Position numbers and translations under genes: made by a program. From NCBI RefSeq assembly GCF_002159835.1, contig NZ_NFJL01000019.1, forward strand, positions 1-64,000: 64,000 nucleotides of DNA. The letters run 5' to 3'. Under the pieces are notes generated by a model, which was not told the origin of the DNA, did no database searches, and saw only the letters and a list, made by a program, of their open reading frames with translations. The DNA comes from Blautia sp. An249. GTDB taxonomy: Bacteria > Bacillota > Clostridia > Lachnospirales > Lachnospiraceae. Shown here piece after piece: positions 1 to 64,000 of this stretch (within the stretch, counting starts at the first letter, position 1; each line of letters begins with the position of its first letter).

Positions 1-545
1 CTGTCGAAAGAGTCTTTGCTCTCTCCAACGCCCCAGTATACGCCATTTAAAAAGGTGATGGCGCTTGTTTTGGTAGCCGTTGCCTCCCGCTCATCGGTGG
101 CCTTTAAGGTATAGGTCTTATTGCTTTTTAAGTTGGCTCCTTCGATGGTTTTGGTCGTCAGGGACTTGTCGATTCCTTCCCCGTCCAGGGTCAGGGTTGT
201 CGGCGTTTTGTTGGTTTTCCAGGTCAGGACTACGGTATTGACAGTGCTGCCCATCTCTACGGTGTTGACGTTGTTGGTAAAGGATATGATCTGGATGGCT
301 TCATACAGGACTTCTTCCATCTGCTCTTTCAAGGCGTCTAAGGCATCTTTTACCGTTCCTTCCTCGTAAGATACCCCATCCGCGGATGTGGCTCCCGGAT
401 CCCCTTTTTCTCCTTTTTCTCCTTTCTCTCCAGTATCGCCTTTCGGCCCCTTTAAGGCTGCAAGCTGTTCCTCTGTAAAATCCTCGTAGGTAAATGGATC
501 CCCTTTTGGTCCGATGACGCTCCCTAAATCAATTTCTCTTGCCAT
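1..545 (-). CDS. Collagen-like phage tail fibre protein (partial, runs off window)
   Basis: The start ATG at 545 follows AAAGGAGGAAACC, and the frame stays open to the window edge, so the C-terminus is missing. About residues 10-55 hold Gly-X-Y repeats of the GPKGD/GEKGEK type, typical of collagen-like stalks in phage fibres. After a short helical stretch (DALDALKEQMEE), a beta-rich Ig-like segment begins. It is the most promoter-distal of the tail genes visible here, consistent with a receptor-binding or accessory fibre. The exact role and final length cannot be judged from the fragment. Confidence 0.8.
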   Translation of the reverse strand, partial: MAREIDLGSVIGPKGDPFTYEDFTEEQLAALKGPKGDTGEKGEKGEKGDPGATSADGVSYEEGTVKDALDALKEQMEEVLYEAIQIISFTNNVNTVEMGSTVNTVVLTWKTNKTPTTLTLDGEGIDKSLTTKTIEGANLKSNKTYTLKATDEREATATKTSAITFLNGVYWGVGESKDSFD

Positions 546-558
546 ATGGTTTCCTCCT

Positions 559-1212
559 TTATTCTTTATAAATGGCTATCAAATGGCCATTTGTCCGGAT
601 CTCAAAGTCCGGGGTCTGGCCGTCTTTCCCTTTTAGTTGCTCCAGTAAGACTAAATCCTGCCAGTCGTTACTGTCTGTGTACCGCCACTGGATGGCTGTC
701 CCGTTGTTTTTCAGTTCGATTTCCCGTCCACCGCCCTCCCCGCCGGATGGGAGGCGGATTCTGGTTCCGATTTCCTTTCCTTCCGAAAGAAGGGACAGCA
801 TCCCTCCGTCCAGTTTCAGATCATCCGCTTTTGCCCCCAGTTTTTCCAATATCTGCTGGTAAACATCCTGAGAAGGAGGCGCCGGCGTCTCTCCCTCCCG
901 GTAGCCGGAGGCGGCGATGTAGACGCTCTCCTTATTTGCAGTTATGAGGTTCCCGCAGAAGACCGATACCTGGCCGTGGCAGCTCTGGTCTGTGTCCAGA
1001 AACTCCCAGGGAACCAGGCAGGCATCCTTTTCTAGAAGCTGCGCCCAGCATTTCCCATCCCGTTCAAACAGGGCAGTCTTGGGATCGGCCCATTCCGGCG
1101 TATCAAAGATAAACTCCGCTTTTAGGTAATTCCGGGACTTTGCCACCACCGGGAACCGGTCTGTCCGGGTGATAATCTGGTTTGTAACATGAAAGGTGAG
1201 GACTGGATCCAT
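559..1212 (-). CDS. Phage tail/baseplate-associated hypothetical protein
   Basis: About 217 aa. ATG at 1212 is chosen over an in-frame GTG at 1221 because AGGAGGTGAAACGT gives ideal spacing to the ATG. The N-terminal half is beta-rich; the C-terminal half has GTAIQWRYTDSNDWQDL followed by a short collagen-like LKGKDGQTPDFEIR segment, a pattern common in siphophage baseplate and fibre accessory proteins. It sits 13 bp upstream of the fibre gene and just downstream of another structural gene, so it probably acts in fibre attachment. No enzymatic motif is visible. Confidence 0.65.
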   Translation of the reverse strand: MDPVLTFHVTNQIITRTDRFPVVAKSRNYLKAEFIFDTPEWADPKTALFERDGKCWAQLLEKDACLVPWEFLDTDQSCHGQVSVFCGNLITANKESVYIAASGYREGETPAPPSQDVYQQILEKLGAKADDLKLDGGMLSLLSEGKEIGTRIRLPSGGEGGGREIELKNNGTAIQWRYTDSNDWQDLVLLEQLKGKDGQTPDFEIRTNGHLIAIYKE

Positions 1213-1224
1213 ACGTTTCACCTC

Positions 1225-1956
1225 CTACTTTTCCTCCACATAAAGCCCAATCAGGTCTGCAAGGGCCTGATAAACCGGCTGTCCGGTATCCCGATTACAA
1301 AGGTATACTTTTCCGCCCTGGGTGTAGTATGTTCCATTCTCTAATGCCATGTTACCGTTATACGGAATCGGATCCTCCTTCGTCCCGGCGTGGGTTTCGT
1401 CAATCACCGCATACAGGCTTTCCGTCCCCTGCCCCGGAACATACTGCTCCTGTATCAGGAGGGTATCCTGTAAGGTCTTATACAGCGTTCCTTCATAGGT
1501 AAACTTGTAGCCTCTTTCTATCGTCTGGCCGATCACGGTTTTCCATTCTGGGTACAGGTTCTTCACCGTGATTGCCTGTACATCGGTCAGAGACTGCGCC
1601 TGCATCTGCGCCACCAGTACCGCACTTTCGTACATTGACTGGCGTTTCTGGATGGCTTTCACTCCCCTCTCGGCCGGGGTTAAGTCTTCCAGATTATAAA
1701 CAACAAGCAGCCCTTCGGGAGTTTCCTCCGTCTCTGACTGCTCTGTTATAGATACCCGTTTTACTTTCCGGTTTCCTCGTATCTCCCGGGATTCTCCGCT
1801 GACAATTGTGTACTCTTCCAGGTTCTCTTCCGTCATTTTTGTGTGGAAGACTGTAAATGCCTCCATATCTTTCAAATACAGGCTGAAACTGTACTCGGTG
1901 GCTCCGGACAGGATTTCCTGTTCTGTCCTGTCTGCAAAAATAATCTTGTTTTCCAT
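1225..1956 (-). CDS. Phage tail structural protein with carbohydrate-binding-like C-terminus
   Basis: 243 aa, ATG after AAAGGAGGATAAAAGAAA. The C-terminal half (about residues 130-220) has an aromatic-rich repeat: YPEWKTVIGQT, then FTYEGTLYKTLQDTL, VPGQGTESLYAV, and NGTYYTQGGKVYLCN. This resembles the small CBM5/12-type chitin-binding modules often appended to Firmicutes phage tail proteins. The N-terminal part is a beta-rich structural region. Position within the tail cluster supports a role in host surface recognition. Family placement is by motif only. Confidence 0.6.
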   Translation of the reverse strand: MENKIIFADRTEQEILSGATEYSFSLYLKDMEAFTVFHTKMTEENLEEYTIVSGESREIRGNRKVKRVSITEQSETEETPEGLLVVYNLEDLTPAERGVKAIQKRQSMYESAVLVAQMQAQSLTDVQAITVKNLYPEWKTVIGQTIERGYKFTYEGTLYKTLQDTLLIQEQYVPGQGTESLYAVIDETHAGTKEDPIPYNGNMALENGTYYTQGGKVYLCNRDTGQPVYQALADLIGLYVEEK

Positions 1957-1972
1957 TTTCTTTTATCCTCCT

Positions 1973-3370
1973 TTATATACTCGCTATCCAGGAAGCACGT
2001 GGCTGGCATCCACTTCCGGAATCATTAAACACTCGCAAATTAAAGCCAGTTTTTGTTACAGAACCCTCTTCAACCGTCGCTGTAAGCCCTCCATAATTCG
2101 CATTTTCGGATTCTGCTGGACATACAATCCCTACCACCACGTTAGGGATCGACGGGAACGCTTTCGGGAAGGTAATCTGAACGATTCCATACGACTGATC
2201 GGGGATGTTCTCTTTTCCTGACGCATTGATAAGTCCCGTCTTTCCACTTTGAATCCTGGCGTGTTCCTCATTGATTGCCTCAACCAGATTGTCCTTTCCA
2301 TCCGTATCCAAATCGCTCAAATCGCCCTGGTTGTCTGCCAACTGTTTTCCCATCGCCGCCGACAGGCCGGAGTCCGTGGAAGTACTGGTAAGATTGTTTA
2401 CGATGGACGGAATCGTTGGTTTATCCTTTAAATCGCTATAACTCCCAGAAAATGCCACCGTGTGCAGGTCTGCGAAGAATTTCTTAATCTTCCCGAGGAT
2501 TACTTTCAGGGTGTCCGTTGAAAGAATGTTACTCCGGGTAGATGCCTGGGTAAAATTGACGGTTGCCGTATCCAGGTTTTCAATCTCCCCTGTATCCCCT
2601 CTCGGGATCGTGAAATCAAAAACAGCAGCACCGGAAGTTCCCCTGTTGCTTACCTTGGCTTCTGTCCCCGGTTCTCCGGTTGTTACTGTCCCCACGGTGA
2701 TTGTGGCTGCCGCTCCCGTTGCTCCGGTCGCTCCGGTAGCCCCTTTGATATTTCCCTTTTTTGTCCAGCTCCCGGAAGACTTCTGATAAACGTCATAAGT
2801 GCTTGTCCTTAAATAAAAATCCCCGTTCTTTCCGGTACTGGAAGAAGGAACCGAAGTGCCGGATAACCAGGTTGCCCCGTCTTCCCCGGTATCTCCTTTG
2901 GGACCATCAAACTCCCCGTTCTCCAGTTTGGTTTTTACCTGGTCAATTAATCCCTCCATGTTGCTTATGGTTGTACGCGCATCTTCTATTAGTTCATCTA
3001 AGATGCCGTATTCATTGGCAGACTGTACGGCACTTTCGCTGACAATGTTCCGTTCTACCCGGAACGGGATGAGAAACGTGGCCAGAATGGAGGAGCTCTT
3101 TACAATCTGGATCTGCCCCGGATACTCGCCTGTCTCTGCAAACATCTGCGTGGTCGGCTTTACCGTTACCACGTTGTTTTTTAATGTGGCTGTGTTGTAG
3201 ACCTCCTTCCCGGAGGGCTTTTTTATGTAGATTCTGGCTGTTGCCCCGGAAGGAATTGTGTAATCCATAAAGGAAAACTCCAGGGTTACGGCGTTTGTCC
3301 CCTGGACATAGGGTACTGGGAGGAGCATCCTTTTCTGGGTTACCCACAGTTCTCTTTTTATGATTTCCAT
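1973..3370 (-). CDS. BppU-like baseplate upper protein with collagen-like stalk
   Basis: 465 aa, ATG after AATAAGGAGGTGAAAACCAC. Residues 1-110 (beta-rich, YNTATLKNN, LIPFRVERN) match the look of BppU/DUF2479 N-terminal domains, which dock onto the Dit/Tal hub. A helical segment with TTISNMEGLIDQVKTKLENG leads into a Gly-X-Y stalk (GPKGDTGEDGA, GATGATGATGAA), then helical and beta segments to a C-terminal tip with ASWIASI. Such proteins link the tail tip to receptor-binding modules. Family naming is by pattern recognition. Confidence 0.72.
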   Translation of the reverse strand: MEIIKRELWVTQKRMLLPVPYVQGTNAVTLEFSFMDYTIPSGATARIYIKKPSGKEVYNTATLKNNVVTVKPTTQMFAETGEYPGQIQIVKSSSILATFLIPFRVERNIVSESAVQSANEYGILDELIEDARTTISNMEGLIDQVKTKLENGEFDGPKGDTGEDGATWLSGTSVPSSSTGKNGDFYLRTSTYDVYQKSSGSWTKKGNIKGATGATGATGAAATITVGTVTTGEPGTEAKVSNRGTSGAAVFDFTIPRGDTGEIENLDTATVNFTQASTRSNILSTDTLKVILGKIKKFFADLHTVAFSGSYSDLKDKPTIPSIVNNLTSTSTDSGLSAAMGKQLADNQGDLSDLDTDGKDNLVEAINEEHARIQSGKTGLINASGKENIPDQSYGIVQITFPKAFPSIPNVVVGIVCPAESENANYGGLTATVEEGSVTKTGFNLRVFNDSGSGCQPRASWIASI

Positions 3371-3385
3371 GTGGTTTTCACCTCC

Positions 3386-5962
3386 TTATTCTGGTTCCTC
3401 AAAATCTTTCCACCAATAATCTACCAAGATCCCATGTACAAAACTTAATCTTGCATATCGGAAGCTTCCGAACACATATCCAATTCCATCCCTCCAGACT
3501 GCATTTTTAGGTGCAACGAATTCAAAGGAAGCGTTTTCTACTCCTGTTGAATTATTAATCATTAACTTATCTAAAACAAAACGGATTCCTCTTGCATCTG
3601 CCGTCTCTGTATTTCCAATTTCAAGGCCGATTCCATGTCCATTACTGTCTTTTGTTATGTAATATTCCGGCACAACCTTTCCTTCAAATATATGCCCCCC
3701 TGAAATATTTGCGTTTTTAATTAAAAGATAATCTCTTTGTACACGGGAAACATTTGTCCCACTAAATACATACTGCGGTGACATAAACCAGGCTTCTCCG
3801 TCATAGTCATAACGCACTAAAGTTTCCCAACCACTTGTGTCTCCGTCAAATTTTGAGTCTTTCCATGCCTGGATATAAAAAGTTCCAAGCGATCCTTCTT
3901 TATCGTAATCGTAATTCATAATAAGCAACCGTTTCTTTCCATCATCTGAGGTACAGCTGAATCCATTTTTTGTAATTCGGAATCCTCCTATCGTCCCCGC
4001 AATGGCCTCCAGTCCTCCGGCATCTATTTTACAGATGGTATTTCCATCTGCGTCTACTACGTGGATGTTGCTTCCGCTTCCTTTTTCAATAGTGAACTGC
4101 ATGTTCCCACTATTTAAATTCCAGAAATTCTTTCCGGTTTTATCCGAGAGCAGGCCTGCTACAATAATGTCCGCAATAGCTCCTTTTCCGGTAAGGGCCG
4201 TCGTCCAATCCCAGTCTTTTCCATCCTCCGTTCTCTGTCCGGCAATCTCAATCCCCTTGGTTCCAATTGCCAGGGCTCCATAGGTTGGGCTATCCGGATC
4301 CAGATCTTCAAATAAGATGGCTCTTGTTCCGACTTTTTTCGCTATATTTGCCTGTGCCCTCAGGGAGGTCATTGCCCCGTTGATAAACCCGGCAATCTTC
4401 TCCGCCACGAGAGAGCCGTCCGGCCGGATAGCACCGTCAATTCGGTTGACCGCGGAATCCACGTCATTGAAGTAGTTATACTGGAAGTCGCCCAGGACAA
4501 CAGACTTTACTTTTTTCCGGATACAGTCCCATTCCAGTTCAATGACACGGGCATCCGTCACAATCCCTAAGTGGGAGTTTTTGCAGTGGATGGTATCACC
4601 TAAAGAGACGTCCTCTAAGACAGCGTAATCCTTATAGGCCTCTGTATCTTTTAAAAGTACCATGTCCGCTGAGATGGTAACTTTTGGTTTATCCAATCCT
4701 GCCCTGTACTGCTCTTCGCAACGTCGTTTCAGGGCTGCATCCAGTTCCGCCTGGGTGTCGCAAAGAATCACTCCGTTTTCCTCATCGTCTTCACTGGCAT
4801 CCTCTCTCATTTTCACGTCCGAAAAGGTGATGGTTCGGATTTTGATGGTAGGATAGTTGTCAATCAGCGGAGAGTCCACATATCCGTTGTTGGTCATGGT
4901 ATAACCGTTATAGGCTTTTGGGTAGATTCTGGTTACCACTTCCCGGATGTCCACTTCTTCCGTCAGTCCGTCCTGGGGGATGTTCTTCCCATAACGCAGC
5001 TCCACCCCGTAGTCGCCGCCCACCCGTCTATTGATAATAACCGTATAATCATCAAAGAGGATTTCCCCTCCCCACCGGTTGATGAAGCTGTTCTCATCAT
5101 CCCCGTTGATGGCCTCCATCAGGTTTTTAAACTGGTAATAAGCTGTGGCAGTGTCGACGATGTCCGATTTCCCCTGATACTTACTGTTGGGAGCTGTCAT
5201 AAGTTTTAAGGCGTCCCAACCGATTTTATTGGTCGGCCGGACGTCTACTAGAAAACAGTCGTCCCTGGAATCGTAAAAGATGGATTCCAGGGTAGCGGAA
5301 ATGCCGGAATCCCGTTTTTCCTTCCGTTTAATCCTCCACAGTTGGTCTTTCCCATAAAAAGAAGGAAGCTTTACAACCGCTTCCTCCTTGATGTATTTCC
5401 ATCTTCCTTCTTCATCAATAGGGTGCTCCAAAGTGGCCTCCCAAGTGCTGTTTAAAATAACATGGATATTTGCTTCTGTCGGCAGGAGTGTCATATCCCC
5501 GTTTCTTGTAAATCTATCGTCAGACTCACCATTGTCGTAATACACGCCGATGGTAAAGGTCTCATTATGGAAAATACAGTTATCTTCTAAGCCGAATCCA
5601 AATGCTATACAGTCTTCGTTTTCCCGAATGGTAGCCCACATCTCGTTTTCCCCGTTTGGCATTGTACTTCCATGTCCTGTGTACCCTGTCCCGTCAGTAA
5701 TAACTCCAAAATATAACCGGCTGCGTTCGCTTTCTACACTCGCTTTCATGTAATAATTGGTTCCATATTTCTTTTTACTCAAATCGAGTGTAAACATATG
5801 AAACACATTGCCTTTATGGGTTCCATCCAGCGTGAATTCTATTCTTCCGTCTTCTTTTATTTTTCGTGTAAACTTGACTCCACTATATTCCTCGGAGAAA
5901 CCCGAATATTCCGAGGAAGGTATCAGGCATGTTTCCTTTTTTCTTTCATAAACCTGTATCAT
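3386..5962 (-). CDS. Tail endopeptidase-type/minor structural protein (Tal-like)
   Basis: About 858 aa. The start is ATG at 5962, which overlaps the TAA stop of the upstream Dit gene (TAATG) with GGAGGTGC before it; an in-frame GTG at 5971 lies directly on the Shine-Dalgarno and is rejected. The N-terminal ~370 residues have the all-beta hub organisation of prophage tail endopeptidase/Tal proteins (WRIKRKEKRDSGISATLESIFYD, VVTRIYPKAYNGYT). A central helical segment (VDSAVNRIDGAIRPDGSLVAEKIAGFINGA region) and a beta-rich C-terminus follow. It follows the tape measure and Dit genes, as expected for the tail-tip hub. Confidence 0.82.
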   Translation of the reverse strand: MIQVYERKKETCLIPSSEYSGFSEEYSGVKFTRKIKEDGRIEFTLDGTHKGNVFHMFTLDLSKKKYGTNYYMKASVESERSRLYFGVITDGTGYTGHGSTMPNGENEMWATIRENEDCIAFGFGLEDNCIFHNETFTIGVYYDNGESDDRFTRNGDMTLLPTEANIHVILNSTWEATLEHPIDEEGRWKYIKEEAVVKLPSFYGKDQLWRIKRKEKRDSGISATLESIFYDSRDDCFLVDVRPTNKIGWDALKLMTAPNSKYQGKSDIVDTATAYYQFKNLMEAINGDDENSFINRWGGEILFDDYTVIINRRVGGDYGVELRYGKNIPQDGLTEEVDIREVVTRIYPKAYNGYTMTNNGYVDSPLIDNYPTIKIRTITFSDVKMREDASEDDEENGVILCDTQAELDAALKRRCEEQYRAGLDKPKVTISADMVLLKDTEAYKDYAVLEDVSLGDTIHCKNSHLGIVTDARVIELEWDCIRKKVKSVVLGDFQYNYFNDVDSAVNRIDGAIRPDGSLVAEKIAGFINGAMTSLRAQANIAKKVGTRAILFEDLDPDSPTYGALAIGTKGIEIAGQRTEDGKDWDWTTALTGKGAIADIIVAGLLSDKTGKNFWNLNSGNMQFTIEKGSGSNIHVVDADGNTICKIDAGGLEAIAGTIGGFRITKNGFSCTSDDGKKRLLIMNYDYDKEGSLGTFYIQAWKDSKFDGDTSGWETLVRYDYDGEAWFMSPQYVFSGTNVSRVQRDYLLIKNANISGGHIFEGKVVPEYYITKDSNGHGIGLEIGNTETADARGIRFVLDKLMINNSTGVENASFEFVAPKNAVWRDGIGYVFGSFRYARLSFVHGILVDYWWKDFEEPE

Positions 5963-6669
5963 TATAAGCACCTCCAGTTCGGGATGATTTTCAAGTCAAA
6001 CCCGGATGTAATCGTAATCGTATTCTCCCCGGGCTGCAGGTACAAATCTTCGTAGTCTCCCGTTACCTGGGTATTCTGCAGGGTCCCGTCTTCCCGGTAG
6101 GCCAGCATCCGCCCGGTATCAATGGTCAGGTTCTGGCCTACGTTGGCATTCATGGTCTTCCCATTTACGGTCAGCGTGCAGACGCCTTCCCCTTCTATTA
6201 GGTAGATGGGCTCGCACAAAGAATATGGGTTATACAGCACCTCTGCTTTTTCCATTTCTCTCTCCCCACCGGAGATATAGACTCCCGGCTCACATGTAAA
6301 GGTAAAGTCAAAGGTGCAATTGTAGTCCGTATCATGGCTGGGTTCTCCTACCTCTACCTTTTTTACTTTGTAAAAATAGTTTTCTGCATCTTTATAGACT
6401 ACTTTCCGGCTTTTCCGGATCCATTGCACTGCCCGTAAATAAGCCGGATCCAAATCACTTCTTTTGGATACTCTAATCTCCACAGAATTCTGGATAACGG
6501 TATCACTGTATATGCCTGTATCTACGGCCAGTGTTCCTTTTCTCCCTGCAATCTCTTTTAGCTCTGTTTGTTTCTGGCCAAGCGTTATCACCGGCAGGGT
6601 GGGAAACAAGATTCCGTGATCCGCTGAATTCCCCTGTTCATTTTCAAAATAGTATTTGATGTTTCTCAT
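5962..6669 (-). CDS. Distal tail protein (Dit-like)
   Basis: 235 aa, ATG preceded by AAAGGAGGAAACGG and overlapping the end of the tape measure gene (ATGA). It begins with the YYFENEQG/LPVITLGQKQ pattern of siphophage phage-tail (Dit) proteins, with an N-terminal beta-barrel region and a C-terminal galectin-like half (NGKTMNANVGQNLTIDTG, LQPGENTITITSGF). Dit forms the hexameric ring that joins the tail tube to the tip complex. Position between tape measure and Tal-like hub supports this. Length is usual for the family. Confidence 0.86.
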   Translation of the reverse strand: MRNIKYYFENEQGNSADHGILFPTLPVITLGQKQTELKEIAGRKGTLAVDTGIYSDTVIQNSVEIRVSKRSDLDPAYLRAVQWIRKSRKVVYKDAENYFYKVKKVEVGEPSHDTDYNCTFDFTFTCEPGVYISGGEREMEKAEVLYNPYSLCEPIYLIEGEGVCTLTVNGKTMNANVGQNLTIDTGRMLAYREDGTLQNTQVTGDYEDLYLQPGENTITITSGFDLKIIPNWRCL

Positions 6670-9600
6670 CCGTTTCCTCCTTTTGACCGTCTCACCGCAT
6701 ACTGGGTACTGGATACCTTCTTAATAACTGCCTTCACAGTTTTTCTTTCCATCTCTTTTCCATCCACCTCAAACACGTTGACAAGCTGTACAGGGATTTC
6801 CTCGCCTTCTTTCTCTGGAGTGTTCAAAGATGGGAAAATATTGCGCGTAAGTATTGTTTCTGACTGAATTCCTCTTGTAGCTCTTTCTATATTCATTCCC
6901 ATTATGGCACGCATGCGTTCAGTAATCCCTTGCATGTTAAATGCGGACAACATTCTGGAGGATAACTGTGTAGATGTCTTTTCAACCTGCCTCTGCCCTT
7001 TTTCCATCCCGACAACAAGCCCTTCATCATAAGACAAACCAAACTTTCTTGTCTTTCTTGAAGGGGAATTGATATCTAATTCGTTCTGCGCCGCCGCCAA
7101 AGCGGATGCTGCCACGGATACTGCTGCTGAAATTGCCTCTGATTCTCCGGCATAAATGCCATTTGCAAGGCCATAAGAGAAATTTAATCCGTCATTATAT
7201 GCCTCTCCATAAATATCACGGGATTCCAAACCTCTGACTGCCTGGTTTCCCAACGAATGGCCGGCGCCTTTCACCAGACTGTTTTTCTCTCCGATTCCTT
7301 TCGCAAGACCATTACCGAAATTCAGTCCTTCTTTTGTTCCCTTTTGCTGAAGGTTCTGACTTTCCAGTGCTTCGCAGGCTTTTTGGCCCAACATTTTCGC
7401 AGCACTTACGGTAACCGCGCGACTGGAATTAATCCCGTTCTTTACGCCTTCTGCAAAACTTTTTCCTTCCGCAGCTCCTGTCTTTGCAAGATCTGCAGAT
7501 TTTAAAGTATAAATAATGTCATCTGTAAATTTCTTAACGGAAGAAGAAACATCTGAATTACTAACAGAGGTACTGTAAGCATTTCCGAGACTATCTCCAG
7601 AAGCTTCCACATTTCCCTTTTGGTTCTCTGTTTCCTGTGCAATATCTGATGCCGTTTGGGAAACGACTTCGGCCCCGGCAGAATTGTCACCGCTTTTCAC
7701 TCCGCTGTCGTAACTGTCCTTCTGCGTTTTTCCTGCCTGTGCTGTCTGTTCTTTTGTAGCCTCAGCAGTTTCTGTCATTTTATTGGCTGTTTCCTGTACT
7801 TCCTGCTGTGCTGCTTCCGGCATACCTGAACTGGAAATTGCAGTTCGCGCCCTGTTCATCCAGGAATCAATTTCTTCCTGTGATGCTCCGGCCGCTTTCG
7901 CATACTCTGCCTGGGCAAGATAATAGAGAGCCTCTGCTTTTCCTACGATTTCATCATTAACCCCCTGTGCCCCTTCACTGGCTGCCGCCTTTATTTTTTC
8001 ATACTCGGTATAAAAAGTATTTACCTGTTTACCTAATGCTTCTTTTGAGGTTGCATCCGCAGTCTGCAACTCTCCACTTAATGCCTGCACGGCTAAAATA
8101 GCATCCTGGCTTCCTGATTGTACTGCTCCGTATGCCCATTCATAATTGGCGATTGTGGATTGATATTGCGCCAGTTTTTCCGTGGCTTTTTCATGGCTGT
8201 CTTTACACAGCTTTACTTCGTCTCTTGCTAATGCTACTACTTTGGAATAGTTTTCTAAACCTTCTTCGCCTCTTTCAACCGCAGCATTAAAATTTTCCTG
8301 TGCCTCATATTCTTTTTCTCTCGCCTCTCTTAAATTATCATAGGCCTTTGCTACATCCTCTACAGCTTCGTCCTGTTTTTTTATTGCCTCTGAATATGCG
8401 TCATCATAAGCAGACAGAATCGCCTCTTCTCTTTTCTTCTCAATCAACTGGCTAATGGAATCTTTTAACTTGTCGTATTCTTGGATCACTCCGTCAATGA
8501 TTTCGATCTCTGTTCCTGTCGCTTCGCTTAAAGTATCGGTAATAAAGGCCGCTCTTTCCTCATAACCTTCTTGGATTTTTCCATTCTGATCGACAATTCC
8601 CTGAAGCTCATCCCACAGTTCCTGATAATAGCCATATTCCGATTCAATTCCTTCTACCGATTCCTGCCGGGCCTTTTTCGCATCCTCTAATGCTTCAACC
8701 TCTTCGGTTAATTTTTGGTTGAATGCCTCACTGTCAGAAATCGTATCTTCCAGAGTCAAATTATATAAGGCAAGTCCTCCAATGGCTCCTCCTACAACAG
8801 CTGCAATCAAACCGATAGGATTTGCTGATGTAACGGTATTTAAAATTGCAGTTTCTGCAGCTGCTTTTTTTACGTATACCCTATATGCGTCCATTGCAAC
8901 ATTGTAAATCTTCTGGGCAGCAGCAGCTGTTTTTACATAACCGTTATAAATAAAGATAGCTGCTGAAATCCCTCCAACCAATCCCGCCAATTCTCCGAGA
9001 TGGTCACCTGCAAAGTCAAGAGCATCTGTAAATAAAGGAAGAGCCGTTTCCGTAATCTCTTCTACAATATCAAACAGGTTTTCAAACGTATGTACGGTTG
9101 TTTCGATCCCTTTTTTCAGTCCTCCGCCTGTAAGGGATTTTGAAATTGCCTCTATTGCCTTTTCCACTGGCTCCTGCAGTTCTTTTGGCAGAAGTTTCAC
9201 CAGTCCTTTTGCCAGAGCTTCCGCAATCACCCCTGCAGCCTCCAGCAATTCGTCTGCGTTATCTGAGGTGCCGTCTATAAAAGCGTCTATAAATTCAGCC
9301 GCCGTATCCACCATATCCGGTGCATATTCCGCCGCTATCACTGCTAAATTTGCAAATTCATTTCCGGCCGCCTCAATGGCACCTTCAATCCCGCCTTCTT
9401 CAAAAGCATCTGTAATTGCTTCAATTGCTTTTTCCGCTGGATCCCGTAGTTTTTTTGGAAGAAGCTTCGTCAAACCCTTTGCCAAAGTCTCTGCAATCTC
9501 TCCGGCAGCCCCTAATAATTTATTTTTATTTTCGGAGATTCCTTTCATAAAGGACTCTATAAAATCAACTGCCGCGTCTACCATATCCGGCGCATGCTCT

Positions 9601-10787
9601 GCAGCCATTACTGCCAAATCCGCAAATTCATTTCCGGCCGTTTTAACAGCTTCTTCAATCCCTCCCTCTTTGAAAGCATCTGTAATTGCATTCACGCTAT
9701 CCGTGACTGTTTCAACCGTATCTTTCAAAGAACCGGAAACACTTTCATAAAATACAATTCCGAAAGTTTCCGCTGAACCTCCAAGCTGTTCAATCGCTCC
9801 TGCCAGGTTATCCTGCATGGTATCTGCTGCTGCTTTTGCAGATCCGTCACATGTCTCATAAGATTTTGTTAATTCAGACAGGCTGCCTTCTCCTTCGTTT
9901 ATCAGAGCCAGCATCCCCGAAGGAGCCTCCTGCCCATAAAGGGTTACCAGATAATTATTTTTCTGTTCATCTGTCATGCCCTCGGTTGCCTGTCTCAGCA
10001 TTCCTACCTGCTCGGAGAGGGATTTCATCTTTCCATTTGAATCATAAAAAGATATTCCCAGTTCATCCATCGCCTCAACCATATTTTTTGTAGGCTTCGA
10101 CAATCTGGACAGAGCACCTCTTAATGTGGTTCCTGCCTGACTTCCCTGAATTCCGGCGTTTGCCATAATACCAATAGCAGCGGCAGTTTCCTCCATGCTG
10201 ATTCCTGATGCCCGCGCCAACGGTGCGATATACTTCATCGCCTCACCGGTTTCCGCTACGGAGGAGTTTGTCCTATTTGCATTTTCCGCAAGGACATCCG
10301 CTACATGCCCTGCTTCTGATGCAGCAAGTCCAAATCCGCGGAGTGTTGATGCCGCAATATCAGAACTGCTTGCCAAATCTTCTCCGGAAGCCGCTGCCAA
10401 GTCCAAAAGACCGGGCATCGCATCCATAATTTCTGTTGTAGTAAAACCGGCCGCTGCCAGATTCTCCATACCTTCCGCTGCGCTGGATGCTGAGAAAGCG
10501 GTATCCGCCCCTAATTGAATTGCCTGGTCTTTTAGTTTTTGGAAGTCTTCTCCTGTTGCTCCTGAAATCGCCTGTACTCTTGACATTTGGGCTTCAAAAT
10601 CCGAACCTACTTTTATAGCTGCCGTGGCTACCCCGCCTAAAGCAGTTGCAGTTCCAGTAATCGCTCCGGTAATAGCTCCAGTAGTTACTTTAAGCCCTTT
10701 AACCGTTAAACTATTTAATTTTGACAGGCCTGTTTTTATCCCGGAATTGTCCAGGGCAGTCTCAATTATTACTTTCCCATCCGCCAT
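6666..10787 (-). CDS. Tail tape measure protein
   Basis: About 1373 aa; ATG at 10787 (MADGKVIIE) is preferred to GTG at 10796 because AGGTGAG spacing fits. The N-terminal half is a TP901-type tape measure domain: low-complexity Ala/Gly region, FEAQMSRVQAISGATGEDF, then LGADTAFSASSAAEGMENLAAAGFT and IMANAGIQGSQAGTTLRGAL. The middle has hydrophobic segments (LVGGISAAIFIYNGY, IGLIAAVVGGAIGGLALY) and long coiled-coil tracts. A 90-residue unit is tandemly duplicated (DNA 9140-9690), with a decayed third copy. The C-terminus has LDINSPSRKTRKFG, typical of tape measures. Its length should set tail length. Confidence 0.95.
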   Translation of the reverse strand: MADGKVIIETALDNSGIKTGLSKLNSLTVKGLKVTTGAITGAITGTATALGGVATAAIKVGSDFEAQMSRVQAISGATGEDFQKLKDQAIQLGADTAFSASSAAEGMENLAAAGFTTTEIMDAMPGLLDLAAASGEDLASSSDIAASTLRGFGLAASEAGHVADVLAENANRTNSSVAETGEAMKYIAPLARASGISMEETAAAIGIMANAGIQGSQAGTTLRGALSRLSKPTKNMVEAMDELGISFYDSNGKMKSLSEQVGMLRQATEGMTDEQKNNYLVTLYGQEAPSGMLALINEGEGSLSELTKSYETCDGSAKAAADTMQDNLAGAIEQLGGSAETFGIVFYESVSGSLKDTVETVTDSVNAITDAFKEGGIEEAVKTAGNEFADLAVMAAEHAPDMVDAAVDFIESFMKGISENKNKLLGAAGEIAETLAKGLTKLLPKKLRDPAEKAIEAITDAFEEGGIEGAIEAAGNEFANLAVIAAEYAPDMVDTAAEFIDAFIDGTSDNADELLEAAGVIAEALAKGLVKLLPKELQEPVEKAIEAISKSLTGGGLKKGIETTVHTFENLFDIVEEITETALPLFTDALDFAGDHLGELAGLVGGISAAIFIYNGYVKTAAAAQKIYNVAMDAYRVYVKKAAAETAILNTVTSANPIGLIAAVVGGAIGGLALYNLTLEDTISDSEAFNQKLTEEVEALEDAKKARQESVEGIESEYGYYQELWDELQGIVDQNGKIQEGYEERAAFITDTLSEATGTEIEIIDGVIQEYDKLKDSISQLIEKKREEAILSAYDDAYSEAIKKQDEAVEDVAKAYDNLREAREKEYEAQENFNAAVERGEEGLENYSKVVALARDEVKLCKDSHEKATEKLAQYQSTIANYEWAYGAVQSGSQDAILAVQALSGELQTADATSKEALGKQVNTFYTEYEKIKAAASEGAQGVNDEIVGKAEALYYLAQAEYAKAAGASQEEIDSWMNRARTAISSSGMPEAAQQEVQETANKMTETAEATKEQTAQAGKTQKDSYDSGVKSGDNSAGAEVVSQTASDIAQETENQKGNVEASGDSLGNAYSTSVSNSDVSSSVKKFTDDIIYTLKSADLAKTGAAEGKSFAEGVKNGINSSRAVTVSAAKMLGQKACEALESQNLQQKGTKEGLNFGNGLAKGIGEKNSLVKGAGHSLGNQAVRGLESRDIYGEAYNDGLNFSYGLANGIYAGESEAISAAVSVAASALAAAQNELDINSPSRKTRKFGLSYDEGLVVGMEKGQRQVEKTSTQLSSRMLSAFNMQGITERMRAIMGMNIERATRGIQSETILTRNIFPSLNTPEKEGEEIPVQLVNVFEVDGKEMERKTVKAVIKKVSSTQYAVRRSKGGNG

Positions 10788-10829
10788 TTTTCTCACCTAC
10801 CTTGTTTCTTTGCAAAGTAGGCTTGGATG

Positions 10830-10979
10830 CTACTCTTTGGTGCACCTCTGAACTCTTCCCTTTGCCGGATATTCTATCCTATTTATTTTTTTGCAACGCG
10901 GACATTTCATCTCCCCTTTTATGAATTCTGCAAAAAGAAGAGTATGTCCACATTTTTCACACTTTATTTTTTCAATCAT
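10830..10979 (-). CDS. Com-like zinc-finger protein (49 aa)
   Basis: A 49-codon gene that starts with ATG inside the end of the upstream gene (8-nt overlap). The protein reads CEKCGHTLLFAEF then EMKCPRCKKINRIEY: two CxxC knuckles spaced like the Mu Com family, where Com is a small zinc-binding RNA-binding activator of mom translation. Here there is no mom-like gene nearby; the gene lies between a Gp15-like tail chaperone and the tape measure, so its target is unknown. Assignment rests on the Cys pattern and LLF/KCPRCKxIN signature. It is easily missed because of its size. Confidence 0.75.
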   Translation of the reverse strand: MIEKIKCEKCGHTLLFAEFIKGEMKCPRCKKINRIEYPAKGRVQRCTKE

Positions 10980-11601
10980 TATCACCTGCCAACAACGCTG
11001 TTATATCTTCCCCACGAAGCAGTGCATCTTCAATTTCTCTGGCCTTTTCGTCCGGCCTTTCTCCTTTACGTTCCAGGCTGTAATATTTCTGCATGGCTTT
11101 ATAAAAAGTTCTTTCTTCTTTCGTTAAGCCTTTTTTCGTAAGATCCCTGGTTCGGTATTCCATTATTTTAGATAATTTTGTCTCGGCTCCTAAGTTTTCC
11201 AACAGTATCATAAACTTCCACCAATGCATGTTTTCCTTCTGCAGGTCAATCTGAAACTGCTGCAAAAAACCCGCATAAATTAATTCGGCATCTACATCAA
11301 AATCAAATGGCTGATTGCTGTTGATTCCTGCAACTTTTTTTGGGAATTTCTTAGATGGTTCTTCTCTTCCGCAGGCTAGGAACCAAAACCATTTTTCGAT
11401 ATGTTCTTCTGTGAAAACCCGAACTTCCGGATAAAAGCGCCGCAAAATCTTTAATAACACCTTTTGAGGAATTTCCTTTTTGCACTGATACGGCTTTAGG
11501 TTCTGATTACAAGATAAAACGGTACGAAAATCCCAGTTTATCCTGCATTTCGTACCGCCAACTTTTACAGATAAAGGAAATCTTTCTATTAACGGATTCA
11601 T
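10972..11601 (-). CDS. Gp15-family tail assembly protein
   Basis: 209 aa. The start overlaps the preceding gene (ATGA at 11598-11601). It contains INWDFRTVLS, LLKILRRFYPE, FDFDVDAELIYAGFLQQFQIDL and MHWWKFMILLENL, the conserved blocks of the bacteriophage Gp15 family. These lie between the tail tube and tape measure genes in Firmicutes siphophages and act as tail assembly chaperones. Together with the preceding 116-aa gene it occupies the place of the gpG/gpGT pair, but here the two are separate overlapping frames. No slippery frameshift was confirmed. Confidence 0.8.
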   Translation of the reverse strand: MNPLIERFPLSVKVGGTKCRINWDFRTVLSCNQNLKPYQCKKEIPQKVLLKILRRFYPEVRVFTEEHIEKWFWFLACGREEPSKKFPKKVAGINSNQPFDFDVDAELIYAGFLQQFQIDLQKENMHWWKFMILLENLGAETKLSKIMEYRTRDLTKKGLTKEERTFYKAMQKYYSLERKGERPDEKAREIEDALLRGEDITALLAGDND

Positions 11602-11948
11602 TTTTTCGAAGTCCCTTTGGAAAGATTTCCTAAGTTTCTCATAATTCCCTTATAACGTTTCTGCTGCCGCATCTGTTCGTTTACCAGACGTTCATAAGCG
11701 TCCATGCAAACTAATAAATCGTCCTCTTCTCCACAAATCTTCACGCCGGTCCCGGATCCGAATACAGAGTCAAACATTTTTTTAATTCTTTTACAAAGAT
11801 ATTCCGTTTTCTCCTTTTCGGTTTTATTTGCCTGCATATCCTGCTTAATCGAACGCATTTTTTTCAGCTCTTCAAAATAACGTTCTCTCATCTGTATATT
11901 TTTAGAATTGTAAAGAGAAAAATCTAATATAACTCCATGAATTACCAT
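11598..11948 (-). CDS. Tail assembly chaperone-like protein
   Basis: 116 aa, ATG after GGAGGGGCTTTAG. It is helical and charged, with a long KEKTEYLCKRIKKMFDSVFGSGTG segment and MDAYERLVNEQMRQQKR. It lies directly after the tail tube gene, the position of the first tail chaperone (gpG-like) in siphophages. Translation is coupled to the next gene by a 4-nt overlap. The assignment is from position and general character; no diagnostic motif. Confidence 0.65.
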   Translation of the reverse strand: MVIHGVILDFSLYNSKNIQMRERYFEELKKMRSIKQDMQANKTEKEKTEYLCKRIKKMFDSVFGSGTGVKICGEEDDLLVCMDAYERLVNEQMRQQKRYKGIMRNLGNLSKGTSKK

Positions 11949-11964
11949 CTAAAGCCCCTCCTTC

Positions 11965-12504
11965 TTATGCTGATAAACTACTGTTTGGTGTAAAAGTCTT
12001 CGTTTTGGTATCAAACTGTCCATATTCCCAGTCTGAAACCGCCAGGAGATTTCCAGATCCCTGAATCTCTCCATCGTTGTCTGAGAACTCAGATACTTCA
12101 ACGGCCACTCTTCTCTTTTTAGCTTCGTAGGTAGTCGCCTGTTCAGCTACCTGTTTCTCTAAATAGACAATTACATAGTCTGTTTCTGCATCCACACCCG
12201 TTTTTTCTTTTTCTCCAATCCCTGCGATATATTCGATGGCTTTTTCTGATCGGATTAAGTCGAACTCCAAAGGAGCCGTCCATTCATAAGATCCAATGGT
12301 CTGCGTAGCCGATTTCTGGTTCACATACCGCTTTGAAGTTGTCTGAGCTGATGGAGAATCATCCAGCTGCGTCACCCCAAAGCCCAATAATTCATACTGC
12401 GCGCTCTCTTCGCTTGAGGTAATATTTAAATAGCCTGGATGCTGCCATCTGCCAACAACTCCTGTATTTGCTGCTTCTGAAAAAATCTGTAAATTCATCT
12501 TCAT
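11965..12504 (-). CDS. Major tail (tube) protein
   Basis: 179 aa, ATG after CGGAGGTAGAAAAAT. It has the beta-rich composition of siphophage tube proteins, with LLGFGVTQLDDSPSAQTTSKRY and YEWTAPLEFDLIRSEKAIEYIAGIG. Tube proteins polymerise around the tape measure to form the tail channel. Its N-terminus MKMNLQIF/SEA carries the N-L-Q-x-F motif that is the known recognition sequence of Prp-type proteases in L27 and some phage proteins, shared here with scaffold and capsid. Cleavage after F8 is predicted, not shown. Confidence 0.85.
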   Translation of the reverse strand: MKMNLQIFSEAANTGVVGRWQHPGYLNITSSEESAQYELLGFGVTQLDDSPSAQTTSKRYVNQKSATQTIGSYEWTAPLEFDLIRSEKAIEYIAGIGEKEKTGVDAETDYVIVYLEKQVAEQATTYEAKKRRVAVEVSEFSDNDGEIQGSGNLLAVSDWEYGQFDTKTKTFTPNSSLSA

Positions 12505-12510
12505 ATTTTT

Positions 12511-12942
12511 CTACCTCCGTTTATAATAAGTAAATTGACATTGAATCCGATACTGACAGCTTGTTCCCTGATTATCGTATAAATACCCATCTGTAGTTGC
12601 ACGTATGGATTTGCTTTGCAGCTGCCCGGACAGATTGGGAAGCTTCCTTTCTTTTGTGCATTCTTCCAACCAGTCCGAAAATTTCTCATAAAATTCAGCC
12701 GTATTTAAATTTTCAATAGGTCCATACAATTCACGAGAACAAAGTGAAAATACATATTGTCGCAATGTATCTCCATTTGCAAACCTTTTCAAAATAGGTT
12801 CTGCCGGCGTGGATTCGATGCTGTACATTGTTGGATCCGCTTCTAATAGGTTCATATTTACAACTGGAAAAGTTGCCTGTTCGAATTCCTCTAGAAATGG
12901 ACACTGTTCAATAAATTCCTTCACTTTACATGCAATACTCAT
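12511..12942 (-). CDS. Neck/minor capsid protein (tail completion position)
   Basis: About 143 aa. The ATG at 12942 overlaps the TGA of the upstream gene (ATGA) and follows GCGGAGGAAAATCAAA, so the longer upstream reading is rejected. It begins MSIACKVKEFIEQCPFLEEFE and includes LFSLCSRELYG-like and YRIQCQFTYYKRR segments, the pattern of the minor capsid/tail terminator group found between minor capsid 2 and tail tube genes in A118-like phages. The likely role is head-tail joining or tail termination. Assignment is mainly positional. Confidence 0.65.
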   Translation of the reverse strand: MSIACKVKEFIEQCPFLEEFEQATFPVVNMNLLEADPTMYSIESTPAEPILKRFANGDTLRQYVFSLCSRELYGPIENLNTAEFYEKFSDWLEECTKERKLPNLSGQLQSKSIRATTDGYLYDNQGTSCQYRIQCQFTYYKRR

Positions 12943-13271
12943 TTTGATTTTCCTCCGCAATATTCTGCTGTTGCCTGAACAATCTCTTTGCCCCTGTCTA
13001 TCCACATACGCTCTGTCCATCGTGCTCCCCGCAGGCCATTCCCTTTATTTTCATACCATTGTTTTCTGGCATAGGGAGAATTGTAGGTAATGCTTCCAGG
13101 AAGCTCTGTTACATCTGTTTTTAACCTTCCTGTAAGCATGGGCACATACGGATCGGAAAGCCTTTTTATTTCGTGTGTAAAAAATCTCTGCCCTTTTCCG
13201 TTTTTATTCAGGTTCCTTTTTAAGAGTATTTTATCGGCAGGATCAAGCTTCAGTCTTACTCTTGCAGGCAT
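12939..13271 (-). CDS. Minor capsid protein (Minor_capsid_2/gp10-like)
   Basis: 110 aa. It contains LKTDVTELPGSITYNSPYARKQWYENK and RGARWTERMW, strongly like the minor capsid 2/HK97 gp10-like neck proteins of Firmicutes siphophages, which bridge head completion and tail. The gene overlaps its downstream neighbour by 4 nt and abuts the upstream gene. The length is normal for the family. Confidence 0.8.
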   Translation of the reverse strand: MPARVRLKLDPADKILLKRNLNKNGKGQRFFTHEIKRLSDPYVPMLTGRLKTDVTELPGSITYNSPYARKQWYENKGNGLRGARWTERMWIDRGKEIVQATAEYCGGKSK

Positions 13272-13676
13272 CTAATCGCCTCCTCCGATTCTGATATGCG
13301 GGGAAGTTCCAATAAAATTTTCTGTATGGTTCAAGACCATTCCCACCACTCCAGAAAACTCTTTTTTCACCTGAGATATTCCCTCTACGAAACTTTTTCC
13401 CCACTCCCCTAAAATAAAGAAATCACCGTCTTGTACCGTCCATTCTCTCACTATTCCTGAAAAAGTCTGATAACTAGAAGGCGGTACCCAGTCTTGCTGT
13501 GGAAATGGAATTCGGATTTTATATTCATTTGCACTCACCAGAGCTCCTTGTTGTATTTCTGTTTTTCTGCTGCAGTAAAACCACACATCTTCTATTTTGT
13601 GAGGAAAATAAAAAACTTTTCTTGTTTGTAAATCCGGCCTTTTGTTAAAAATAGTTATCGTTGCATTTGTTCGCAT
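13272..13676 (-). CDS. Head-tail joining/minor capsid protein (DUF6751-like)
   Basis: 134 aa, ATG at 13676 after GGTGAGGTGTC. The protein is beta-rich with ATITIFNKRPD, WFYCSRKTEIQQGALV and NEYKIRIPF, resembling the minor capsid 1/DUF6751 head-closure proteins that sit between connector and gp10-like genes. Its first 32 bp overlap the end of the preceding gene, suggesting translational coupling. Stopper or head-closure function is inferred. Confidence 0.7.
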   Translation of the reverse strand: MRTNATITIFNKRPDLQTRKVFYFPHKIEDVWFYCSRKTEIQQGALVSANEYKIRIPFPQQDWVPPSSYQTFSGIVREWTVQDGDFFILGEWGKSFVEGISQVKKEFSGVVGMVLNHTENFIGTSPHIRIGGGD

Positions 13677-14037
13677 GACACCTCACCCCTGCATATAAAA
13701 GTCCCGAATGGGCCAAATATCTCCGTATCACTCCCGATATTTCTCTGTGTAAAGAACCGGTCTCAGAAACATAGGTAACACTATAGCCATCGGTATTTTC
13801 TGACTGTATCTCCCGCCCGCCTGACTGCTGTTTCCGTTGTTCCTCCTGATACAGTATTTCTGCCACTTCACATAGGCAAAGCCATACCTGTTCCTGATGA
13901 GTTTCGGATGGATTCTGGTGTATAGCTTCTTTTAAATAACCATCCGCTTTTCTTATCATTCGCTTAAAGCTGGCAGCATCCGGGATGAGCGCTCCTCCAT
14001 ACTCATTTCTATAAAACACAAAATCCACCGGCATCAT
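13645..14037 (-). CDS. Head-tail connector-like protein
   Basis: About 130 aa starting at ATG 14037 (MMPVDFVFYRNEYGG) after GAAGGTGTTATTT; an in-frame GTG nine bases upstream is part of the Shine-Dalgarno and is rejected. The N-terminal half has ASFKRMIRKADGYLKEAI, then QVWLCLCEVAEILYQEE, an alpha-helical pattern typical of gp6/gp15-type head-tail connectors that follow the major capsid in siphophages. The C-terminus RYLAHSGLLYAGVRC is distinctive. Adaptor function is inferred from position and fold character. Confidence 0.7.
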   Translation of the reverse strand: MMPVDFVFYRNEYGGALIPDAASFKRMIRKADGYLKEAIHQNPSETHQEQVWLCLCEVAEILYQEEQRKQQSGGREIQSENTDGYSVTYVSETGSLHREISGVIRRYLAHSGLLYAGVRCHANKCNDNYF

Positions 14038-14051
14038 AAATAACACCTTCT

Positions 14052-14411
14052 TTATTCTACGATTCCCGCTGCTTTCAGCTTGGAAATCAACACATTAATA
14101 GCCGCCTTGTTGGCATTTGCCAGGGAAACTGCGCTTTGAGCCGTTGTTTTGTCATAAGCGTCTTCTGCCGCCGTTGCATCTGCTGCTGATACAGAAGACA
14201 CTGCCGCTGCCTTTTTTACTCCTCCAAGCGCCGTAGTTGTTGCTGCCGGAAGCACATAGGTTTCCCCGGTCCCTATCCCCGCTTTTATTTCCTCCCAGTT
14301 GTCTGCCATATACTGAATCGCTTCTGCAATCTGGTCTGTATCAATATCAGATACCTCACCGCTGCCTTTTATGGCAACGGCAAGATTTTTAACTGCATCT
14401 ATAACCCGCAT
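14052..14411 (-). CDS. Head fibre protein (phage fibre 2-like)
   Basis: 119 aa, ATG after AGGAGGAAAAA. The central ETYVLPAATTTALGGVKKAAAV sequence is the hallmark of phage head-fibre (phi29 gp8.5-like, Phage_fiber_2) proteins, preceded by a short helical N-terminus and followed by a helical Ala-rich C-terminus (SLANANKAAINVLISKLKAAG). Such proteins decorate the capsid. It lies directly downstream of the major capsid gene, consistent with this role. Confidence 0.78.
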   Translation of the reverse strand: MRVIDAVKNLAVAIKGSGEVSDIDTDQIAEAIQYMADNWEEIKAGIGTGETYVLPAATTTALGGVKKAAAVSSVSAADATAAEDAYDKTTAQSAVSLANANKAAINVLISKLKAAGIVE

Positions 14412-14424
14412 TTTTTCCTCCTTT

Positions 14425-15405
14425 TCAGGCGCCTGCTTTTAAGATAGCAAATGGGCATCTCTTTGTTTTATCTGTCTGAATAGAATTAATTGGGTTCGGA
14501 ATTTCCCATCCTAAACGCATAACAGCTCTCAAAGCCACCATATCCTGCTGCATTAAGTTGTAGGCGATAGAACCGTCTGTATTCTGCACAACGCCTTCTG
14601 TAAACAATTTAAACGTAATATCCTGCCGAATAGAATACACAAGCTGAGAAAAATCTCCTGAAATCATCAGCGCTTTTGATTTATCAAAAGCTCCGTTATT
14701 TGGGAAATTCATCGGAGAGCCATCCAGGCTGTATGTAGTTGCCCCCTGCATATCCGACTTAAAAATCAGCTGCCCCACATCGTCTCTCAGCCCTCTTAAC
14801 TTAGCTCTCATGGAAATATCTGCCATATGACCAGTCACAAAAAAGCCTGAATTTTCTACTTTTGCAATAACACCGTCCTCACCCATAATTTTGTCATATA
14901 AGGAGTCAGAACTTCCTAAAGTCACTTCACTTTTTGCTTTTGTAGCGGTCGTTACTAAACCATCTCTCCAGGAGGAGGGCTTATCTTCGTCAAAAAGCAC
15001 GGCGCCGTCAATTTTCTTGCCAAATGCCTCTTCGACTCGTGGCCTTACTTCTCCCCAGATGTCATAATCCGAATCATCCAATACGGCCTCTGGAATTGGA
15101 ACAATAACCGCAATTTCCTCTGCCGTAATAAATTTCTTATCCCATGCCATTTTCGTTGTCTTTTTCTGCCCGGAATCCCCGTTTACAAAATAAGCCAGCG
15201 GAAGCATGTCCAGTACTGGCATTTTATACGTCCTGCTGGACATATTCGGCAATTTTCTGCCCCTTGACAGAACGGCTGACTGCGTTACCACTCCCTGGAT
15301 AATCTCTCTGGCCCTTTCTTCCGGGATTAAAGATTCCGCCCCGGTCCTGTCAATAATATTTACATCTGTTTCAAACATCCTAAGATTCATTCTGTTTCTG
15401 TTCAT
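14425..15405 (-). CDS. Major capsid protein (HK97 fold)
   Basis: 326 aa, ATG after GGGGAGGTAAGG. Conserved HK97-type blocks are visible: LSRGRKLPNMSSRTYKMPVLD, EEIAVIVPIPEAVLDDSDYD, DGAVLFDEDKPSSW, and C-terminal SIAYNLMQQDMVALRAVMRLGWEI. The N-terminus MNRNRMNLRMF/ETD contains the same N-L-R-x-F motif as the scaffold and tube proteins, a probable Prp-type cleavage site. The first residues would then be removed after synthesis; N-terminal sequencing would settle this. Confidence 0.95.
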   Translation of the reverse strand: MNRNRMNLRMFETDVNIIDRTGAESLIPEERAREIIQGVVTQSAVLSRGRKLPNMSSRTYKMPVLDMLPLAYFVNGDSGQKKTTKMAWDKKFITAEEIAVIVPIPEAVLDDSDYDIWGEVRPRVEEAFGKKIDGAVLFDEDKPSSWRDGLVTTATKAKSEVTLGSSDSLYDKIMGEDGVIAKVENSGFFVTGHMADISMRAKLRGLRDDVGQLIFKSDMQGATTYSLDGSPMNFPNNGAFDKSKALMISGDFSQLVYSIRQDITFKLFTEGVVQNTDGSIAYNLMQQDMVALRAVMRLGWEIPNPINSIQTDKTKRCPFAILKAGA

Positions 15406-15407
15406 CC

Positions 15408-16004
15408 TTACCTCCCCGCGGCTCTTCTAATGGCCGCATTGATTGAATCATTATCATTTTCTTTTCCGGTTCCTCCGCCGGTCTGTGTGCCTGTGCTTAC
15501 CACTCGGTAAGGCTGTCCTGCAAACCGTGGATTCTCTTTTAAAAATTTTTCTGCTGCTTTCTTAAAATCAGTCTTATCGTCTACCATTTTCGATACCTTA
15601 AACATGACATAATCCAAATCTTCTGCTTTCACGCCTTTTGCACTTAAAATTTTTTCATTTTTCATCTTAGCTACTTCTTCCAGGGCATCATCTCTTTCCT
15701 GCTGCAGCTTAGCCGTATTAGGCTGACTGTTTTTTTGCCGTTCCCTGTAATCATTCAGCGCCTGCTGTACCTGTTCCTGAGTCATTCCCTGCTGCTGAAA
15801 ATAAGATTTTAATGCTGCCTGTTCCGCTCTGTGGGCTCTTGCATTTGCGATTTCTTCTGCCTGTTCAAAGCTGAACGTCGCCTGATTTCCACCGGCATTC
15901 CCTCCCTGGCTGCCGTTGCCAGTTCCTGCGTTTCCTCCCTGCCCGCCGGCAGTTCCGGCTCCTGCGCCGTCTTCAAATAGCCTTAAATTCATTCTGTCTT
16001 TCAT
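15408..16004 (-). CDS. Capsid scaffold protein (DUF4355-like)
   Basis: About 198 aa. ATG at 16004 (MKDRMNLRLFEDG) is chosen because GGAGGGATTGAAA precedes it; an upstream ATG overlaps the Shine-Dalgarno itself. After a Gly/Ala-rich linker there is a long coiled coil (FEQAEEIANARAHRAEQAAL, QQERDDALEEVAKMKNEKIL) and a C-terminal SINAAIRRAAGR basic helix, which is normal for phage scaffolds that bind the capsid protein. The N-terminal MNLRLF motif matches Prp targets. It directly precedes the major capsid gene. Confidence 0.88.
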   Translation of the reverse strand: MKDRMNLRLFEDGAGAGTAGGQGGNAGTGNGSQGGNAGGNQATFSFEQAEEIANARAHRAEQAALKSYFQQQGMTQEQVQQALNDYRERQKNSQPNTAKLQQERDDALEEVAKMKNEKILSAKGVKAEDLDYVMFKVSKMVDDKTDFKKAAEKFLKENPRFAGQPYRVVSTGTQTGGGTGKENDNDSINAAIRRAAGR

Positions 16005-16059
16005 TTTCAATCCCTCCATTTATGAGTGTTTTTCCGATGCTTTTTTCTGTCATCACGTT

Positions 16060-16098
16060 TCGGACATAAAAATAAGACGCTTCACCCCGCGTCCCATA
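16060..16098 (-). terminator. Hairpin with T-rich tail between prp-like and scaffold genes
   Basis: On the minus strand GACGC, a GGGGTGAA loop and GCGTC are followed by TTATTTTTATG. It lies in the 120-bp gap between the Prp-like gene and scaffold and might set transcript levels before the highly expressed capsid genes. The stem is short, so partial termination or an RNA processing site is also possible. Confidence 0.45.
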
Positions 16099-16122
16099 GG
16101 GAGATACCGGATCACCGCCTTT

Positions 16123-16395
16123 CTATCCTCTTTCAATCTTTATGCTGTTTGGATATTGATTTGCTATGTCTTCAATAGCGATTACCATTGCCTGAAAAAG
16201 TTCGCTGCTGCAACACTCCTTCTTTATGTCCCGGATTTCCAAATGGCCATCCTTACGGATCACTTCTCCCCAGTTCCTGTCTTCCACAAAATTTGCCACC
16301 ATTTGACTAACAGCTGAAATTCCGTGACAGACCACAGGATTCTCTGCATGCCCGTCAAAAATCACTCCATTTTCTTTGTAAGTAATTGTAGTCAT
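16123..16395 (-). CDS. prp: Phage-encoded ribosomal-processing-type cysteine protease (Prp family)
   Basis: 90 aa from ATG 16395, preceded by AAAGGAGAGCCT. The sequence carries the Prp signature: GHAENPVVCHGISAVSQ, with catalytic His16 and Cys23, then DGHLEIRD and a C-terminal LFQAMVIAIEDIANQYPNSIKIE helix/strand pair. The His-Cys spacing (7) is shorter than in the cellular enzyme as I know it (about 12), so this may be a phage subfamily. In Staphylococcus Prp cleaves the N-terminus of L27 at a NLQFF motif and also phage 80alpha capsid and scaffold. Here the gene lies just upstream of scaffold and capsid genes that start with NLRLF and NLRMF, so self-encoded maturation of these proteins is the obvious inference. 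Confidence 0.82.
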   Translation of the reverse strand: MTTITYKENGVIFDGHAENPVVCHGISAVSQMVANFVEDRNWGEVIRKDGHLEIRDIKKECCSSELFQAMVIAIEDIANQYPNSIKIERG

Positions 16396-16469
16396 AGGCT
16401 CTCCTTTCTTAAAAATGGGTATAAAAATACCACTCATCCTCAAAAGAATGAATGGTCTTTCATTAATCA

Positions 16470-16646
16470 TTAATAGTTGTGCCACTGACACTTTCTGCAA
16501 ATGTCTTTCCAATTTATCTTTCTTTTATATTCATCCGGAAGAGAAGATTCAACAAGCATGCCATCAACGACATCCCTGTTTTCAATACAGTCAATATCTT
16601 CTATCTTTCTGTCTACCAAAGGACAGAATACCCACCTGTCATCCAT
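16470..16646 (-). CDS. Small cysteine-containing phage protein (58 aa)
   Basis: ATG at 16646 lies within the end of the minor capsid gene (overlap 8 nt). The 58-aa product has WVFCP at residues 5-9, EDIDCIE around 20, and a terminal DICRKCQWHNY; four cysteines (8, 20, 50, 53) could bind a metal. Small proteins of this look sit between minor capsid and scaffold genes in related prophages. Function unknown. The gap on either side is otherwise empty, which supports it being real. Confidence 0.65.
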   Translation of the reverse strand: MDDRWVFCPLVDRKIEDIDCIENRDVVDGMLVESSLPDEYKRKINWKDICRKCQWHNY

Positions 16647-18171
16647 ATTTCCTTAACACCTCAATTACTTTTTTTGTAGTTCCTTTTATTTCATCACCCT
16701 TATAAGCAGTACGGATTTGAAGGTTATTCTTATTAACATAAGCCACACCATCCAGGCTGTAATATCTCTCAAAACGTCCTTTCCAGACTGTCTCTGAAAT
16801 ACGCGCATTTTCTATAAAGGACTTTGCCTCTTCAAATGAAATGTTATGATTCCTCTGACCGTTAATATGTTTATCATCAAAGCTCAGGGCATCCATATCA
16901 ATCTTAACTGGTTTTGTATGTATAATGCCTTTTAACCCTGCCTCATGCAGCTCTGACTTCAGTATAGCATCCCTCTCCATTTTTGCAACGGTTTTTCTAT
17001 ATGCTGCCTTCCCCGGCGCGACCCTGCCAAGCCCGTCCATGTAAACCCGTTCCATTTGCTCCGGGATCCTCATTTTCCTAGAAAAATTCTGGTACTGATG
17101 AAGCGTATTCAGATATTTAGATTTTGCGGCTAATATATCATCCTGATTGGCTCCTCCCTGCTGCAGCTGACGTACATTTGCTCTCTGACTCCGCATCTTT
17201 GTCTCCATTTGCCGCTGCATCTGCGAAGCCTGATAAGGCGTATATTTCTTCCCATTATACAGTCTCGTCTGCTGCTCCTTCGCTTCCAACTCCTGTAACT
17301 GTTCTGGCGTATAGGTACGAACAGAAAATCCTTCCACAAACGCCATATAACTATGTCGGCAGTTGGCACCACAAAGCCCCGATACCTCCCCGAGTCCGCA
17401 GACGGATACCAACTCCTGTTTCGTGTATACATTTCCGCCCCACCAGTGCGAAGGTCTGTGTCCTGCATGCCAGGTTACTTCATAGGCATCTGTACCTAAA
17501 TCTTTCGCTATCTTCTCATTGATTTGTGCTGACAGCTGAGAAACCCCTGTCATTACAGCTCTTCTTACTGCGACTGGTACTCTGCTGCTATATCCGGATG
17601 CATAATCAATGGATTTAATCCCTGAAGCAGTCATTTCTTTTACTACGCGTCTCAAAACAGTATTATAGTCAAAGGCGCCCGTCACAATATCCATACATGC
17701 CCCATCCAGATACTTCTGATAATATTCAGACAAAGGAGTAAAAGCTTTTTTCCCTCCGCCTATATCTACAGTCATACCTAAAGACCGCGTCAGATTCTTA
17801 ATTTCACTGTTTGTTTGGCTAATTACCGCCTGAGCCCACTGTTGAATCTGTTCATTCTCTTCCAACGGAATAAAATGTCCATTTATTTGTTCATATGCGT
17901 TTTTATAACGAACGTATTCCCAATTGCTTACCTTGTCATAAAGTGACCATATTTCCGGATTTGATGCATGAAGCAAGCGCTTTATTTCCTGTTCTACAAA
18001 TTCCGTACTATTTCCTAAAATCAGCAGCTTATTTATCTGATAGTCTGCTGTACTGGTAATCTCTCCGGTCTTTTTTATTCTCCTGACAATATCCGTGAAA
18101 ATTCTATCCTGGAGTTCATAAAACAATTTTTCTACTTGAAGAGGAAGGCCTCCTTTTTCTTTTGGGGTCAT
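16639..18171 (-). CDS. Minor capsid protein with C-terminal PBECR-like nuclease domain
   Basis: 510 aa, ATG after GAGGAGTGATGTAA. Residues ~1-330 follow the phage minor capsid 2/Mu-F-like pattern, with WHAGHRPSHWWGGNVYTKQEL, GLCGANCRHSYMAFVEGF and a later coiled coil. The last ~85 residues (LSFDDKHINGQRNHNISFEEAKSFIE, then RYYSLDGVAYVN, LQIRTAYKGDE) match PBECR (phage-barnase-EndoU-colicin-RelE-like) tail domains that follow capsid morphogenesis modules. His residues near the start and RTAY/KG near the end fit a BECR RNase core. It may be injected with DNA or act in competition. Confidence 0.85.
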   Translation of the reverse strand: MTPKEKGGLPLQVEKLFYELQDRIFTDIVRRIKKTGEITSTADYQINKLLILGNSTEFVEQEIKRLLHASNPEIWSLYDKVSNWEYVRYKNAYEQINGHFIPLEENEQIQQWAQAVISQTNSEIKNLTRSLGMTVDIGGGKKAFTPLSEYYQKYLDGACMDIVTGAFDYNTVLRRVVKEMTASGIKSIDYASGYSSRVPVAVRRAVMTGVSQLSAQINEKIAKDLGTDAYEVTWHAGHRPSHWWGGNVYTKQELVSVCGLGEVSGLCGANCRHSYMAFVEGFSVRTYTPEQLQELEAKEQQTRLYNGKKYTPYQASQMQRQMETKMRSQRANVRQLQQGGANQDDILAAKSKYLNTLHQYQNFSRKMRIPEQMERVYMDGLGRVAPGKAAYRKTVAKMERDAILKSELHEAGLKGIIHTKPVKIDMDALSFDDKHINGQRNHNISFEEAKSFIENARISETVWKGRFERYYSLDGVAYVNKNNLQIRTAYKGDEIKGTTKKVIEVLRKYG

Positions 18172-18176
18172 TTACA

Positions 18177-19382
18177 TCACTCCTCTTCTGGATCCGGATC
18201 GCTGATTTCCTGTACAATTCTTTTCGCAGCGTCTTCCTCCGTTTCTCCATACCACTTTGCCCGATACTCTACCAAGCTCATAGCCCCCATACTGACATCC
18301 TGTCTGTCGCTCTGCCTTTCTGCCTGTTTATCCTCTATAATTGAATCGTCAAAGTCTATGACTATCTTCGTGTTCGGATCCAGTCCCGTGTTTAATACAT
18401 TCCCCAACCGGATAATAATTCTGATTAATTCCTCTAAAACAGGCTCTAAAAGAATTTCATGCTTACTTATCGTCCGGTACATATCTGAGTTTTCTGAAAT
18501 AACCTGCGTTGCTGTCTGAATACTTCCATTTTCAAACTTATAATGATTCTGGCCAAACCCGCATTTCATGGAAAGAATGTTTAAATTATCGTTAATAGCT
18601 TTTTCATGCTCTTCTGCACGTATTTCCATATTAACTTCCACGATAGGCTTTCCGCCTGTTTTCTCCAGTGTCCCCTCAGGAAGCTGGTAAAAAACAATAT
18701 CATTTGGATCAAATATCGGATTCCCCAGAAGATCCGTCCGCAGCATTTCCGGCGCGGTGAAAATCCGCTTCTTTCCTAAAACAAATTCATTTATGTAAGA
18801 ATCGTAAGCAATGTCTGTTCCCTGTAAAACATCTATCGCATTGGCAAAGATAGATACCCCCATCGGATTGTCTTTTCCATAATTGTTTACGATGTTTAAA
18901 CGGTCAATAACAAACTGGCGCTCTGTGGAGCCTGTCTGTATTTTGGGCGCCAGATTTTCCAGACCTTTCAAAGATGCCCAGTCTTCCGGATAGATTTCTT
19001 TTCCAGTTCCATTCGTACATTCCACGACGTGGTTCTCAATCACATACTGGCCTGATTCCAGTTTGTGAATTTGAATCTGTGCATATTTTTTTGTACTAAT
19101 GGTTTTATAAAAGACAAAAGCACATTCTGACACATGTCCATTGCTCCAGGATAAGGGAACTTTTTCGTTCAAAAGCAGATCTGCAATATCCTCTGAAACC
19201 TTTTTTGCCATTCCCAAACTTAATCTGCGGCAAGCTGTATATTTATTTCCATTGTACACACGGTATCTGTGGAATTTTTTTACGTTGGCCTGATACCAGC
19301 TCTCCCAGATGTCAATTAACGTATAAAAGCCATTGTCAAGGGTATCGTACCCTGCCTTCTGCAGATATTTTACAATATTCAA
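18177..19382 (-). CDS. Portal protein (A118/SPP1 type), apparently internally deleted
   Basis: 401 aa. The TTG start at 19382 overlaps the terminase TGA (TTGA) and follows GGTGAGGAGAA. N-terminal YLQKAGYDTLDNGFYTLIDIWESWYQANVKKF and RRLSLGMAKKVSEDIADLLLNEKV are the classic A118-type portal start. From there the sequence jumps directly to PLSWSNGHVSECAF, which in related portals (usually near 480-500 aa) lies some 80-90 residues further on. The missing part covers the region around LGTGA/DYV...IYP in homologues. The rest to the C-terminus looks intact, so this is probably an in-frame deletion that would impair assembly. Confidence 0.85.
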   Translation of the reverse strand: MNIVKYLQKAGYDTLDNGFYTLIDIWESWYQANVKKFHRYRVYNGNKYTACRRLSLGMAKKVSEDIADLLLNEKVPLSWSNGHVSECAFVFYKTISTKKYAQIQIHKLESGQYVIENHVVECTNGTGKEIYPEDWASLKGLENLAPKIQTGSTERQFVIDRLNIVNNYGKDNPMGVSIFANAIDVLQGTDIAYDSYINEFVLGKKRIFTAPEMLRTDLLGNPIFDPNDIVFYQLPEGTLEKTGGKPIVEVNMEIRAEEHEKAINDNLNILSMKCGFGQNHYKFENGSIQTATQVISENSDMYRTISKHEILLEPVLEELIRIIIRLGNVLNTGLDPNTKIVIDFDDSIIEDKQAERQSDRQDVSMGAMSLVEYRAKWYGETEEDAAKRIVQEISDPDPEEE

Positions 19383-21124
19383 TTCTCCTCACCCCTTTCT
19401 CCTGCCGGAAGGAAATACTTGATTTTAGACCACAGCCCCATCACCAAATATCTCCACGCATCACAGCAGTGGTCATCTACCTTCATGGGTTTCTCCCTGC
19501 CAGATTCAATTGATTTCGGATCATATTCGTATGTTCCGAGTTCCCGGATCAGGTTTTCCTGGCCCTCCGATACCGACATCACCTGATAGGTCATGCATTT
19601 CTGCACGCGTTGTATCCCGACTGCGACATCATTCTCCGCATTCTTTATAACAATAGAATATTGATTGCTTTCCACGACAAGACGCTTAATTTCTTCCGCT
19701 AAGCCTTCTGCAGACGGGTCTATGAACACATAAAAAACACTGCACGAATACTTTTCATGCAGCGCATCTGTAAATTTTATTAATTCCTTCGCATAATCGG
19801 ACGGGCTTTTCTGCTTTCCGGATTCCCTTCCTGAGTGGTAAAACTCTCCGAGCCCCTCCATCCTGCGTGTATTGATATTAAGTCCTGCCGCCTGATAAGT
19901 CGTCGCATTCTGTTGCCCATAATCAACGCCTACTCCGATCAGTTTGTAATGCTCCGCTTCTGGCTCTTTCCGAAGACTGTCATTGAACATGTAATAAATC
20001 AGGTCATCAACACCGATGCATTCTCCAAGCCATACCCACCTGTATAATCGGTAGTCTACGCTTTTCAACAGTTCTGCGGATTCCAGAAGTTTCTTTCCGA
20101 GCCAGTTTACAGGGACATCACGGTAATCAATGTGCTTATGTATAGCGTCTTCTCGCAGCTCCATCTTTCTGCACCAGACATTGACCGGTGCATTCGGATT
20201 CTTTGGCGGATTGTACAGATAAAGCATCCTGAACGACTCATTATTTCCCCTGACGAACGTTGCTTCGATGTTAGTGAGCTCTTCTTCGCCTTCGCCGACG
20301 TCAAAAAACTCTGTCAGCTCATCCAGAATGACAAGTCGGATTGGTTTATCCTCATCAATAATACCTTTCGTGTCGTCTATACTGTCCGAGCCGGAGAAGT
20401 AAATGATGTTCCCATTCCTTTTATGCCGAATCTCCATCGGAGAAACACCTATATCAAAATCATCTTTGCTAAGACCGAGACGCCCGATCGCCCGAATGAT
20501 TTCTTTGTATACAGTCTTTCGCAGCTTATTATGCCGTTTTCTCAATACAACAACTGCTGCAGGTTCATCGGAAATGATCGTTGCTATGCCAAGGATTCCA
20601 GCGAAACTCGACTTTGTACCGGCACGACCTGATGTAATGATCTGATGTTCATGCGTCCGGTCATCGAAAACATCCCAAAGTTCCGGTATAATTACATCAT
20701 ATGGATCTTTTGCGCTGTTGCTGCCTTCATTTTCTGTATCTTGTTTCGCCACTTTTTCTTTCTGTGCCTGCATCAACTGTATCTTTGCCATCTGCTCTTC
20801 CAGATCCGCATCTGTCTGTCCAGACTGTCCGGCATACTGCGCCACAAAATAAGCAGCCTTCGTGTTGCCTTTCATTGCCTCTTTAATCTGGGCCATTAAA
20901 AGAGCCGATTCCAGAGTACACTCAACTCCGAGTGCCTCCAGAACCGGCTTATATTCTTCACTATCTATTTCCGCGGTAAGTAGCAGGTTCAGCGTCTTCC
21001 TGAAATCTGCCTTCCGGCGCCTCGCTTCACCGGATGCTTTACCGCCCATAACAGCGATTTCTCGCCGTTCCTTCGCTGTTCGTTCATGAAATCCATGTCC
21101 TTTTAAGTTTTCTTCATTCGGCAT
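19379..21124 (-). CDS. Terminase: small-subunit-like domain fused to large subunit
   Basis: About 581 aa from ATG 21124 (AAGGTGGTGAA precedes; an upstream in-frame TTG is rejected). Residues 1-130 resemble a stand-alone small terminase: GHGFHERTAKERREIAVMGG, KASGEARRRKADFRKTLN, helical oligomerisation region. After a linker (ENEGSNSAKD) the large subunit starts: Walker A SGRAGTKSS at about 165-173, Walker B RLVILDELTE, nuclease acidic residues in VGVDYGQQNATT, FIDPSAEG and VDDHCCDAWRYL. The large subunit cuts and pumps DNA into the prohead through the portal. The fusion is unusual because most related phages keep TerS separate. Confidence 0.9.
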   Translation of the reverse strand: MPNEENLKGHGFHERTAKERREIAVMGGKASGEARRRKADFRKTLNLLLTAEIDSEEYKPVLEALGVECTLESALLMAQIKEAMKGNTKAAYFVAQYAGQSGQTDADLEEQMAKIQLMQAQKEKVAKQDTENEGSNSAKDPYDVIIPELWDVFDDRTHEHQIITSGRAGTKSSFAGILGIATIISDEPAAVVVLRKRHNKLRKTVYKEIIRAIGRLGLSKDDFDIGVSPMEIRHKRNGNIIYFSGSDSIDDTKGIIDEDKPIRLVILDELTEFFDVGEGEEELTNIEATFVRGNNESFRMLYLYNPPKNPNAPVNVWCRKMELREDAIHKHIDYRDVPVNWLGKKLLESAELLKSVDYRLYRWVWLGECIGVDDLIYYMFNDSLRKEPEAEHYKLIGVGVDYGQQNATTYQAAGLNINTRRMEGLGEFYHSGRESGKQKSPSDYAKELIKFTDALHEKYSCSVFYVFIDPSAEGLAEEIKRLVVESNQYSIVIKNAENDVAVGIQRVQKCMTYQVMSVSEGQENLIRELGTYEYDPKSIESGREKPMKVDDHCCDAWRYLVMGLWSKIKYFLPAGERGEEN

Positions 21125-21158
21125 TTCACCACCTTCCAATCATTTGATTTTTATCTAC

Positions 21159-21230
21159 TAGGACATCTGGGAATCGAACCCAGGGCATCTTGACAAAAAG
21201 TCAAGTGCTCTACCACTGAGCTAAAGTCCT
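21159..21230 (-). tRNA. Phage-encoded tRNA-Lys (UUU)-like
   Basis: A full cloverleaf can be drawn on the minus strand: acceptor AGGACTT/ATGTCCT with one T-T mismatch, D arm GCTC/GAGC, anticodon stem CTTGA/TCAAG with loop CTTTTTG (anticodon TTT), five-base variable loop, T arm CTGGG/CCCAG with TTCGATT. No CCA is encoded. Position 37 is U rather than the usual A, and the acceptor mismatch suggests a diverged phage tRNA. It directly follows the hicAB terminator. Confidence 0.82.
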
Positions 21231-21263
21231 AAAAGAAAGGCATCCCGAAGGATGCTCTTTCTA
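21231..21263 (-). terminator. Terminator after hicAB
   Basis: On the minus strand AGAAAGAGCATCC, TTCG loop, GGATGCCTTTCT then TTTT. A strong stem with a UUCG tetraloop, 20 bp past the hicB stop. Its T tail abuts the 5' end of the tRNA, so the tRNA needs read-through or its own promoter. Confidence 0.8.
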
Positions 21264-21281
21264 AATGATGATGAGACTTAA

Positions 21282-21683
21282 TTAACATTTTTCTTTATTA
21301 ATTCCTAGTACCGAAGCAATTGCTTCTTGTAACAATCTTGAATAATTTACACCTTTTTTATCAGCTTCTACACTCATCCAATATGGAATTGTACAGTTCT
21401 TTTTCACTGCTTTATTATCAACCCTTCTTCGATACTCTAAAAAATCAATGTCAACTAATGTTAAAATATTATTTTTTTCTACCTCCACCTTTACGCTACC
21501 AGGTTCTGGGATTTGTTTTCCATCATCTTCTAAATCAATTCCCATTAATCCAATAGCATCTCTTGCCATTTCCATAGCGTCTACTATAGTTTCACCTTGA
21601 GTCCCAATGCCAAAATCGGGAATTTTTACGTAATACCCATCATCCGTTTTTTCCAAAATGATTGGATATGCTCCTTTCTTCAT
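21282..21683 (-). CDS. hicB: HicB-type antitoxin
   Basis: 133 aa, ATG after AAAAAGGAGGACTATC. N-terminal YPIILEKTDDGYYVKIPDFGIGTQG and DAMEMARDAIGLMGIDLEDDG form the partial RNase-H-like HicB fold; the C-terminus YSRLLQEAIASVLGI is a DNA-binding helix. The antitoxin binds HicA and represses the promoter upstream of hicA. The gene lies in the reading direction of the lytic operon, between terminase and the late activator gene. Confidence 0.9.
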   Translation of the reverse strand: MKKGAYPIILEKTDDGYYVKIPDFGIGTQGETIVDAMEMARDAIGLMGIDLEDDGKQIPEPGSVKVEVEKNNILTLVDIDFLEYRRRVDNKAVKKNCTIPYWMSVEADKKGVNYSRLLQEAIASVLGINKEKC

Positions 21684-21753
21684 GATAGTCCTCCTTTTTT
21701 TCTATAACCAAATAACTTTTTAAGTATTATGAAAATATATCAAGTTTCTGGGG

Positions 21754-21924
21754 CTACAGCCCCAGTTTCTTGATAATCGCCTGTGCAAGCTTCTCATTGA
21801 TTTCTGAATGTCTTGGGATAGGTTCTACTCTCTTTCCATCGGTATAAAGATCATGATTACCACCATATCTCTTCAGAAACCATCCATTCTTTTCAAGGCG
21901 TTTAATTAAGTCTCGTCTTTTCAT
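21754..21924 (-). CDS. hicA: HicA-type mRNA interferase toxin (56 aa)
   Basis: 56 aa, ATG after AAGGAGTTATT. The whole small dsRBD-like fold is visible: KRRDLIKRLEKNGWFLKRYGG, NHDLYTDGKR with the catalytic His24, then VEPIPRHSEINEKLAQAIIKKLGL. HicA cleaves mRNA when not bound by HicB. It is the first gene of the pair; 70 bp separate it from hicB. The promoter and a candidate operator are just upstream. Confidence 0.9.
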   Translation of the reverse strand: MKRRDLIKRLEKNGWFLKRYGGNHDLYTDGKRVEPIPRHSEINEKLAQAIIKKLGL

Positions 21925-21964
21925 AATAACTCCTTAAAATAGTATTATTTCTGGTCATGTTTAT

Positions 21965-21993
21965 ATTATACGTATTTAATGCGTATTTGTCAA
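21965..21993 (-). promoter_or_regulatory. hicAB sigma-A promoter with operator-like repeat
   Basis: On the minus strand TTGACA, a 17-bp spacer and TATAAT, an exact consensus match. The spacer and -10 hold ATACG...CGTAT as an inverted repeat, a plausible HicB operator. Transcription would start about 35 bp before hicA. Such a strong promoter lets the pair be expressed in the lysogen while lytic genes are off. Confidence 0.82.
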
Positions 21994-22013
21994 TCCCTAT
22001 ACCTATAATCGCA

Positions 22014-22047
22014 TAAAAAACGCCCCATATTTCTACAGGGCGTTCTT
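22014..22047 (-). terminator. Terminator upstream of hicAB promoter
   Basis: On the minus strand AACGCCC, an 11-nt loop, GGGGCGTT and TTTTTTA. It would separate the hicAB unit from transcripts coming from the late activator gene at 22196-22627. The reverse strand also has a T-poor side, so it is mainly leftward. Confidence 0.72.
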
Positions 22048-22195
22048 ACTTATGAGGGGGAAAATCGACAGTATTTAGGCTACTGCCCTGCCTGATACAG
22101 CAGCAAAGCTGTGACACCCTGCTGCCGTTTTACCTTGAAGGAGGTTTTTTATTATTTAACCCAGATACACTATAACACAGGTAGAGTGTGCACTT
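22048..22195. other. Intergenic segment with inverted repeats, no gene seen
   Basis: About 150 bp between the late activator gene and the terminator. It contains CAGCAAAGCTG-type short palindromes and two blocks rich in GGCAG/CTGCC that can pair. No open frame with a ribosome site was found. It could be a processed leader or a cohesive/packaging site, but nothing decides this. Confidence 0.4.
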
Positions 22196-22627
22196 CTATG
22201 CACTCTTTTCTGGGAGACTGAATTTCTCCAATGCAGTACTATGAATATAATGAATCCTTCTCCAGGAATAATCCATCTTCACCGCAATATCCTCCCACTT
22301 CATCCCTTTTATGTACCGGTACATCAGCACGTCCTTTTCATTTTCATCTTCCAGACGCTCTATCCGGTCTTTAATCTCCTTGAACCTGCTTACACACTTA
22401 TATCTGGCCTTTAAAATCTTTCTCTCTAATCTGTCCACCCGCGCTGCATATCCAGATAAGTCTCCTCCACCGGAAGCATGGGGCATACCATCCTGGATAA
22501 CAGAAGGTAGCATCTTTCCCAATCTCAACTCCACCAGTTCCTCCTCTAAGCGTTGCAGATGCCGCTTTTCCTTCTGGTATCCCCTTAGATACTTCTTCTT
22601 TTCCTCATTTTCTTTTTTGATGTCCAA
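22196..22627 (-). CDS. Late gene activator, sigma-70 region 4-like (ArpU/DUF1492 type)
   Basis: 143 aa. The start appears to be TTG at 22627 after GGGAAGGCCG, overlapping the preceding gene. The N-terminus is a charged coiled coil (KKENEEKKKYLRGYQKEKRHLQRLEEEL); the C-terminus ENEKDVLMYRYIKGMKWEDIAVKMDYSWRRIHYIHSTALEKF is a region-4 helix-turn-helix. Proteins of this kind close the early region and switch on packaging and structural genes. The location just before the terminase side fits that role. Confidence 0.8.
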   Translation of the reverse strand: MDIKKENEEKKKYLRGYQKEKRHLQRLEEELVELRLGKMLPSVIQDGMPHASGGGDLSGYAARVDRLERKILKARYKCVSRFKEIKDRIERLEDENEKDVLMYRYIKGMKWEDIAVKMDYSWRRIHYIHSTALEKFSLPEKSA

Positions 22628-22829
22628 CGGCCTTCCCTCCCCAGTGATATTTCTTCCTGCTTTTCTTGTCCAGAATCTGAATCTCTAATAGCTCAAATCC
22701 AAGAAAACTTAGCATCTCTTTAATGTGAACGGCAATCTGCCGAACATAACAGTTCTGCTCTTTCGTAAGGTTCCCGATGGCCTCCTGCTCTGTGGGTACC
22801 GGATACCCTTCTGCGTTTTTCATCGTCAC
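22605..22829 (-). CDS. Hypothetical phage early protein (74 aa)
   Basis: The GTG at 22829 is preferred: GGAGGCGAGAAA is 7 nt before it, while the ATG six bases later would be too far, and the GTGA overlaps the stop of the upstream gene. The sequence has ALTKEQNCYVRQIAVHIKEMLSFLGFELLEIQ-like helices and a basic C-terminus (KKSRKKYHWGGKAVGHQKRK). No family recognised. It is part of a string of tightly overlapping small genes. Confidence 0.6.
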   Translation of the reverse strand: MTMKNAEGYPVPTEQEAIGNLTKEQNCYVRQIAVHIKEMLSFLGFELLEIQILDKKSRKKYHWGGKAVGHQKRK

Positions 22830-22984
22830 TTTCTCGCCTCCCAGCTTCTGCAGTCCTCACATCGCTTTTTGCTGCTTACCAGATAGCCCTTTATTCTTGT
22901 TGCCCTTGGACAGGATGGTTGTACATAGACTGCAATCTGGCCGCTGCTTATTGCGTGTTTACAGGTCTTATACTTCTGTTTCAA
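22826..22984 (-). CDS. Small cysteine-containing phage protein
   Basis: Likely TTG start at 22984, which overlaps the TGA of the previous gene (TTGA) and has GGAGCC upstream; a longer form from 23035 is possible. The ~52-aa product has Cys in YKTCKH, VQPSCPRATR and a terminal RCEDCRSWEARK, so metal binding is conceivable. No family recognised. Its 4-nt coupled overlaps on both sides support translation. Confidence 0.5.
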   Translation of the reverse strand: MKQKYKTCKHAISSGQIAVYVQPSCPRATRIKGYLVSSKKRCEDCRSWEARK

Positions 22985-23367
22985 TCTTTTTCGGCTCCTT
23001 TCTCCGGACGGTACGGCTTTGGCCTTTCTCTCCACGCAATAACACTTTTTGACAAATACTTATTTATCGGATCGCCTCTATAGTTATCGGCCCAATAATG
23101 CACGCCGTCTACATAGGTTTGCCTACCAGATAAATGTTGCCCCGCCAAAAACTGCCATGTGCATACTACGCTTTCGCCTTTTCCGTTTATAACAGTCACA
23201 TCATAAACACCTTCGATTTTCGGCAAACGTTCCTCCGCCGGAATCCAATCGTCATTCATGTGCTTGCGGATGATGTCTTCCACATCCGCGTACTTTAGCA
23301 GACATCCATCATCCATATCCGTTATGACTGGTAAATCATCGATCTCTTCCATAATTTTTTCTAACAT
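22981..23367 (-). CDS. DUF551-domain phage protein
   Basis: 128 aa, ATG after AGGAGAGATTAAG. The central WIPAEERLPKIEGVYDVTVING and the C-terminal VIAWRERPKPYRPE are the two ends of the DUF551 pattern that is common in phage early regions. The N-terminal 38 residues are acidic and helical. Function is unknown for this family. It overlaps both neighbours slightly. Confidence 0.75.
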   Translation of the reverse strand: MLEKIMEEIDDLPVITDMDDGCLLKYADVEDIIRKHMNDDWIPAEERLPKIEGVYDVTVINGKGESVVCTWQFLAGQHLSGRQTYVDGVHYWADNYRGDPINKYLSKSVIAWRERPKPYRPEKGAEKD

Positions 23368-23681
23368 CTTAATCTCTCCTGTTCTATCCTCTCTAACTGC
23401 CGGTTTACTTTATATTCTAACTGCTGCCTTACCTGGTCTTCTTTTCCATGCTGCATCGCAAGCTGCGCGCACATGATTATGACGTCTGCAATCTCTGACC
23501 AGGTATTATCCGGCAGATAGACCAAACCTTCATACTCAAATGGATTGGCAGCGTTTTCAAGCTCCTTTAGTAATTCCTTCGCTTCCTCTATGACCTGCAG
23601 CCACTGTTTTCTTCTGCTGTAATGCTCTGCTATTTTCCTTATCTTCCCTTCCAGGGTTTCCTGTTCTATTATCTCTATCAA
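23361..23681 (-). CDS. MazG-like nucleotide pyrophosphohydrolase domain protein
   Basis: 106 aa. The start is TTG at 23681, overlapping the TGA of the upstream mini-gene, with TTAGGAGGTATGGTCT giving good spacing. QVIEEAKELLKELEN followed by WSEIADVIIMCAQLA gives the EExxE...ExxD metal-binding pattern of all-alpha MazG-type NTP pyrophosphatases. These hydrolyse NTPs or (p)ppGpp-like substrates; in phages they may counter starvation signalling or clean nucleotide pools. Confidence 0.72.
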   Translation of the reverse strand: MIEIIEQETLEGKIRKIAEHYSRRKQWLQVIEEAKELLKELENAANPFEYEGLVYLPDNTWSEIADVIIMCAQLAMQHGKEDQVRQQLEYKVNRQLERIEQERLRC

Positions 23682-23755
23682 AGACCATACCTCCTAACCA
23701 GTTCCTTATATCTTTCGTCAAAATGCAGCTTATCTTTTTTCTCCAGGGATTCCAT
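23678..23755 (-). CDS. Mini-gene coupled to mazG-like gene (25 aa)
   Basis: ATG at 23755 gives a 25-residue charged peptide ending in YKELVRRYGL; its TGA overlaps the TTG start of the MazG-like gene. The same frame stays open upstream (VTVTEL), but without a standard start codon, so the true beginning is uncertain. Coupling suggests it is translated. No family recognised. Confidence 0.4.
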   Translation of the reverse strand: MESLEKKDKLHFDERYKELVRRYGL

Positions 23756-23769
23756 TAACTCTGTTACGG

Positions 23770-23997
23770 TTACTTCTCCCTCCTGCCTTTATTTCCCCTT
23801 TTCTGAAGCTCCCTGGTAACTGCTAATACAAGCTCTTGGAATAGAACAGATTCATGATGTTTTTTCTCTAATCGTCTCACATCTTCTACATAATTCTCCC
23901 AAAATTGGTCTGATTCATCTGGATTGCTATGCGCTCGGAAGAGCTTCCAAGCGTCTGTAAATAGTTCATAATACTGTTTTAATTCAATATTATCCAT
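23770..23997 (-). CDS. Hypothetical phage early protein (75 aa)
   Basis: ATG at 23997 (MDNIELKQYYELF) after AAAGGTGGAGC; an upstream in-frame start is weaker. Acidic, helical product with FTDAWKLFRAH, FWENYVEDVRRLEKKHHESVLFQELVLAVTREL and a basic tail. No family recognised. It follows the repeat-rich region thought to be an origin. Confidence 0.6.
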   Translation of the reverse strand: MDNIELKQYYELFTDAWKLFRAHSNPDESDQFWENYVEDVRRLEKKHHESVLFQELVLAVTRELQKRGNKGRREK

Positions 23998-24004
23998 GCT
24001 CCAC

Positions 24005-24242
24005 CTTTCCACAGTTACCAACTGTTACCATTTTTTTAATCCTGTTACCGCTGTATGGTAGCCCTTGAGAACCGCATAAACACTATACTTTTTATGATTT
24101 TAAAAACCCGGTTACCAAGTTACCGTCTATTTTGTATATAAAAAATTTTTTCTATTTCTTTTTTGAAAATATAAAATATTTTTTTATTCTATATAGAAAG
24201 CGTCTGGTTACCCGGTAACTTTGCCACTTTTTGGTAACCCTT
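24005..24242. other. Candidate phage replication origin: GTTACC iterons and AT-rich tract
   Basis: The 240-bp gap after the DUF927 helicase gene holds at least seven copies of GTTACC or its complement: 24014, 24024, 24044, 24110, 24119, 24206 in one direction and 24214, 24233 in the other. Between them 24124-24200 is almost pure A/T. Clustered iterons next to an AT-rich unwinding element beside replication genes is the usual layout of a theta origin. Alternatively the repeats could be operator sites. Confidence 0.6.
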
Positions 24243-26117
24243 CTACTTAAATGGTAATTCTTCCTGCATACAGTCGTCCACTTTCACGAACCCATTTTCG
24301 TCGGTTTTTATACCAGCCTCCGTTCTTAAAAATACACATCTGTAAGCCGTACCATTGATTTTCTTAACCTTTGTCGGCCGGCCGCCTTGTGTTTGGAGCA
24401 GCCCCTCCCTATCAGCCCATGAAAGAAAGGATTTCTTTGAAAATCCGCCCGATTTACACAGTTCATCAAAGGCTTGATTGTAAAAGACAATATACTCATT
24501 TTCAATCATACCCCATTTCTCACAGCTCGTTCCCATATCAAAGCGCTGTCCATTCATTGCAACCTTGTCCAGAATGTACTGATAGCACCTTTCGTTGTCT
24601 GACAGCTCATTTCGGTCTATCAGCAGTTCTTTTGCTTCTTCTATGGAAATATACTGCCCGTCCTTAAATAAATGCTCTGTGGCTATCTTATCGGCTGTCA
24701 GGACAAGGGAAACGGAAAGCGCCTGCTTCTGCATTTTGTCTGTATCAAAAAGCTGTCTTTGGAAGTCTTTTTGTATAGCCCTAATTTCTTCTATACCCAA
24801 CTTTTTAATAATCTCTACAAATCTTCTCCCGGCAAAACCATAATTTTTCTTTACTATGTCAGCGGTCTCTTGCGGGTCTTCATAGACCTTTTCGCCGCAC
24901 TCCACTTCTACAATTCGGTTAATAGCGCCGCCCTGATTGACGTAGCTGTTTAAAGAACGCTCCCCGTTAACGAGAATACAATTCTGCCAACGGTTTTCCC
25001 TGTTTACACCTAATTCTTTGTTAGAACGGCTCTTTCCTTTACCCGAACACAAATCATAGACAACGCCCTCAAAATTATCCCGGATTCTGGCTGATGTCTT
25101 GCTTGTATCATCTAAAATCATAGGCAGGTGATTAAGCATATCCGCTTTTGCTTCCAGGGCCACGTCTGTAGTCTTAAAATCCCCTATATACTGACTTTCC
25201 CCCGGATTCGCCCAGACAGACGCCGCAACCATAAGCGTTACAGTCTTTCCGCCCTCTGTCTCTCCCCACAAATCCACAAAAAAGGGAAGGCCGCCCAGTA
25301 TTCCTACTAAAACACTGGCCAAGGACGCCGCCAACATAAATTTAATTTCTTTTTTTCCGGTTTTTCTCAGTTCATAAATATGGCTATACCACTTACTTTC
25401 CTTTCCATGCTCCTGTATGGATTCAAACAAATTTTTAAACCTGCTGTCCCCATCAAAAATAATTTCCGTATCGTAGGGAATAAATTTGTCCTTTATCCAA
25501 CCCAGTTTTCCACTGGAATACCGTACTTCTATATATTCATCATTCAGGTTTTCCACATCTGACAAATACCTTACAAGGTGCTTTGCATTCTCACTTGTTA
25601 CAGCAATTCCCCTGGCGGACAAAGCAACGATCTTACTCGCAGATGTAATTAACGTTTTCGGTACAACGATTTCTTCCCAACGCCCGGAACGTTTATAGGC
25701 AAGCTTTATCTGCTCCTCACCCGTTTCAAGATTTTTTAATCGCTCTATTGGCAATATTGGGTGATAGCAGGCAAGCAGATCAGGCGCCATAGGATTTGGG
25801 TTATACTGATAGATTCCATTATCAGACGCAATCCATGTTTTGCATTTCATGTTGTCATATGGCCCTGTAAAATTCGTCCAGTTTTCCAAAAGTGATGGGC
25901 TGTATTTTTTTTGTTCCTGCCTCTTTAGGTCCCTTTCGACACGCCTGTAAGCGGATACCAATTCCTTAAACTCTGTTTTCACCCTCAATTCGGACGCCCT
26001 CAGCCCCAAAGACGCCAATAATTCCGCCCGGTATAGTTCGTCCTCTTGGTCAAATACCTCCTCTAAAATCTCCCTTGACAAGATTGATTCTGCCGTTAGT
26101 TCATTCAAGGGAACCAT
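24243..26117 (-). CDS. DUF927-type phage replicative helicase
   Basis: 624 aa, ATG after GCAGGTGGTAAC. A helicase core is visible: GGLPFFVDLWGETEGGKTVTLM holds the Walker A (GETEGGKT), then LPMILDDTSKTSARIRDNF as Walker B-like/sensor region and GVVYDLCSGKGKSRSNKELG. The C-terminal part may bind DNA (a winged-helix-like ELCKSGGFSKKSFLSWADREGLL). DUF927 proteins act with a CHC2 primase in phage replication; that primase gene lies directly upstream with adjoining ends. Confidence 0.85.
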   Translation of the reverse strand: MVPLNELTAESILSREILEEVFDQEDELYRAELLASLGLRASELRVKTEFKELVSAYRRVERDLKRQEQKKYSPSLLENWTNFTGPYDNMKCKTWIASDNGIYQYNPNPMAPDLLACYHPILPIERLKNLETGEEQIKLAYKRSGRWEEIVVPKTLITSASKIVALSARGIAVTSENAKHLVRYLSDVENLNDEYIEVRYSSGKLGWIKDKFIPYDTEIIFDGDSRFKNLFESIQEHGKESKWYSHIYELRKTGKKEIKFMLAASLASVLVGILGGLPFFVDLWGETEGGKTVTLMVAASVWANPGESQYIGDFKTTDVALEAKADMLNHLPMILDDTSKTSARIRDNFEGVVYDLCSGKGKSRSNKELGVNRENRWQNCILVNGERSLNSYVNQGGAINRIVEVECGEKVYEDPQETADIVKKNYGFAGRRFVEIIKKLGIEEIRAIQKDFQRQLFDTDKMQKQALSVSLVLTADKIATEHLFKDGQYISIEEAKELLIDRNELSDNERCYQYILDKVAMNGQRFDMGTSCEKWGMIENEYIVFYNQAFDELCKSGGFSKKSFLSWADREGLLQTQGGRPTKVKKINGTAYRCVFLRTEAGIKTDENGFVKVDDCMQEELPFK

Positions 26118-26118
26118 G

Positions 26119-26610
26119 TTACCACCTGCTTTCCAATCCGTTTAATTCTGCGTGCCTGTAAAGCTCCAGTTGCAGGGCATTATAACAGTCACACCACACC
26201 TCGCTTAACGGTTTTGCTCTCTGCAGATACTCCCTGTATATATCTATCTTTTTTGCATTAAGCAATCGTTTTTGTTTGTCCCGTTCCCTTTGCTTTTCTC
26301 GCATTTCTTTTCTTTTGTTTGCCCGGTATATTGCCAGATTAGAAGAGAAAGAAGGTTTCTCATAAATCCCGCCCAATGCCTGAAACGCTTCTTTAAATCC
26401 TATCCCGTCCATTTGCTGGATAAAGGCAAAAATATCCCCGTGTGCTCCGCAACCAAAACAATGAAAATCCTTGTCGTAAATTTTCATGGAGGCTTCCCGG
26501 TCTCCTTTATGGAACGGACAGGGAATAAAACCTGCCCGGTTTGGATAAAATCCATATCTTGTAACAATTTCACGCATAGAATATGTCTGTTTTATGTCTT
26601 CTTTTGTCAT
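26119..26610 (-). CDS. CHC2 zinc-finger primase protein
   Basis: 163 aa. The first 70 residues are a DnaG-type zinc-binding domain: MREIVTRYGFYPNRAG, then CPFHKGDREASMKIYDKDF and HCFGCGAHGDIFAFIQQM. The ligands CxxH...CxxC are complete. There is no TOPRIM domain; the rest is a basic helical region (KRKEMREKQRERDKQKRLLNAKK). It probably recognises template or initiates primers together with the DUF927 protein. The start overlaps the previous gene by 4 nt. Confidence 0.88.
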   Translation of the reverse strand: MTKEDIKQTYSMREIVTRYGFYPNRAGFIPCPFHKGDREASMKIYDKDFHCFGCGAHGDIFAFIQQMDGIGFKEAFQALGGIYEKPSFSSNLAIYRANKRKEMREKQRERDKQKRLLNAKKIDIYREYLQRAKPLSEVWCDCYNALQLELYRHAELNGLESRW

Positions 26611-27125
26611 TCTCCCAATCCCTGTAAATGCTCTTTCAGCTCTCTGTAAAGGATATCTTTGATGAGTTTCCCACTCGTTTCCTCTTTACAAAAGTCTAAT
26701 TGCATACCATACCTTGCCCGGAAAGCGTCTATGCTGGCAACCAGAGCCTTTTGATTGTACTGGCTCCGGTACTTACCATTATAAACTTTCTCCCAGCTTC
26801 CGCCTTCCACCAAAAGGTAAATTTTGCACCCCGCTTCCTTGGCGCGTTCGAATTCCCGTTCAAATCGTTTCCGTTCCTTACCAAAACACAGGCACAGCTC
26901 GTCCAGATTCATTTTTCTTTCGATTGCCACTCTGGAAGAGAAGTCAAGTTCTTCCCCTCCAGGCAGCGTACATTTGCAAGAATAGTCACCCTGTTCCAGC
27001 TTCTGTCTCTCATACGGAAGACCTGAGGTTTCTATGCGGGCTTTTAATTTTTGAGTAGGCTGCTCCCTGGTATCTACTAGCAGCACCATACTGTCCAAAC
27101 ATTTTTCTAATTCAAAAGGCGTCAT
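26607..27125 (-). CDS. ERCC4-family nuclease
   Basis: 172 aa, ATG after AAAGAGGTTTTACAAT. VLLVDTREQPTQKL, YERQKLEQGDYSC, VAIERKMNLDELC and RFEREFERA correspond to the GDxnERKxxxD nuclease core of ERCC4/Mus81-like enzymes, here with VDTREQ, GDY and AIERK. Such phage nucleases cut branched DNA during recombination or act on host DNA. It sits between SSB-like and primase genes. Confidence 0.87.
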   Translation of the reverse strand: MTPFELEKCLDSMVLLVDTREQPTQKLKARIETSGLPYERQKLEQGDYSCKCTLPGGEELDFSSRVAIERKMNLDELCLCFGKERKRFEREFERAKEAGCKIYLLVEGGSWEKVYNGKYRSQYNQKALVASIDAFRARYGMQLDFCKEETSGKLIKDILYRELKEHLQGLGE

Positions 27126-27139
27126 ATTGTAAAACCTCT

Positions 27140-27736
27140 TTAGAATGGAAGCTCTTCGTCAATTCCGTCCGGAATGTTCATAAAGCCGTCTCCCGCTGGC
27201 GTGCTTCCTGTTGGATAACCGTTGTCTTCTTTTTCTTTTAGAAGAGTGTCTGCCGGAATCTTAAACTTCCCAGAACGGATTTTTTCTGCCGTCACCAAGC
27301 TGTGGCAGTTTGTAAAAAAGCCATGTCTGCAGCCAAATTCATACTCTTTGTTATTAAATAAGGCGCCGATTGCTTTTCCTTTTAGAGTTTGCTCGTCCCA
27401 ATTCCAATGATAGCCGGAATTTGATTCTTCAAAGTTGGAAATTACCGTCTTAAACCTGCGCATGGTCCAGCTGTCCTGTTCAGAACCATCATCCTTCGGA
27501 ACCCTAAGCCGATAGGTGCCCTTCCATTTCTTATCTTCCTGATTCTGCGCTCTGTAGTTAGCAGCATAGAAGTCTTTGTATTCTCCTTCTGCTATATCAA
27601 AAGAAAGAAGGATTACATCTCCCCAGTTATTTTCCTGGTACTTTACATCTAAAATTTTCAGGACATAGCCCCCTGCCGGCAGCCTTTCCTGTTCCGAATA
27701 TACCTGTGCCGCTTCATAACCATTTAATTTTTTCAT
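27140..27736 (-). CDS. SSB-like protein (DUF669)
   Basis: 198 aa, ATG after GGAGGATTTTTAA. The sequence (LPAGGYVLKILDVKYQENNWGDVILLSFDIAEGEYK, RRFKTVISNFEESN, LKGKAIGALFNNKEYEFG) matches the DUF669 group, phage OB-fold proteins acting as single-strand binding proteins. The acidic C-terminal end (IDEELPF) resembles the SSB tail that recruits partners. It is adjacent to the Sak4-like ATPase gene, its usual partner. Confidence 0.85.
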   Translation of the reverse strand: MKKLNGYEAAQVYSEQERLPAGGYVLKILDVKYQENNWGDVILLSFDIAEGEYKDFYAANYRAQNQEDKKWKGTYRLRVPKDDGSEQDSWTMRRFKTVISNFEESNSGYHWNWDEQTLKGKAIGALFNNKEYEFGCRHGFFTNCHSLVTAEKIRSGKFKIPADTLLKEKEDNGYPTGSTPAGDGFMNIPDGIDEELPF

Positions 27737-28378
27737 TTAAAAATCCTCCAATGCTTCTATTACTTTTACAATATCGTTTTCGATTTCAAAACTTCCAAAA
27801 GCCCCCATAGGACTTTTTGCTGTGCTATTCTTTGCCTGGGTTTCAAAGAGATATTTTCCATCCACGCATTTAGCGATAAGAACCGTAGTAAATTTGCTTT
27901 CCAGCACAATCTTGTCCAATTTTTTGCCGGACGTTTTAATCCGCGTGAACATATAACCTGCTTCATCATGGTCTGTCTGGGTATGGGCTGTAAAGATTAC
28001 CGTTAAATCATCTCGCAATTCATGTGCATAGCATACCAAATCCCAAACACAGGCAGCTAAGTCAACCCATTTATCATAGCCCTTTTCCTTACTCCGGCGC
28101 ATTTCATCCGCCACCATGAGCCCGTTAAGGGTATCAATTACGACCACTTTTTTATCTTTCCATTCCGTTTCTAATCTTTTCAGCCCAGCAAATACCTGCT
28201 GTACAAAATCTGTCCTGATGTAGTTTTTATTCGCAGTGTTGTATTGCTGCTTCCAGCCCTTCCATGACAGCCCCTTTTTATCACAGTCTATGTACAATGT
28301 AGTTTTGGGGTCTAAATTCCGCATACTCGTGGTTTTGCCGGAACCGGATTCCCCTGCGATACAAATGACTTTACTCAT
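27737..28378 (-). CDS. RecA-fold recombination ATPase (Sak4-like)
   Basis: 213 aa. Walker A GESGSGKTT at residues 8-16, Walker B KVVVIDTLNGL, then TVIFTAHTQTDHDEAG. It is a minimal RecA-like core without the C-terminal domain, as in Sak4-type single-strand annealing proteins, which work with the phage SSB. The neighbours DUF669 and Gp157 are the normal set. Confidence 0.85.
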   Translation of the reverse strand: MSKVICIAGESGSGKTTSMRNLDPKTTLYIDCDKKGLSWKGWKQQYNTANKNYIRTDFVQQVFAGLKRLETEWKDKKVVVIDTLNGLMVADEMRRSKEKGYDKWVDLAACVWDLVCYAHELRDDLTVIFTAHTQTDHDEAGYMFTRIKTSGKKLDKIVLESKFTTVLIAKCVDGKYLFETQAKNSTAKSPMGAFGSFEIENDIVKVIEALEDF

Positions 28379-28381
28379 TCC

Positions 28382-28579
28382 TTATTCCTCCCTGTCAAAT
28401 ACAATCAAATCATTCTTAATTGCCTGTACAATTATCAGGCTTGCTACCTGCTTTATGCTCATAGTGGATTCGTTTACTACCTCCGCCAACGCTTCACTTG
28501 CTTCTTTGGTAAGTTTAATAGTCCCCTGTTCATTTACTGTAACTTTCTTGCCGGGAATGTGGATTTTATTGTCTTTCAT
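28382..28579 (-). CDS. Small phage protein (65 aa), function unknown
   Basis: ATG at 28579 follows TAGGAGGAGTAAC; an upstream in-frame ATG overlaps the Gp157 gene and is rejected. The product has a basic beta-rich start (IHIPGKKVTVNEQGTIKLT) and a helical end (ALAEVVNESTMSIKQVASLIIVQAIKNDLIVF). It might be a small DNA-binding protein. No clear family. Confidence 0.6.
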   Translation of the reverse strand: MKDNKIHIPGKKVTVNEQGTIKLTKEASEALAEVVNESTMSIKQVASLIIVQAIKNDLIVFDREE

Positions 28580-28589
28580 GTTACTCCTC

Positions 28590-29054
28590 CTATCGAATCT
28601 GCAAGTTCTGTTTTTCCACCAGCTTAACACCTGGAATTTTGCTCCCGGCTTTCATCTCTTGCTTTGCCAGTGTTTTGTCAACGGTGGGTTCTGCATATTT
28701 CAGATACTGCTCCGGTATGTCTCCAATATTTTCAATTTCCACAGCCTCTGATTTTCTGTAGGAAATGCTTACCTTTGGAGTCTTAAACTTCTTCCCTCCT
28801 AATGCGCTGGAGAGATATTCCTTCAAAGAAGCCGCTTTATTCTCACAATTCTTCTGTCGTGCTGCCAAAGCGTCTTTTTCCTCTTTAATCGCCTTTGCGT
28901 CAGCCAAAAGGTTTTTAACCCAACAGGCGATGCCTTCCACCTTCTCATCAAAAGCAAGCTGCAGCGCTTCCAGTTTTTCCATATCTACAATTTCTCCGGT
29001 TTCCAAATCAACACAATTCAAAATTTCATTATTAATTTCATATAATGTAGCCAT
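28590..29054 (-). CDS. Siphovirus Gp157-family protein
   Basis: 154 aa. MATLYEINNEILNCVDLETGEIVD and FDEKVEGIACWVKNLLADAKAIKEEKDAL, then LKEYLSSALGGKKFKTPKVSISYRKSEAVEIEN, are the typical Gp157 blocks with a central coiled coil. Some members are linked to resistance to phage in lysogens, but the usual role is unknown and it is part of the recombination cluster. The start overlaps the stop of a tiny upstream frame (TAATG). Confidence 0.88.
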   Translation of the reverse strand: MATLYEINNEILNCVDLETGEIVDMEKLEALQLAFDEKVEGIACWVKNLLADAKAIKEEKDALAARQKNCENKAASLKEYLSSALGGKKFKTPKVSISYRKSEAVEIENIGDIPEQYLKYAEPTVDKTLAKQEMKAGSKIPGVKLVEKQNLQIR

Positions 29055-29113
29055 TATTTTGCCTCCTCCAAAAAATTTTTATATCCTTCTACATCAATTT
29101 CGATTGGTTTCAT
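29054..29113 (-). CDS. Leader mini-gene before Gp157 (19 aa)
   Basis: ATG at 29113 with GAGAGGAAAAGCAA upstream gives a 19-residue peptide (MKPIEIDVEGYKNFLEEAK) whose TAA overlaps the Gp157 ATG. Codons look natural and the stop/start coupling suggests translation, but the peptide could simply load ribosomes for Gp157. Confidence 0.4.
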   Translation of the reverse strand: MKPIEIDVEGYKNFLEEAK

Positions 29114-29197
29114 TTGCTTTTCCTCTCACTTTCTGTTAAAATACAGCTAAGGTATTTTGAGAGCACCTTACCTTTGATTCCCGGATGTCCGGCAAGA

Positions 29198-29371
29198 CTA
29201 TGTCCGGGAATCTTTTTTTGTTGCTTTTTCTTCCATCCAGGCAATCAGACCGGCATATGTAACCGTAAAGACCAAAACGCCTGTAAAGTAGCTCGCTGCC
29301 CCTCTCCACATCCAGAAGTCCATCTGACAGGTTAAAAGAGCAGCCAGGACGGAAATAATTAAGTTCTTCAT
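29198..29371 (-). CDS. Small two-helix membrane protein (57 aa)
   Basis: ATG at 29371 after TGGAGGAAGT. The product has two hydrophobic segments, roughly residues 3-15 (LIISVLAALLTC) and 26-46 (SYFTGVLVFTVTYAGLIAW), then a charged tail EEKATKKDSRT. It is probably an inner membrane protein such as an early exclusion or small membrane toxin-like factor. A longer frame over the same DNA (29136-29441) lacks these properties and is a shadow. No family recognised. Confidence 0.6.
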   Translation of the reverse strand: MKNLIISVLAALLTCQMDFWMWRGAASYFTGVLVFTVTYAGLIAWMEEKATKKDSRT

Positions 29372-29398
29372 ACTTCCTCCATGATTTTAATCTTCTCT

Positions 29399-30037
29399 TC
29401 ATGCTTTCTTTGAATTTTCTAAACGTACCGTATAGATACAATTTTCATTCCGATATACGTCATAGATATTTTTGTGTCCATTCTTTCTCCTGTACGCCTG
29501 AATACAAGATAATTTTTTCTTCGCTTCTTCCGGCGTGTCATATTCAAAACACATATTTTTCATCTTCCCCAACAGGAAGGATTCAAGCGCAATGATTTCA
29601 TCACTTTTTACCGCTCCCCGAAAAGATTTTCTTTCTGGAAGCTGTACATTGTACTTGATATTCATATCTTCACCACCTTTAAAATTGATATAAACCAAAT
29701 TGTCATATGTAACAGTTTCGCCGTAACTTATACCATCTGTCCCTGGTATCACTTCATCCAAGCTGATTGTTTTAATCTGTCTTGACTGCCGTCTCTGTTC
29801 GTTCCCGATTGCTGAACGCATAGCATAAAAAGCAACAATTTCAAAATTGTATTTATGTAATTCAGGAATAGCGAACCATCTTTTAACGGAACGCAAATAA
29901 CGAAAAATAACCACATCATACCATTCATCAAACGGAAGTCTTCTGATATTCAGATACTTACTAATTAAATAGTGGTTATCAATTGCAAACTGTTGTTCCT
30001 CGACTGTCAAAGGGGAATTTAAAGAATCATTTTTCAT
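29399..30037 (-). CDS. Sigma-factor-like phage protein
   Basis: About 212 aa, ATG at 30037 following GGTGGGGCGT. Residues 10-85 (QQFAIDNHYLISKYLNIRR, WYDVVIFRYLRSVKRW, YNFEIVAFYAMRSAIGNEQRRQSRQ) follow sigma-70 region 2-like phage proteins. The C-terminal half (LPERKSFRGAVKSDEIIALESFLLGKMKN, RRKNGHKNIYDVYRNENCIYTVRL) is not a region-4 domain, so it is unlike a standard sigma factor. It may redirect RNA polymerase in the early phase. Confidence 0.65.
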   Translation of the reverse strand: MKNDSLNSPLTVEEQQFAIDNHYLISKYLNIRRLPFDEWYDVVIFRYLRSVKRWFAIPELHKYNFEIVAFYAMRSAIGNEQRRQSRQIKTISLDEVIPGTDGISYGETVTYDNLVYINFKGGEDMNIKYNVQLPERKSFRGAVKSDEIIALESFLLGKMKNMCFEYDTPEEAKKKLSCIQAYRRKNGHKNIYDVYRNENCIYTVRLENSKKA

Positions 30038-30214
30038 ACGCCCCACCGATTAAATTTCAGTCAGGCAAACCAGTCTGACGAATTCAAAGATTTTACTCCT
30101 GAAATTAACTTCCTTATGCTGAATTTGAGGCACTAGATATTTACCCCCCCCCTTATATATCTGCGAACTTGTTCACATTGATAAAATAATCCCATCCATC
30201 ATTCCTCCTTCAAG

Positions 30215-30400
30215 TCACTTTTCTTCATATCCGTTCTCCTCTTTTTCCAATAACTCTAAAACCCGGTAGGCTCCCGGAAATCCTTTGCCTAAATGGACGT
30301 AGAGCCCTCCAACAACTAAAGGCTTATTTCTTGTAATCCGTCTGCTGCGCTTTGCCTGGGCGCCATTCCAGTCTTCCTTTACCACTTTATAGGTGTACAT
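30215..30400 (-). CDS. Small phage protein (61 aa)
   Basis: ATG after GGAAAGGAGAGAAGA. The sequence MYTYKVVKEDWNGAQ...LYVHLGKGFPGAYRVLELLEKEE is found in early regions of Lachnospiraceae-type prophages as a short conserved protein; no function known. The 165-bp gap between it and the sigma-like gene holds a run of C and no clear gene. Confidence 0.55.
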   Translation of the reverse strand: MYTYKVVKEDWNGAQAKRSRRITRNKPLVVGGLYVHLGKGFPGAYRVLELLEKEENGYEEK

Positions 30401-30417
30401 TCTTCTCTCCTTTCCTC

Positions 30418-30657
30418 TTATATCAAAATCTTAGCCCTTTCTTCCGGCGGCATCTCCAGTCCATCCAGTATCTTCCACAATTCCCCCAGAGTAACCGTTT
30501 CCGGGTGGTTAAAACGTTTATTGGTTGTCCCATGCTTCATGCCTATCTTTTTTGCAAGAGCCTTTTGGTCTGTGTTTTGTTCCAGGATTCCGTTTTTTAA
30601 AATTTTAGTGGTTCTGGCCTGTCGTTCCTGTTCTTTGGTTAAATATACAGTTGGCAT
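30418..30657 (-). CDS. Cro/phage HTH regulator (79 aa)
   Basis: ATG at 30657 following AAGAAGGAGGAGTGTTT, so the longer upstream frame is rejected. Residues 5-45 hold TKEQERQARTTKILKNGILEQNTDQKALAKKIGMKHGTTNKRF: a lambda-repressor-like helix-turn-helix. The C-terminal part gives LGELWKILDGLEMPPEERAKIL. It probably acts as a second early regulator besides the cro-like gene at 30931. Confidence 0.7.
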   Translation of the reverse strand: MPTVYLTKEQERQARTTKILKNGILEQNTDQKALAKKIGMKHGTTNKRFNHPETVTLGELWKILDGLEMPPEERAKILI

Positions 30658-30734
30658 AAACACTCCTCCTTCTTGAATTTTTCTTTGATACCTGTTATCT
30701 GCCGTCGCTTTTTTATTCTGCTTATGTGAAGAAA

Positions 30735-30869
30735 TCACAGATATTGAAATACTTCCATTAACAAAATAAACAACATTGCCGCAAATGCTACTGCCTCTGC
30801 AACGTTCTCTATCCCTTTTTCTTTTGCAAGAACAATTAAAAGGAATGCCAATGCCATGCAGAGCCACAT
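30735..30869 (-). CDS. Small membrane protein (44 aa)
   Basis: ATG at 30869 after GAGGAGGTGAAATAT. Two hydrophobic stretches, residues 2-16 (WLCMALAFLLIVLA) and 25-42 (AEAVAFAAMLFILLMEVF), separated by KEKGIEN. No family recognised. It lies in the early operon directly after the cro-like gene, where superinfection or lysis-timing membrane peptides are often found. Confidence 0.55.
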   Translation of the reverse strand: MWLCMALAFLLIVLAKEKGIENVAEAVAFAAMLFILLMEVFQYL

Positions 30870-30930
30870 ATATTTCACCTCCTCCTTTCCTGAAACACTG
30901 CTTTTGCAGATAGAAATCAAATGTTTCATA

Positions 30931-31113
30931 TTAGCTAAGGAAGTATTCGATAGATACTCCGAAGTAGTCAGCTACCTTTTTGAGTTTCTCAATCGACGGA
31001 GAGCATTTATACCAGCTACGGATTGTCCCGTTCCCAAAAGACAGTTTTTTCTCAAGGGATGTAATAGAAATACCGTGCTTTTTTGCAAGCTCTTCGATTT
31101 TTTTTAAAATCAT
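30931..31113 (-). CDS. Cro-like XRE regulator (60 aa)
   Basis: 60 aa, ATG after AAAGGAGGCAACT. A single helix-turn-helix: LAKKHGISITSLEKKLSFGNGTIRSWYKCSPSIEKLKKVADYFGVSIEYFL. It is very similar in its recognition helix to the plus-strand repressor at 31780 (ELGFGRGSIGKLR...LQRIADYFGVTVEYL), so both may bind related operators. Being first gene of the lytic arm, it is the natural Cro. Confidence 0.85.
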   Translation of the reverse strand: MILKKIEELAKKHGISITSLEKKLSFGNGTIRSWYKCSPSIEKLKKVADYFGVSIEYFLS

Positions 31114-31147
31114 AGTTGCCTCCTTTCTTTGAAATATGTAGGCTACA

Positions 31148-31176
31148 TTGAAAATTTTCTATCCTTATGTTATGAT
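31148..31176 (+). promoter_or_regulatory. Sigma-A promoter for the non-coding RNA
   Basis: TTGAAA at 31148-31153, 17-bp spacer, TATGAT at 31171-31176. It points rightward, away from the cro-like gene, and no start codon with a ribosome site follows. Just upstream lies TGTAGGCTACA (31136-31146), a short palindrome that could be an operator. Confidence 0.75.
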
Positions 31177-31182
31177 TCTTCT

Positions 31183-31562
31183 ATGCCATAAAGGCAGGGA
31201 AGGAGCGTGGTCACATTGACCAAACTTTTGACTTTGCCTGTTCCCTTAATATGAGGTCGCCCCTCGTGGCACCAAGGCACGTAAAACTGGGTTAAGGTAG
31301 ATTACTGATATGGCGTTACTGTGGCATGCACCACGAAAAAATGCTGGGCGATATTCCCGTAAAATATCTCACCATATCAAGTGCTCCTCATAATGCGTCA
31401 GCGATTAGGCATGTTGCAGAACCAAAACTGCGAAAGTGACAAAGTACTTCATAGAAGCACTTAGTTGCGTTAGGTGTGGCGAAAGCCTGCAAAGTACATA
31501 GGGTAAAAAAATTTGGGTAGAAGCCGATGGAGACGCAACCTCTATCGGCTTTCTACTTTTTC
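31183..31562 (+). ncRNA. Structured non-coding RNA of about 380 nt, bounded by promoter and terminator
   Basis: The segment has a consensus promoter at its left, a strong terminator at its right, and no frame longer than about 27 codons or with a good ribosome site. It shows many local hairpins: GGTCA-cat-TGACC, AGGGAA with TTCCCT, GTGG-CATG-CACCAC, GATATT-cccgtaa-AATATC nested within ATATGG...CCATAT, GCAG-aaccaaaa-CTGC, and GGC-GAAA-GCC with a GNRA loop. It sits between the divergent cro-like and repressor genes. No known RNA family was recognised; large phage RNAs such as ROOL or GOLLD are possible comparisons. Confidence 0.7.
31517..31561 (+). terminator. Rho-independent terminator of the non-coding RNA
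   Basis: GTAGAAGCCGAT, a 14-nt loop region, ATCGGCTTTCTAC with one bulge, then TTTTT. A long strong stem and T tail on the plus strand, ending 44 bp before the repressor promoter. It separates the RNA from the repressor operon. Confidence 0.9.
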
Positions 31563-31582
31563 AATGAAGCTTACACATAAAA

Positions 31583-31763
31583 GTCGAAAATATTCTATTT
31601 GTCATTGACTTTGTATAGAAAATATTCTATAATCAGAATAACCACAAACGACGTAGAATTTTTTATATACATCCATCAGTACGTAGAACGTTTTCTACTT
31701 CATGTTTGTATTATAACGATTATTTTCTACGTTGTCAACTCTTTTGTAGATTTTTTTCTACAC
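31583..31763. promoter_or_regulatory. Cluster of GTAGAA-N4-TTCTAC operators
   Basis: Related palindromes: TATAGAAAATATTCTATA (31614-31631), GTAGAACGTTTTCTAC (31683-31698) and GTAGATTTTTTTCTAC (31746-31761), plus half sites at 31653 (GTAGAA), 31590 (TATTCTAT) and 31725 (TTCTAC). The spacing suggests cooperative binding of the repressor and the cro-like protein. Such a multi-site array is the phage switch. Confidence 0.8.
31605..31633 (+). promoter_or_regulatory. Repressor-operon sigma-A promoter
   Basis: TTGACT at 31605-31610, 17-bp spacer, TATAAT at 31628-31633. The palindrome TATAGAAAATATTCTATA (31614-31631) covers the spacer and most of the -10 box, so repressor binding here would shut its own synthesis. 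The leader to the repressor ATG is about 140 nt and holds further operators. Confidence 0.88.
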
Positions 31764-31779
31764 CCAGAAAGGATTGATT

Positions 31780-32196
31780 ATGACGACGTATGACGTAATT
31801 GCAGAACTTTGCAAAGAGCGCAATCTTGCTATCACAGCACTTGAGCGCGAACTCGGCTTTGGTCGAGGATCTATTGGTAAATTAAGAACGGGAAGCACAA
31901 CACTCGAACGGCTTCAAAGAATAGCCGATTACTTCGGAGTTACTGTGGAATATCTTTCAACTGGAAAAGAAGAAAATAAAAAAGAAACCCAACTCAAGCC
32001 TAAAGACGAAAAGGACATAAAAGAGATTCTTGCCAGCACCGAACAATTACTCAAACAGGATGGACTCATGTTCGACGGCGATCCAGCATCGCCTGAAGCT
32101 ATCGAATCCATTCTGTCAGCTATGCAAATCGGCATGGAGATGGCAAAGAAAAAGAATAAGGAGAAATACACTCCAAAAAAGTATAAAAAGGATTGA
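31780..32196 (+). CDS. XRE-family phage repressor
   Basis: About 138 aa from ATG 31780, following AAAGGATTGATT. Residues 1-60 are a helix-turn-helix (VIAELCKERNLAITALERELGFGRGSIGKLRTGSTTLERLQRIADYFGVTVEYL). The C-terminal half is a charged, helical region (DEKDIKEILASTEQLLKQ, ESILSAMQIGMEMAKKKNK) and has no LexA-type peptidase, so induction probably depends on the neighbouring ImmA/IrrE protease. It is first in the plus-strand operon and has operators at its promoter. Confidence 0.88.
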   Translation: MTTYDVIAELCKERNLAITALERELGFGRGSIGKLRTGSTTLERLQRIADYFGVTVEYLSTGKEENKKETQLKPKDEKDIKEILASTEQLLKQDGLMFDGDPASPEAIESILSAMQIGMEMAKKKNKEKYTPKKYKKD

Positions 32197-32197
32197 T

Positions 32198-32632
32198 ATG
32201 ATGAAAATTAAAAGGCTGGCGGATTCTCTGGTCGGGAAGTACAATACACGGAATCCCTTTGAGATTATCAGCAGTCTCAATGTTATAGTTGTCTTTTATC
32301 CTCTGCATGGGGTAAAAGGATTTTATCAGTACTTTCAGCGTAACAATATTATCTATATTGATGAAACATTATCCAGCAATGAAAAACTGTTCGTCTGTGC
32401 TCACGAACTCGGACATATGCTGTTACATAAAAAGGCGAATGTAATTTTTATGGACTCGAGGACACAACTCAATACAACGAAATATGAGATTGAAGCCGAT
32501 CGCTTTGCAATGGATTTATTGCTATCCGATGCAGACATAGAGAAGCATCTTGACTTCACTACCGCACAGTTTTCGCGATTGTTCGGATATAGTAAAAAGC
32601 TAGTGGAATTGCGCCTGAAAGATTTTGATTAA
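32198..32632 (+). CDS. ImmA/IrrE-type metallopeptidase
   Basis: 144 aa; ATG 32198 lies one base past the repressor stop, with AAGGA upstream. The zinc motif HELGHMLLH is at residues 69-77, preceded by IYIDETLSSNEKLFVCA and followed by KYEIEADRFAMDLLL, where the third ligand Glu lies. In ICEBs1 and several phages ImmA cleaves the repressor after DNA damage. The tight coupling to the repressor gene supports the same relation here. Confidence 0.92.
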   Translation: MMKIKRLADSLVGKYNTRNPFEIISSLNVIVVFYPLHGVKGFYQYFQRNNIIYIDETLSSNEKLFVCAHELGHMLLHKKANVIFMDSRTQLNTTKYEIEADRFAMDLLLSDADIEKHLDFTTAQFSRLFGYSKKLVELRLKDFD

Positions 32633-32666
32633 TATGGTATTTCTTGGGGAAACACAAGAGGAAACG

Positions 32667-32682
32667 CTTTACCATGGTAAAG
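32667..32682. promoter_or_regulatory. Perfect 16-bp palindrome before the ParA-like gene
   Basis: CTTTACCATGGTAAAG, fully symmetric, 18 bp before the ParA start codon and just upstream of its ribosome site GGAGGGAAAGAAC. It may be an operator for this operon or a parS-like centromere site. No second copy was noticed in the window. Confidence 0.65.
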
Positions 32683-32700
32683 TGAACGGAGGGAAAGAAC

Positions 32701-33531
32701 ATGAAAACTATTAGTCTTATAAACATGAAAGGTGGTGTTGGGAAAACCACTATGGCAGTTAACTTAGCTGATTTTCTTGTAAATAGAGAATCCAAAAATG
32801 TACTCTTAGTAGATGTGGATCCTCAGTTTAACGCCACTCAATGTGTATTATCTGGAAAAGATTATATCAATTATATTAAAAACAATGGCTACACTATTGT
32901 AGATATTTTTGATAATTCTTCCCATATTGTCACATCAGTTGTTAAAGGAAATAAGGCAAATGCCCCATTAAAATTCTCGGATATTAAACCCATAAAATCT
33001 TCTCGCGGATTTTATTATATTCCCGGAGCATTGCAGTTATTTAAATTGGAAATGGCTGCTGGAAGTGGACGAGAAAATAGATTGCGTAATTATCTAAAAA
33101 CATTAGAAAATAAATTTGATTACGTAATCATTGATTCCCCTCCAACCCCTTCTGTCTGGATGATTAGTGCACTTATTGCGTCTGATTATTATCTTATTCC
33201 GGTAAAACCAGACCCGATAAGTATGACAGGTTTAGATTTGTTGCAAGGCATAATTAATGAAAGAGCTGATAATTATGGCTTTGATTGTAAATGTTGTGGT
33301 ATAGTCTTGACAATGGTCGATTTACGATCTACTTTACACGAAGAAGCACAAAATTACTTCTCATCAAACGCAAGATGGAATAATTTATTGTATGGAAAAT
33401 TCTTATTAAAACGCACACAAATAGCTCGAGGTCAATTACGTAATCAATTTATTAGAGATCTGGATGACAGCAAATTAAAAATGGATTTTTCAGCAATTGT
33501 CAAAGAATTTATCAGGAGGACTGGAAAATGA
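32701..33531 (+). CDS. ParA-like deviant Walker ATPase
   Basis: 276 aa, ATG after GGAGGGAAAGAAC. Deviant Walker A MKGGVGKTT (signature Lys10, Lys15), A' motif LLVDVDPQFNAT near 36-46, Walker B YVIIDSPPTP near 141-150. The family includes plasmid/chromosome partition ATPases and several protein-positioning ATPases. No HTH is seen, so it is a short-type (Ib-like) ParA without its own DNA-binding domain. It is followed by two unrecognised genes with overlapping ends rather than a recognisable ParB, and it resides in a chromosomal prophage; its job is unclear. The DNA is much more AT-rich than the structural genes. Confidence 0.88.
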   Translation: MKTISLINMKGGVGKTTMAVNLADFLVNRESKNVLLVDVDPQFNATQCVLSGKDYINYIKNNGYTIVDIFDNSSHIVTSVVKGNKANAPLKFSDIKPIKSSRGFYYIPGALQLFKLEMAAGSGRENRLRNYLKTLENKFDYVIIDSPPTPSVWMISALIASDYYLIPVKPDPISMTGLDLLQGIINERADNYGFDCKCCGIVLTMVDLRSTLHEEAQNYFSSNARWNNLLYGKFLLKRTQIARGQLRNQFIRDLDDSKLKMDFSAIVKEFIRRTGK

Positions 33532-34025
33532 AACAGGAACGTAATAAATCAAAAAAAGATTTTAATAAGGCAGTAAGTTTTATTGAAGATTTATGCTGGC
33601 TATTGGATTCCCAAAAAAATACAAACTATAGCGAAGTGCTAAAAACTATATCAGATTTGAAAGAACAGTCTGTTAAAGCTATAGAACCAAGCACAGATGA
33701 CTTAATTGGAATACTTCCGCAACTGCTAACAGATAAAGCGTTATTTACTACAAATAAATCTTTAGCACAATTTTCTGATGAAATTCTTGGAATAGAGATT
33801 TTAAATTGGCATAAAAGATCTCGTTATGAAATGATAGGTGTTATAATTTGTAAAGTACAAGAATCACCTACCATAGCTACGGGAATATCTAAATATGTAC
33901 TAACCAACATAATGCTTAATAAAGAACAAATACGTGAATATCAAAAAGAAATTGAAAAATCAAATAATCAATTCCTTTGGAATGAAGCTATTCACAAGAT
34001 CGTTGAGATGGAGAAAAATGAGTAG
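33528..34025 (+). CDS. Unknown protein X of ParA operon (165 aa)
   Basis: ATG 33528 overlaps the ParA stop (ATGA). The protein is helical and polar: KKDFNKAVSFIEDLCWLLDSQKN at the N-terminus, a middle DDLIGILPQLLTDKALFTTNKSLAQFSDEILGIEI, and a coiled-coil end KEQIREYQKEIEKSNNQFLW. No family or catalytic motif recognised. Its position after ParA would fit an adaptor or ParB-like partner, but no DNA-binding motif is apparent. Confidence 0.75.
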   Translation: MKQERNKSKKDFNKAVSFIEDLCWLLDSQKNTNYSEVLKTISDLKEQSVKAIEPSTDDLIGILPQLLTDKALFTTNKSLAQFSDEILGIEILNWHKRSRYEMIGVIICKVQESPTIATGISKYVLTNIMLNKEQIREYQKEIEKSNNQFLWNEAIHKIVEMEKNE

Positions 34026-34722
34026 ACGTATACAACAAGATTTCATTGATTTGATTTCCTATTTTGAAAATTATGACTTAAGTACCGTTTTGTCTGAGGA
34101 AAAATTTAAAGAAAATGCAAAATGCATTCATAGAAAATTATATTCTTTTCTTGTTTTATCAGGAGAACTTGAATATCAAAGAATTTTTGAAGGTACACAC
34201 GATGCCTACAAAAAGTATTTTAATGAAATAGGATCTGATTTAATACTTGCATTTTTTTGCTGGGTAAGCGGAGCGTATAAACCCGCAGAACTACAATTAA
34301 GAAGTAGCATTGAAAATTTTATCAAAACTTTTATTTACAACGAAGATCATACCATCATATCAAATAAAAATGTTTATGAAATATTTGAAATTGCTACAAA
34401 CTCTAATATATTCAGCCCTCCTATTTGCCTGAAACATCTTAATTCATTGAAAATGCAGTATTCAACCCTATGCGCATTTGTACACAGTAGTTCAGAAAAA
34501 CTTTTTCAAAACAATGCATTATCTTTACTACCTAGATACGATAATACATTAGCATGTGAATTTTGCGCTAATTTTCAAGGAGTTTTAAATAGCATGTTAA
34601 GTATTTCTTACTATACTTTTTATGATAACATTTTCCATATGCACGTGGAAAACAGAGAGTTATTCTTACAAGGTCTTTTAAAAAAAGATAAGGTGGAAAT
34701 TTATAAAAATAAACTAAAATAA
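34018..34722 (+). CDS. Unknown protein Y of ParA operon, HEPN-like features (234 aa)
   Basis: ATG 34018 overlaps the end of X by 8 nt, with GATGGAGAAAA as ribosome site. Mostly helical. ELQLRSSIENFIKTF at about 91-105 and YSTLCAFVHSSSEKLF at about 148-163 resemble the paired helices of HEPN-like/DUF5677-type proteins common in abortive infection genes, but a strict RxxxxH motif is absent, so this is only a hint. Function unknown. Being coupled to ParA and X it should act with them. Confidence 0.72.
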   Translation: MSRRIQQDFIDLISYFENYDLSTVLSEEKFKENAKCIHRKLYSFLVLSGELEYQRIFEGTHDAYKKYFNEIGSDLILAFFCWVSGAYKPAELQLRSSIENFIKTFIYNEDHTIISNKNVYEIFEIATNSNIFSPPICLKHLNSLKMQYSTLCAFVHSSSEKLFQNNALSLLPRYDNTLACEFCANFQGVLNSMLSISYYTFYDNIFHMHVENRELFLQGLLKKDKVEIYKNKLK

Positions 34723-34842
34723 TTAAAGCATCCCAGCGTTTCATTGCTACTGAGGCAATATAACAGAATAATGTATTTACCGAGGCAGCCGAGGGGCGTG
34801 CTGATTCCCGGTCCGAGTCTTGCGGAAAGGGAAAAACTTCTT

Positions 34843-34926
34843 ATGAGTACATATGAAGAATTAAGCTTGATTGTAAGCGTTGCTTTACTGATTGTAGCCA
34901 TTCTGACTTATACAAATAAGAAATAG
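34843..34926 (+). CDS. Holin-like small membrane toxin (27 aa)
   Basis: ATG 34843 gives MSTYEELSLIVSVALLIVAILTYTNKK, the pattern of putative holin-like toxins (TxpA/BsrG-like type I toxins): short N-terminus, one membrane helix, terminal Lys. A purine-rich AAAGGG lies about 11 nt before. A terminator follows at once. A longer upstream in-frame reading exists but does not fit the family. The antitoxin would be an antisense RNA. Confidence 0.78.
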   Translation: MSTYEELSLIVSVALLIVAILTYTNKK

Positions 34927-34966
34927 CCGCCCTGCTCTCTGGAAAAGAATAGGCGGCTAAATCTTA
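34924..34966 (+). terminator. Terminator-like hairpin after the small toxin
   Basis: AGCCGCC (34925-34931) and GGCGGCT (34952-34958) form a perfect stem overlapping the toxin stop codon region, followed by AAATCTT. The weak T tail is typical of stable type I toxin mRNAs where the 3' end also pairs with the antitoxin. Confidence 0.6.
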
Positions 34967-35060
34967 GCTAAATATTGTACCAGGACGGGGGAGCCTTACC
35001 CTCCCTTACTGGCTGTCTTGTTAAGTATATTATATGTCAAGTCTATTTATTTGTCAAATT

Positions 35061-35094
35061 TAAAAACCGTCCCGATGCGCCAACACCAGGACGG
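35061..35094 (-). terminator. Leftward terminator, possible antitoxin RNA end
   Basis: On the minus strand CCGTCC, an 18-nt loop, GGACGG and TTTTTAAATTT. It would end a leftward RNA starting right of 35.1 kb. That RNA could be the antisense antitoxin, though it would stop about 100 bp short of the toxin terminator unless it reads through. A second G/C-rich stem lies at 34981-35015. Confidence 0.6.
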
Positions 35095-35222
35095 TAAGTG
35101 TAATCCGAAGATATACACCGCTATTCAAGTATATTGTATCATCTTCGGAGCAGCCATACAATCCAGAACATTTGTACTGGCTGTTATTTTTGTATTTAAA
35201 ATTAAGAAAAGGAGATGATTTT

Positions 35223-36173
35223 ATGCCAACCGCAAAGAAATTACCAAGTGGCTCATGGAGGTGCCAGGTGTATAGCCATACCGAGGAGATTATTCAGCCG
35301 GATGGAAGAATTAAAAAGAAAAGAATTTATAAGTCTTTCACATCAGATATTCCGGGCCCCAAAGGCAAAAGAATAGCGGAACAAATGGCCACTGAATATG
35401 CTGCGAACAAGGAAATTTACGGACGCGGAACTGACATAAGCCTGGGCGAAGCCGTTGACCAGTACATACAGAACCGGGAAGCCGTTTTGTCGCCCCGTAC
35501 GATTGTCGATTATAAGCGCATCCGCAAAAACGCTCTGCTCCCACTATCTGACATTAAAATCAGCCGGCTTACGCAGGCGGATGTACAAAAGAGTGTAAAT
35601 CTGTATGCACAGAATCACAGTCCAAAAACTGTGCGTAATATGCATGGGCTTATATCTGCTGTATTACGCCAATATCGCCCGGATTTCACCCTGAATACCT
35701 CTCTGCCTAAAAAAGTACGCCCGAACATCTATGTGCCGTCAGATGAGGAAATACAGCGTCTCATAGCATATGTCAGTGGCAGCGTAATGGAACTTCCTAT
35801 TCTCCTGGCGGCTTTTGGCCCGATGCGCCGGGGTGAAATCAGCGCACTTGATTCCGGCGATATTACCGGGAATGTTGTCCATGTATGTAAGAACATGGTT
35901 ATGGACCAGAATAATGTCTGGATTATAAAGCAGCCAAAAAGCTATGCCGGAGACCGCTACATACATTACCCGGACTTTGTAGCCGCTAAATGGCAGGGCA
36001 TTACCGGACGCATTACTCCCCTTGCTCCTAACGTCATCACTGACAGATTTAACCGGATATTAAAGTCTGCCGGCCTCCCTCACTTCCGATTCCATGACCT
36101 GCGCCACCCTTATGTCAAGTCCACGACAAAAAAATATTTATTTTTTCTTGTCCCCACAATCCAGCTTTCTTGA
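35223..36173 (+). pseudogene. int: Tyrosine integrase, truncated by insertion
   Basis: ATG 35223 after AGGAGATGATTTT. An arm-binding AP2-like start (LPSGSWRCQVYSHTEE), core-binding domain (SLGEAVDQYIQNREAVLSPRTIVDYKRI) and catalytic domain with Arg in FGPMRRGEISAL, then FRFHDLRH. After the HDLRH codons (ending 36107) the sequence changes to PYVKSTTKKYLFFL and stops at 36173; the second His and Tyr nucleophile region are absent. The break coincides with the start of the serine-recombinase element, so the gene was split by it. Confidence 0.88.
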
Positions 36174-36296
36174 TAGGAATTTTGCCGCCTCCCGTTTCTG
36201 TTCGGCGGCAAAAAACGCATGAAGTCGCTCCTTTTCTTCCGGCAGCATACACCCAAAAGTTGTGCCGCCTTTTCTGCAATAAAACGCAATCCGCAT
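36138..36296 (-). CDS. Small protein at element end (52 aa)
   Basis: ATG 36296 (MRIAFYCRKGGTTFGCMLPEEK) following GAGGGAAAGGGATTGATT; ends 36138, close to the element boundary. It has three Cys (7, 16, 47) and a helical AEQKREAAKFLSRKLD part. It directly follows the first serine recombinase gene in the same direction and may be a recombination accessory factor. No family recognised. Confidence 0.55.
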   Translation of the reverse strand: MRIAFYCRKGGTTFGCMLPEEKERLHAFFAAEQKREAAKFLSRKLDCGDKKK

Positions 36297-36312
36297 AATC
36301 AATCCCTTTCCC

Positions 36313-37845
36313 TCATTTGTGAGTTGTCAAGCTGTCCCTTATCTTAAAGGCAATATCTACCCGTTTATCAGGATAAACATAAATCTTATCAATCAGAAGA
36401 TCAACTAATTCCGACGTCAGCCCATCGCTTTCCGTCAGCATCCGGGAAATATCCATCTGCTGGCGCTGGTGCTGCCGTTCTTCCTGTTTGGCTTCAAGAC
36501 GGGCCATGACAACCGCTTTGGTATTCTGTACTTCCAACAGTTTTTCACTGATCTGCTCTTTTTGATCCTTGTATTCCGGGAGCGGAATCCTGCCGGAAAC
36601 AAGAGCTTCATACAGTTTCCGCTTTTCTTCCTGCAGTTCAAAAATCTGTCGGTCAAAGTCAGCCTGGCGTATAGCAACGGTATCTATCTTACGGAGATCC
36701 TCTAAGCTGTCAATACCGAAAGCTACCTGAAACTGTTTGCATAGCAATTCATATACAAGCTGATTCAGTTCTTTTTCCCGGATATGAATGTTATAGCAGT
36801 CAAGTGAAGGAATCGTGCTGGAAAAGCGACACCGGTAAGATGTCCCATTTGCCAGGTGCAGGGCATGTTTACAGCATCCGCAGATAACCTTCCCACGCAG
36901 GAGATAGTCGTGTTTTTTCCTATTTGGAATCTTAAAACGCTGAATAGAGGCATTGGCTTTTGAAAAGATTTCCTCATTCACCAGCGGTATATGATGGTCC
37001 GGTATTTTGATCCAGTCGCTTTCCGCTTTGCTCCGCATCTTGTGGCCGCCGATTTCTGTAACCTCTCTTTTGCCAATCACATAAGTGCCCATATATCGTT
37101 CGTCAGCAAGAATCCGAAGCACCGTAGAATTGCACCACATTCCGTGAGTTCTTGAAACATCGTGTGTCTTAATCCCTTTTCGGGCCTTATGCTCTCCGGG
37201 TGTGGGAATCTGCTGACGGGAAAGTTCCCGCGCAATATCGGTTGCGTTCATGCCATTTACGGCATACTCAAAAATTTTCTGTACTACTTCGGAAGTCTCC
37301 GGGTCCGGCACCATCCGTCCGTTTTCCCCTTTGCGATAACCGTAAGGGCAAATTTTACTTTGGTATTCGCCCCGCTGGAACTTCAGGTATTTGGCCGTTT
37401 TGGTCTTTACCGACATATCACGGCTATAATACTCACTGATTAAATACTTGAAGGCGACTTCCATACCTCCGGTATCACCTTTTAACTTTTGGGTGTCAAA
37501 ATCATCATTGACAGAGATAAAGCGGGTATGAAACAGCGGAAATACCCGCTCGATAAAATAGCCGGTTTCCAAACTGTTGCGGCCAAACCGAGAAAAATCT
37601 TTTACCATGATACAGTCAATCCGATTGGCCCGTACCAGGTCAAGTAATTCCTGCACCGCAGGGCGCTCGAAGTTTGCCCCGCTGTACCCGTTATCTACAA
37701 ATTCCGTAAGTTCCGCATTAGCATATTCCGGCAGTTCAGAGGCATATTCCCGAAGGATGTTTCTCTGGCTGGAAATACTCATACTGTCTGTTTTTGCGTC
37801 CTCCAAAGAGAGACGGATGTAAAGAGCAATCCTGTACTTCTTCAT
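36313..37845 (-). CDS. Large serine recombinase 1
   Basis: 510 aa. The catalytic Ser13 is in YIRLS; QRNILREYA, VDNGYSGANFERPAVQEL, VKDFSRFGRNSLETGYFIE and FISVNDDFDT follow in order as in the resolvase domain. Then the recombinase domain (MNATDIARELSRQQIPTP, TYVIGKREV) and zinc ribbon CGCC...C, then coiled coil and C-terminal tail. The start overlaps the stop of the next recombinase gene (ATGA). Serine recombinases of this type catalyse att site integration/excision. Confidence 0.95.
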   Translation of the reverse strand: MKKYRIALYIRLSLEDAKTDSMSISSQRNILREYASELPEYANAELTEFVDNGYSGANFERPAVQELLDLVRANRIDCIMVKDFSRFGRNSLETGYFIERVFPLFHTRFISVNDDFDTQKLKGDTGGMEVAFKYLISEYYSRDMSVKTKTAKYLKFQRGEYQSKICPYGYRKGENGRMVPDPETSEVVQKIFEYAVNGMNATDIARELSRQQIPTPGEHKARKGIKTHDVSRTHGMWCNSTVLRILADERYMGTYVIGKREVTEIGGHKMRSKAESDWIKIPDHHIPLVNEEIFSKANASIQRFKIPNRKKHDYLLRGKVICGCCKHALHLANGTSYRCRFSSTIPSLDCYNIHIREKELNQLVYELLCKQFQVAFGIDSLEDLRKIDTVAIRQADFDRQIFELQEEKRKLYEALVSGRIPLPEYKDQKEQISEKLLEVQNTKAVVMARLEAKQEERQHQRQQMDISRMLTESDGLTSELVDLLIDKIYVYPDKRVDIAFKIRDSLTTHK

Positions 37846-39479
37846 TCTGCCTCCGCCTCCTTAAACGCCTCAAATTCTGCGCGGAACGTGAATTTTACAT
37901 CTACCTGTTTATCCGGGTAGACTGTGATCCGCTCAATCAACCGCTCAATGAGGGCGGCAGTCAGGACGCCTCCGCTCAAAAGTTCCTGTTCGTCTTTTTC
38001 CAGATCTTTGCACTTTTCAGCCTGCTTCTGGCGGACATCAGCCTGCTTTTCGTAAAAAGCAAGCTCCTTTTGCGCTGCCTGTATCTGCTTTTCATAGGTC
38101 GCTTTCAAGTCGAAGTATTCTTCACTGTCAATCGCACCGTTCATCAGATTTTCATAAAGAGTCTGCAAAAGCTCACGGCTTTGATTAAACTGCAGCTTTG
38201 CCCGGTTGACTTTCTCACGGGAAGCAGCTTCTTTTTCGTGCTTTTGCATGTTGTCTTTCAGAAGCAGCGCGTAATCCCCCAGGACGGCGGCAAGTTCCCT
38301 TTTAAGAATATCCAGTATCGTTGCGATCAGCTCGGTTTCGCTGATGGAAACGCCAGTGCATTTATCTTTATGTACCCTGGTAGGGGTCAGGCAGTGGAAG
38401 CGATATGAACCATTGCATTGTTGGCGCTGCCGATGCAGGCTTCTCCCGCAGTCTCCACAGAAGATACGCCCCTTAAAAATATTGGGCGTGTATGGGATAA
38501 CCGGGTGCTTCTTGCTTTCCTCGGCCACTTCTGCCCGGTACTTCTGAACGGCATCGAAAATCTCTTTGGAAACGATAGGCTCATGGGTTCCAGTAACGAC
38601 AATCAGGTTTTCCTCGCCTGCGGGCACCTGCCGGTGAAGGACCGTTTTTGTTCGCCCTTGCACCATGTCGCCGGTATATTTATCCTCCTTCAAAATCTTG
38701 GCAACTGTCCAGGTCTGCCAGTAGCCGCGCCCTGCTAACGCCTGATGGGTGATCTCCCCGGTTTGCATCTTATACATTCCGGGAGAAGGGTAGTTTCCTT
38801 CATTGAGCAGAAGCACAATCCGGTTGAGGGGGACTTTTTCATAAGCCCACTGGAAAATCTGGCGTACCACAGGAGCCGCCACCGGATCAATAATCAATTT
38901 GTGGCAGTCATCAGGGTCTTTCATATATCCAAATGGCGCCCTGCCACCCACATACTTGCCCTCTTTCATATCTTGACGGGCCTGGGCCTTTATCTTACGT
39001 CCTATGTCCAGAGCATAGGCTTCGTTAATCATATTTTTCAGCGGAAGGATAATACCGCCGTGGAGATTATCAGGATTTTCAGAATCAAATTGATCCGTAA
39101 CGCTGATGAACCGGACATTATGGGAAGGGAAATACCGCTCAATGTAATATCCCGTGTCAATGGCATTGCGTCCCAGGCGTGAAAGGTCTTTGACAATCAC
39201 ACAGCCTACTTTGCCGGATTCAATATCCGAAAGCATCCGTTGGAAGCCGTCACGGTTAAAATTCGTTCCTGTTGCTCCATTGTCGATATAAATGTCATAA
39301 AGACGCAGTTCAGGTTTTCCCAATAGGAATTTTTCGAGAACCAGCTTTTGCGTTTCGATAGAATTTCCACGTTTATTGTTATCCTCCACAGACAGCCGGA
39401 TATACAGCGCCGTGCTGATAAACGGGGAAGCAGGCATGGCAGCCTGCGCCATAGTATGTTTCCTGCTCTTTCTCGCCAT
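37842..39479 (-). CDS. Large serine recombinase 2
   Basis: 545 aa. Catalytic Ser30 in ALYIRLS; IDNGATGTNFNRDGF, VKDLSRLGRNAIDTGYYIE, RFISVTDQFDS. Then MKEGKYVGGRAPFGY and GYWQTWTVAKILKEDKYTG of the recombinase domain, zinc ribbon CGDCGRSL...C, coiled coil, and a C-terminal HEAEAEAE-like acidic end. About as long as TnpX/TndX. It forms a tight operon with recombinases 1 and 3. Confidence 0.95.
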   Translation of the reverse strand: MARKSRKHTMAQAAMPASPFISTALYIRLSVEDNNKRGNSIETQKLVLEKFLLGKPELRLYDIYIDNGATGTNFNRDGFQRMLSDIESGKVGCVIVKDLSRLGRNAIDTGYYIERYFPSHNVRFISVTDQFDSENPDNLHGGIILPLKNMINEAYALDIGRKIKAQARQDMKEGKYVGGRAPFGYMKDPDDCHKLIIDPVAAPVVRQIFQWAYEKVPLNRIVLLLNEGNYPSPGMYKMQTGEITHQALAGRGYWQTWTVAKILKEDKYTGDMVQGRTKTVLHRQVPAGEENLIVVTGTHEPIVSKEIFDAVQKYRAEVAEESKKHPVIPYTPNIFKGRIFCGDCGRSLHRQRQQCNGSYRFHCLTPTRVHKDKCTGVSISETELIATILDILKRELAAVLGDYALLLKDNMQKHEKEAASREKVNRAKLQFNQSRELLQTLYENLMNGAIDSEEYFDLKATYEKQIQAAQKELAFYEKQADVRQKQAEKCKDLEKDEQELLSGGVLTAALIERLIERITVYPDKQVDVKFTFRAEFEAFKEAEAE

Positions 39480-39480
39480 T

Positions 39481-41100
39481 TCAGACCACCATCCTTTCCT
39501 GTACCGGCGTAATCAGGGCGAGGGCTTTTTCATATTCGTCCTGATAATTAAATTGAATCTGCAATTCGTCTTTCCCCAGCACTGTAATCACCTGCACAAG
39601 TTGGATCACCGCCTTGCGGTCCAGTTCTTCCAGATCGGAAAAACGCCTGAAATTCTCAATCCAGCGATTCCGCTCACTCCGGTTTTCCATTACATCGGTC
39701 CGTTTTTCCTTAAGGGCAGCAACCGCCTGTTCCAGTTGGGTGATACGGGCGCTGTAACTGCTTTTGTTATAAAGGAACTCCGACTTGTCCAGAAAGCCGT
39801 TTACCATGCTCTCATACAGTTTCATCTTATATTGACGAATCTGCTCCAACTGCTGCTCATTCTGGGCGATCTGCCGCGAATACTCCTTGATAAGTTCACG
39901 GTTGATACGGCTCTGGTCTATGCCGGATAAGATTTCATCCAGAGAGACTACATTGGCAATAAACCCTTTCAGGCTGTCCCGCACGCACTCCATCAGCTCA
40001 TGTTCCTTTACCATGACCGGATGGGCGCAGCCGTTCTTCTTTCCGGTGGGACAATAGTAATAGTGATATTCTTTGTCTTTGTAGCGGTTCGTTTTGCGTA
40101 CCATCCGGCTGCCGCAGCAACCGCAGACCAGTATGCCGGAAAACAGATAGACTTTATCTTTTTGGGGAGATGTACGGGTGTCCAGGTTGCGAATCCTTTG
40201 CACCAGGTCAAAATCGTTCCGATCAACAATGGCTTCGTGAGCATTTTCCACGCGAACCCACTCGGAGGAAGGGCGGCTCTCCATTTCTTTCAGTTTGAAG
40301 TGCTGGGAACCCTTTCGGCCCTGGACCAGCGTACCGGTATAGGTTTCATCCTGCAAGATCCGGGTGACAGTATTTGCCGACCACCGGCAATCCTTCCGGT
40401 CTGTATAGCCTTTCTTGGCATGGGGAAGGCCATAATACTTTTTATATGCCAAAGGAGAGAGCGTACCCAGCCGGTTCAGCTCATTCGCGATGGCGTAGGG
40501 GCTGAATCCTTCCAGGCGCATCCTGAAAATGCTCCGCACCACCTGGGCAGCATATTCGTCTACTACAAGAAGATTATGGTTATCTTCGGATTTACGATAG
40601 CCGTAAACCGGGAAAGCTCCAACGAAATCCCCATTCTTACGCTTAGTTTCCAGGGAACTTCTCGTCTTAATGGAAATATCCCGTGCATAGGCTTCATTCA
40701 TAATGTTCTTTACTGATACAGTCAGGTCATCGCCTGCGCTCTCATTGAGAGTATCGATATTGTCATTGATGGCAATAAACCTCACGCCATAGGCCGGAAA
40801 GACACGGCGCATATAGCGGCCAGTCTCAATATACTCACGGCCAAGACGGGAAAGGTCTTTGACGATGACACAGTTAATCTTTCCCTCCATGATGTCATCC
40901 ATCATTTCTTTAAAAGCCGGACGGTCAAAGATAACCCCGCTGTACCCATCGTCTACCTTTTCGGAAACCAGCTCGATTTCCGGGTGACGGCTCACGAAAT
41001 CTTCGATCAGCTTTCGTTGATTGCCGACACTGTTGCTTTCATTTGATTTGTCATCCGTATAAGATAAGCGGATATATTTGGCAGCTTTATAAACCTGCAT
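39481..41100 (-). CDS. Large serine recombinase 3
   Basis: 539 aa, ATG after GAAAGGAGTGTTTTTCT. Catalytic Ser13 in KYIRLS; NSVGNQRKLIEDF, VDDGYSGVIFDRPAF, VKDLSRLGREYIETG, RFIAINDNIDT. Then FVGAFPVYGYRKS and CRWSANTVTRILQDETYTG, zinc ribbon CGCCGSRM and a coiled coil to the end. First of the three genes in transcription. The trio differs clearly in sequence and so is not a recent duplication. Confidence 0.95.
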   Translation of the reverse strand: MQVYKAAKYIRLSYTDDKSNESNSVGNQRKLIEDFVSRHPEIELVSEKVDDGYSGVIFDRPAFKEMMDDIMEGKINCVIVKDLSRLGREYIETGRYMRRVFPAYGVRFIAINDNIDTLNESAGDDLTVSVKNIMNEAYARDISIKTRSSLETKRKNGDFVGAFPVYGYRKSEDNHNLLVVDEYAAQVVRSIFRMRLEGFSPYAIANELNRLGTLSPLAYKKYYGLPHAKKGYTDRKDCRWSANTVTRILQDETYTGTLVQGRKGSQHFKLKEMESRPSSEWVRVENAHEAIVDRNDFDLVQRIRNLDTRTSPQKDKVYLFSGILVCGCCGSRMVRKTNRYKDKEYHYYYCPTGKKNGCAHPVMVKEHELMECVRDSLKGFIANVVSLDEILSGIDQSRINRELIKEYSRQIAQNEQQLEQIRQYKMKLYESMVNGFLDKSEFLYNKSSYSARITQLEQAVAALKEKRTDVMENRSERNRWIENFRRFSDLEELDRKAVIQLVQVITVLGKDELQIQFNYQDEYEKALALITPVQERMVV

Positions 41101-41244
41101 AGAAAAACACTCCTTTCATCACGGAAAAATCCCCGCAATTCAAGGAGTGCAGTCTGCGTATCAGTATTCAATTCCTTTTCCATGTTTATTATAACGCTCC
41201 ATGCGGGAAAAATCAGCCCCCAAAATAAAAAATATCAATAATTT

Positions 41245-41475
41245 TCAGCGTAGGATTCCGCGGAGGCATTCTTCCAGGGTAGCGCCTCCCTGGGAAAAAC
41301 TTGCCCTGACAACAAATCCGCCGCATTTGAAATGATACGGGTCCCGGATCTGCCGGACAAACTCGGCAATCCTTTCTTCCCGCGGCAGGTCCTTATTGAC
41401 AGATACATCCCGGATGTCGGCAAGTCTGTCTGCTTCCGGGGTATGTATGACCGTATAGGCCGGTGTTTGAGTCAT
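41245..41475 (-). CDS. DUF6870-like element protein (76 aa)
   Basis: ATG 41475 after GAAAGGAGCTGTTGTT; the longer upstream reading is rejected. The product (AYTVIHTPEADRLADIRDVSVNKDLPREERIAEFVRQIRDPYHFKCGGFVVRASFSQGGATLEECLRGIL) is the short conserved protein that accompanies the recombinase genes and sigma factors in many Firmicutes elements. Function unknown, perhaps excision related. Confidence 0.72.
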   Translation of the reverse strand: MTQTPAYTVIHTPEADRLADIRDVSVNKDLPREERIAEFVRQIRDPYHFKCGGFVVRASFSQGGATLEECLRGILR

Positions 41476-42125
41476 AACAACAGCTCCTTTCTTTTCATAC
41501 TGGATCATCAAAATCACATGAATAAGGCCGGACACACGAAAAGAGCGGCCCGGCCTCATGGTATCTGATTTCGATTTTATAAGAATCCATGCCGCTGCTC
41601 GAAAATCAAAACAACGGCATGGATGTTTTCTTGGTAACTTGCCGTATTTGCCACGCCCCCCGGCAGGCCCTTTTCCGGGCCGGGGATGCCACAGGCTGCG
41701 GCCAGCTTTACCGCATCATAGCCCTGCTCGTGCCGTCGCTTCGCCAGAGCTAACGAACACAGAAGGGACTCCCCCCAAGTCTTTGACGGGTCGTGAGAAA
41801 GTATCATTATACCCTGTATCAGTCATCGCGTCTGGCCTGCCACAGCCAGATCAATGGATAGCGTAGATCGCTCGGACGGCTGGGCTTCATCACCTCCTTA
41901 AAGCCGCCTGTCATCGCGCCGCTCCATTTGCCGCTCGGAATACAGGGAAAGTACCTATGGCACCGTATATGCAGTTTTCAAGGTCCAGATGAAGGATTGG
42001 GAGCTTGTCTGCATATACAGGTGGGTGTGGCACCGTTGAAGGTTCTCACTCACCGAAATGGCATTGTCCCAAAAAATTGTCCTTCTATAAGTCGTGACAT
42101 TTTCGGGGGTACATTTATAGGGGGT
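41476..42125. other. 650-bp stretch with little coding evidence
   Basis: Between the DUF6870-like and sigma-factor genes. It holds an inverted repeat CCATGCCG/CGGCATGG (41587-41618), a TATAAT box in leftward orientation near 41808, and a TTTAAGGAGGTG ribosome site before a 23-codon frame (41819-41890). A 76-codon frame at 41577-41807 lacks a ribosome site and is doubtful. Probably the leader/regulatory region of the recombinase operon. Confidence 0.5.
41819..41890 (-). CDS. Possible leader peptide (23 aa)
   Basis: ATG 41890 directly follows TAAGGAGG at a short spacing; the peptide is MKPSRPSDLRYPLIWLWQAR plus RDD. It lies alone in the leader upstream of the recombinase operon. It may be a regulatory leader, or chance. 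Low support. Confidence 0.3.
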   Translation of the reverse strand: MKPSRPSDLRYPLIWLWQARRDD

Positions 42126-42551
42126 TTAGAAATTTTCTTCTAAAATTTTTTCCAGACGCCGAAGTCCGCGCCGAATACTTTCATGGACAGCATGGAGAGA
42201 AACACCTTCCATCTTGGCAATATCCATCAGGGTAATGCCGAGAATATAGTGAGCGTACACACGCTGGCGTTGTTTCTCTGGCAATGAAGAAATCGCCTGG
42301 TACAGCCGTTCTTCCTCCAGGTGCCTTTCTACGATCTCCTGCAGCGTTGGGGTAAAAAGAACAGCTTCGCGTTCAATATCATCCCCATAATCAAGAGAAA
42401 GGAATGCCTTATGCCGGTATGTACGGCGGCGATATGCCACTTCTTTCCGCTGATATTCTACCAGCACATCCACAACCTCATCGGGCAGGCTGATAAACAG
42501 ATCCGTTTTATATATTTCCGGGTAAAATTCCCGCAGATTGATTTCTTTCAT
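42126..42551 (-). CDS. Element sigma factor (Tn916 Orf7-like, sigma-70 family)
   Basis: 141 aa, ATG 42551 after TGGAGGATTACC. N-terminus EINLREFYPEIYKTDLFISLPDEVVDVL, middle QRKEVAYRRRTYRHKAFLSLD, and C-terminal region 4 (LPEKQRQRVYAHYILGITLMDIAKMEGVSLHAVHESIRRGLRRLEKIL). This is the ECF-like sigma factor of conjugative transposons, thought to drive transfer or recombination gene expression. Located between cargo and recombinases. Confidence 0.9.
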   Translation of the reverse strand: MKEINLREFYPEIYKTDLFISLPDEVVDVLVEYQRKEVAYRRRTYRHKAFLSLDYGDDIEREAVLFTPTLQEIVERHLEEERLYQAISSLPEKQRQRVYAHYILGITLMDIAKMEGVSLHAVHESIRRGLRRLEKILEENF

Positions 42552-43035
42552 GGTAATCCTCCAATTTCGATTTTTGAGTGGGTTAATGGACAAATCGAAA
42601 TCAGAGGGGCGGTGATCTACACCGTACAGGTCCGGCGGCAGGCTTGTCCTGCGCCTTATCTGTAAAAAAGAGCGCCCACCGTACAGCGGTAAGCGGCGCC
42701 TGTCGTATTCCGTCACCATCTGACGGAGCAGAATGGAAAATGCAAAATCCTGTCGAATGGAAAAACCCCGCAATCCATCGCAGGATTACGGGGTTTAAAT
42801 CTCTTTTATATGATCGGCTATGTCGAGGCCGGTATTCTGACCTCGGCAGCATTTTCCATGCCCTCCTTTAGTGAAGGAGAGCAGAGTTACCTATTATGTC
42901 CACCTCCCTCATTTTGGGGCATTATATAGGGATAAATGCTATAATTCTTCCAGAAGCGTCATGGTTTTACTGAATTTAATCAACAACACATGACAAAATC
43001 AGGTATTATCCACACAACAGAAAAAAGAAAACTTA
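42552..43035. other. Gene-free stretch with hairpins
   Basis: No frame with a ribosome site is convincing. It contains a leftward terminator-like stem ACCCCGtAATCC/GGATTgCGGGGT plus TTTT (about 42766-42798), an inverted repeat GTCGAGG/CCTCGGC (42820-42847), and at 42985-43035 a block (ATGACAAAATCAGG, ATTATCCACACA) that is repeated at 48300-48350 next to the second winged-helix gene. Confidence 0.55.
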
Positions 43036-43063
43036 AGGGTGCGGCAGAAATACCGCACCCTTT
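43036..43063. terminator. Terminator after winged-helix copy 1
   Basis: AAGGGTGCGG, CAGAAATA loop, CCGCACCCTT, with T/A runs on both sides; it works leftward after the winged-helix stop and has an identical copy at 48348-48375 after copy 2. Confidence 0.8.
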
Positions 43064-43569
43064 CTATATTTCAAATTTGTAGCCTACACCATAGACGCTT
43101 TTTACATAATCCGGCAAGTCGGGGGCAACCCGGAGTTTCTTTCGCAAGTTGCTTATGTGGTTGTTGATCGCTTTCCGGGAATAGTAGGAATAATCCTCGT
43201 GCCATACCAGATCCAGGAGCATTTCATAAGTGAACACCCGCTTTGGATTCAGTATGAGCAAAGCAAAGATTTCAAATTCCTTGACCGTTAGCGGAATTAT
43301 CTGGCTCCGTACAGTAACAAGGCGCTGCTCTAAGCAGAAATATAAAGCACCTTCCCGGATTTCTGTCAACGGCTGATCTGCCTGCGGAGGAATAAAATAC
43401 TGGCCTCGAAGAAGTGTTAAGTATGGGACATCAGCCGGAATATTGCCAGCCTCATAGTCACGAACAAACTGAGCCAGCTCCTTCTTTTGACTGGCAGAAA
43501 GCAGAGCAAACAGCTTTTCACCGATCTGCTTGCCGGAATCTTGTAAATCCAATACGGCTAATTTCCCAT
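43064..43569 (-). CDS. Stand-alone winged-helix regulator, copy 1; likely -1 frameshift at start
   Basis: The main frame (43064-43552) encodes an OmpR-type effector domain without a receiver: LTVKEFEIFALLILNPKRVFTYEMLLDLVW, YYSRKAINNHISNLRKKLR, and YVKSVYGVGYKFEI. Its N-terminal ~75 residues (QIGEKLFALLSASQKKELAQFVRDYEAGNIP) form a helical sensor or dimer part. In that frame the first start is a TTG with no ribosome site. An ATG at 43569, 9 nt after AAGGAGG, opens ATG GGA AAT TAG; the heptamer GGGAAAT could allow a -1 slip into the main frame. Copies 2 and 3 share this. It follows the Bcr/Lan-type ABC cassette. Confidence 0.8.
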
Positions 43570-43650
43570 GTTGTCACCACCTCCTTAATTTCTAAACAAT
43601 AAAAAATGTTCGCTTATTGATACCTTTCATGTTAGGCCGCCAAATTTCAC

Positions 43651-43842
43651 TTAACGCGCCGCCTCTTTTGGTATAAAGATTGCCAGTATAATGTAAAGCA
43701 TCAGCCCGCTACCATACACCATAATCAATAGGGCGCAGATAATACGCACAATCTTCGGAGAAAGGCCGAAATATTCAGCAATACCCCCACAGACACCGGC
43801 AATCCACCGATTATCTCTTGATCTACGAAGTTTATTTGCCAT
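43651..43842 (-). CDS. PspC-domain membrane protein (63 aa)
   Basis: ATG 43842 after GGAAAGGAGAAAAAATATC, overlapping the end of the permease gene by 11 nt. The product RRSRDNRWIAGVCGGIAEYFGLSP plus one long hydrophobic helix (IVRIICALLIMVYGSGLMLYIILAIFIP) is a minimal PspC domain, linked to envelope stress responses. Here it closes the ABC-transporter cassette and probably supports membrane protection. Confidence 0.88.
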   Translation of the reverse strand: MANKLRRSRDNRWIAGVCGGIAEYFGLSPKIVRIICALLIMVYGSGLMLYIILAIFIPKEAAR

Positions 43843-44584
43843 GATATTTTTTCTCCTTTCCGCTGCGTTGGTGACATACCAATATGAGCGCAGCCAAACA
43901 GCCGCATAATAGCAACACAAATAGGCTTTCAAACAGATTGGTGGTTGTCGTCTCATAATACCCCGCTACCCCCAGCAAGGCAGTAATGGGATAAAATGTT
44001 TTCGTCAGGCTGGACATACTCATAAACAGCCCGGCGAAAGAATAAATTTCTGCCAGCAGCAAAGCCAGCCAATAGCTCTTTTTGGTATAGGACACTAACG
44101 CAATAATTGGAGATACCGCTAAAAAGACACCAATGCCCTCTAACAGATAACTCTTAAAAAAGGATAGTACCATTCCCACAGATAGATCGGTATGATGCAA
44201 TAATAATTCTACGGAAAAGGTAATTGCAAAAAGCAATAAATAAATCAAAATGCTAATTGCAAAGGTCACAATCATTTTTGCTGCGGTCAATGTAGTTTCA
44301 TTCACGGGGATCAGCAACAATGATTTCAAGGTGTCGTCTTGTTCCTCCCGGCAAATCATATAACTTCCGAGCATTGCAACGATGGCAGGCAGAACAAACA
44401 TGGTAGCCCACGGTTGTACCATTGTCATGTACCAGCCTGCGTCACTCAAATAAAACCCATCAACGGTTGTTTCCCGTCCCGCTACCAGCACAATGACCGC
44501 AATCAATACAGTTGCAAAGACAGTAAGCAAGATGATACTGGAACGGCGAAGTTTTCTCCATTCCGCCCAAAGCATTTTTCGCAT
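43832..44584 (-). CDS. ABC-2 permease, lantibiotic/bacitracin-protection type (second)
   Basis: About 250 aa, ATG 44584 after GAGGTGATTTG. An N-terminal cytoplasmic start (MLWAEWRKLRRSS), then six hydrophobic segments, e.g. IILLTVFATVLIAVIVLVAG, MFVLPAIVAMLGSYMI, ILIYLLLFAITFSVEL, FLAVSPIIALVSY, and C-terminal SLFVLLLCGCLAALILV. REEQDDTLKSLLLIPV is typical of BcrB/LanE-G coupling loops. Works with the ATPase at 45324 and the other permease. Confidence 0.85.
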   Translation of the reverse strand: MRKMLWAEWRKLRRSSIILLTVFATVLIAVIVLVAGRETTVDGFYLSDAGWYMTMVQPWATMFVLPAIVAMLGSYMICREEQDDTLKSLLLIPVNETTLTAAKMIVTFAISILIYLLLFAITFSVELLLHHTDLSVGMVLSFFKSYLLEGIGVFLAVSPIIALVSYTKKSYWLALLLAEIYSFAGLFMSMSSLTKTFYPITALLGVAGYYETTTTNLFESLFVLLLCGCLAALILVCHQRSGKEKKYHGK

Positions 44585-44593
44585 CAAATCACC

Positions 44594-45340
44594 TCACTTT
44601 CTCTTGCGAAGCGAAAAAGCAGCAAACAGCACAGACAGCGCATCCCAAATAAAGATACAGAACAACGCCAACGGGACATTGATATTCTGTGCGAAAGCAA
44701 GTCCCTGAATATTTCCGCTTCTTGCAATGATAACGGAAATGCTGGACACAGGATGCAGGTACATACTGATTGACGTGATAAAAAAGCCGAGAAATACATA
44801 AAGCAGCGTCATGCAAACGGGAAAAATATAGCCCTTTTTTGAAGCGGCAAGGGCTAAAATCGGCATAACAGCAAAAGCGGTCAATACGCCAATCTCCAAA
44901 CACCTTTCTGCCAAAAATCCAACACTCTGCCACTCAAAAGCGACAAATCCGGGCAAAACACTGAATAGAACCGTAGCCACCGCCGAAATCAGCATGAAAA
45001 CAATGGAATAGATCAACACAACAATAAACTTGCTGAAAAAATAACCCATTTTACTGACAGGGACAATCCAAAGCTGTTTGAGCATATCATAGCGGTTTTC
45101 ATCGTGCATCAGCACAACACAAAATACGCCCAGCACAAAGGGAAGGATGATAAAGGGGGTATATCCAAAGGCGGCCAGCTTGTAAAACGCTACCGGGTCA
45201 ATACCGTTCGCCTCAAAATAGTTGTAATAGATAAAAGAGAAAAACGGCATGATAAACGCAGCCAGCAGCATAAACCAAATCATTTTCTTGCGCCGCAGTT
45301 TCAAAAATTCTGTCTGAACCAAATTAAGCAATTCCCTCAC
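44594..45340 (-). CDS. ABC-2 permease, lantibiotic/bacitracin-protection type (first)
   Basis: About 248 aa. GTG 45340 (VRELLNLVQTEFLKLRRKKM) is the likely start, overlapping the ATPase gene end; a later TTG is possible. Membrane segments include MIWFMLLAAFIMPFFSFIYY, FIILPFVLGVFCVVLM, FIVVLIYSIVFMLISAVATV, GVLTAFAVMPILALA and IFIWDALSVLFAAF. ENRYDMLKQLWIVPV matches the coupling loop pattern in the partner permease. The two permeases form a LanEG-like heterodimer. Confidence 0.85.
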   Translation of the reverse strand: MRELLNLVQTEFLKLRRKKMIWFMLLAAFIMPFFSFIYYNYFEANGIDPVAFYKLAAFGYTPFIILPFVLGVFCVVLMHDENRYDMLKQLWIVPVSKMGYFFSKFIVVLIYSIVFMLISAVATVLFSVLPGFVAFEWQSVGFLAERCLEIGVLTAFAVMPILALAASKKGYIFPVCMTLLYVFLGFFITSISMYLHPVSSISVIIARSGNIQGLAFAQNINVPLALFCIFIWDALSVLFAAFSLRKRK

Positions 45341-46247
45341 CCCCCGTAATTCTTTTGAAATAGTCCTCCAAAGTATCATTACAGAGCTGGGAACTGATAA
45401 CGGACACATCGTGCATAACAAGAGCTTTGTTGACTGCTCCCATATCCAGAGAAGTGTCATAGATACATAATGTGTGCCCATCGTACATATCAAAATTGGT
45501 CACATGAAATTCCTGCTCCAAAATCAGCATGGCCTTTGGCATATCACTTATCCGAAGCAGAACATACTTCCGATTTTTCTTTTCTAACGCTTTCATGGTA
45601 TTTTCTACCAGCAAGGTTCCGTGGTCGATAATACCAATATCATCCGCCAGAAGCGAAATTTCAGAAAGGATATGACTGGAAATCAAAATCGTTTTTCCAC
45701 GTTCCGCGCTTAAATGTTTGATAAAGTCCCGCATTTCCGCAATGCCAATGGGGTCAAGTCCGTTGGTCGGTTCATCGAGGATTAAAAGTTCCGGGTCATG
45801 CAGAATTGCATTGGCAATGCCGAGCCGCTGCTTCATTCCCAGCGAATACTTGCTGAACAGCTTTTTATCTTTGTATGGTAGTCCCACCACTTTCAAAGCG
45901 TTTTTAACGGCGTTGGGGGCAGCAGTACCACGCAGCCTTGCGAAAATTTCAAGGTTCTCTGTTCCGGTTAGATTAGGATAGAACCCCGGCGTTTCAATAA
46001 TTGCGCCAATGCGGGGATAAATACGTTTCTCATGGCCTTTGATGTTCTGTCCGAACACATCTACCTCGCCGGAAGTAATAGATGTCAGACCTAAAATCAT
46101 CTTCATAATGGTGGTTTTTCCAGCTCCATTACGTCCCAGCAACCCATATATGCGCCCTTTCTTCACATGAAGATTAACGTCTTTCACGGCAGCCTGATCC
46201 CCGTAAGTTTTTGTTAGTTGTTTTGTTTCGATCAGATAATCGCTCAT
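45324..46247 (-). CDS. ABC transporter ATPase, BcrA/LanF-like
   Basis: 307 aa; ATG 46247 after GTGAGGAAATAAGT. Walker A GRNGAGKTT (38-46), Q-loop GAIIETPGFYPNLT, signature YSLGMKQRLGIA, Walker B LLILDEPTNGLD, switch His in SSHILSE. The C-terminal accessory region (IDHGTLLVENTMKALEKKN onward) is as in bacitracin and lantibiotic self-protection ATPases. It powers the two permeases downstream to remove peptide antibiotics from the membrane. Confidence 0.93.
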   Translation of the reverse strand: MSDYLIETKQLTKTYGDQAAVKDVNLHVKKGRIYGLLGRNGAGKTTIMKMILGLTSITSGEVDVFGQNIKGHEKRIYPRIGAIIETPGFYPNLTGTENLEIFARLRGTAAPNAVKNALKVVGLPYKDKKLFSKYSLGMKQRLGIANAILHDPELLILDEPTNGLDPIGIAEMRDFIKHLSAERGKTILISSHILSEISLLADDIGIIDHGTLLVENTMKALEKKNRKYVLLRISDMPKAMLILEQEFHVTNFDMYDGHTLCIYDTSLDMGAVNKALVMHDVSVISSQLCNDTLEDYFKRITGGEGIA

Positions 46248-46361
46248 ACTTATTTCCTCACTTTCCGGGCTGTAATGCCGCGATATAATACCGGCATCTC
46301 CAACCACAAGGCCAGTATAAAACACAAACCTTGCCATAACCTTGCCGAGATAAAATTTTTT

Positions 46362-46392
46362 CAAAAAAAGCTCTGCGAAATCACAGAGCTTT
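46362..46392 (-). terminator. Terminator between histidine kinase and ABC genes
   Basis: On the minus strand AAGCTCTG, TGATTTCG loop, CAGAGCTT then TTTTTT. It overlaps the histidine kinase 3' end and separates the HTH-RR-HK unit from the ABC genes, which therefore need their own promoter in the 130-bp gap, as expected if the response regulator drives them. Confidence 0.85.
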
Positions 46393-47304
46393 CGGAAGTA
46401 TAATGGTAAATGTTGTTCCCGCTTCGGGAATACTGTCTGCTGTGATGGTGCCTTTATGGGCGTTCACCAGTTCTTTTGCAATGGAGAGGCCCAGCCCGTT
46501 CCCTCTGGCAGACCTGGAGTGGTCGCATTGATACATCCGTTCAAAGATATGGGGAAGATCTGCGTCAGAAATCCCTTTCCCGTTATCCGCCACCATGATT
46601 TTTGCCTGCTGCTCCGTTTCGGTCACGGTCAGGGTCACTTGTCTTGCGCCGCTGTGCGTCAGGATATTTTGCAGCAGATTATTGAGAATACGGGTGTAGG
46701 CGGTAGGGTCAACCCTCGTCATGTATTCTGTTTCGGGTATCTCAATTTCATAGGTGAGATCGTGGCTTTCCAGCAGCGGCACCCAGTCGGCCATGATGTC
46801 GCGGGAAAGTTCATTCAGGTCGCAGACTTCAAAATGAAAAATCTGTTCCCCGGCGTCCAGCTTCACCCATTCAAACAGGGCGGTCACAAAGTCTTTCAGG
46901 TAGTGGGCTTTTTCCATAGCCACCCGGATATATTCTTCTTGCTCGGCCCCTGTCACCATCTTGCTTTCCACGGCCTCCAAATAGCCTACAAGAGAAGCAA
47001 GAGGGGTTTTCACATCATGGGAAAGACTTGTCATCAGCCGCTTGTACGCCTGTTCAGACTGCTTTTGCTGGATCAGACGTGATTGGTTACTCATGGCGAT
47101 CTCGTTGATGTCGTAGCAAATTTGTTTCGTCAGGTCACTTTCCCGTGCCAGCACACGGCGGTTCATGTTTCCGTCCTTTATATCCATCAGGGCATCTTTA
47201 ATAAGGGAAAGCTGCCCCCGGACACGGTGAAGTTTTGCCAAAAGCCAGCCAATTACCAGCAGGGCAATCAATAGGGCCAGCAGCAGATAAAGATTTAACT
47301 CCAT
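46381..47304 (-). CDS. Sensor histidine kinase
   Basis: About 307 aa; ATG 47304 fits the Shine-Dalgarno AAGGAGG better than the ATG six bases upstream that overlaps the regulator stop. One N-terminal membrane helix (LYLLLALLIALLVIGWLLA), a short HAMP-like linker, phospho-acceptor SLSHDVKTPLASL (His96), and ATPase boxes NNLLQNILTHS, VADNGKGIS, GNGLGLSIAKEL. The short membrane anchor is typical for kinases that sense antimicrobial peptides together with an ABC pump. Partner of the response regulator next to it. Confidence 0.93.
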   Translation of the reverse strand: MELNLYLLLALLIALLVIGWLLAKLHRVRGQLSLIKDALMDIKDGNMNRRVLARESDLTKQICYDINEIAMSNQSRLIQQKQSEQAYKRLMTSLSHDVKTPLASLVGYLEAVESKMVTGAEQEEYIRVAMEKAHYLKDFVTALFEWVKLDAGEQIFHFEVCDLNELSRDIMADWVPLLESHDLTYEIEIPETEYMTRVDPTAYTRILNNLLQNILTHSGARQVTLTVTETEQQAKIMVADNGKGISDADLPHIFERMYQCDHSRSARGNGLGLSIAKELVNAHKGTITADSIPEAGTTFTIILPKAL

Positions 47305-47306
47305 GC

Positions 47307-48008
47307 TCATGCCTCCTTATTGAACCGATACCCCACACCCCGGACGGTTTGGATATAAAACGGCTGTTCTGGATTTGGCTCAATCTTCTTCCGTAGTTTA
47401 CTGATAAAGGCCATGATATTGTTATCGTCAAAGTCGTATTCTTCCGTCCATACCTGCGTGTAAAGTTGCTTTTTTGTAAATACCCGTCCCTTATTGGACG
47501 CCAAAACCAGAAGCAAATCAAATTCCTTGCCGGTTAGCTCTACCGGGATATTTTGGACAGTCACCATCCGATTGACTTTATCAATCACCATATCTTTCAG
47601 AAGCATGGTGGCGGCCTCGTTCCCGGTCACGGGATTTAGGGTGGTGTAGCGCCGGATTAGGGAATTGACGCGGGCCATCAGCTCGTTAATGCTGAAAGGT
47701 TTTGTCAGGTAATCGTCCGCCCCCAGCCGCAGGCCGGAAACCTTATCTTCCTCGTCGCTTTTGGCGGTCAGCATCAGCACCGGCACATTATTTTTCTCCC
47801 GGATTTTCTGCAATACCTGAAAGCCGTCCATACCCGGCATCATCACATCCAGAATAATCAGGCAATAGGTGTCTTTGTTTTCTTTCAGCAGCCGTAAGCC
47901 CTCTAAACCGCCATGCGCCACCGCCGCAGACAAATTTTCCTGTTCCACACATTTTTTCATCAAGGCACAAAGTTCCTTATCATCGTCTATAATCAAAACA
48001 CTATTCAT
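47307..48008 (-). CDS. OmpR-family response regulator
   Basis: 233 aa. Receiver domain with acidic IIDDD, phospho-acceptor Asp54 in LIILDVMMPGMDG, Lys in LTKPFS. C-terminal winged helix LTGKEFDLLLVLASNKGRVFTKKQLYTQVW and DDNNIMAFISKLRKKIEP, ending IQTVRGVGYRFNKEA. The start overlaps the end of the HTH gene by 8 nt; the stop overlaps the kinase. It likely activates the bcr/lan-type genes downstream. Confidence 0.94.
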   Translation of the reverse strand: MNSVLIIDDDKELCALMKKCVEQENLSAAVAHGGLEGLRLLKENKDTYCLIILDVMMPGMDGFQVLQKIREKNNVPVLMLTAKSDEEDKVSGLRLGADDYLTKPFSINELMARVNSLIRRYTTLNPVTGNEAATMLLKDMVIDKVNRMVTVQNIPVELTGKEFDLLLVLASNKGRVFTKKQLYTQVWTEEYDFDDNNIMAFISKLRKKIEPNPEQPFYIQTVRGVGYRFNKEA

Positions 48009-48189
48009 GTTTCAAAGCCCTCCCTTGCTTTGTCCTGCCGTCCACTGGCTTTTTGGCATCTTTGGGGATTAACCATAGTGTTGCCATTTTCAACGCGCCG
48101 GGAATACGGCCGTCAACACAGTAATAGTTTATTTGACGGGCCGAAACGCCCCATTTTTCGCTGGCTTCTTTAATCGTCATATAGTCCAT
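48001..48189 (-). CDS. Excisionase-family helix-turn-helix protein (62 aa)
   Basis: ATG 48189 (MDYMTIKEASEKWGV) after GTTGGAGGTGAAGGT. A MerR/excisionase-like winged helix: IKEASEKWGVSARQINYYCVDGRIPGALKMATLWLIPKDAKKPVDGRTK. It is first in the operon with the two-component genes, so it could be a co-regulator rather than a recombination directionality factor. Overlap with the next gene supports co-translation. Confidence 0.82.
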   Translation of the reverse strand: MDYMTIKEASEKWGVSARQINYYCVDGRIPGALKMATLWLIPKDAKKPVDGRTKQGRALKHE

Positions 48190-48211
48190 ACCTTCACCTC
48201 CAACATAATTC

Positions 48212-48240
48212 ATTATATTTCTTTCTCTCGAAGAATACAA
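48212..48240 (-). promoter_or_regulatory. Promoter of HTH-RR-HK operon
   Basis: On the minus strand TTGTAT, 17-bp spacer, TATAAT, then about 22 bp to the HTH start. Good sigma-A match. No clear operator repeat. Confidence 0.7.
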
Positions 48241-48347
48241 TATGTGGAATGTAAATAATAGCGGATAGGGATAGGTAAAATGGCATACCGGTCAACAATA
48301 CATGACAAAATCAGGCATTATCCACACAGCAGAAAAAGCGAAAATTT

Positions 48348-48375
48348 AAGGGTGCGGCAGAAATACCGCACCCTT
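48348..48375. terminator. Terminator after winged-helix copy 2
   Basis: Same stem as at 43036-43063: AAGGGTGCGG, CAGAAATA, CCGCACCCTT. The repeated block continues to 48300 with ATGACAAAATCAGG and ATTATCCACACA. Confidence 0.8.
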
Positions 48376-48376
48376 T

Positions 48377-48882
48377 CTATACATCAAATTTATAACCTAC
48401 ACCATAGACACTTTTCACATAATCCGGCAAACCAGGCGCAACCCGGAGCTTCTTTCTCAGGTTGCTTATGTGGTTGTTGATTGCTTTCCGGGAATAGTAG
48501 GAATAATCCTCATGCCATACCAGATCCAGGAGCATTTCATAAGTGAACACCCGCTTTGGGTTCAGTATGAGCAAAGCGAAGATTTCAAATTCCTTGACCG
48601 TCAGCGGAATTACCTGACTCCGCACGGTAACAAGGCGCTGTTCCAAGCAGAAATACAAATCACCTTCCCGGATTTCCGTCAATGGCTGATCTGCCTGCGG
48701 AGGGATAAAATACTGGCCTCGAAGAAGTGTTAAGTATGGGACATCAGCCAGAATATTGCCAGCCTCATAGTCACGAACAAACTGAGCCAGCTCCTTCTTT
48801 TGGCAGGGAGAAAGCAGAGCAAATAGCTTTTCACCAATCTGCCTGCCGGAATCTTTTAAATCCAGTACGGCTAATTTCCCAT
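48377..48882 (-). CDS. Stand-alone winged-helix regulator, copy 2; likely -1 frameshift at start
   Basis: Nearly identical to copy 1. The open frame runs upstream past residue Met of TEIREGDLYFC all the way to GCC GTA CTG GAT, but contains no usual start with a ribosome site: copy 1's TTG is CTG here. The well placed ATG at 48882 (AAGGAGGTGGTGATAAC before it) again reads ATG GGA AAT TAG with the GGGAAAT heptamer, so a -1 shift would produce the full protein MGN-LAVLDLKDSGRQ. Otherwise only a shorter 101-residue form from an internal ATG (48682) is possible. Follows the DtxR gene. Confidence 0.75.
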
Positions 48883-48897
48883 GTTATCACCACCTCC

Positions 48898-49260
48898 TTA
48901 GTCCTCTAAAGCATCTTTCAGTTTTTGAAAAGATTCATTGCTAATAACATGTTCAATCCGGCAGGCGTCGGCCTCCGCTGTCCTGGGGTCAACGCCTGCT
49001 GCGATAAGCTGCTCGGTAAAAAAGCAATGGCGCTCGTAGATTTTTTCGGCAACCTCGCGGCCAACATCGGTCAGATGGAGAAAATGATCTTCGTCCATCG
49101 TGAGAAAGCCGCCGTCCCGCAAGGTAGCCACTGCATGGCACACGCTGGGCTTTGACACCTCCATGTGCCGGGCCACATCTACGGATCGCACCATACCGAG
49201 TTTCTTTTGGAGAACAAGGATGGTTTCCAGATAGTCCTCCCCGGACGCATGAAGTTTCAT
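48898..49260 (-). CDS. DtxR/MntR-family metal-dependent repressor
   Basis: 120 aa, ATG 49260 after TTAGGAGAAATATTT. N-terminal winged helix (EDYLETILVLQKKLGMVRSVDVARHMEVSKPSVCHAVATLRDGGFL) and dimerisation/metal domain with ligand residues in EKIYERHCFFTEQLI, ADACRIEHVIS. No SH3 domain, as in MntR. Metal-loaded repressor probably controls the transporter operon in which it is last; a TTAGC-N4-GCTAA box lies at its promoter. Confidence 0.93.
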   Translation of the reverse strand: MKLHASGEDYLETILVLQKKLGMVRSVDVARHMEVSKPSVCHAVATLRDGGFLTMDEDHFLHLTDVGREVAEKIYERHCFFTEQLIAAGVDPRTAEADACRIEHVISNESFQKLKDALED

Positions 49261-49271
49261 AAATATTTCTC

Positions 49272-51011
49272 CTAATTGATTTGCCAACCGGCTGTGGTCT
49301 GCTGAATATCCCACAAATGCCGATATAGACCATGATTATCCATTAGTTCTTTATGTGTACCTACTTCTTTTACCTCGCCCTGATCCAATACAATGATTTG
49401 ATCTGCTCCAGCAATCGTTTTCAATTTATGGGCGATCATTACCACAGTACGGTCTTTCACGAGTTCTTCGATGGCTTGCTGAACCTCCACTTCATTTTCC
49501 GGATCAAGGGAGGAAGTTGCTTCATCTAACAGCAGCACAGGGGCATCTTTCAAAATTGCGCGGGCGATAGAAATCCGTTGTTTCTCGCCGCCTGACAATG
49601 TGGAGCCGCCTTCGCCAACCATTGTGTCATAGCCATCTGGCAGAGCCATAATGAAATCGTGACAATGGGCCAGTTTTGCGGCTGCTTCAATTTCTTCCTG
49701 CGTGGCATTTTCCCGGCCATAGCGGATGTTGTTGCCGATGGTATCCTGGAACAAATATACATCCTGAAAGACCACAGATATTTTAGACATCAGTTTTTCC
49801 GGGTCAACCGTCTTTTCGTCAACACCTCCAAAACGAACAATACCATTCTGTGGATCATAGAACCGGGCAATCAGCCGTAGCATTGTACTTTTTCCGCTGC
49901 CAGAAGGTCCGACAATCGCTGTCATAGTTCCTTTCGGGAAACTCGCATTGACATTGTGAAGGACAACATCCTCCCCATAACCGAAGGTGACATTTTCAAA
50001 GATAACATCGTGATCCTTCGGGGCTTCTCCTTCGCCCTGCATGGTTGGTTCTTCCAGTAAATCTACAATGCGCTTTCCCGCCGCAGCCTGATAAGTAAAT
50101 ACAGGGAGCTGAGTAATTGCGCTCACCAACGGATCAAATACACGGGAACCGACTAAAAGGAAGATGATAAACATTGGCAGTTCCAGAGTTCCTCCCAGAA
50201 GCAGATAAGTACCGGCCATTGTAATCATGGAAAGCCCGATCTGTAAAAACGCAACTGCTATCAGATAAAACGGGCCAGACACACCTTCCAGCTTAATGCT
50301 TTCTTTCATAAAATTGTAGAACGCCCGCTCCAGCTTTTTGAAATTCGCCCCCCGCAGGTTATATGCTTTTATTACCTTCATTCCGGTCAGATATTCCTGC
50401 AAGCGGTTCGTTTGTTCAATTCTTGCTTTTGTATGTGCAGCACCGCGCTTGCGGTCAATCACACGGACACCCCAAAGGATTAAGAAGGTCACAGGAAGTC
50501 CGGCAAACATAGCCAGTGCCATACGCCAATCAGCAAAAGCCATTCCGAACAAAGCCAGAAATGCGACGATGATACCACTGATAAGCTGCGGCAAAATGTG
50601 GGTAACGCCTTCCTCAATCTGGCTAAAATCATTCATCATGGTATTTCCCAATTCGCCGGAGTCCTTGCTCATTAGAAAACCTAAAGGCAATTTGCGGATA
50701 TGCTCTGCGAGGCGGATACGCCCGTCCGCGCTGGTTGCGTAACCGTCATGGAAGGTAGCATGAGTAGCCTTGCGCTCCAAAAGATATACCACAACGGAAG
50801 TCGCTAAAATACCTCCCCATGAAAGCCATAAAGTCTTAATATCCAGCGAACCGGCATCCCCGGCAAAGAAGGAATATATCGTGATAACAAACAGTGCCAG
50901 GAACATAAAAGAAAACAGATTTATATTGGTAACAACCGTCCAGATCACCGGCTTTTTCAGTTTCTTTGGATTTCCCGCCGTCACCTGATAAATAGGATTT
51001 GTCTTTTTCAT
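49272..51011 (-). CDS. ABC transporter, exporter fold, half-subunit B (YbtQ/IrtB-like)
   Basis: 579 aa with fused membrane and ATPase domains. Six helices in the first ~310 residues, then Walker A GPSGSGKST, signature TLSGGEKQRISIARA, Walker B VLLLDEATSSLD and His in IAHKL. Pairs with the overlapping upstream half-transporter gene. In metal/siderophore uptake systems of the YbtPQ/IrtAB type such exporter-fold pairs import chelates; here the DtxR gene, AraC gene and ECF genes of the same unit point that way. A drug-efflux role cannot be excluded. Confidence 0.9.
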   Translation of the reverse strand: MKKTNPIYQVTAGNPKKLKKPVIWTVVTNINLFSFMFLALFVITIYSFFAGDAGSLDIKTLWLSWGGILATSVVVYLLERKATHATFHDGYATSADGRIRLAEHIRKLPLGFLMSKDSGELGNTMMNDFSQIEEGVTHILPQLISGIIVAFLALFGMAFADWRMALAMFAGLPVTFLILWGVRVIDRKRGAAHTKARIEQTNRLQEYLTGMKVIKAYNLRGANFKKLERAFYNFMKESIKLEGVSGPFYLIAVAFLQIGLSMITMAGTYLLLGGTLELPMFIIFLLVGSRVFDPLVSAITQLPVFTYQAAAGKRIVDLLEEPTMQGEGEAPKDHDVIFENVTFGYGEDVVLHNVNASFPKGTMTAIVGPSGSGKSTMLRLIARFYDPQNGIVRFGGVDEKTVDPEKLMSKISVVFQDVYLFQDTIGNNIRYGRENATQEEIEAAAKLAHCHDFIMALPDGYDTMVGEGGSTLSGGEKQRISIARAILKDAPVLLLDEATSSLDPENEVEVQQAIEELVKDRTVVMIAHKLKTIAGADQIIVLDQGEVKEVGTHKELMDNHGLYRHLWDIQQTTAGWQIN

Positions 51012-52822
51012 GCCTTTGCCACCTCCTTATCTGTTCCTTTTTTCAGTTCCCAATCGGACGAAGCTGTGTAGGCCGCCCACATCTTATGATAGGTTCTTTC
51101 ATTTGCCAGAAGTTGGTCATGGGTTCCTGTTTCTTCTATTTTTCCATGATTGATGACCATAATCTTATTGGCGTTCCGAATGGTCATCAGCCGGTGAGCA
51201 ATAATCAATACTGTCTTGTTTTTAATCAGTTCTTGTAATGCCAACTGCATTTGAAATTCATTCTCTGGATCAGCATAGGCGGTTGCTTCATCAAGAATCA
51301 GGATCGGAGCATTTTTCAAGATCGCTCTTGCCACAGAAACACGTTGTTCCTCGCCTCCTGATAGATAAACACCGCCTTCCCCGATTAAGGTATCGTAACC
51401 CTGGGGCAGCTTCTCAATAAACTCATGGCATTGTGCTGCCCTTGCCGCCGCATAGACTTCTTCTCTTGTAGCGCCGGGTTTTCCTACAGCAATGTTGTTA
51501 TAGAGCGTATCGGAGAACAGAAAGCAGTCCTGAAATACGAAAGACATGGTATTCATCAAATCTTCCGTTCTCATATCCCGGATGTCTATGCCGCCAATCG
51601 TTATGCTGCCTTCCTGTACATCCCAAAACCGTGGAATAAGCTGTGCAATCGTTGATTTACCAGAACCGGAAGGCCCTACAAGAGCCGTTATTGTTCCTTG
51701 ATCGGCAGTAAAACTCACATGATCTAAGACCTTTGGCCCATCCTCATAAGAAAAAGATACATTGTGAAATTCAATCGTATATTCATTGGGCTTTTTACTG
51801 ATTTCAGGTTCTTTTACCTCATTTGTGCTTAACACTTCGTCAATGCGCCGCACACCTTCATTGATATTGTTGAAGCTGGAACCGAAGCTGTTAAACTTAA
51901 ACACAGGTGTTGCAATTCCCGGTGCAAAGATCAAGACGAACAGCAATGTCATGGCAAATGCCATATTCTGCGGATTTCCTGTAAGAAACAACATCCCCAC
52001 AGGGATGATAAATGCGGAAAGTGAAAGTACAAATACACGGAACAGGACATAACAAGGTTCATAGTTATCCGCATATTTCGTTGTCATATCACGGTAGGCA
52101 ATAATATCATCATAGAATTTTCGGAAAGAGCGCACAGTCTGACCAAAAATTTTGATGGAAGGCATCCCCCGCACATACTGAACCGATGATGTGTTGATAT
52201 TTTCCATTGCATCGTAATATTCCTTCAGACCTTCTTTTGCCTTAGAGCCGAACATAAAGGAGAACTGCACAACAAACCCGACAATAATCGGCAGGATGCA
52301 GGCAAGGGCCAGCCAGATATTCAGGCTAAACATCACAATGACCATAAATACAATCACAGCAATGGTACTAATCATATCCGGGAACTGATGGGCGATGAAA
52401 AGTTCAATCTGTTCCACATCCTGCTCCGCAATCTGCTTTACCTTACCGATAGAGTTACGGCTGAACCACCCCAAAGGCAATCCGCTGATATGTTCGGACA
52501 GCTTTACACGGATTCCATAGAGGGTACGATAAGCCGCGATATGACCGATCATGCCGCCTACATACATAAACACATAGCAGATTACCAACCCGACAATTCC
52601 GAATAAAGCCCAAAAAGTCATATAGGAAGTGTCCACCTGACTAATATCTGCGGCATTACGCAGAAGCTCCGTCATAACCTTATAAACTGCCAGATAGGGA
52701 GCTAACTGAAACAAAGCCGCAATCGTCGAAAGCGAAGCCCCGACAATCATCAGAGTTTTTCGTTGTCCAGCCATCTCCAGCAAACGCGGGATGCCTGTCT
52801 TTTGCTTTTTTTCTTTGCTCAT
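51008..52822 (-). CDS. ABC transporter, exporter fold, half-subunit A (YbtP/IrtA-like)
   Basis: About 604 aa, ATG 52822 preceded by GGAGGTGAGGATT. Six N-terminal helices, Walker A GPSGSGKST, signature YLSGGEEQRVSVARA, Walker B ILILDEATAYADPE. The Tyr-Ala replacement in the D-loop region (DEATAYADPENE instead of DEATSSLD) marks it as the degenerate or asymmetric half of a heterodimer, as known for YbtP/IrtA-type pairs. Overlaps subunit B by 4 nt. Confidence 0.9.
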   Translation of the reverse strand: MSKEKKQKTGIPRLLEMAGQRKTLMIVGASLSTIAALFQLAPYLAVYKVMTELLRNAADISQVDTSYMTFWALFGIVGLVICYVFMYVGGMIGHIAAYRTLYGIRVKLSEHISGLPLGWFSRNSIGKVKQIAEQDVEQIELFIAHQFPDMISTIAVIVFMVIVMFSLNIWLALACILPIIVGFVVQFSFMFGSKAKEGLKEYYDAMENINTSSVQYVRGMPSIKIFGQTVRSFRKFYDDIIAYRDMTTKYADNYEPCYVLFRVFVLSLSAFIIPVGMLFLTGNPQNMAFAMTLLFVLIFAPGIATPVFKFNSFGSSFNNINEGVRRIDEVLSTNEVKEPEISKKPNEYTIEFHNVSFSYEDGPKVLDHVSFTADQGTITALVGPSGSGKSTIAQLIPRFWDVQEGSITIGGIDIRDMRTEDLMNTMSFVFQDCFLFSDTLYNNIAVGKPGATREEVYAAARAAQCHEFIEKLPQGYDTLIGEGGVYLSGGEEQRVSVARAILKNAPILILDEATAYADPENEFQMQLALQELIKNKTVLIIAHRLMTIRNANKIMVINHGKIEETGTHDQLLANERTYHKMWAAYTASSDWELKKGTDKEVAKA

Positions 52823-52845
52823 AATCCTCACCTCCTTTTTGCCGC

Positions 52846-53445
52846 CTATTCCGCATTGGAAAGACGTTTTTTTACTATTTTATTTCCCCAAAGCACGCCC
52901 AGACAGGTGAGGATAACCGTTGCCACGCACAGCACAATCATGACCGGAACAGAAACGATATTCATGCACCATTCAGCAATTTCCAGAAGGCCGGAATCAT
53001 CATTCACCAGCATGGAACGATAGGCGTCCTGCATCCAGATGAACGGTATGTATTCACCGAGAGCCAGCCCTACCAAAGCGAAGGAGGAACCTACCATCGT
53101 TGCTTTGGTTGTACGCCTCCCCAAAACACTATAAAGGATTTCTCCGATCACACCGCCAGCCACAGTGCAGAAGAACATCATGCCATAAGGGGCCATCGTA
53201 AACAGGCAGATACCCAGCAGAAATGAACTGATTAAAATACCACCTGGGATTGTCAGCTTTGATAACATGACAACATAGACAATCCCACCGATAATTCCGA
53301 GGACACAGGGAAGAACCAATAAAATTGGTGGAAAAAAACCAATCGTAAAGGCCACCAGGAAGCCAATCACAACCCACAGCGCACTGAAAACGCCAATTCG
53401 GATTAAATCCTTCAATCTACGACTTTCTTTTGTTTGATTTCTCAT
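52846..53445 (-). CDS. ECF transporter S component (MptD/Trep_Strep type)
   Basis: 199 aa, ATG after AAAAAGGAGTGTGTCGCT. Five to six membrane segments (IGVFSALWVVIGFLVAF, ILLVLPCVLGIIGGIVYVVML, GGILISSFLLGICLF, MMFFCTVAGGVIGEI, VPVMIVLCVATVILTCLG). This is the substrate-capture subunit of an energy-coupling factor importer; substrate of this S family is not established. It pairs with the ATPase and T genes next to it. Confidence 0.85.
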   Translation of the reverse strand: MRNQTKESRRLKDLIRIGVFSALWVVIGFLVAFTIGFFPPILLVLPCVLGIIGGIVYVVMLSKLTIPGGILISSFLLGICLFTMAPYGMMFFCTVAGGVIGEILYSVLGRRTTKATMVGSSFALVGLALGEYIPFIWMQDAYRSMLVNDDSGLLEIAEWCMNIVSVPVMIVLCVATVILTCLGVLWGNKIVKKRLSNAE

Positions 53446-53462
53446 AGCGACACACTCCTTTT

Positions 53463-54944
53463 TTAGAATGAAATTTGAAAATATTGAGCCAGGTTTTCCG
53501 GCTTGTACTTATCAGGGGAAAGATACTGTATCGTACCATCCTCCTGTAAAAGAAGAAGGGAAGAAAAAAGCTCTGCGGCAAATTCATAATCGTGGGTAAT
53601 GACAAACACACACGCGCCACCTTCAGCCAGCTTTTTTATTTCAGTCTGGACAATCTTCATATTCTCTGCGTCCAGTCCGCTGGTCGGTTCATCAAGGTAG
53701 AGAAGCGGTAAACGGTTCATTTCTGCCAATGCAATAGAAAGCCGCTGTTTTTGTCCGCCAGATAAAGCTGTTGGATGTCTTTTCAAGAATTTTCCCAATC
53801 CCAAATTCTCTAACTTGCAAATGGCCTGTTCTTTTTCTGCCTCTGTCTTTTTCGTACCCATCAGCATTTCCTCCAATACATTCGGGGCAAATAACTGATA
53901 ATCTACATCCTGCATGACATAGAAAGATTTTTTTCGCCGCTGCTGCTTGCCGGAATAACTTCCGTTGATAGAAATTTTTCCGGTCTTTTGCTTTTCAAGG
54001 CCCATAAGTGTTCGGATCAGTGTGCTTTTCCCGGCTCCGTTCTTTCCAATGATACCGATGATCTCGCCACCATGAGCAGAGAAAGTAACATCATGCCATA
54101 ACAGGGGTTTCCCTGGATAACCAAAGGATAAATTCTTTATCTGAATGGAGACATCTCCCTTTACAGGGTAGTAGGCTTTTGGTGTAATCAGTGCAAGATC
54201 GGATTTTCGCAGGCCATGCCTTGTAAACCATTCCGCTGTCTGCCGGTCAAAATCCCTGCCGTCCATCTCTTTATCAATTTTTCCATCCTTCATAATCAGC
54301 ACACGATCCGTAAGCCCGTTGAGGTAGTAGAGCTTATGCTCCGAAATGATGATGGTGTTGCCCTGCTCTTTGAGGGATTTTAATACTTGACGAAGCTGCT
54401 CTGTACCCTCCGAATCCAGATTGGCCGATGGTTCGTCTAAGACATAAATTCCGACTCCCACCATATAGATGGACGCAATGGCTACCTTCTGCTTTTCGCC
54501 GCTGGAAAGGTCAAAAATGCTCTTTCCGAGCAAGCCCTGAATTTGTAAAACGTCCACCGCTTTTTCATATTGCTCCTGCATTTTATCCATAGGTGTTCCC
54601 AGATTTTCGCTTGGAAATGGAATTTCCGTTTTAACATGAAGTGTAAAAAACTGAGAACGTGGGTCTTGAAATACCGAACCGACCAGCGGTGAAAACTCAC
54701 CTGTTTCATGTTCTGCAATATCCATACCGCAAACACGACATTCCCCTGAAAGATCTCCCTCGAAAAAATCCGGGATAAGCCCATTTATGCAGCGGGTCAA
54801 TGTGGTCTTGCCACAGCCGCTATGTCCTGTCAAAAGGATAAATTCACCCTTACGAATGATGAAATCAATCCCTGTCAGACTTTCTGAGTCAGCATTATGA
54901 TAGGTAAAACTAAAGTTTGAAAATTCAATGACAGGCTGGTTCAT
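53463..54944 (-). CDS. ECF transporter ATPase with two nucleotide-binding domains
   Basis: 493 aa, ATG after GGGAAGGAGGCATAAGC. Two complete ABC domains: first Walker A TGHSGCGKTT, signature DLSSGEKQKVAIAS, Walker B VLDEPSANLD; second Walker A GKNGAGKST, signature ALSGGQKQRLSIALA, Walker B LYLDEPTSGLD. Such fused EcfAA' proteins energise import with the T and S subunits. Confidence 0.94.
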   Translation of the reverse strand: MNQPVIEFSNFSFTYHNADSESLTGIDFIIRKGEFILLTGHSGCGKTTLTRCINGLIPDFFEGDLSGECRVCGMDIAEHETGEFSPLVGSVFQDPRSQFFTLHVKTEIPFPSENLGTPMDKMQEQYEKAVDVLQIQGLLGKSIFDLSSGEKQKVAIASIYMVGVGIYVLDEPSANLDSEGTEQLRQVLKSLKEQGNTIIISEHKLYYLNGLTDRVLIMKDGKIDKEMDGRDFDRQTAEWFTRHGLRKSDLALITPKAYYPVKGDVSIQIKNLSFGYPGKPLLWHDVTFSAHGGEIIGIIGKNGAGKSTLIRTLMGLEKQKTGKISINGSYSGKQQRRKKSFYVMQDVDYQLFAPNVLEEMLMGTKKTEAEKEQAICKLENLGLGKFLKRHPTALSGGQKQRLSIALAEMNRLPLLYLDEPTSGLDAENMKIVQTEIKKLAEGGACVFVITHDYEFAAELFSSLLLLQEDGTIQYLSPDKYKPENLAQYFQISF

Positions 54945-54963
54945 GCTTATGCCTCCTTCCCAT

Positions 54964-55686
54964 CTAAAGTAAAATCACATGATAGTTGATAAATGCTAAA
55001 CCTGCCGCAAGGAGCGCAACACAAAGCAAGTAGATAGAATCTGTTACCCTTAGTTTCACTTTCGTGCAGCACGTTCGTTTTCTTTTTGTGCTAAGCCCTT
55101 TGCAGATTGAAGCGGCAGACAATTCTTCCGAAATTTTTTCGCTGCGATATAAAAGCGGCACAAAAAAGTTTTCTGCATTTTGCATCGGATGGCATACCTT
55201 ATCCCACATAGAGGAATGGAGATTCCGCATTTTAAGGCTTTCCCGAATGTATCCGATCTCTTTCAATATCGTTGGTATGTAACGATAAATAACTGCCAAC
55301 GGGATCAACACTAATTTTGGAACACGCCAGATTTCCAATGAGAAAAGCAGTTCATCCATTGGTGCTTTTTCAATCAGAACCCTCACTGCCAAATACGCCG
55401 GATATAGCCTCGCCATCAACAAAAGGAAAAGCGGAAACAAATCCGAAATAATCGGAATGTATATTTCTTGCAGCGCAAACAGTATCAGCAGCATAGCGGC
55501 ATAGGACAGAAGGTTTTTCCAGAATACCGCCCACCCGCATTGAAGTAACAGCAGGAAATCTACAATCAGCACTAAAAGAAATAATGCGAGCAGATTCCGA
55601 AATACTGATGCCAATACCGCCACCACGACAATCTGTATAATTAAAATGCGGGGATCCGGCATTGACGCCTTAAATCTCATCCGCAT
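54964..55686 (-). CDS. ECF transporter T component
   Basis: About 240 aa, ATG 55686 after AAAGGAGGTGAAAAT. Hydrophobic segments ILIIQIVVVAVLASVF, LLALFLLVLIVDFLLLL, FPLFLLLMARLYPAYLAV, LVLIPLAVIYRYIPTI and a C-terminal YLLCVALLAAGLAF. The RESLKMRN and AASICKGLSTKRKR regions correspond to the two Ala-Arg-Gly-type coupling motifs that bind the ATPases. First gene of the operon, divergent from the AraC gene. Confidence 0.88.
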   Translation of the reverse strand: MRMRFKASMPDPRILIIQIVVVAVLASVFRNLLALFLLVLIVDFLLLLQCGWAVFWKNLLSYAAMLLILFALQEIYIPIISDLFPLFLLLMARLYPAYLAVRVLIEKAPMDELLFSLEIWRVPKLVLIPLAVIYRYIPTILKEIGYIRESLKMRNLHSSMWDKVCHPMQNAENFFVPLLYRSEKISEELSAASICKGLSTKRKRTCCTKVKLRVTDSIYLLCVALLAAGLAFINYHVILL

Positions 55687-55704
55687 ATTTTCACCTCCTT
55701 TACC

Positions 55705-55797
55705 TTGTGAAAACAACAGGTATGTGCTACAATATCAAGTGGTTAGCTCTGGCTAATCGCCGTTTTTAAGTATAGTACGAGACTTTTGTTTTCACAA
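55705..55797. promoter_or_regulatory. Divergent control region: 12-bp inverted repeat and DtxR-like box
   Basis: TTGTGAAAACAA (55705-55716) and its exact inverse TTGTTTTCACAA (55786-55797) flank the region between the AraC and ECF-T genes. In the middle, TTAGCTCTGGCTAA (55743-55756) resembles a DtxR/IdeR box (TTAGG...CCTAA). The inverted repeats could be AraC-regulator sites and the box the site for the DtxR repressor of the same cluster. Confidence 0.6.
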
Positions 55798-55866
55798 TGG
55801 ATTTAGGAAAGGAGCGTCGTATCGGCGTATAAGTTCGTCCAAACGGCGTATTTATAGGTGACGATA

Positions 55867-56832
55867 ATGAAACATCTAAAAGAAATGTATCATTCCATGC
55901 TTTCTGATGGAGGATTCTTCTTAGATAACGAACACAGGCAGCCTTATAATGAATTTACCTGTTACACTTTACAGGCAGATAAGGGGCAAGGACATTTTTG
56001 GGTCTATTTTTATGAAAATATGTTTGAAATCACCATCAGAGATTTTCTTTTTCTCGATGACATTATGTTAGAGTGTCCAGAACCGGAATTTTTGTCTGTT
56101 ACTTATTACACCTCTGTGTCAGGTGAAGAATTTCATCCTTACCGCCAGCTTTCTCCTAACAGTTTACAGGCACAAATCGGGCAGGCAGACAAGGTCTATC
56201 AGGCGATTTATCATAAGAACATTCCTTTGCAGAGTATCAGTTTTACGATCATGCCGGAGTTTTATCAACGGTATTTGCAGCAGAAATTTCCAGGAGAATA
56301 CATTGATCCCAGCGAAGCATTTCGTAAAATGCAGATCGGAACGGATTTCCCTGAATTGATTGTTCTGCTAAAGCAAATCGAAGGATACCGGGGAACGGGT
56401 CTTACGGCAAAGATGTTTTATGAAGGCAAAATATTAGAAGCGGTTTCTTTAATTATGGAGCGGGCTAAAAGCAATCAGGAGAAGAAAAAGAAGCTGCATC
56501 TGACGGAGCAGGATCAGGAGAACCTTTCCGCAGTTGCGGCTTATCTGGATAACCATTATGCCTTTTCTGTTCCGATTGAGAGATTGTGTCGCATTTCTTT
56601 TATGGGGCAGACGAAGTTAAAAGCTGCCTTTAAGGAATGTTTCGGCTGTACGCTCTATGATTATATTTTGCAGAAAAGGATTGGACAGGCCCAGCACCTC
56701 CTTATGGGAACAGAATTAAGCATCGCAGAGATCGCACAAGCGGTTGGATATGATCGGCCGGAAAGTTTTGCAAAACAATTCCAGCGTGTTACTGGATTAT
56801 TACCACGAGAATACCGAAGGCTTATAAAATAG
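55867..56832 (+). CDS. AraC-family regulator (YbtA/PchR-like)
   Basis: About 321 aa from ATG 55867 with AGGTGACG before it. N-terminal ~200 residues are a ligand-binding part (GHFWVYFYENMFEITIRDFLFLDD), the C-terminal ~100 hold two helix-turn-helix units: FSVPIERLCRISFMGQTKLKAAFKECFG and TELSIAEIAQAVGYDRPESFAKQFQRVTGLLPREYRR. This layout is that of siderophore-sensing regulators such as YbtA and PchR. Divergent from the ECF operon it probably activates when the metallophore is present. Confidence 0.88.
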   Translation: MKHLKEMYHSMLSDGGFFLDNEHRQPYNEFTCYTLQADKGQGHFWVYFYENMFEITIRDFLFLDDIMLECPEPEFLSVTYYTSVSGEEFHPYRQLSPNSLQAQIGQADKVYQAIYHKNIPLQSISFTIMPEFYQRYLQQKFPGEYIDPSEAFRKMQIGTDFPELIVLLKQIEGYRGTGLTAKMFYEGKILEAVSLIMERAKSNQEKKKKLHLTEQDQENLSAVAAYLDNHYAFSVPIERLCRISFMGQTKLKAAFKECFGCTLYDYILQKRIGQAQHLLMGTELSIAEIAQAVGYDRPESFAKQFQRVTGLLPREYRRLIK

Positions 56833-56879
56833 GTCTTGTACAAATGGGCAAGCAATGCAAACATATACATGTTTTGCGA

Positions 56880-56905
56880 TTTTGGCCGGATTGCTCCGGC
56901 CAAAA
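56880..56905 (+). terminator. Terminator-like hairpin after AraC gene
   Basis: TTTTGGCCGGA, TTGC loop, TCCGGCCAAAA; perfect stem, weak T tail. It lies 48 bp past the stop and can act in both directions. Confidence 0.65.
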
Positions 56906-56990
56906 TGCTTGTTGAGGGATAACCCCCAAGCCCCCAAGATCGCCACCTTCGGTGACGGCCACGCGTCCTGCGGACGCTAAAAAATCTTCA
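56906..56990. other. GC-rich hairpin block
   Basis: After the AraC terminator: AACCCCCAAGCCCCCAAG, then GCCACC-ttcg-GGTGAC-type and GCGTCC-tgc-GGACGC stems. Unlike neighbouring DNA. It resembles remnants of transfer-origin or integron-like sequences in such elements, but has no nearby relaxase gene. Not a gene. Confidence 0.4.
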
Positions 56991-56993
56991 AAA

Positions 56994-57031
56994 GGAAAGC
57001 TGCAGAGTTGGTAATTGCTCTGCAGCTTTCC
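56994..57031. terminator. Terminator after winged-helix copy 3
   Basis: GGAAAGCTGCAGAG, TTGGTAATTG loop, CTCTGCAGCTTTCC followed by TTTTT; a perfect 14-bp stem with runs on both sides, so it acts in both directions. It differs from the stem after copies 1 and 2. Confidence 0.85.
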
Positions 57032-57035
57032 TTTT

Positions 57036-57541
57036 TCATATATCGAATTTATAGCCTACACCGTAGACACTTTTCACGTAGTCCGGCAAATCCGGTGCAA
57101 TCCTGATTTTCTTTCGTAGGTTGCTTATATGGTTGTTGATTGCTTTCCTGGAATAGTAGGTGTAGTCCTCATGCCATACCAGATCCAGCAACATTTCATA
57201 GGTGAACACCCGCTTTGGATTTAATATAAGCAAAGCAAAAATATCAAATTCCTTTACTGTCAGCGGGATTGCCTGGCCCCGCACAGTAACAAGGCGTTGC
57301 TCTAAACAGAAATACAAGTCACCTTCCCGAACCTCGGTGAACGGCTGATCTGCCTGTGGTGGGATAGAATACTGACCTCGAAAAAGCGGTGTATATGAGA
57401 CATCAGCCGGAATATTACCAGTCTCATAGTCGCGAACAAATTGGGCCAGCTCTTTCTTTTGGCTGGGAGAAAGAAGAATAAACAACTTTTCACCGATCTG
57501 CCTGCCGGAATCTTTCAAGTCGAGTACGGCTAATTTCCCAT
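57036..57541 (-). CDS. Stand-alone winged-helix regulator, copy 3; likely -1 frameshift at start
   Basis: Same protein family as copies 1 and 2 but more diverged (SEQ: LTVKEFDIFALLILNPKRVF, NHISNLRKKIRIAP, YGVGYKFDI). In the main frame the first start is a TTG (57518) that is CTC/other at the equivalent place in the paralogues. ATG 57541 after GAAGGTGATAAA again gives ATG GGA AAT TAG with the GGGAAAT heptamer. So the same start design is kept across all three despite divergence. It follows the MFS/TetR cassette. Confidence 0.78.
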
Positions 57542-57580
57542 TTTATCACCTTCTATCTTTGAAATAATCTTTAATGTTAG

Positions 57581-58822
57581 TTAATTTGAATTTACATTCA
57601 ACCGATTAAAAACTTTCTTAGAATAGATAGAAATTAGCAAAGCTGCAAAAGCGGCCCCAATTAAAACCACCCATGTATGCGCTGCAAAAATGTCAAACAG
57701 AACACCGTAAATCGCCTGTCCAATCGGTTGTCCGCACATCGCAATAGAAATCAGTGCCGCCATGATCTTACCGACTAATTGAGGTGGGGTCTGCGTCTGT
57801 ACCAGTGTGTAAATCTGAACCATAAAGAGCGTAGAGGCTCCCATAGCGGTGAAGCTCATTAAAGTGATTGCCCAATACGATACGATGGCAGGCATATTCA
57901 GAAAAAGGGAAATCCCCATAACCGCCACAGCAATGGAGCAAACCAAAAGTAGCACATAGGAATTTTGGATTTTCAGCTTTTCCGATACGATTGCAGTTAA
58001 AATTCCGCCGCACAGACCGCCCAACGCCAGCGCCCCCTGTGTGAAGCCGTACATGGTATCAGACATCCCTAACACCTGTGTAATGAGAATGGGGGTTCCT
58101 ACAATCATCACCGCGCTTAAAACCAAATTAAAGATGGACACCAGAAAGACCACCGAAAAGAAAATGGGTTTTTCTGTCTTTACAAACTGATAGCTTTCTT
58201 TCAAGTCCATTCCGACGACCCGAAGCACACCGACTTCACGCGGGCGTTTTTCATGCGGGATGTGGATAAAGATTTCCATGATGGCTGAGAAAGTAAAACA
58301 CGCCGCACTCAAAAGCAAAATCGGATAAATGCCCCAAAGGGTGAACATCACGCCACCGATTACCGGCCCCAACAGACCAGAAAGGGTATTGACTTGATTG
58401 ATTACCGCATTTCCGGCCATCAGTTTCTCTTTCACCACCAGAAGCGGAACGCTTGCCTGTACTGCTGGCTGGTATGTGCCGGAAATACCATAGAGTAACA
58501 TCAAGGCAACGATAAAAAGCGGAACCGTTGGGATCTTCCCCAACGAAAAGTAAAACAGCATAATAATGGCTGCCGTGGAGAAGTCCAACCCTACCATAAT
58601 GTCGCGCTTGTTCACACGGTCAGCCAATACGCCGCCGACCATCGAAAGAATGACCATCGGAGCAAAGGAGCAGGCGGTCACAACACCAAATAGCGTTGAA
58701 GAACCTGTTTCCCTCAATAGATACAGCGGCAAAGCAAATCGCAAGATGGCATTGCCGAATAGGGAAATGATCTGGCCGATCACGACGAGAGTAAAATCAC
58801 GCCTGAAAAGTTTTGTCTGCAT
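57581..58822 (-). CDS. MFS efflux transporter (macrolide-efflux-like, MFS_3)
   Basis: 413 aa with about 12 membrane helices. The start FRRDFTLVVIGQIISLFGNAILRFALPLYLL and motif A VGGVLADRVNKRDIM match the MFS_3/Mef group of drug exporters. Charged loop motifs PHEKRPREVG between helices 6 and 7. Transcribed behind the TetR gene, from which it is separated by an operator-like palindrome. Substrate cannot be told. Confidence 0.88.
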   Translation of the reverse strand: MQTKLFRRDFTLVVIGQIISLFGNAILRFALPLYLLRETGSSTLFGVVTACSFAPMVILSMVGGVLADRVNKRDIMVGLDFSTAAIIMLFYFSLGKIPTVPLFIVALMLLYGISGTYQPAVQASVPLLVVKEKLMAGNAVINQVNTLSGLLGPVIGGVMFTLWGIYPILLLSAACFTFSAIMEIFIHIPHEKRPREVGVLRVVGMDLKESYQFVKTEKPIFFSVVFLVSIFNLVLSAVMIVGTPILITQVLGMSDTMYGFTQGALALGGLCGGILTAIVSEKLKIQNSYVLLLVCSIAVAVMGISLFLNMPAIVSYWAITLMSFTAMGASTLFMVQIYTLVQTQTPPQLVGKIMAALISIAMCGQPIGQAIYGVLFDIFAAHTWVVLIGAAFAALLISIYSKKVFNRLNVNSN

Positions 58823-58848
58823 AAAATACCTCCATTATCTCACTATTA

Positions 58849-58865
58849 AACCGACCGTCGGTTTG
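58849..58865. promoter_or_regulatory. TetR operator before MFS gene
   Basis: AAACCGACCGTCGGTTT, a perfect 17-bp palindrome, 27 bp before the MFS start. A related site lies upstream of the TetR gene (59581), with 13 of 17 bases the same. Confidence 0.78.
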
Positions 58866-58914
58866 AAGTATGTCTAAAATAAACTGCTCATTGAGAGCAG
58901 CTCATTTTAGGGAG

Positions 58915-59565
58915 TTAGTCCGTGTGCTGGGATTTGCAGTAGCTAATATAGCCCTCTATCATTTCGCCATCCAAAAGTTGATTGATACCAACGCCTTGCA
59001 GCAGGCCATTGAATGTTTCACAACGATTACGCATTCCCGCTTCATCCGTCATACTAACCAGCGGATTGAGCCATACATTGGACAGGACCATGATGGCTTC
59101 TGCCAGCTCACCGGGATTTGTCGCCTGAATGGAACCATCGTCAATCCCCTGCTGTAAGATCGGCTGGATGAACTTTGGAGCAACAATCTGATAGAGCTGG
59201 GCAATCTGCATCGCTAAAAAGCGCGGATTATCCAAGAGACAGGGCGTGACAGTCAGCATTAGGCTCTGGTTAGAGTTAAACAAAGCGGCCTTAAAGATCG
59301 CCCGCAGCTTTTCCAGCCCGTTCAGGGATTTATCATCCCGTACTTTTGCCAAAGCATTTGTGTTTTCTTCCCCGATGCGGTGAAAGATTGCTTCAAAAAT
59401 TTCTTCTTTGGACGAAAAGTGATGGTAGATTGCGCCTTTTGAAAGATTTGTTTCGTTGATGATGTCCTGCAAAGATGTTGCGTCATATCCTTTTTCAACA
59501 AACAGATGGGTGGCAACATCCAAAATCAGCTTCACGGTTTCCTCCGGATATTTGTTTCTCGCCAT
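58915..59565 (-). CDS. TetR-family repressor of the MFS pump
   Basis: 216 aa, ATG 59565 after GGAGGTGCGGG. N-terminal HTH: ETVKLILDVATHLFVEKGYDATSLQDIINETNLSKGAIYHHFSSKEEIF. C-terminal ligand domain with helical ALFNSNQSLMLTVTPCLLDNPRFLAMQIAQLYQIVAPKF. Situated directly upstream of the pump and flanked by two related palindromes; derepression by a substrate of the pump is the obvious model. Confidence 0.92.
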   Translation of the reverse strand: MARNKYPEETVKLILDVATHLFVEKGYDATSLQDIINETNLSKGAIYHHFSSKEEIFEAIFHRIGEENTNALAKVRDDKSLNGLEKLRAIFKAALFNSNQSLMLTVTPCLLDNPRFLAMQIAQLYQIVAPKFIQPILQQGIDDGSIQATNPGELAEAIMVLSNVWLNPLVSMTDEAGMRNRCETFNGLLQGVGINQLLDGEMIEGYISYCKSQHTD

Positions 59566-59580
59566 CCCGCACCTCCATAC

Positions 59581-59597
59581 AAACCAACGGTCTGTAT
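59581..59597. promoter_or_regulatory. Second TetR operator, upstream of tetR gene
   Basis: AAACCAACGGTCTGTAT shares 13 of 17 positions with the palindrome at 58849-58865 and overlaps the region just before the TetR start, consistent with autoregulation. Confidence 0.6.
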
Positions 59598-59679
59598 AAA
59601 TAGTAGCATATTCTTTTGGCTGTGTCAACAGATAAGCTGGCTAATACTCAAATGATAAGGTTAGTAATTGGGTGATTTT

Positions 59680-61071
59680 TTAAGAGTGTTCTATAATTTG
59701 CTTTTTCTCCACGGACGGCCCCAGCAGATAGTCAATATTGGCCTTCACATTCTGCAGCTCCCGCATTTCTTCCCGTACCTGCTTATATTCCGCATAGGCT
59801 TTCCTTTTAGCCTCCAGCACTTCGGCATATTCTTCCCGCAGAGCCTTTATAGTAGGCAGCTTCTCCACACCCAGGCTGTCAAAGTATTTCTTTGCCGCCT
59901 GGTGGATCAAAATGTCGGCCTCATGCCCGGCCCGGAACTTTTTGCTGTAACCGGCTTTTCGATACTCAATGTAGACAGCTCTCGTCTTAGAGTAGTTGAC
60001 GATCTGTTTTTGTAATTCTCCATTTTGAGACAAACGGCTCTCCATATCCTTGATCTGCGTGGAAAGCTCATTAAACCGGAAAGTCGTGGCCTGGGACTTT
60101 GCTTGAAGGTCCTCATAGCTCATATCCCCATGCTCTTTCAGGTAAGCCACGGCTTTCGCAAGCTGTTTCACATTGAATACTTTGGCCCAACGCTCATAAC
60201 CGGCGCCTTTTCCGGAACGCATTGCGGCGTCAATATCAATCAGCATCCTCACCGAAGAATGGGACCGTTTGGGCTGAACAGAGGAAATATAGGTTCCGGC
60301 AATCCTTTCCCGTATGGCCTGTTCCGTGTAGCCGCCTTTCAGAGTATTGCAGCGAGTAGGCTTCTTTTGCCCGGAGACACGAAAATTGATAGATTTCCCG
60401 CGCCGGGTGACTTCCACACCGGACGTTTCCAGAATTTTCAGGAAATCCTCAAAGGTGGAGGGGTGCTGCTCCAGGGCGGCATCAATGGCCTGACGGATTT
60501 GATTCTGAAAGGATAGCGGTTTGTTTCCATCGCCCAGCCATTTCCCATAATGGCCGCGGCTGGGCTTGGGATCTTCCACAATGGAAAGGCCATGCTCCAG
60601 ACACAGCTTATCGCTGATCCGGCGCAAAGCCCAGGAGGAACCCCAGAAGTTGCGGAATTTCCGGGTACATTCCAGATTTACCGCACTTACGATGATGTGA
60701 TTATGGACATGATGCTTGTCTATGTGCGTACAGACGATAAAAGCGTTGCTTCCCTTCGTCAGTCTCATAGCAAGTTCCTGGCCGATCTGGTTGGCTTCCT
60801 CCGGCGTCACTTCGCCCGGCTTAAATGCCTGCCGGAAATGGTAGGCAATCACGTCATCCGCACCCCGGACTCTGCCGGTCTGGTGGATATACTGCCGCTT
60901 GGCTAAAGTAAATTCCGCATCCGCTGTGCGGGTATCGCACTCAAAACCGTAAATCAACTTCCCATAGTCGGTTTTCTCTGGATTTTCTACGTAATCAATG
61001 ATGTCCTCGATTGCGGTGGAGAAGGAGCGGCCCTCTCCAATATGCAAAGGCATCAGCCTTGTGGTTGCCAT
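59680..61071 (-). CDS. MOBP-type relaxase (MobA/VirD2-like)
   Basis: 463 aa from ATG 61071 after AAAAGGAGGTGGACA. Motif I-like region around HIGEGRSFSTAIEDIIDYVENPEKT with Tyr in motif I, and motif III HIDKHHVHNH at 116-125, the metal-binding histidine triad. The rest is helical with a coiled coil (LSTQIKDMESRLSQNGELQKQI). It nicks oriT and pilots the DNA strand. The usual mobC gene lies 2.3 kb upstream, separated by the sigma/anti-sigma and membrane-protein genes. Downstream lies the TetR/MFS unit. Confidence 0.92.
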   Translation of the reverse strand: MATTRLMPLHIGEGRSFSTAIEDIIDYVENPEKTDYGKLIYGFECDTRTADAEFTLAKRQYIHQTGRVRGADDVIAYHFRQAFKPGEVTPEEANQIGQELAMRLTKGSNAFIVCTHIDKHHVHNHIIVSAVNLECTRKFRNFWGSSWALRRISDKLCLEHGLSIVEDPKPSRGHYGKWLGDGNKPLSFQNQIRQAIDAALEQHPSTFEDFLKILETSGVEVTRRGKSINFRVSGQKKPTRCNTLKGGYTEQAIRERIAGTYISSVQPKRSHSSVRMLIDIDAAMRSGKGAGYERWAKVFNVKQLAKAVAYLKEHGDMSYEDLQAKSQATTFRFNELSTQIKDMESRLSQNGELQKQIVNYSKTRAVYIEYRKAGYSKKFRAGHEADILIHQAAKKYFDSLGVEKLPTIKALREEYAEVLEAKRKAYAEYKQVREEMRELQNVKANIDYLLGPSVEKKQIIEHS

Positions 61072-61139
61072 TGTCCACCTCCTTTTGAAATTTTTATCTC
61101 CCATTTAGGTTAAGTGTTGCTACTGCTTAGCCATTGAAA

Positions 61140-61226
61140 TTAGATGTAGAAATATTCATTAGGGGACATAACGAGGCTCCACCTTAAACCTTGAAGGCCA
61201 GTTTCTTTCTCCCTCAGTTTCGCCAT
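61140..61226 (-). CDS. Possible small gene before relaxase (28 aa)
   Basis: ATG 61226 after GAAAGGAGAGACAGCC, an excellent ribosome site, gives a 28-residue basic/hydrophobic peptide (MAKLREKETGLQGLRWSLVM...EYFYI). It might be a decayed gene start left by cassette insertion or a real small protein. Low confidence. Confidence 0.35.
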   Translation of the reverse strand: MAKLREKETGLQGLRWSLVMSPNEYFYI

Positions 61227-61255
61227 GGCTGTCTCTCCTTTCTGCCTGTAGGAAT

Positions 61256-61292
61256 GGAAAAAGGGCAGTCGATTTTCTCGGCTGCCCTTGTG
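61256..61292 (-). terminator. Terminator after anti-sigma gene
   Basis: On the minus strand AAGGGCAGCCGA, GAAAA loop, TCGACTGCCCTT then TTTCC; strong stem, close behind the anti-sigma stop, separating it from the relaxase. Confidence 0.82.
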
Positions 61293-61303
61293 GGGAAACA
61301 AAG

Positions 61304-62068
61304 TTATTCTTCTGCGTTTGAATCAAGTGTTCCTGCACCGTCATCGGTATATAGGTCGGCAGGGATTGAACTAACAGCAAGTTGTTCTTCTGGCGACAAG
61401 GAATTATACCATTCAAGCCATTCAAGAGTTTCTTCGGTCAAGTCAGATTTGCTAAATGACTGTCCATTAAATTCAATGGTTCCATTAGAACCTATATCCC
61501 CAGAAATAGGGGTCAATGCCTTTAATAAATCTTCGCCTGTAACACCTAACTGAGCACCATCACTTGCAAATGGAATGTGCAACAAATATTCTCCGTCTAC
61601 TTCATAAACATAAATATAGATGCCAGAACCAATATCTTGTGTATTGCCCAAAAGGGAAAGGACTTCTTCTCTTGTCATGGCTGGCTCTAATTCTCTTATC
61701 TGTTCAGATGTTACTTGTGTTGGCACTTCAATCTGCTCTTCGTTATCTGGCAATAGGTTAAGGATTTCTTCGGTTAATGGACTACTTTCTCCGGCATCAA
61801 TGGTTTTTACTGCTTCTTTTATTTCTTTGCGAGAGTAGTCGCTCAAATCTTCAACAGGAATACCGAGGGAATTCAGATAATCGACTGCCGCATTATATTG
61901 AATTGTATCAATAGCAAATGCAGTTAATGGTACCATTAAGCACAAACAAGCCGCAATAGCTCCCCACTTTACCCAGCCGGGCTTCTTTGCTTTGTGATAT
62001 GCCCTTGCCTCGTTGATATGCTTCTCATTGATGTCACCGAGGACTTCATACAGTTTTTCGTTCGTCAT
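61304..62068 (-). CDS. Membrane-anchored anti-sigma-like protein
   Basis: 254 aa. N-terminal cytoplasmic part EKLYEVLGDINEKHINEARAYH, one membrane helix (VKWGAIAACLCLMVPLTAFAI, about 33-53), and an extracytoplasmic region with many acidic residues (MTREEVLSLLGNTQDIGSGIYIYVYEVDGEYLLHIPF). It overlaps the ECF sigma gene by 4 nt, the classic anti-sigma arrangement. Probably holds the sigma factor at the membrane until an envelope signal. Confidence 0.8.
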   Translation of the reverse strand: MTNEKLYEVLGDINEKHINEARAYHKAKKPGWVKWGAIAACLCLMVPLTAFAIDTIQYNAAVDYLNSLGIPVEDLSDYSRKEIKEAVKTIDAGESSPLTEEILNLLPDNEEQIEVPTQVTSEQIRELEPAMTREEVLSLLGNTQDIGSGIYIYVYEVDGEYLLHIPFASDGAQLGVTGEDLLKALTPISGDIGSNGTIEFNGQSFSKSDLTEETLEWLEWYNSLSPEEQLAVSSIPADLYTDDGAGTLDSNAEE

Positions 62069-62625
62069 AGTTCAAAACCCCTTTCTAAAAGGTAGTTGTG
62101 CAGTTTAAGGCGGAGGCGATGAAGAGTCATTGATACTGCTCCATCATTCATATTGTGCCGGACAGCAATTTCTGAAATTCTATCGGTGTACCAGTATCGA
62201 CTGATAAAAATGCTTCTTTTCTTTGGCGATAGACTATCCAAAAATGTATCAATGGCCTTCGTGAGTTCCTTTTGGTCAAATGCCTGCTCAACATCATCCA
62301 TGCCAGATACCAGGTCAGAAATTTCCTCCAGAACCGCAGGCATTTCTCCACCACCTCGTTTGTCGGCGCTATTGTGTTTATACCTGTTAAACGATATGTT
62401 TCTTGTAATTTTCCCAAGGAATGTGGACAGAATATTTGGCTTGTGAGGCGGCATGGCGTTCCATGCGTTTAAGTATGTATCGTTGACACATTCTTCAGCA
62501 TCTTCCTGATTGCCCAGTATGTTCTTAGCGATCGAGGTACAGTAGTTCCCGTATTTGTCAGATGTGGCATGGATGGCCTGCTCGTTTCTATCCCAGTATA
62601 ATTGGACTATCTGTGCATCATCCAT
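62065..62625 (-). CDS. ECF-type RNA polymerase sigma factor
   Basis: 186 aa, ATG after GGAAGCGAGGTGAAAACCA. Region 2: QLYWDRNEQAIHATSDKYGNYCTSIAKNILGNQEDAEECVNDTYLNAWNAMPP; region 4: LDSLSPKKRSIFISRYWYTDRISEIAVRHNMNDGAVSMTLHRLRLKLHNYL. The pair with the anti-sigma protein is inserted between mobC-side genes and the relaxase. Targets unknown. Confidence 0.93.
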   Translation of the reverse strand: MDDAQIVQLYWDRNEQAIHATSDKYGNYCTSIAKNILGNQEDAEECVNDTYLNAWNAMPPHKPNILSTFLGKITRNISFNRYKHNSADKRGGGEMPAVLEEISDLVSGMDDVEQAFDQKELTKAIDTFLDSLSPKKRSIFISRYWYTDRISEIAVRHNMNDGAVSMTLHRLRLKLHNYLLERGFEL

Positions 62626-62752
62626 TGGTTTTCACCTCGCTTCCTTATTTGCCTTTTCACCTATATACACAACTTTTGAACTCAAATCTCACACATTTTT
62701 ACAAACTTTTTTCTATCCAATAATACCATATTGTTATCACTGCAGTATATAG

Positions 62753-62794
62753 CAATAGGACTACCATCCAGTTATGAACGATAGTCCTATTGCT
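62753..62794. repeat. 12-bp inverted repeat
   Basis: GCAATAGGACTA (62753-62764) and TAGTCCTATTGC (62783-62794), perfect, 18-nt loop. It is upstream of the ECF sigma gene and could be a bidirectional terminator, but also might mark the junction of the sigma/anti-sigma cassette. T run is poor. Confidence 0.55.
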
Positions 62795-62827
62795 GGTTGC
62801 CTTTTGAACTACTTGCGAGAACTGGCC

Positions 62828-62914
62828 TTAGGTCTTGGCACCCATAGGATAGACTTTGATCTTATCGGGGTTCTCCGCATAGGTAGTTATTGGAGATGGC
62901 TTATTGGGGAATCC
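62828..62914 (-). pseudogene. Remnant of a protein C-terminus
   Basis: An open minus-strand frame without start reads ...PITTYAENPDKIKVYPMGAKT and stops. It has natural codon use but no beginning, so it looks like the tail of a gene cut off when the neighbouring cassette entered. Parent family not recognised. Confidence 0.3.
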
Positions 62915-62919
62915 TTACC

Positions 62920-63321
62920 TTATGCAATTTTGTACTGTGCCCGCAGGTGAAGGGCAAAGACCAGTACCGCCCCCAGCGCCCACACCACATAGGTCCACAC
63001 CATATCCTTACCGGAAAACTCATAAGCCATGGTAGCAAAAATAAATCCCCACACAATGGACAGACCGCCGCCAATCAGCCAGAAGCCGGGGCGGGTGCGG
63101 TGAAGCAGGAGAAGCCCCAGCAGGACAGCAATACCAATCACAATCGCCAGGGCGGGATGGACGCCTAAAAGCCCGTGGGAAAGAAAGCCCGCCAGGATTG
63201 CCAGCGCAATGCTGTCAAAAACAATGATGTTTCCCAAAAAAAGCCCGATCACCGTCACAATCAGTCCAATTCCAATACCGATCAACAATTCTATGCCAAC
63301 GGCCAGTAAAGCAGCGCCCAT
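62920..63321 (-). CDS. Multi-pass membrane protein (133 aa)
   Basis: ATG after GGGAGGCCATCGT. About four to five hydrophobic segments: LLAVGIELLIGIGIGLIVTVIGLFLG, SIALAILAGFLSHGLLG, ALAIVIGIAVLLGLLLL, FWLIGGGLSIVWGFIFA, VWTYVVWALGAVLVFAL. Frequently seen between mobilization genes of such elements; function not known. Confidence 0.72.
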   Translation of the reverse strand: MGAALLAVGIELLIGIGIGLIVTVIGLFLGNIIVFDSIALAILAGFLSHGLLGVHPALAIVIGIAVLLGLLLLHRTRPGFWLIGGGLSIVWGFIFATMAYEFSGKDMVWTYVVWALGAVLVFALHLRAQYKIA

Positions 63322-63412
63322 ACGATGGCCTCCCTTCGCAAAAACAGGTTTTCTCTTTCTATAAAAATTCTACCGCTCCGGGCCACAGAAAAGCAACCGT
63401 TTTTTTGAATGT

Positions 63413-63757
63413 TCATGGAATGTTTGTAAATTCCGTCAGCAGCTTTTTTGCAATTTTCCAAAGCCCATCCATGCGGGATTGCAGATCTGCAATATCCGCC
63501 CCGTAGATACTTCCGGTTTCATGGGCCTTCCGTGCGTACTGGTTCAGATTGTTGGAGCAGATACGCAGCAGCCGGGTCAGCTCCCGGACTTCGGACAGAT
63601 CCAGGTTAATCACATATCCGTCAATCGCCATTTTACGGATAAAGGCAGAAGTGTTCGTGATACCGGTCTGCGCCATGCGTTCCCTGATCTTATCCATTTC
63701 CTGTTCGGAAATCAAAATGTGAATCTGGGCGCTGCGTCTTTCTTTCGGGGCCTTCAT
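63413..63757 (-). CDS. mobC: MobC-like relaxosome accessory protein
   Basis: 114 aa. The pattern RRSAQIHILISEQEMDKIRERMAQTGITNTSAFIRKMAIDGYVI is a ribbon-helix-helix, followed by VRELTRLLRICSNNLNQYARKAHETGSIYGADI, the MobC signature. It binds oriT and helps the relaxase melt DNA. oriT is expected upstream of this gene, i.e. to the right. Overlaps the end of the next upstream gene (ATGA). Confidence 0.9.
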   Translation of the reverse strand: MKAPKERRSAQIHILISEQEMDKIRERMAQTGITNTSAFIRKMAIDGYVINLDLSEVRELTRLLRICSNNLNQYARKAHETGSIYGADIADLQSRMDGLWKIAKKLLTEFTNIP

Positions 63758-64000
63758 CGCTGGGGGTGTTCCTTTGTCTTTTTATTCAGAGCCGGGTGCG
63801 GAGCATTTGCGGCAGCCTCTTTCAGAAAGTGGGTAACAGACCGCTTTTCTGCCGCGATCATTTTATCCAGATGATCTTCAAAAACACCAGGGGCAAAATT
63901 TTGACGGCTCCTGCGTACATTTTGCAGGAGCGTATCAAGAGCAGCGGAATCCGCAGGCTCCAGCCAGAGCTTTATTTCTTTCCCGTGTTTTGCCTGCAGC
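63754..64000 (-). CDS. Element protein, partial (C-terminal part)
   Basis: Open frame from the window edge to TGA at 63754, overlapping the mobC start. About 81 residues are seen: KHGKEIKLWLEPADSAALDTLLQNVRRSRQNFAPGVFEDHLDKMIAAEKRSVTHFLKEAAANAPHPALNKK. Basic and helical; probably a transfer-related protein coupled with MobC. The N-terminus is outside the window, so no family call. Confidence 0.55.
   Translation of the reverse strand, partial: LQAKHGKEIKLWLEPADSAALDTLLQNVRRSRQNFAPGVFEDHLDKMIAAEKRSVTHFLKEAAANAPHPALNKKTKEHPQR

Follow-up and report, generated by a model that had tools for sequence, protein, structure and literature searches.

The window analysed here, a stretch of 64,000 nucleotides from Blautia sp. 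An249 (contig NZ_NFJL01000019.1, positions 1 to 64,000), contains tail, tape measure, capsid, portal and terminase genes alongside a small set of regulatory genes, and on the strength of the structural and terminase genes it is read as holding a tailed-phage prophage. The part of the window that resembles a lysogeny switch is made up of the following features, in order along the forward strand:

30931 to 31113, minus strand: cro-like HTH gene, divergent from the RNA (Pfam HTH_26/HTH_3)
31148 to 31176, plus strand: sigma-70-type promoter of the RNA, TTGAAA-17-TATGAT, with TG before the -10 box, matching the consensus at 10 of 12 positions
31183 to 31562, plus strand: predicted FuFi-1 RNA transcript of about 380 nt (247 to 454 nt in the homologues)
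31517 to 31561, plus strand: intrinsic terminator (hairpin 31520 to 31552, then a T run), its loop shared with a kissing interaction described below
31605 to 31633, plus strand: candidate repressor promoter, TTGACT-17-TATAAT, after the RNA terminator
31710 to 31738, minus strand: candidate lytic promoter, TTGACA-17-TATAAT, matching the consensus at 12 of 12 positions
31780 to 32196, plus strand: repressor-like HTH protein (Pfam)
32198 to 32632, plus strand: ImmA/IrrE-type metallopeptidase (Pfam Peptidase_M78)

An earlier note on this DNA had described a discrete, apparently non-coding RNA gene running from promoter to terminator between the cro-like and repressor-like genes and directed at the repressor. 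This description stands: the promoter and terminator can be seen in the sequence, the ORF list has no frame of at least 50 aa between 31183 and 31560, and the transcript, itself predicted, ends before the candidate repressor promoter. Signals of this kind are frequent in the region, with 11 promoter-like sites between 30.5 and 32.5 kb against 5.1 in shuffled sequences and three terminator-like sites against 1.2. The folding energy of the window RNA (-116.5 kcal/mol, z -2.86, one of 100 shuffles equally stable) is modest when taken alone. A transcript started at the candidate lytic promoter (31738 to 31710) would traverse the RNA gene in antisense.

Two further observations were made in the vicinity of the prophage. 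A tRNA-Lys (UUU) gene (21158 to 21231, minus strand) adjoins the prophage terminase gene; it is the only tRNA that ARAGORN reports in the window, and the same program finds no tmRNA there. Positions 35172 to 41100 hold an integrase ORF, for which Pfam recognises only an N-terminal SAM-like domain, followed by three large serine recombinase-like ORFs, one of which (36313 to 37845, the one of the three that was tested) matches Resolvase/Recombinase in Pfam, and this stretch may be a second element inserted at the prophage end.

Family membership and distribution

The earlier note had assigned the RNA to no known class and had considered a new family, a claim refuted by the Infernal search of Rfam that the note itself had proposed. 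Positions 31394 to 31554 match the FuFi-1 model, RF02986, at 138.2 bits against a gathering cut-off of 59.6 (E 3.4e-30, Rfam 15), and the window RNA is thus an additional member of a catalogued family. In the same database, which includes models for ROOL, GOLLD, HEARO and OLE, none of these four matched positions 31100 to 31620 at E values up to 5; the sole other match at that level, to the plasmid ctRNA model RF00236, was rejected at 21.5 bits against a cut-off of 45.

The FuFi-1 motif reportedly stems from a 2017 survey of 224 candidate structured RNAs, and its name presumably reflects occurrence in Firmicutes and Fusobacteria; we know of no function for the family. Our literature search found no paper naming FuFi-1 or RF02986, the whole-word matches to "FuFi" being unrelated by their titles. 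Rfam types the family as "Gene; sRNA", and the window copy has its promoter (31148 to 31176) and terminator (31517 to 31561) in the sequence.

FuFi-1 is rare. Matches over the cut-off were obtained in five of 250 genomes of the same taxonomic family, three of 392 of the order, one of 60 of the genus and two of 398 of the phylum, and at E 0.001 or better in six, seven, one and two genomes of the family, order, genus and phylum sets, respectively, each tally including the window's own genome. That this genome is the sole carrier among 60 of its genus is to be expected of a mobile element. In Bacillus subtilis, one of the 14 control genomes, a FuFi-1 match under the cut-off appeared in two scans and was absent from three others. 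When phage and plasmid records were searched, the full element gave no match at E 1e-5; with the core alone as query at E 1, four 31-nt matches in Enterococcus phages were returned (E 0.5), and none in plasmids.

Homologous loci and the conserved fold

Twenty-three distinct loci, the window included, were assembled from Rfam matches and from pattern searches in viral contigs and genomes; in all of them a conserved 5' hairpin domain precedes the core, and their pairwise identities range from 46 to 77%. Twelve come from a viral-contig collection, which favours phage contexts, and 11 from genomes; among the latter, seven have a repressor-like ORF, two lie on contigs that end early and two are without phage neighbours. 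For many of the loci the search pattern itself fixed parts of the 5' hairpin, so that invariance there is partly built in. The domain is nevertheless present in all eight loci found by an Rfam score over the cut-off (the window, L002 to L005, L060, L061 and L113), and is therefore not merely a product of the search pattern. A 16-base hairpin pattern applied to viral contigs returned 47 stretches, at least three of which (L017, L037 and L048) hold one of the 23 RNAs, and a narrow pattern applied to genome contigs returned five, with L055, L058 and L059 judged genuine by eye.

The counts exclude loci with an Rfam score under the cut-off (L006 and L062 to L065, of which L063 may be a diverged FuFi-1 member), those judged by eye to be chance matches (L056, L057 and L068 to L070), those whose pattern match lies within apparent protein-coding sequence (L072 and L074), and the stretches of one pattern search that show no visible core, all except L079, L098, L106, L109 and L111. 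Exact copies were likewise left out: L001, L037 and L082 equal the window, L080 equals L004, L081 equals L071, L098 equals L113, L109 equals L106, and L112 equals L061. Also outside the counts are L111, where the resemblance is confined to the 5' hairpin, and L054 and L058, which have no 5' domain. In L111 (about 1719 to 1780, on a GC-rich phage contig) the same SD/UUGACCAACCUUUUGA hairpin is enclosed by another outer stem, and a FuFi-1 core was not seen there; a distant relative of the 5' domain is a possible reading. In L054 and L058 (the latter Blautia parvula), a promoter-like sequence, identified by eye, stands right before the core, and this lineage reads as a truncated or minimal form of FuFi-1.

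Structure counts were restricted to 10 of the 23 RNAs, those whose layout is close to that in the window. The elements of the predicted fold, all on the plus strand, are as follows:

31183 to 31187 with 31408 to 31412: pairing A.D, between strand A at the 5' end and strand D inside the core
31193 to 31238: 5' hairpin domain, GGCA...UUGACC...UGCC, outside the Rfam model, with an SD-like AAGGAG and a UUG within
31216 to 31254: 12-codon mini-ORF with SD, LTKLLTLPVPLI
31243 to 31246 with 31500 to 31503: long-range pairing E.F, CCCU with AGGG of the core (CUCCCUU versus AUAGGG)
31249 to 31393: central domain, absent from some homologues
31249 to 31256 with 31386 to 31393: closing helix of the central domain
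31272 to 31274 with 31288 to 31290: small pseudoknot of the central domain
31306 to 31315 with 31370 to 31379: further helix of the central domain
31394 to 31554: FuFi-1 core, RF02986 model positions 1 to 175 of 175, untruncated
31422 to 31426 with 31512 to 31516: pseudoknot between hairpin-loop CCAAA and UUUGG before the terminator
31464 to 31470 with 31533 to 31539: kiss of 7 bp between GUUGCGU of the core apical loop and ACGCAAC of the terminator loop
31481 to 31484: GAAA (GNRA) tetraloop, invariant in the 10 aligned RNAs

RNAalifold predicted 78 pairs for the 10 RNAs, 48 of them with two-sided changes. With the pseudoknots included, the fold comprises 96 pairs in 15 helices; 92.4% of cells pair, and 62 pairs show two-sided changes. 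These values lie far above the controls: sliding the partners by one to three columns left 37 to 45% of cells paired and 17 to 22 pairs with two-sided changes, while shuffles gave 34 ± 3 such pairs, none of 500 matching any of five measures. The structured RNA and the GNRA loop that the earlier note had read from a single sequence are borne out by this comparison. Unpaired stretches are also retained, GAAA (31481 to 31484), UGCA (31488 to 31491) and UAAA (31504 to 31507) being kept in at least 90% of the 10 RNAs. A convergent layout of predicted promoters could suggest that promoter and terminator serve only for transcriptional interference or insulation and that the RNA body is functionless; promoter and terminator alone cannot account for 62 of 96 pairs with two-sided changes, and we regard this explanation as barely credible.

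Individual pairings were examined in all 23 RNAs with a swap test, in which each segment is matched either to the partner from its own locus or to one from a different locus, and which ignores relatedness among loci; three control pairs gave z values between -0.5 and 0.4. The strongest result was obtained for the kiss between the core loop and the terminator loop (z 7.8, none of 5000 swaps; 7 of 7 pairs with two-sided changes in the 10 RNAs), followed by the pseudoknot between the hairpin loop and the tail (z 6.4, none of 5000), A.D (z 4.7, none of 5000; 2 of 5 pairs with two-sided changes) and B.C within the 5' hairpin (z 3.4, 6 of 5000), E.F being the weakest of the five (z 2.5, 33 of 5000; 1 of 4 pairs with two-sided changes). 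Since A.D and E.F join the 5' domain to the FuFi-1 core, both parts belong to one molecule. Segments A and C share GCC and B and D share GGC, so that two pairing schemes are permitted; a bistable switch between A.D with B.C and A.B with C.D was rejected as unsupported, the tight-window test on 23 loci giving z -0.1 for A.B and 1.2 for C.D. With loose windows, swaps did as well in one of 2000 for C.D and none of 2000 for A.D (19 loci), and in 37 of 2000 for B.C and 1347 of 2000 for A.B (23 loci).

The covariation thus shows, at the level of predicted structure, that the fold, including several pseudoknots, is conserved across relatives, and that the Rfam model represents about half of a molecule roughly twice its length. 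It also implies that what is under strong selection is the fold and not the sequence. As to strand, RNAalifold gave -65.9 (covariation 11.9) for the RNA strand and -46.5 (covariation 4.1) for its complement, and the single-sequence folding energy was lower on the RNA strand in 21 of 23 loci, the exceptions being L055 and L066; the count of 81 G-U against 13 A-C cells points the same way, and is biased towards that strand, as the structure was predicted on it. A sigma-70-type promoter with at least 8 of 12 consensus positions stands at the matching place upstream in 22 of the 23 loci (control 9.6%), and one with at least 9 of 12 in 14 (control 2.0%), with TGn in 18; these figures were obtained with a widened position window, a narrower first run having given 13 of 23 at 9 of 12 or better (control 2.8%). 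Judged from these patterns, the window RNA is a real and elaborate RNA gene with a predicted transcript.

The 5' domain has the consensus GGCA..AAGGAG..GGUC-loop-UUGACC..CUUUUGA..UGCC over the 23 loci, and an SD with a start codon, UUG in 19 and AUG in four, is kept in every one of them, a constancy that the search patterns partly fix in many loci. It would fit a dual-function RNA that also encodes a short peptide. No coding signature was found in the mini-ORF: over codons 2 to 8 without codon 6, 13 of 15 codon changes are non-synonymous and two synonymous, codon 6 varies freely, and the length ranges from 11 to 22 codons across loci. As the SD moreover sits within the conserved stem, a peptide-coding role appears very unlikely.

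The kiss, in which an internal loop binds the terminator loop, would also be in keeping with an attenuator, that is, with the RNA being the leader of a repressor-establishing transcript in the geometry of lambda pRE, with regulated termination where the RNA ends. The RNA is oriented like pRE, and the repressor is the next gene on the same strand in the window. In addition, over the 23 loci, complementarity between the RNA and the 150 nt that follow its terminator is higher within a locus than when those 150 nt are taken from another locus (z 3.2, 8 of 3000, against z -1.1 for the reversed control), an excess that is due to a few loci (L005, L059, L061, L076 and L078) to which the window does not belong. 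Against this, the terminator helix is strongly supported by covariation, no upstream segment covaries with either of its arms as an alternative partner (z -0.5 and -0.3, 23 loci), which gives no sign of an attenuator, and a candidate promoter for the window repressor itself follows the terminator. We consider regulated attenuation unlikely.

Just past the terminator in L005, L059, L061 and L078, a stretch of 28 to 36 nt repeats part of the RNA imperfectly and in inverted orientation; in L005 and L059 the part repeated is the 5' end with its hairpin, in L061 and L078 it lies in the core (none of 40 shuffles as good in each case). A weaker copy of 43 nt is found in L076 (none of 40), while for L017 and the window 8 and 10 of 40 shuffles, respectively, were as good. 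These copies could have arisen by template switching at the terminator hairpin, or they could serve as a target for pairing. In L004 and L073, at or just upstream of the RNA promoter, lies an inverted copy (29 to 34 nt; E 4e-8 and 2e-5, respectively) of part of the small ORF found across the RNA.

Position in the switch and proposed role

ORF lists show a regulator-like ORF downstream of the RNA and on its strand in 19 of the 23 loci. In Pfam, 18 of these ORFs hit an HTH family with E values no higher than 0.001, and 16 of the 18 exceed the Pfam cut-off, L071 and L073 scoring just under it; the ORF of L002, interrupted by the contig end, has no match. As for the remaining four loci, the contigs of L003 and L083 end early, and L055 and L060 have no recognisable phage neighbours in our reading of the ORFs; the last two read as full-length RNA genes surviving as remnants or domesticated copies. 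In 13 loci the RNA and the repressor are separated by a small regulator-type ORF of the opposite strand, and L083 has such an ORF after the RNA, followed by the contig end; out of these 14 ORFs, 11 reach the Pfam cut-off (HTH or DUF739), those of L004 and L059 fall just under it and that of L073 has no match. The other flank of the RNA gives the same picture: its first plausible gene in the ORF lists, small overlapping ORFs being ignored, is likewise on the opposite strand. From these gene orientations it follows that the RNA and the early lytic genes converge and that the RNA is directed at the repressor.

The neighbours themselves vary from phage to phage: the opposite-strand regulators belong to HTH_3, HTH_26 or DUF739, the repressors occur with or without S24, and an M78 partner of the repressor is present in the window. 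With differing regulators and repressors at a kept position, the RNA has mostly held its place as the genes beside it changed. That the same position recurs in 19 of the 23 loci speaks for some connection with the switch, where the RNA may have the role in immunity or in the lysis-lysogeny choice that the earlier note suggested.

The interpretation that we propose, and to which we would assign not quite an even chance, is that FuFi-1 RNA is a free-standing folded RNA gene in the switch of temperate phages, made in the lysogen and acting on the switch. It would be produced constitutively in the lysogen as a stable RNA and, with less certainty, would work on the lysogeny switch, its transcription opposing the early lytic transcript. 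Because that transcript crosses the RNA gene, it necessarily contains the complement of the RNA, and the folded RNA could lower early lytic expression through a bound protein or through pairing with the early lytic transcript, which would support lysogeny and immunity. That selection preserves the fold and not the sequence implies that the work is done by the folded body and not by complementarity alone. Points weighed against a role in the switch are the two loci without phage neighbours (L055 and L060) and the lineage with a core that has no 5' domain (L054 and L058). More broadly, and only as a tentative suggestion, FuFi-1 may be a regulatory component that many temperate phages have in their cI/cro switch, an RNA of 250 to 450 nt with a 5' domain locked onto the core, a kiss with its own terminator and a pRE-like promoter, whose fold would set the balance between lysis and lysogeny or immunity.

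A plain antisense RNA needs no conserved structure, and for this reason the RNA may instead act in trans on a host factor, being located here because the region is expressed in lysogens. Such a host-directed RNA is the main rival to our proposal. In its wider form, a structured RNA would act in trans on a host factor or on competing phages, as a lysogenic-conversion or defence gene whose site in the switch secures expression from the prophage. The conservation of fold but not of sequence (identities of 46 to 77%) is what such an RNA would lead one to expect; GAAA (31481 to 31484), UGCA (31488 to 31491) and UAAA (31504 to 31507) resemble contact sites, the RNA accompanies differing cro-like and repressor proteins, and two loci have no recognisable phage neighbours. 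Accessory genes, however, usually vary in location, whereas here the position and orientation in the switch recur in 19 of 23 loci, and we hold a trans-acting role to be a genuine possibility but a rather doubtful one.

Comparison with known systems

As regards the proposed switch RNA and its own family, all 175 positions of the Rfam model match 31394 to 31554 at 138 bits, but the model starts at 31394 and is thus without the 5' domain, the central domain and the pairings A.D, E.F and B.C. FuFi-1 accordingly gains a full length, a pseudoknotted fold backed by covariation and a genetic address, none of which the Rfam model shows. The window RNA resembles GOLLD (often phage-linked, as is ROOL), ROOL, OLE and other ornate RNAs in being large, knotted and non-coding; it differs from GOLLD, ROOL and OLE in matching none of their models in Rfam, in being shorter and in its location in a lysogeny switch.

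The lambda promoter pRE lies beyond cro and directs transcription antisense through cro into the repressor gene. The promoter of the RNA is likewise placed beyond cro and directed at the repressor gene, an opposite-strand regulator ORF lying between in 13 loci, with the difference that the terminator of the RNA stops the transcript short of both the repressor and that regulator. If its role there is true, a large folded RNA would add a new type of component to a textbook circuit, the cI/cro switch. The closest parallels in position and strand are lambda OOP, P22 sar and P1/P7 c4, small antisense RNAs that act by pairing or processing and are, like the window RNA, transcribed within the immunity region against the direction of the early lytic genes. 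In the window and its homologues, too, the RNA is encoded opposite the early lytic genes in the immunity region; the likeness is one of position and strand, and what sets the FuFi-1 RNA apart from OOP, sar and c4 is its length of 250 to 450 nt and its conserved knotted fold.
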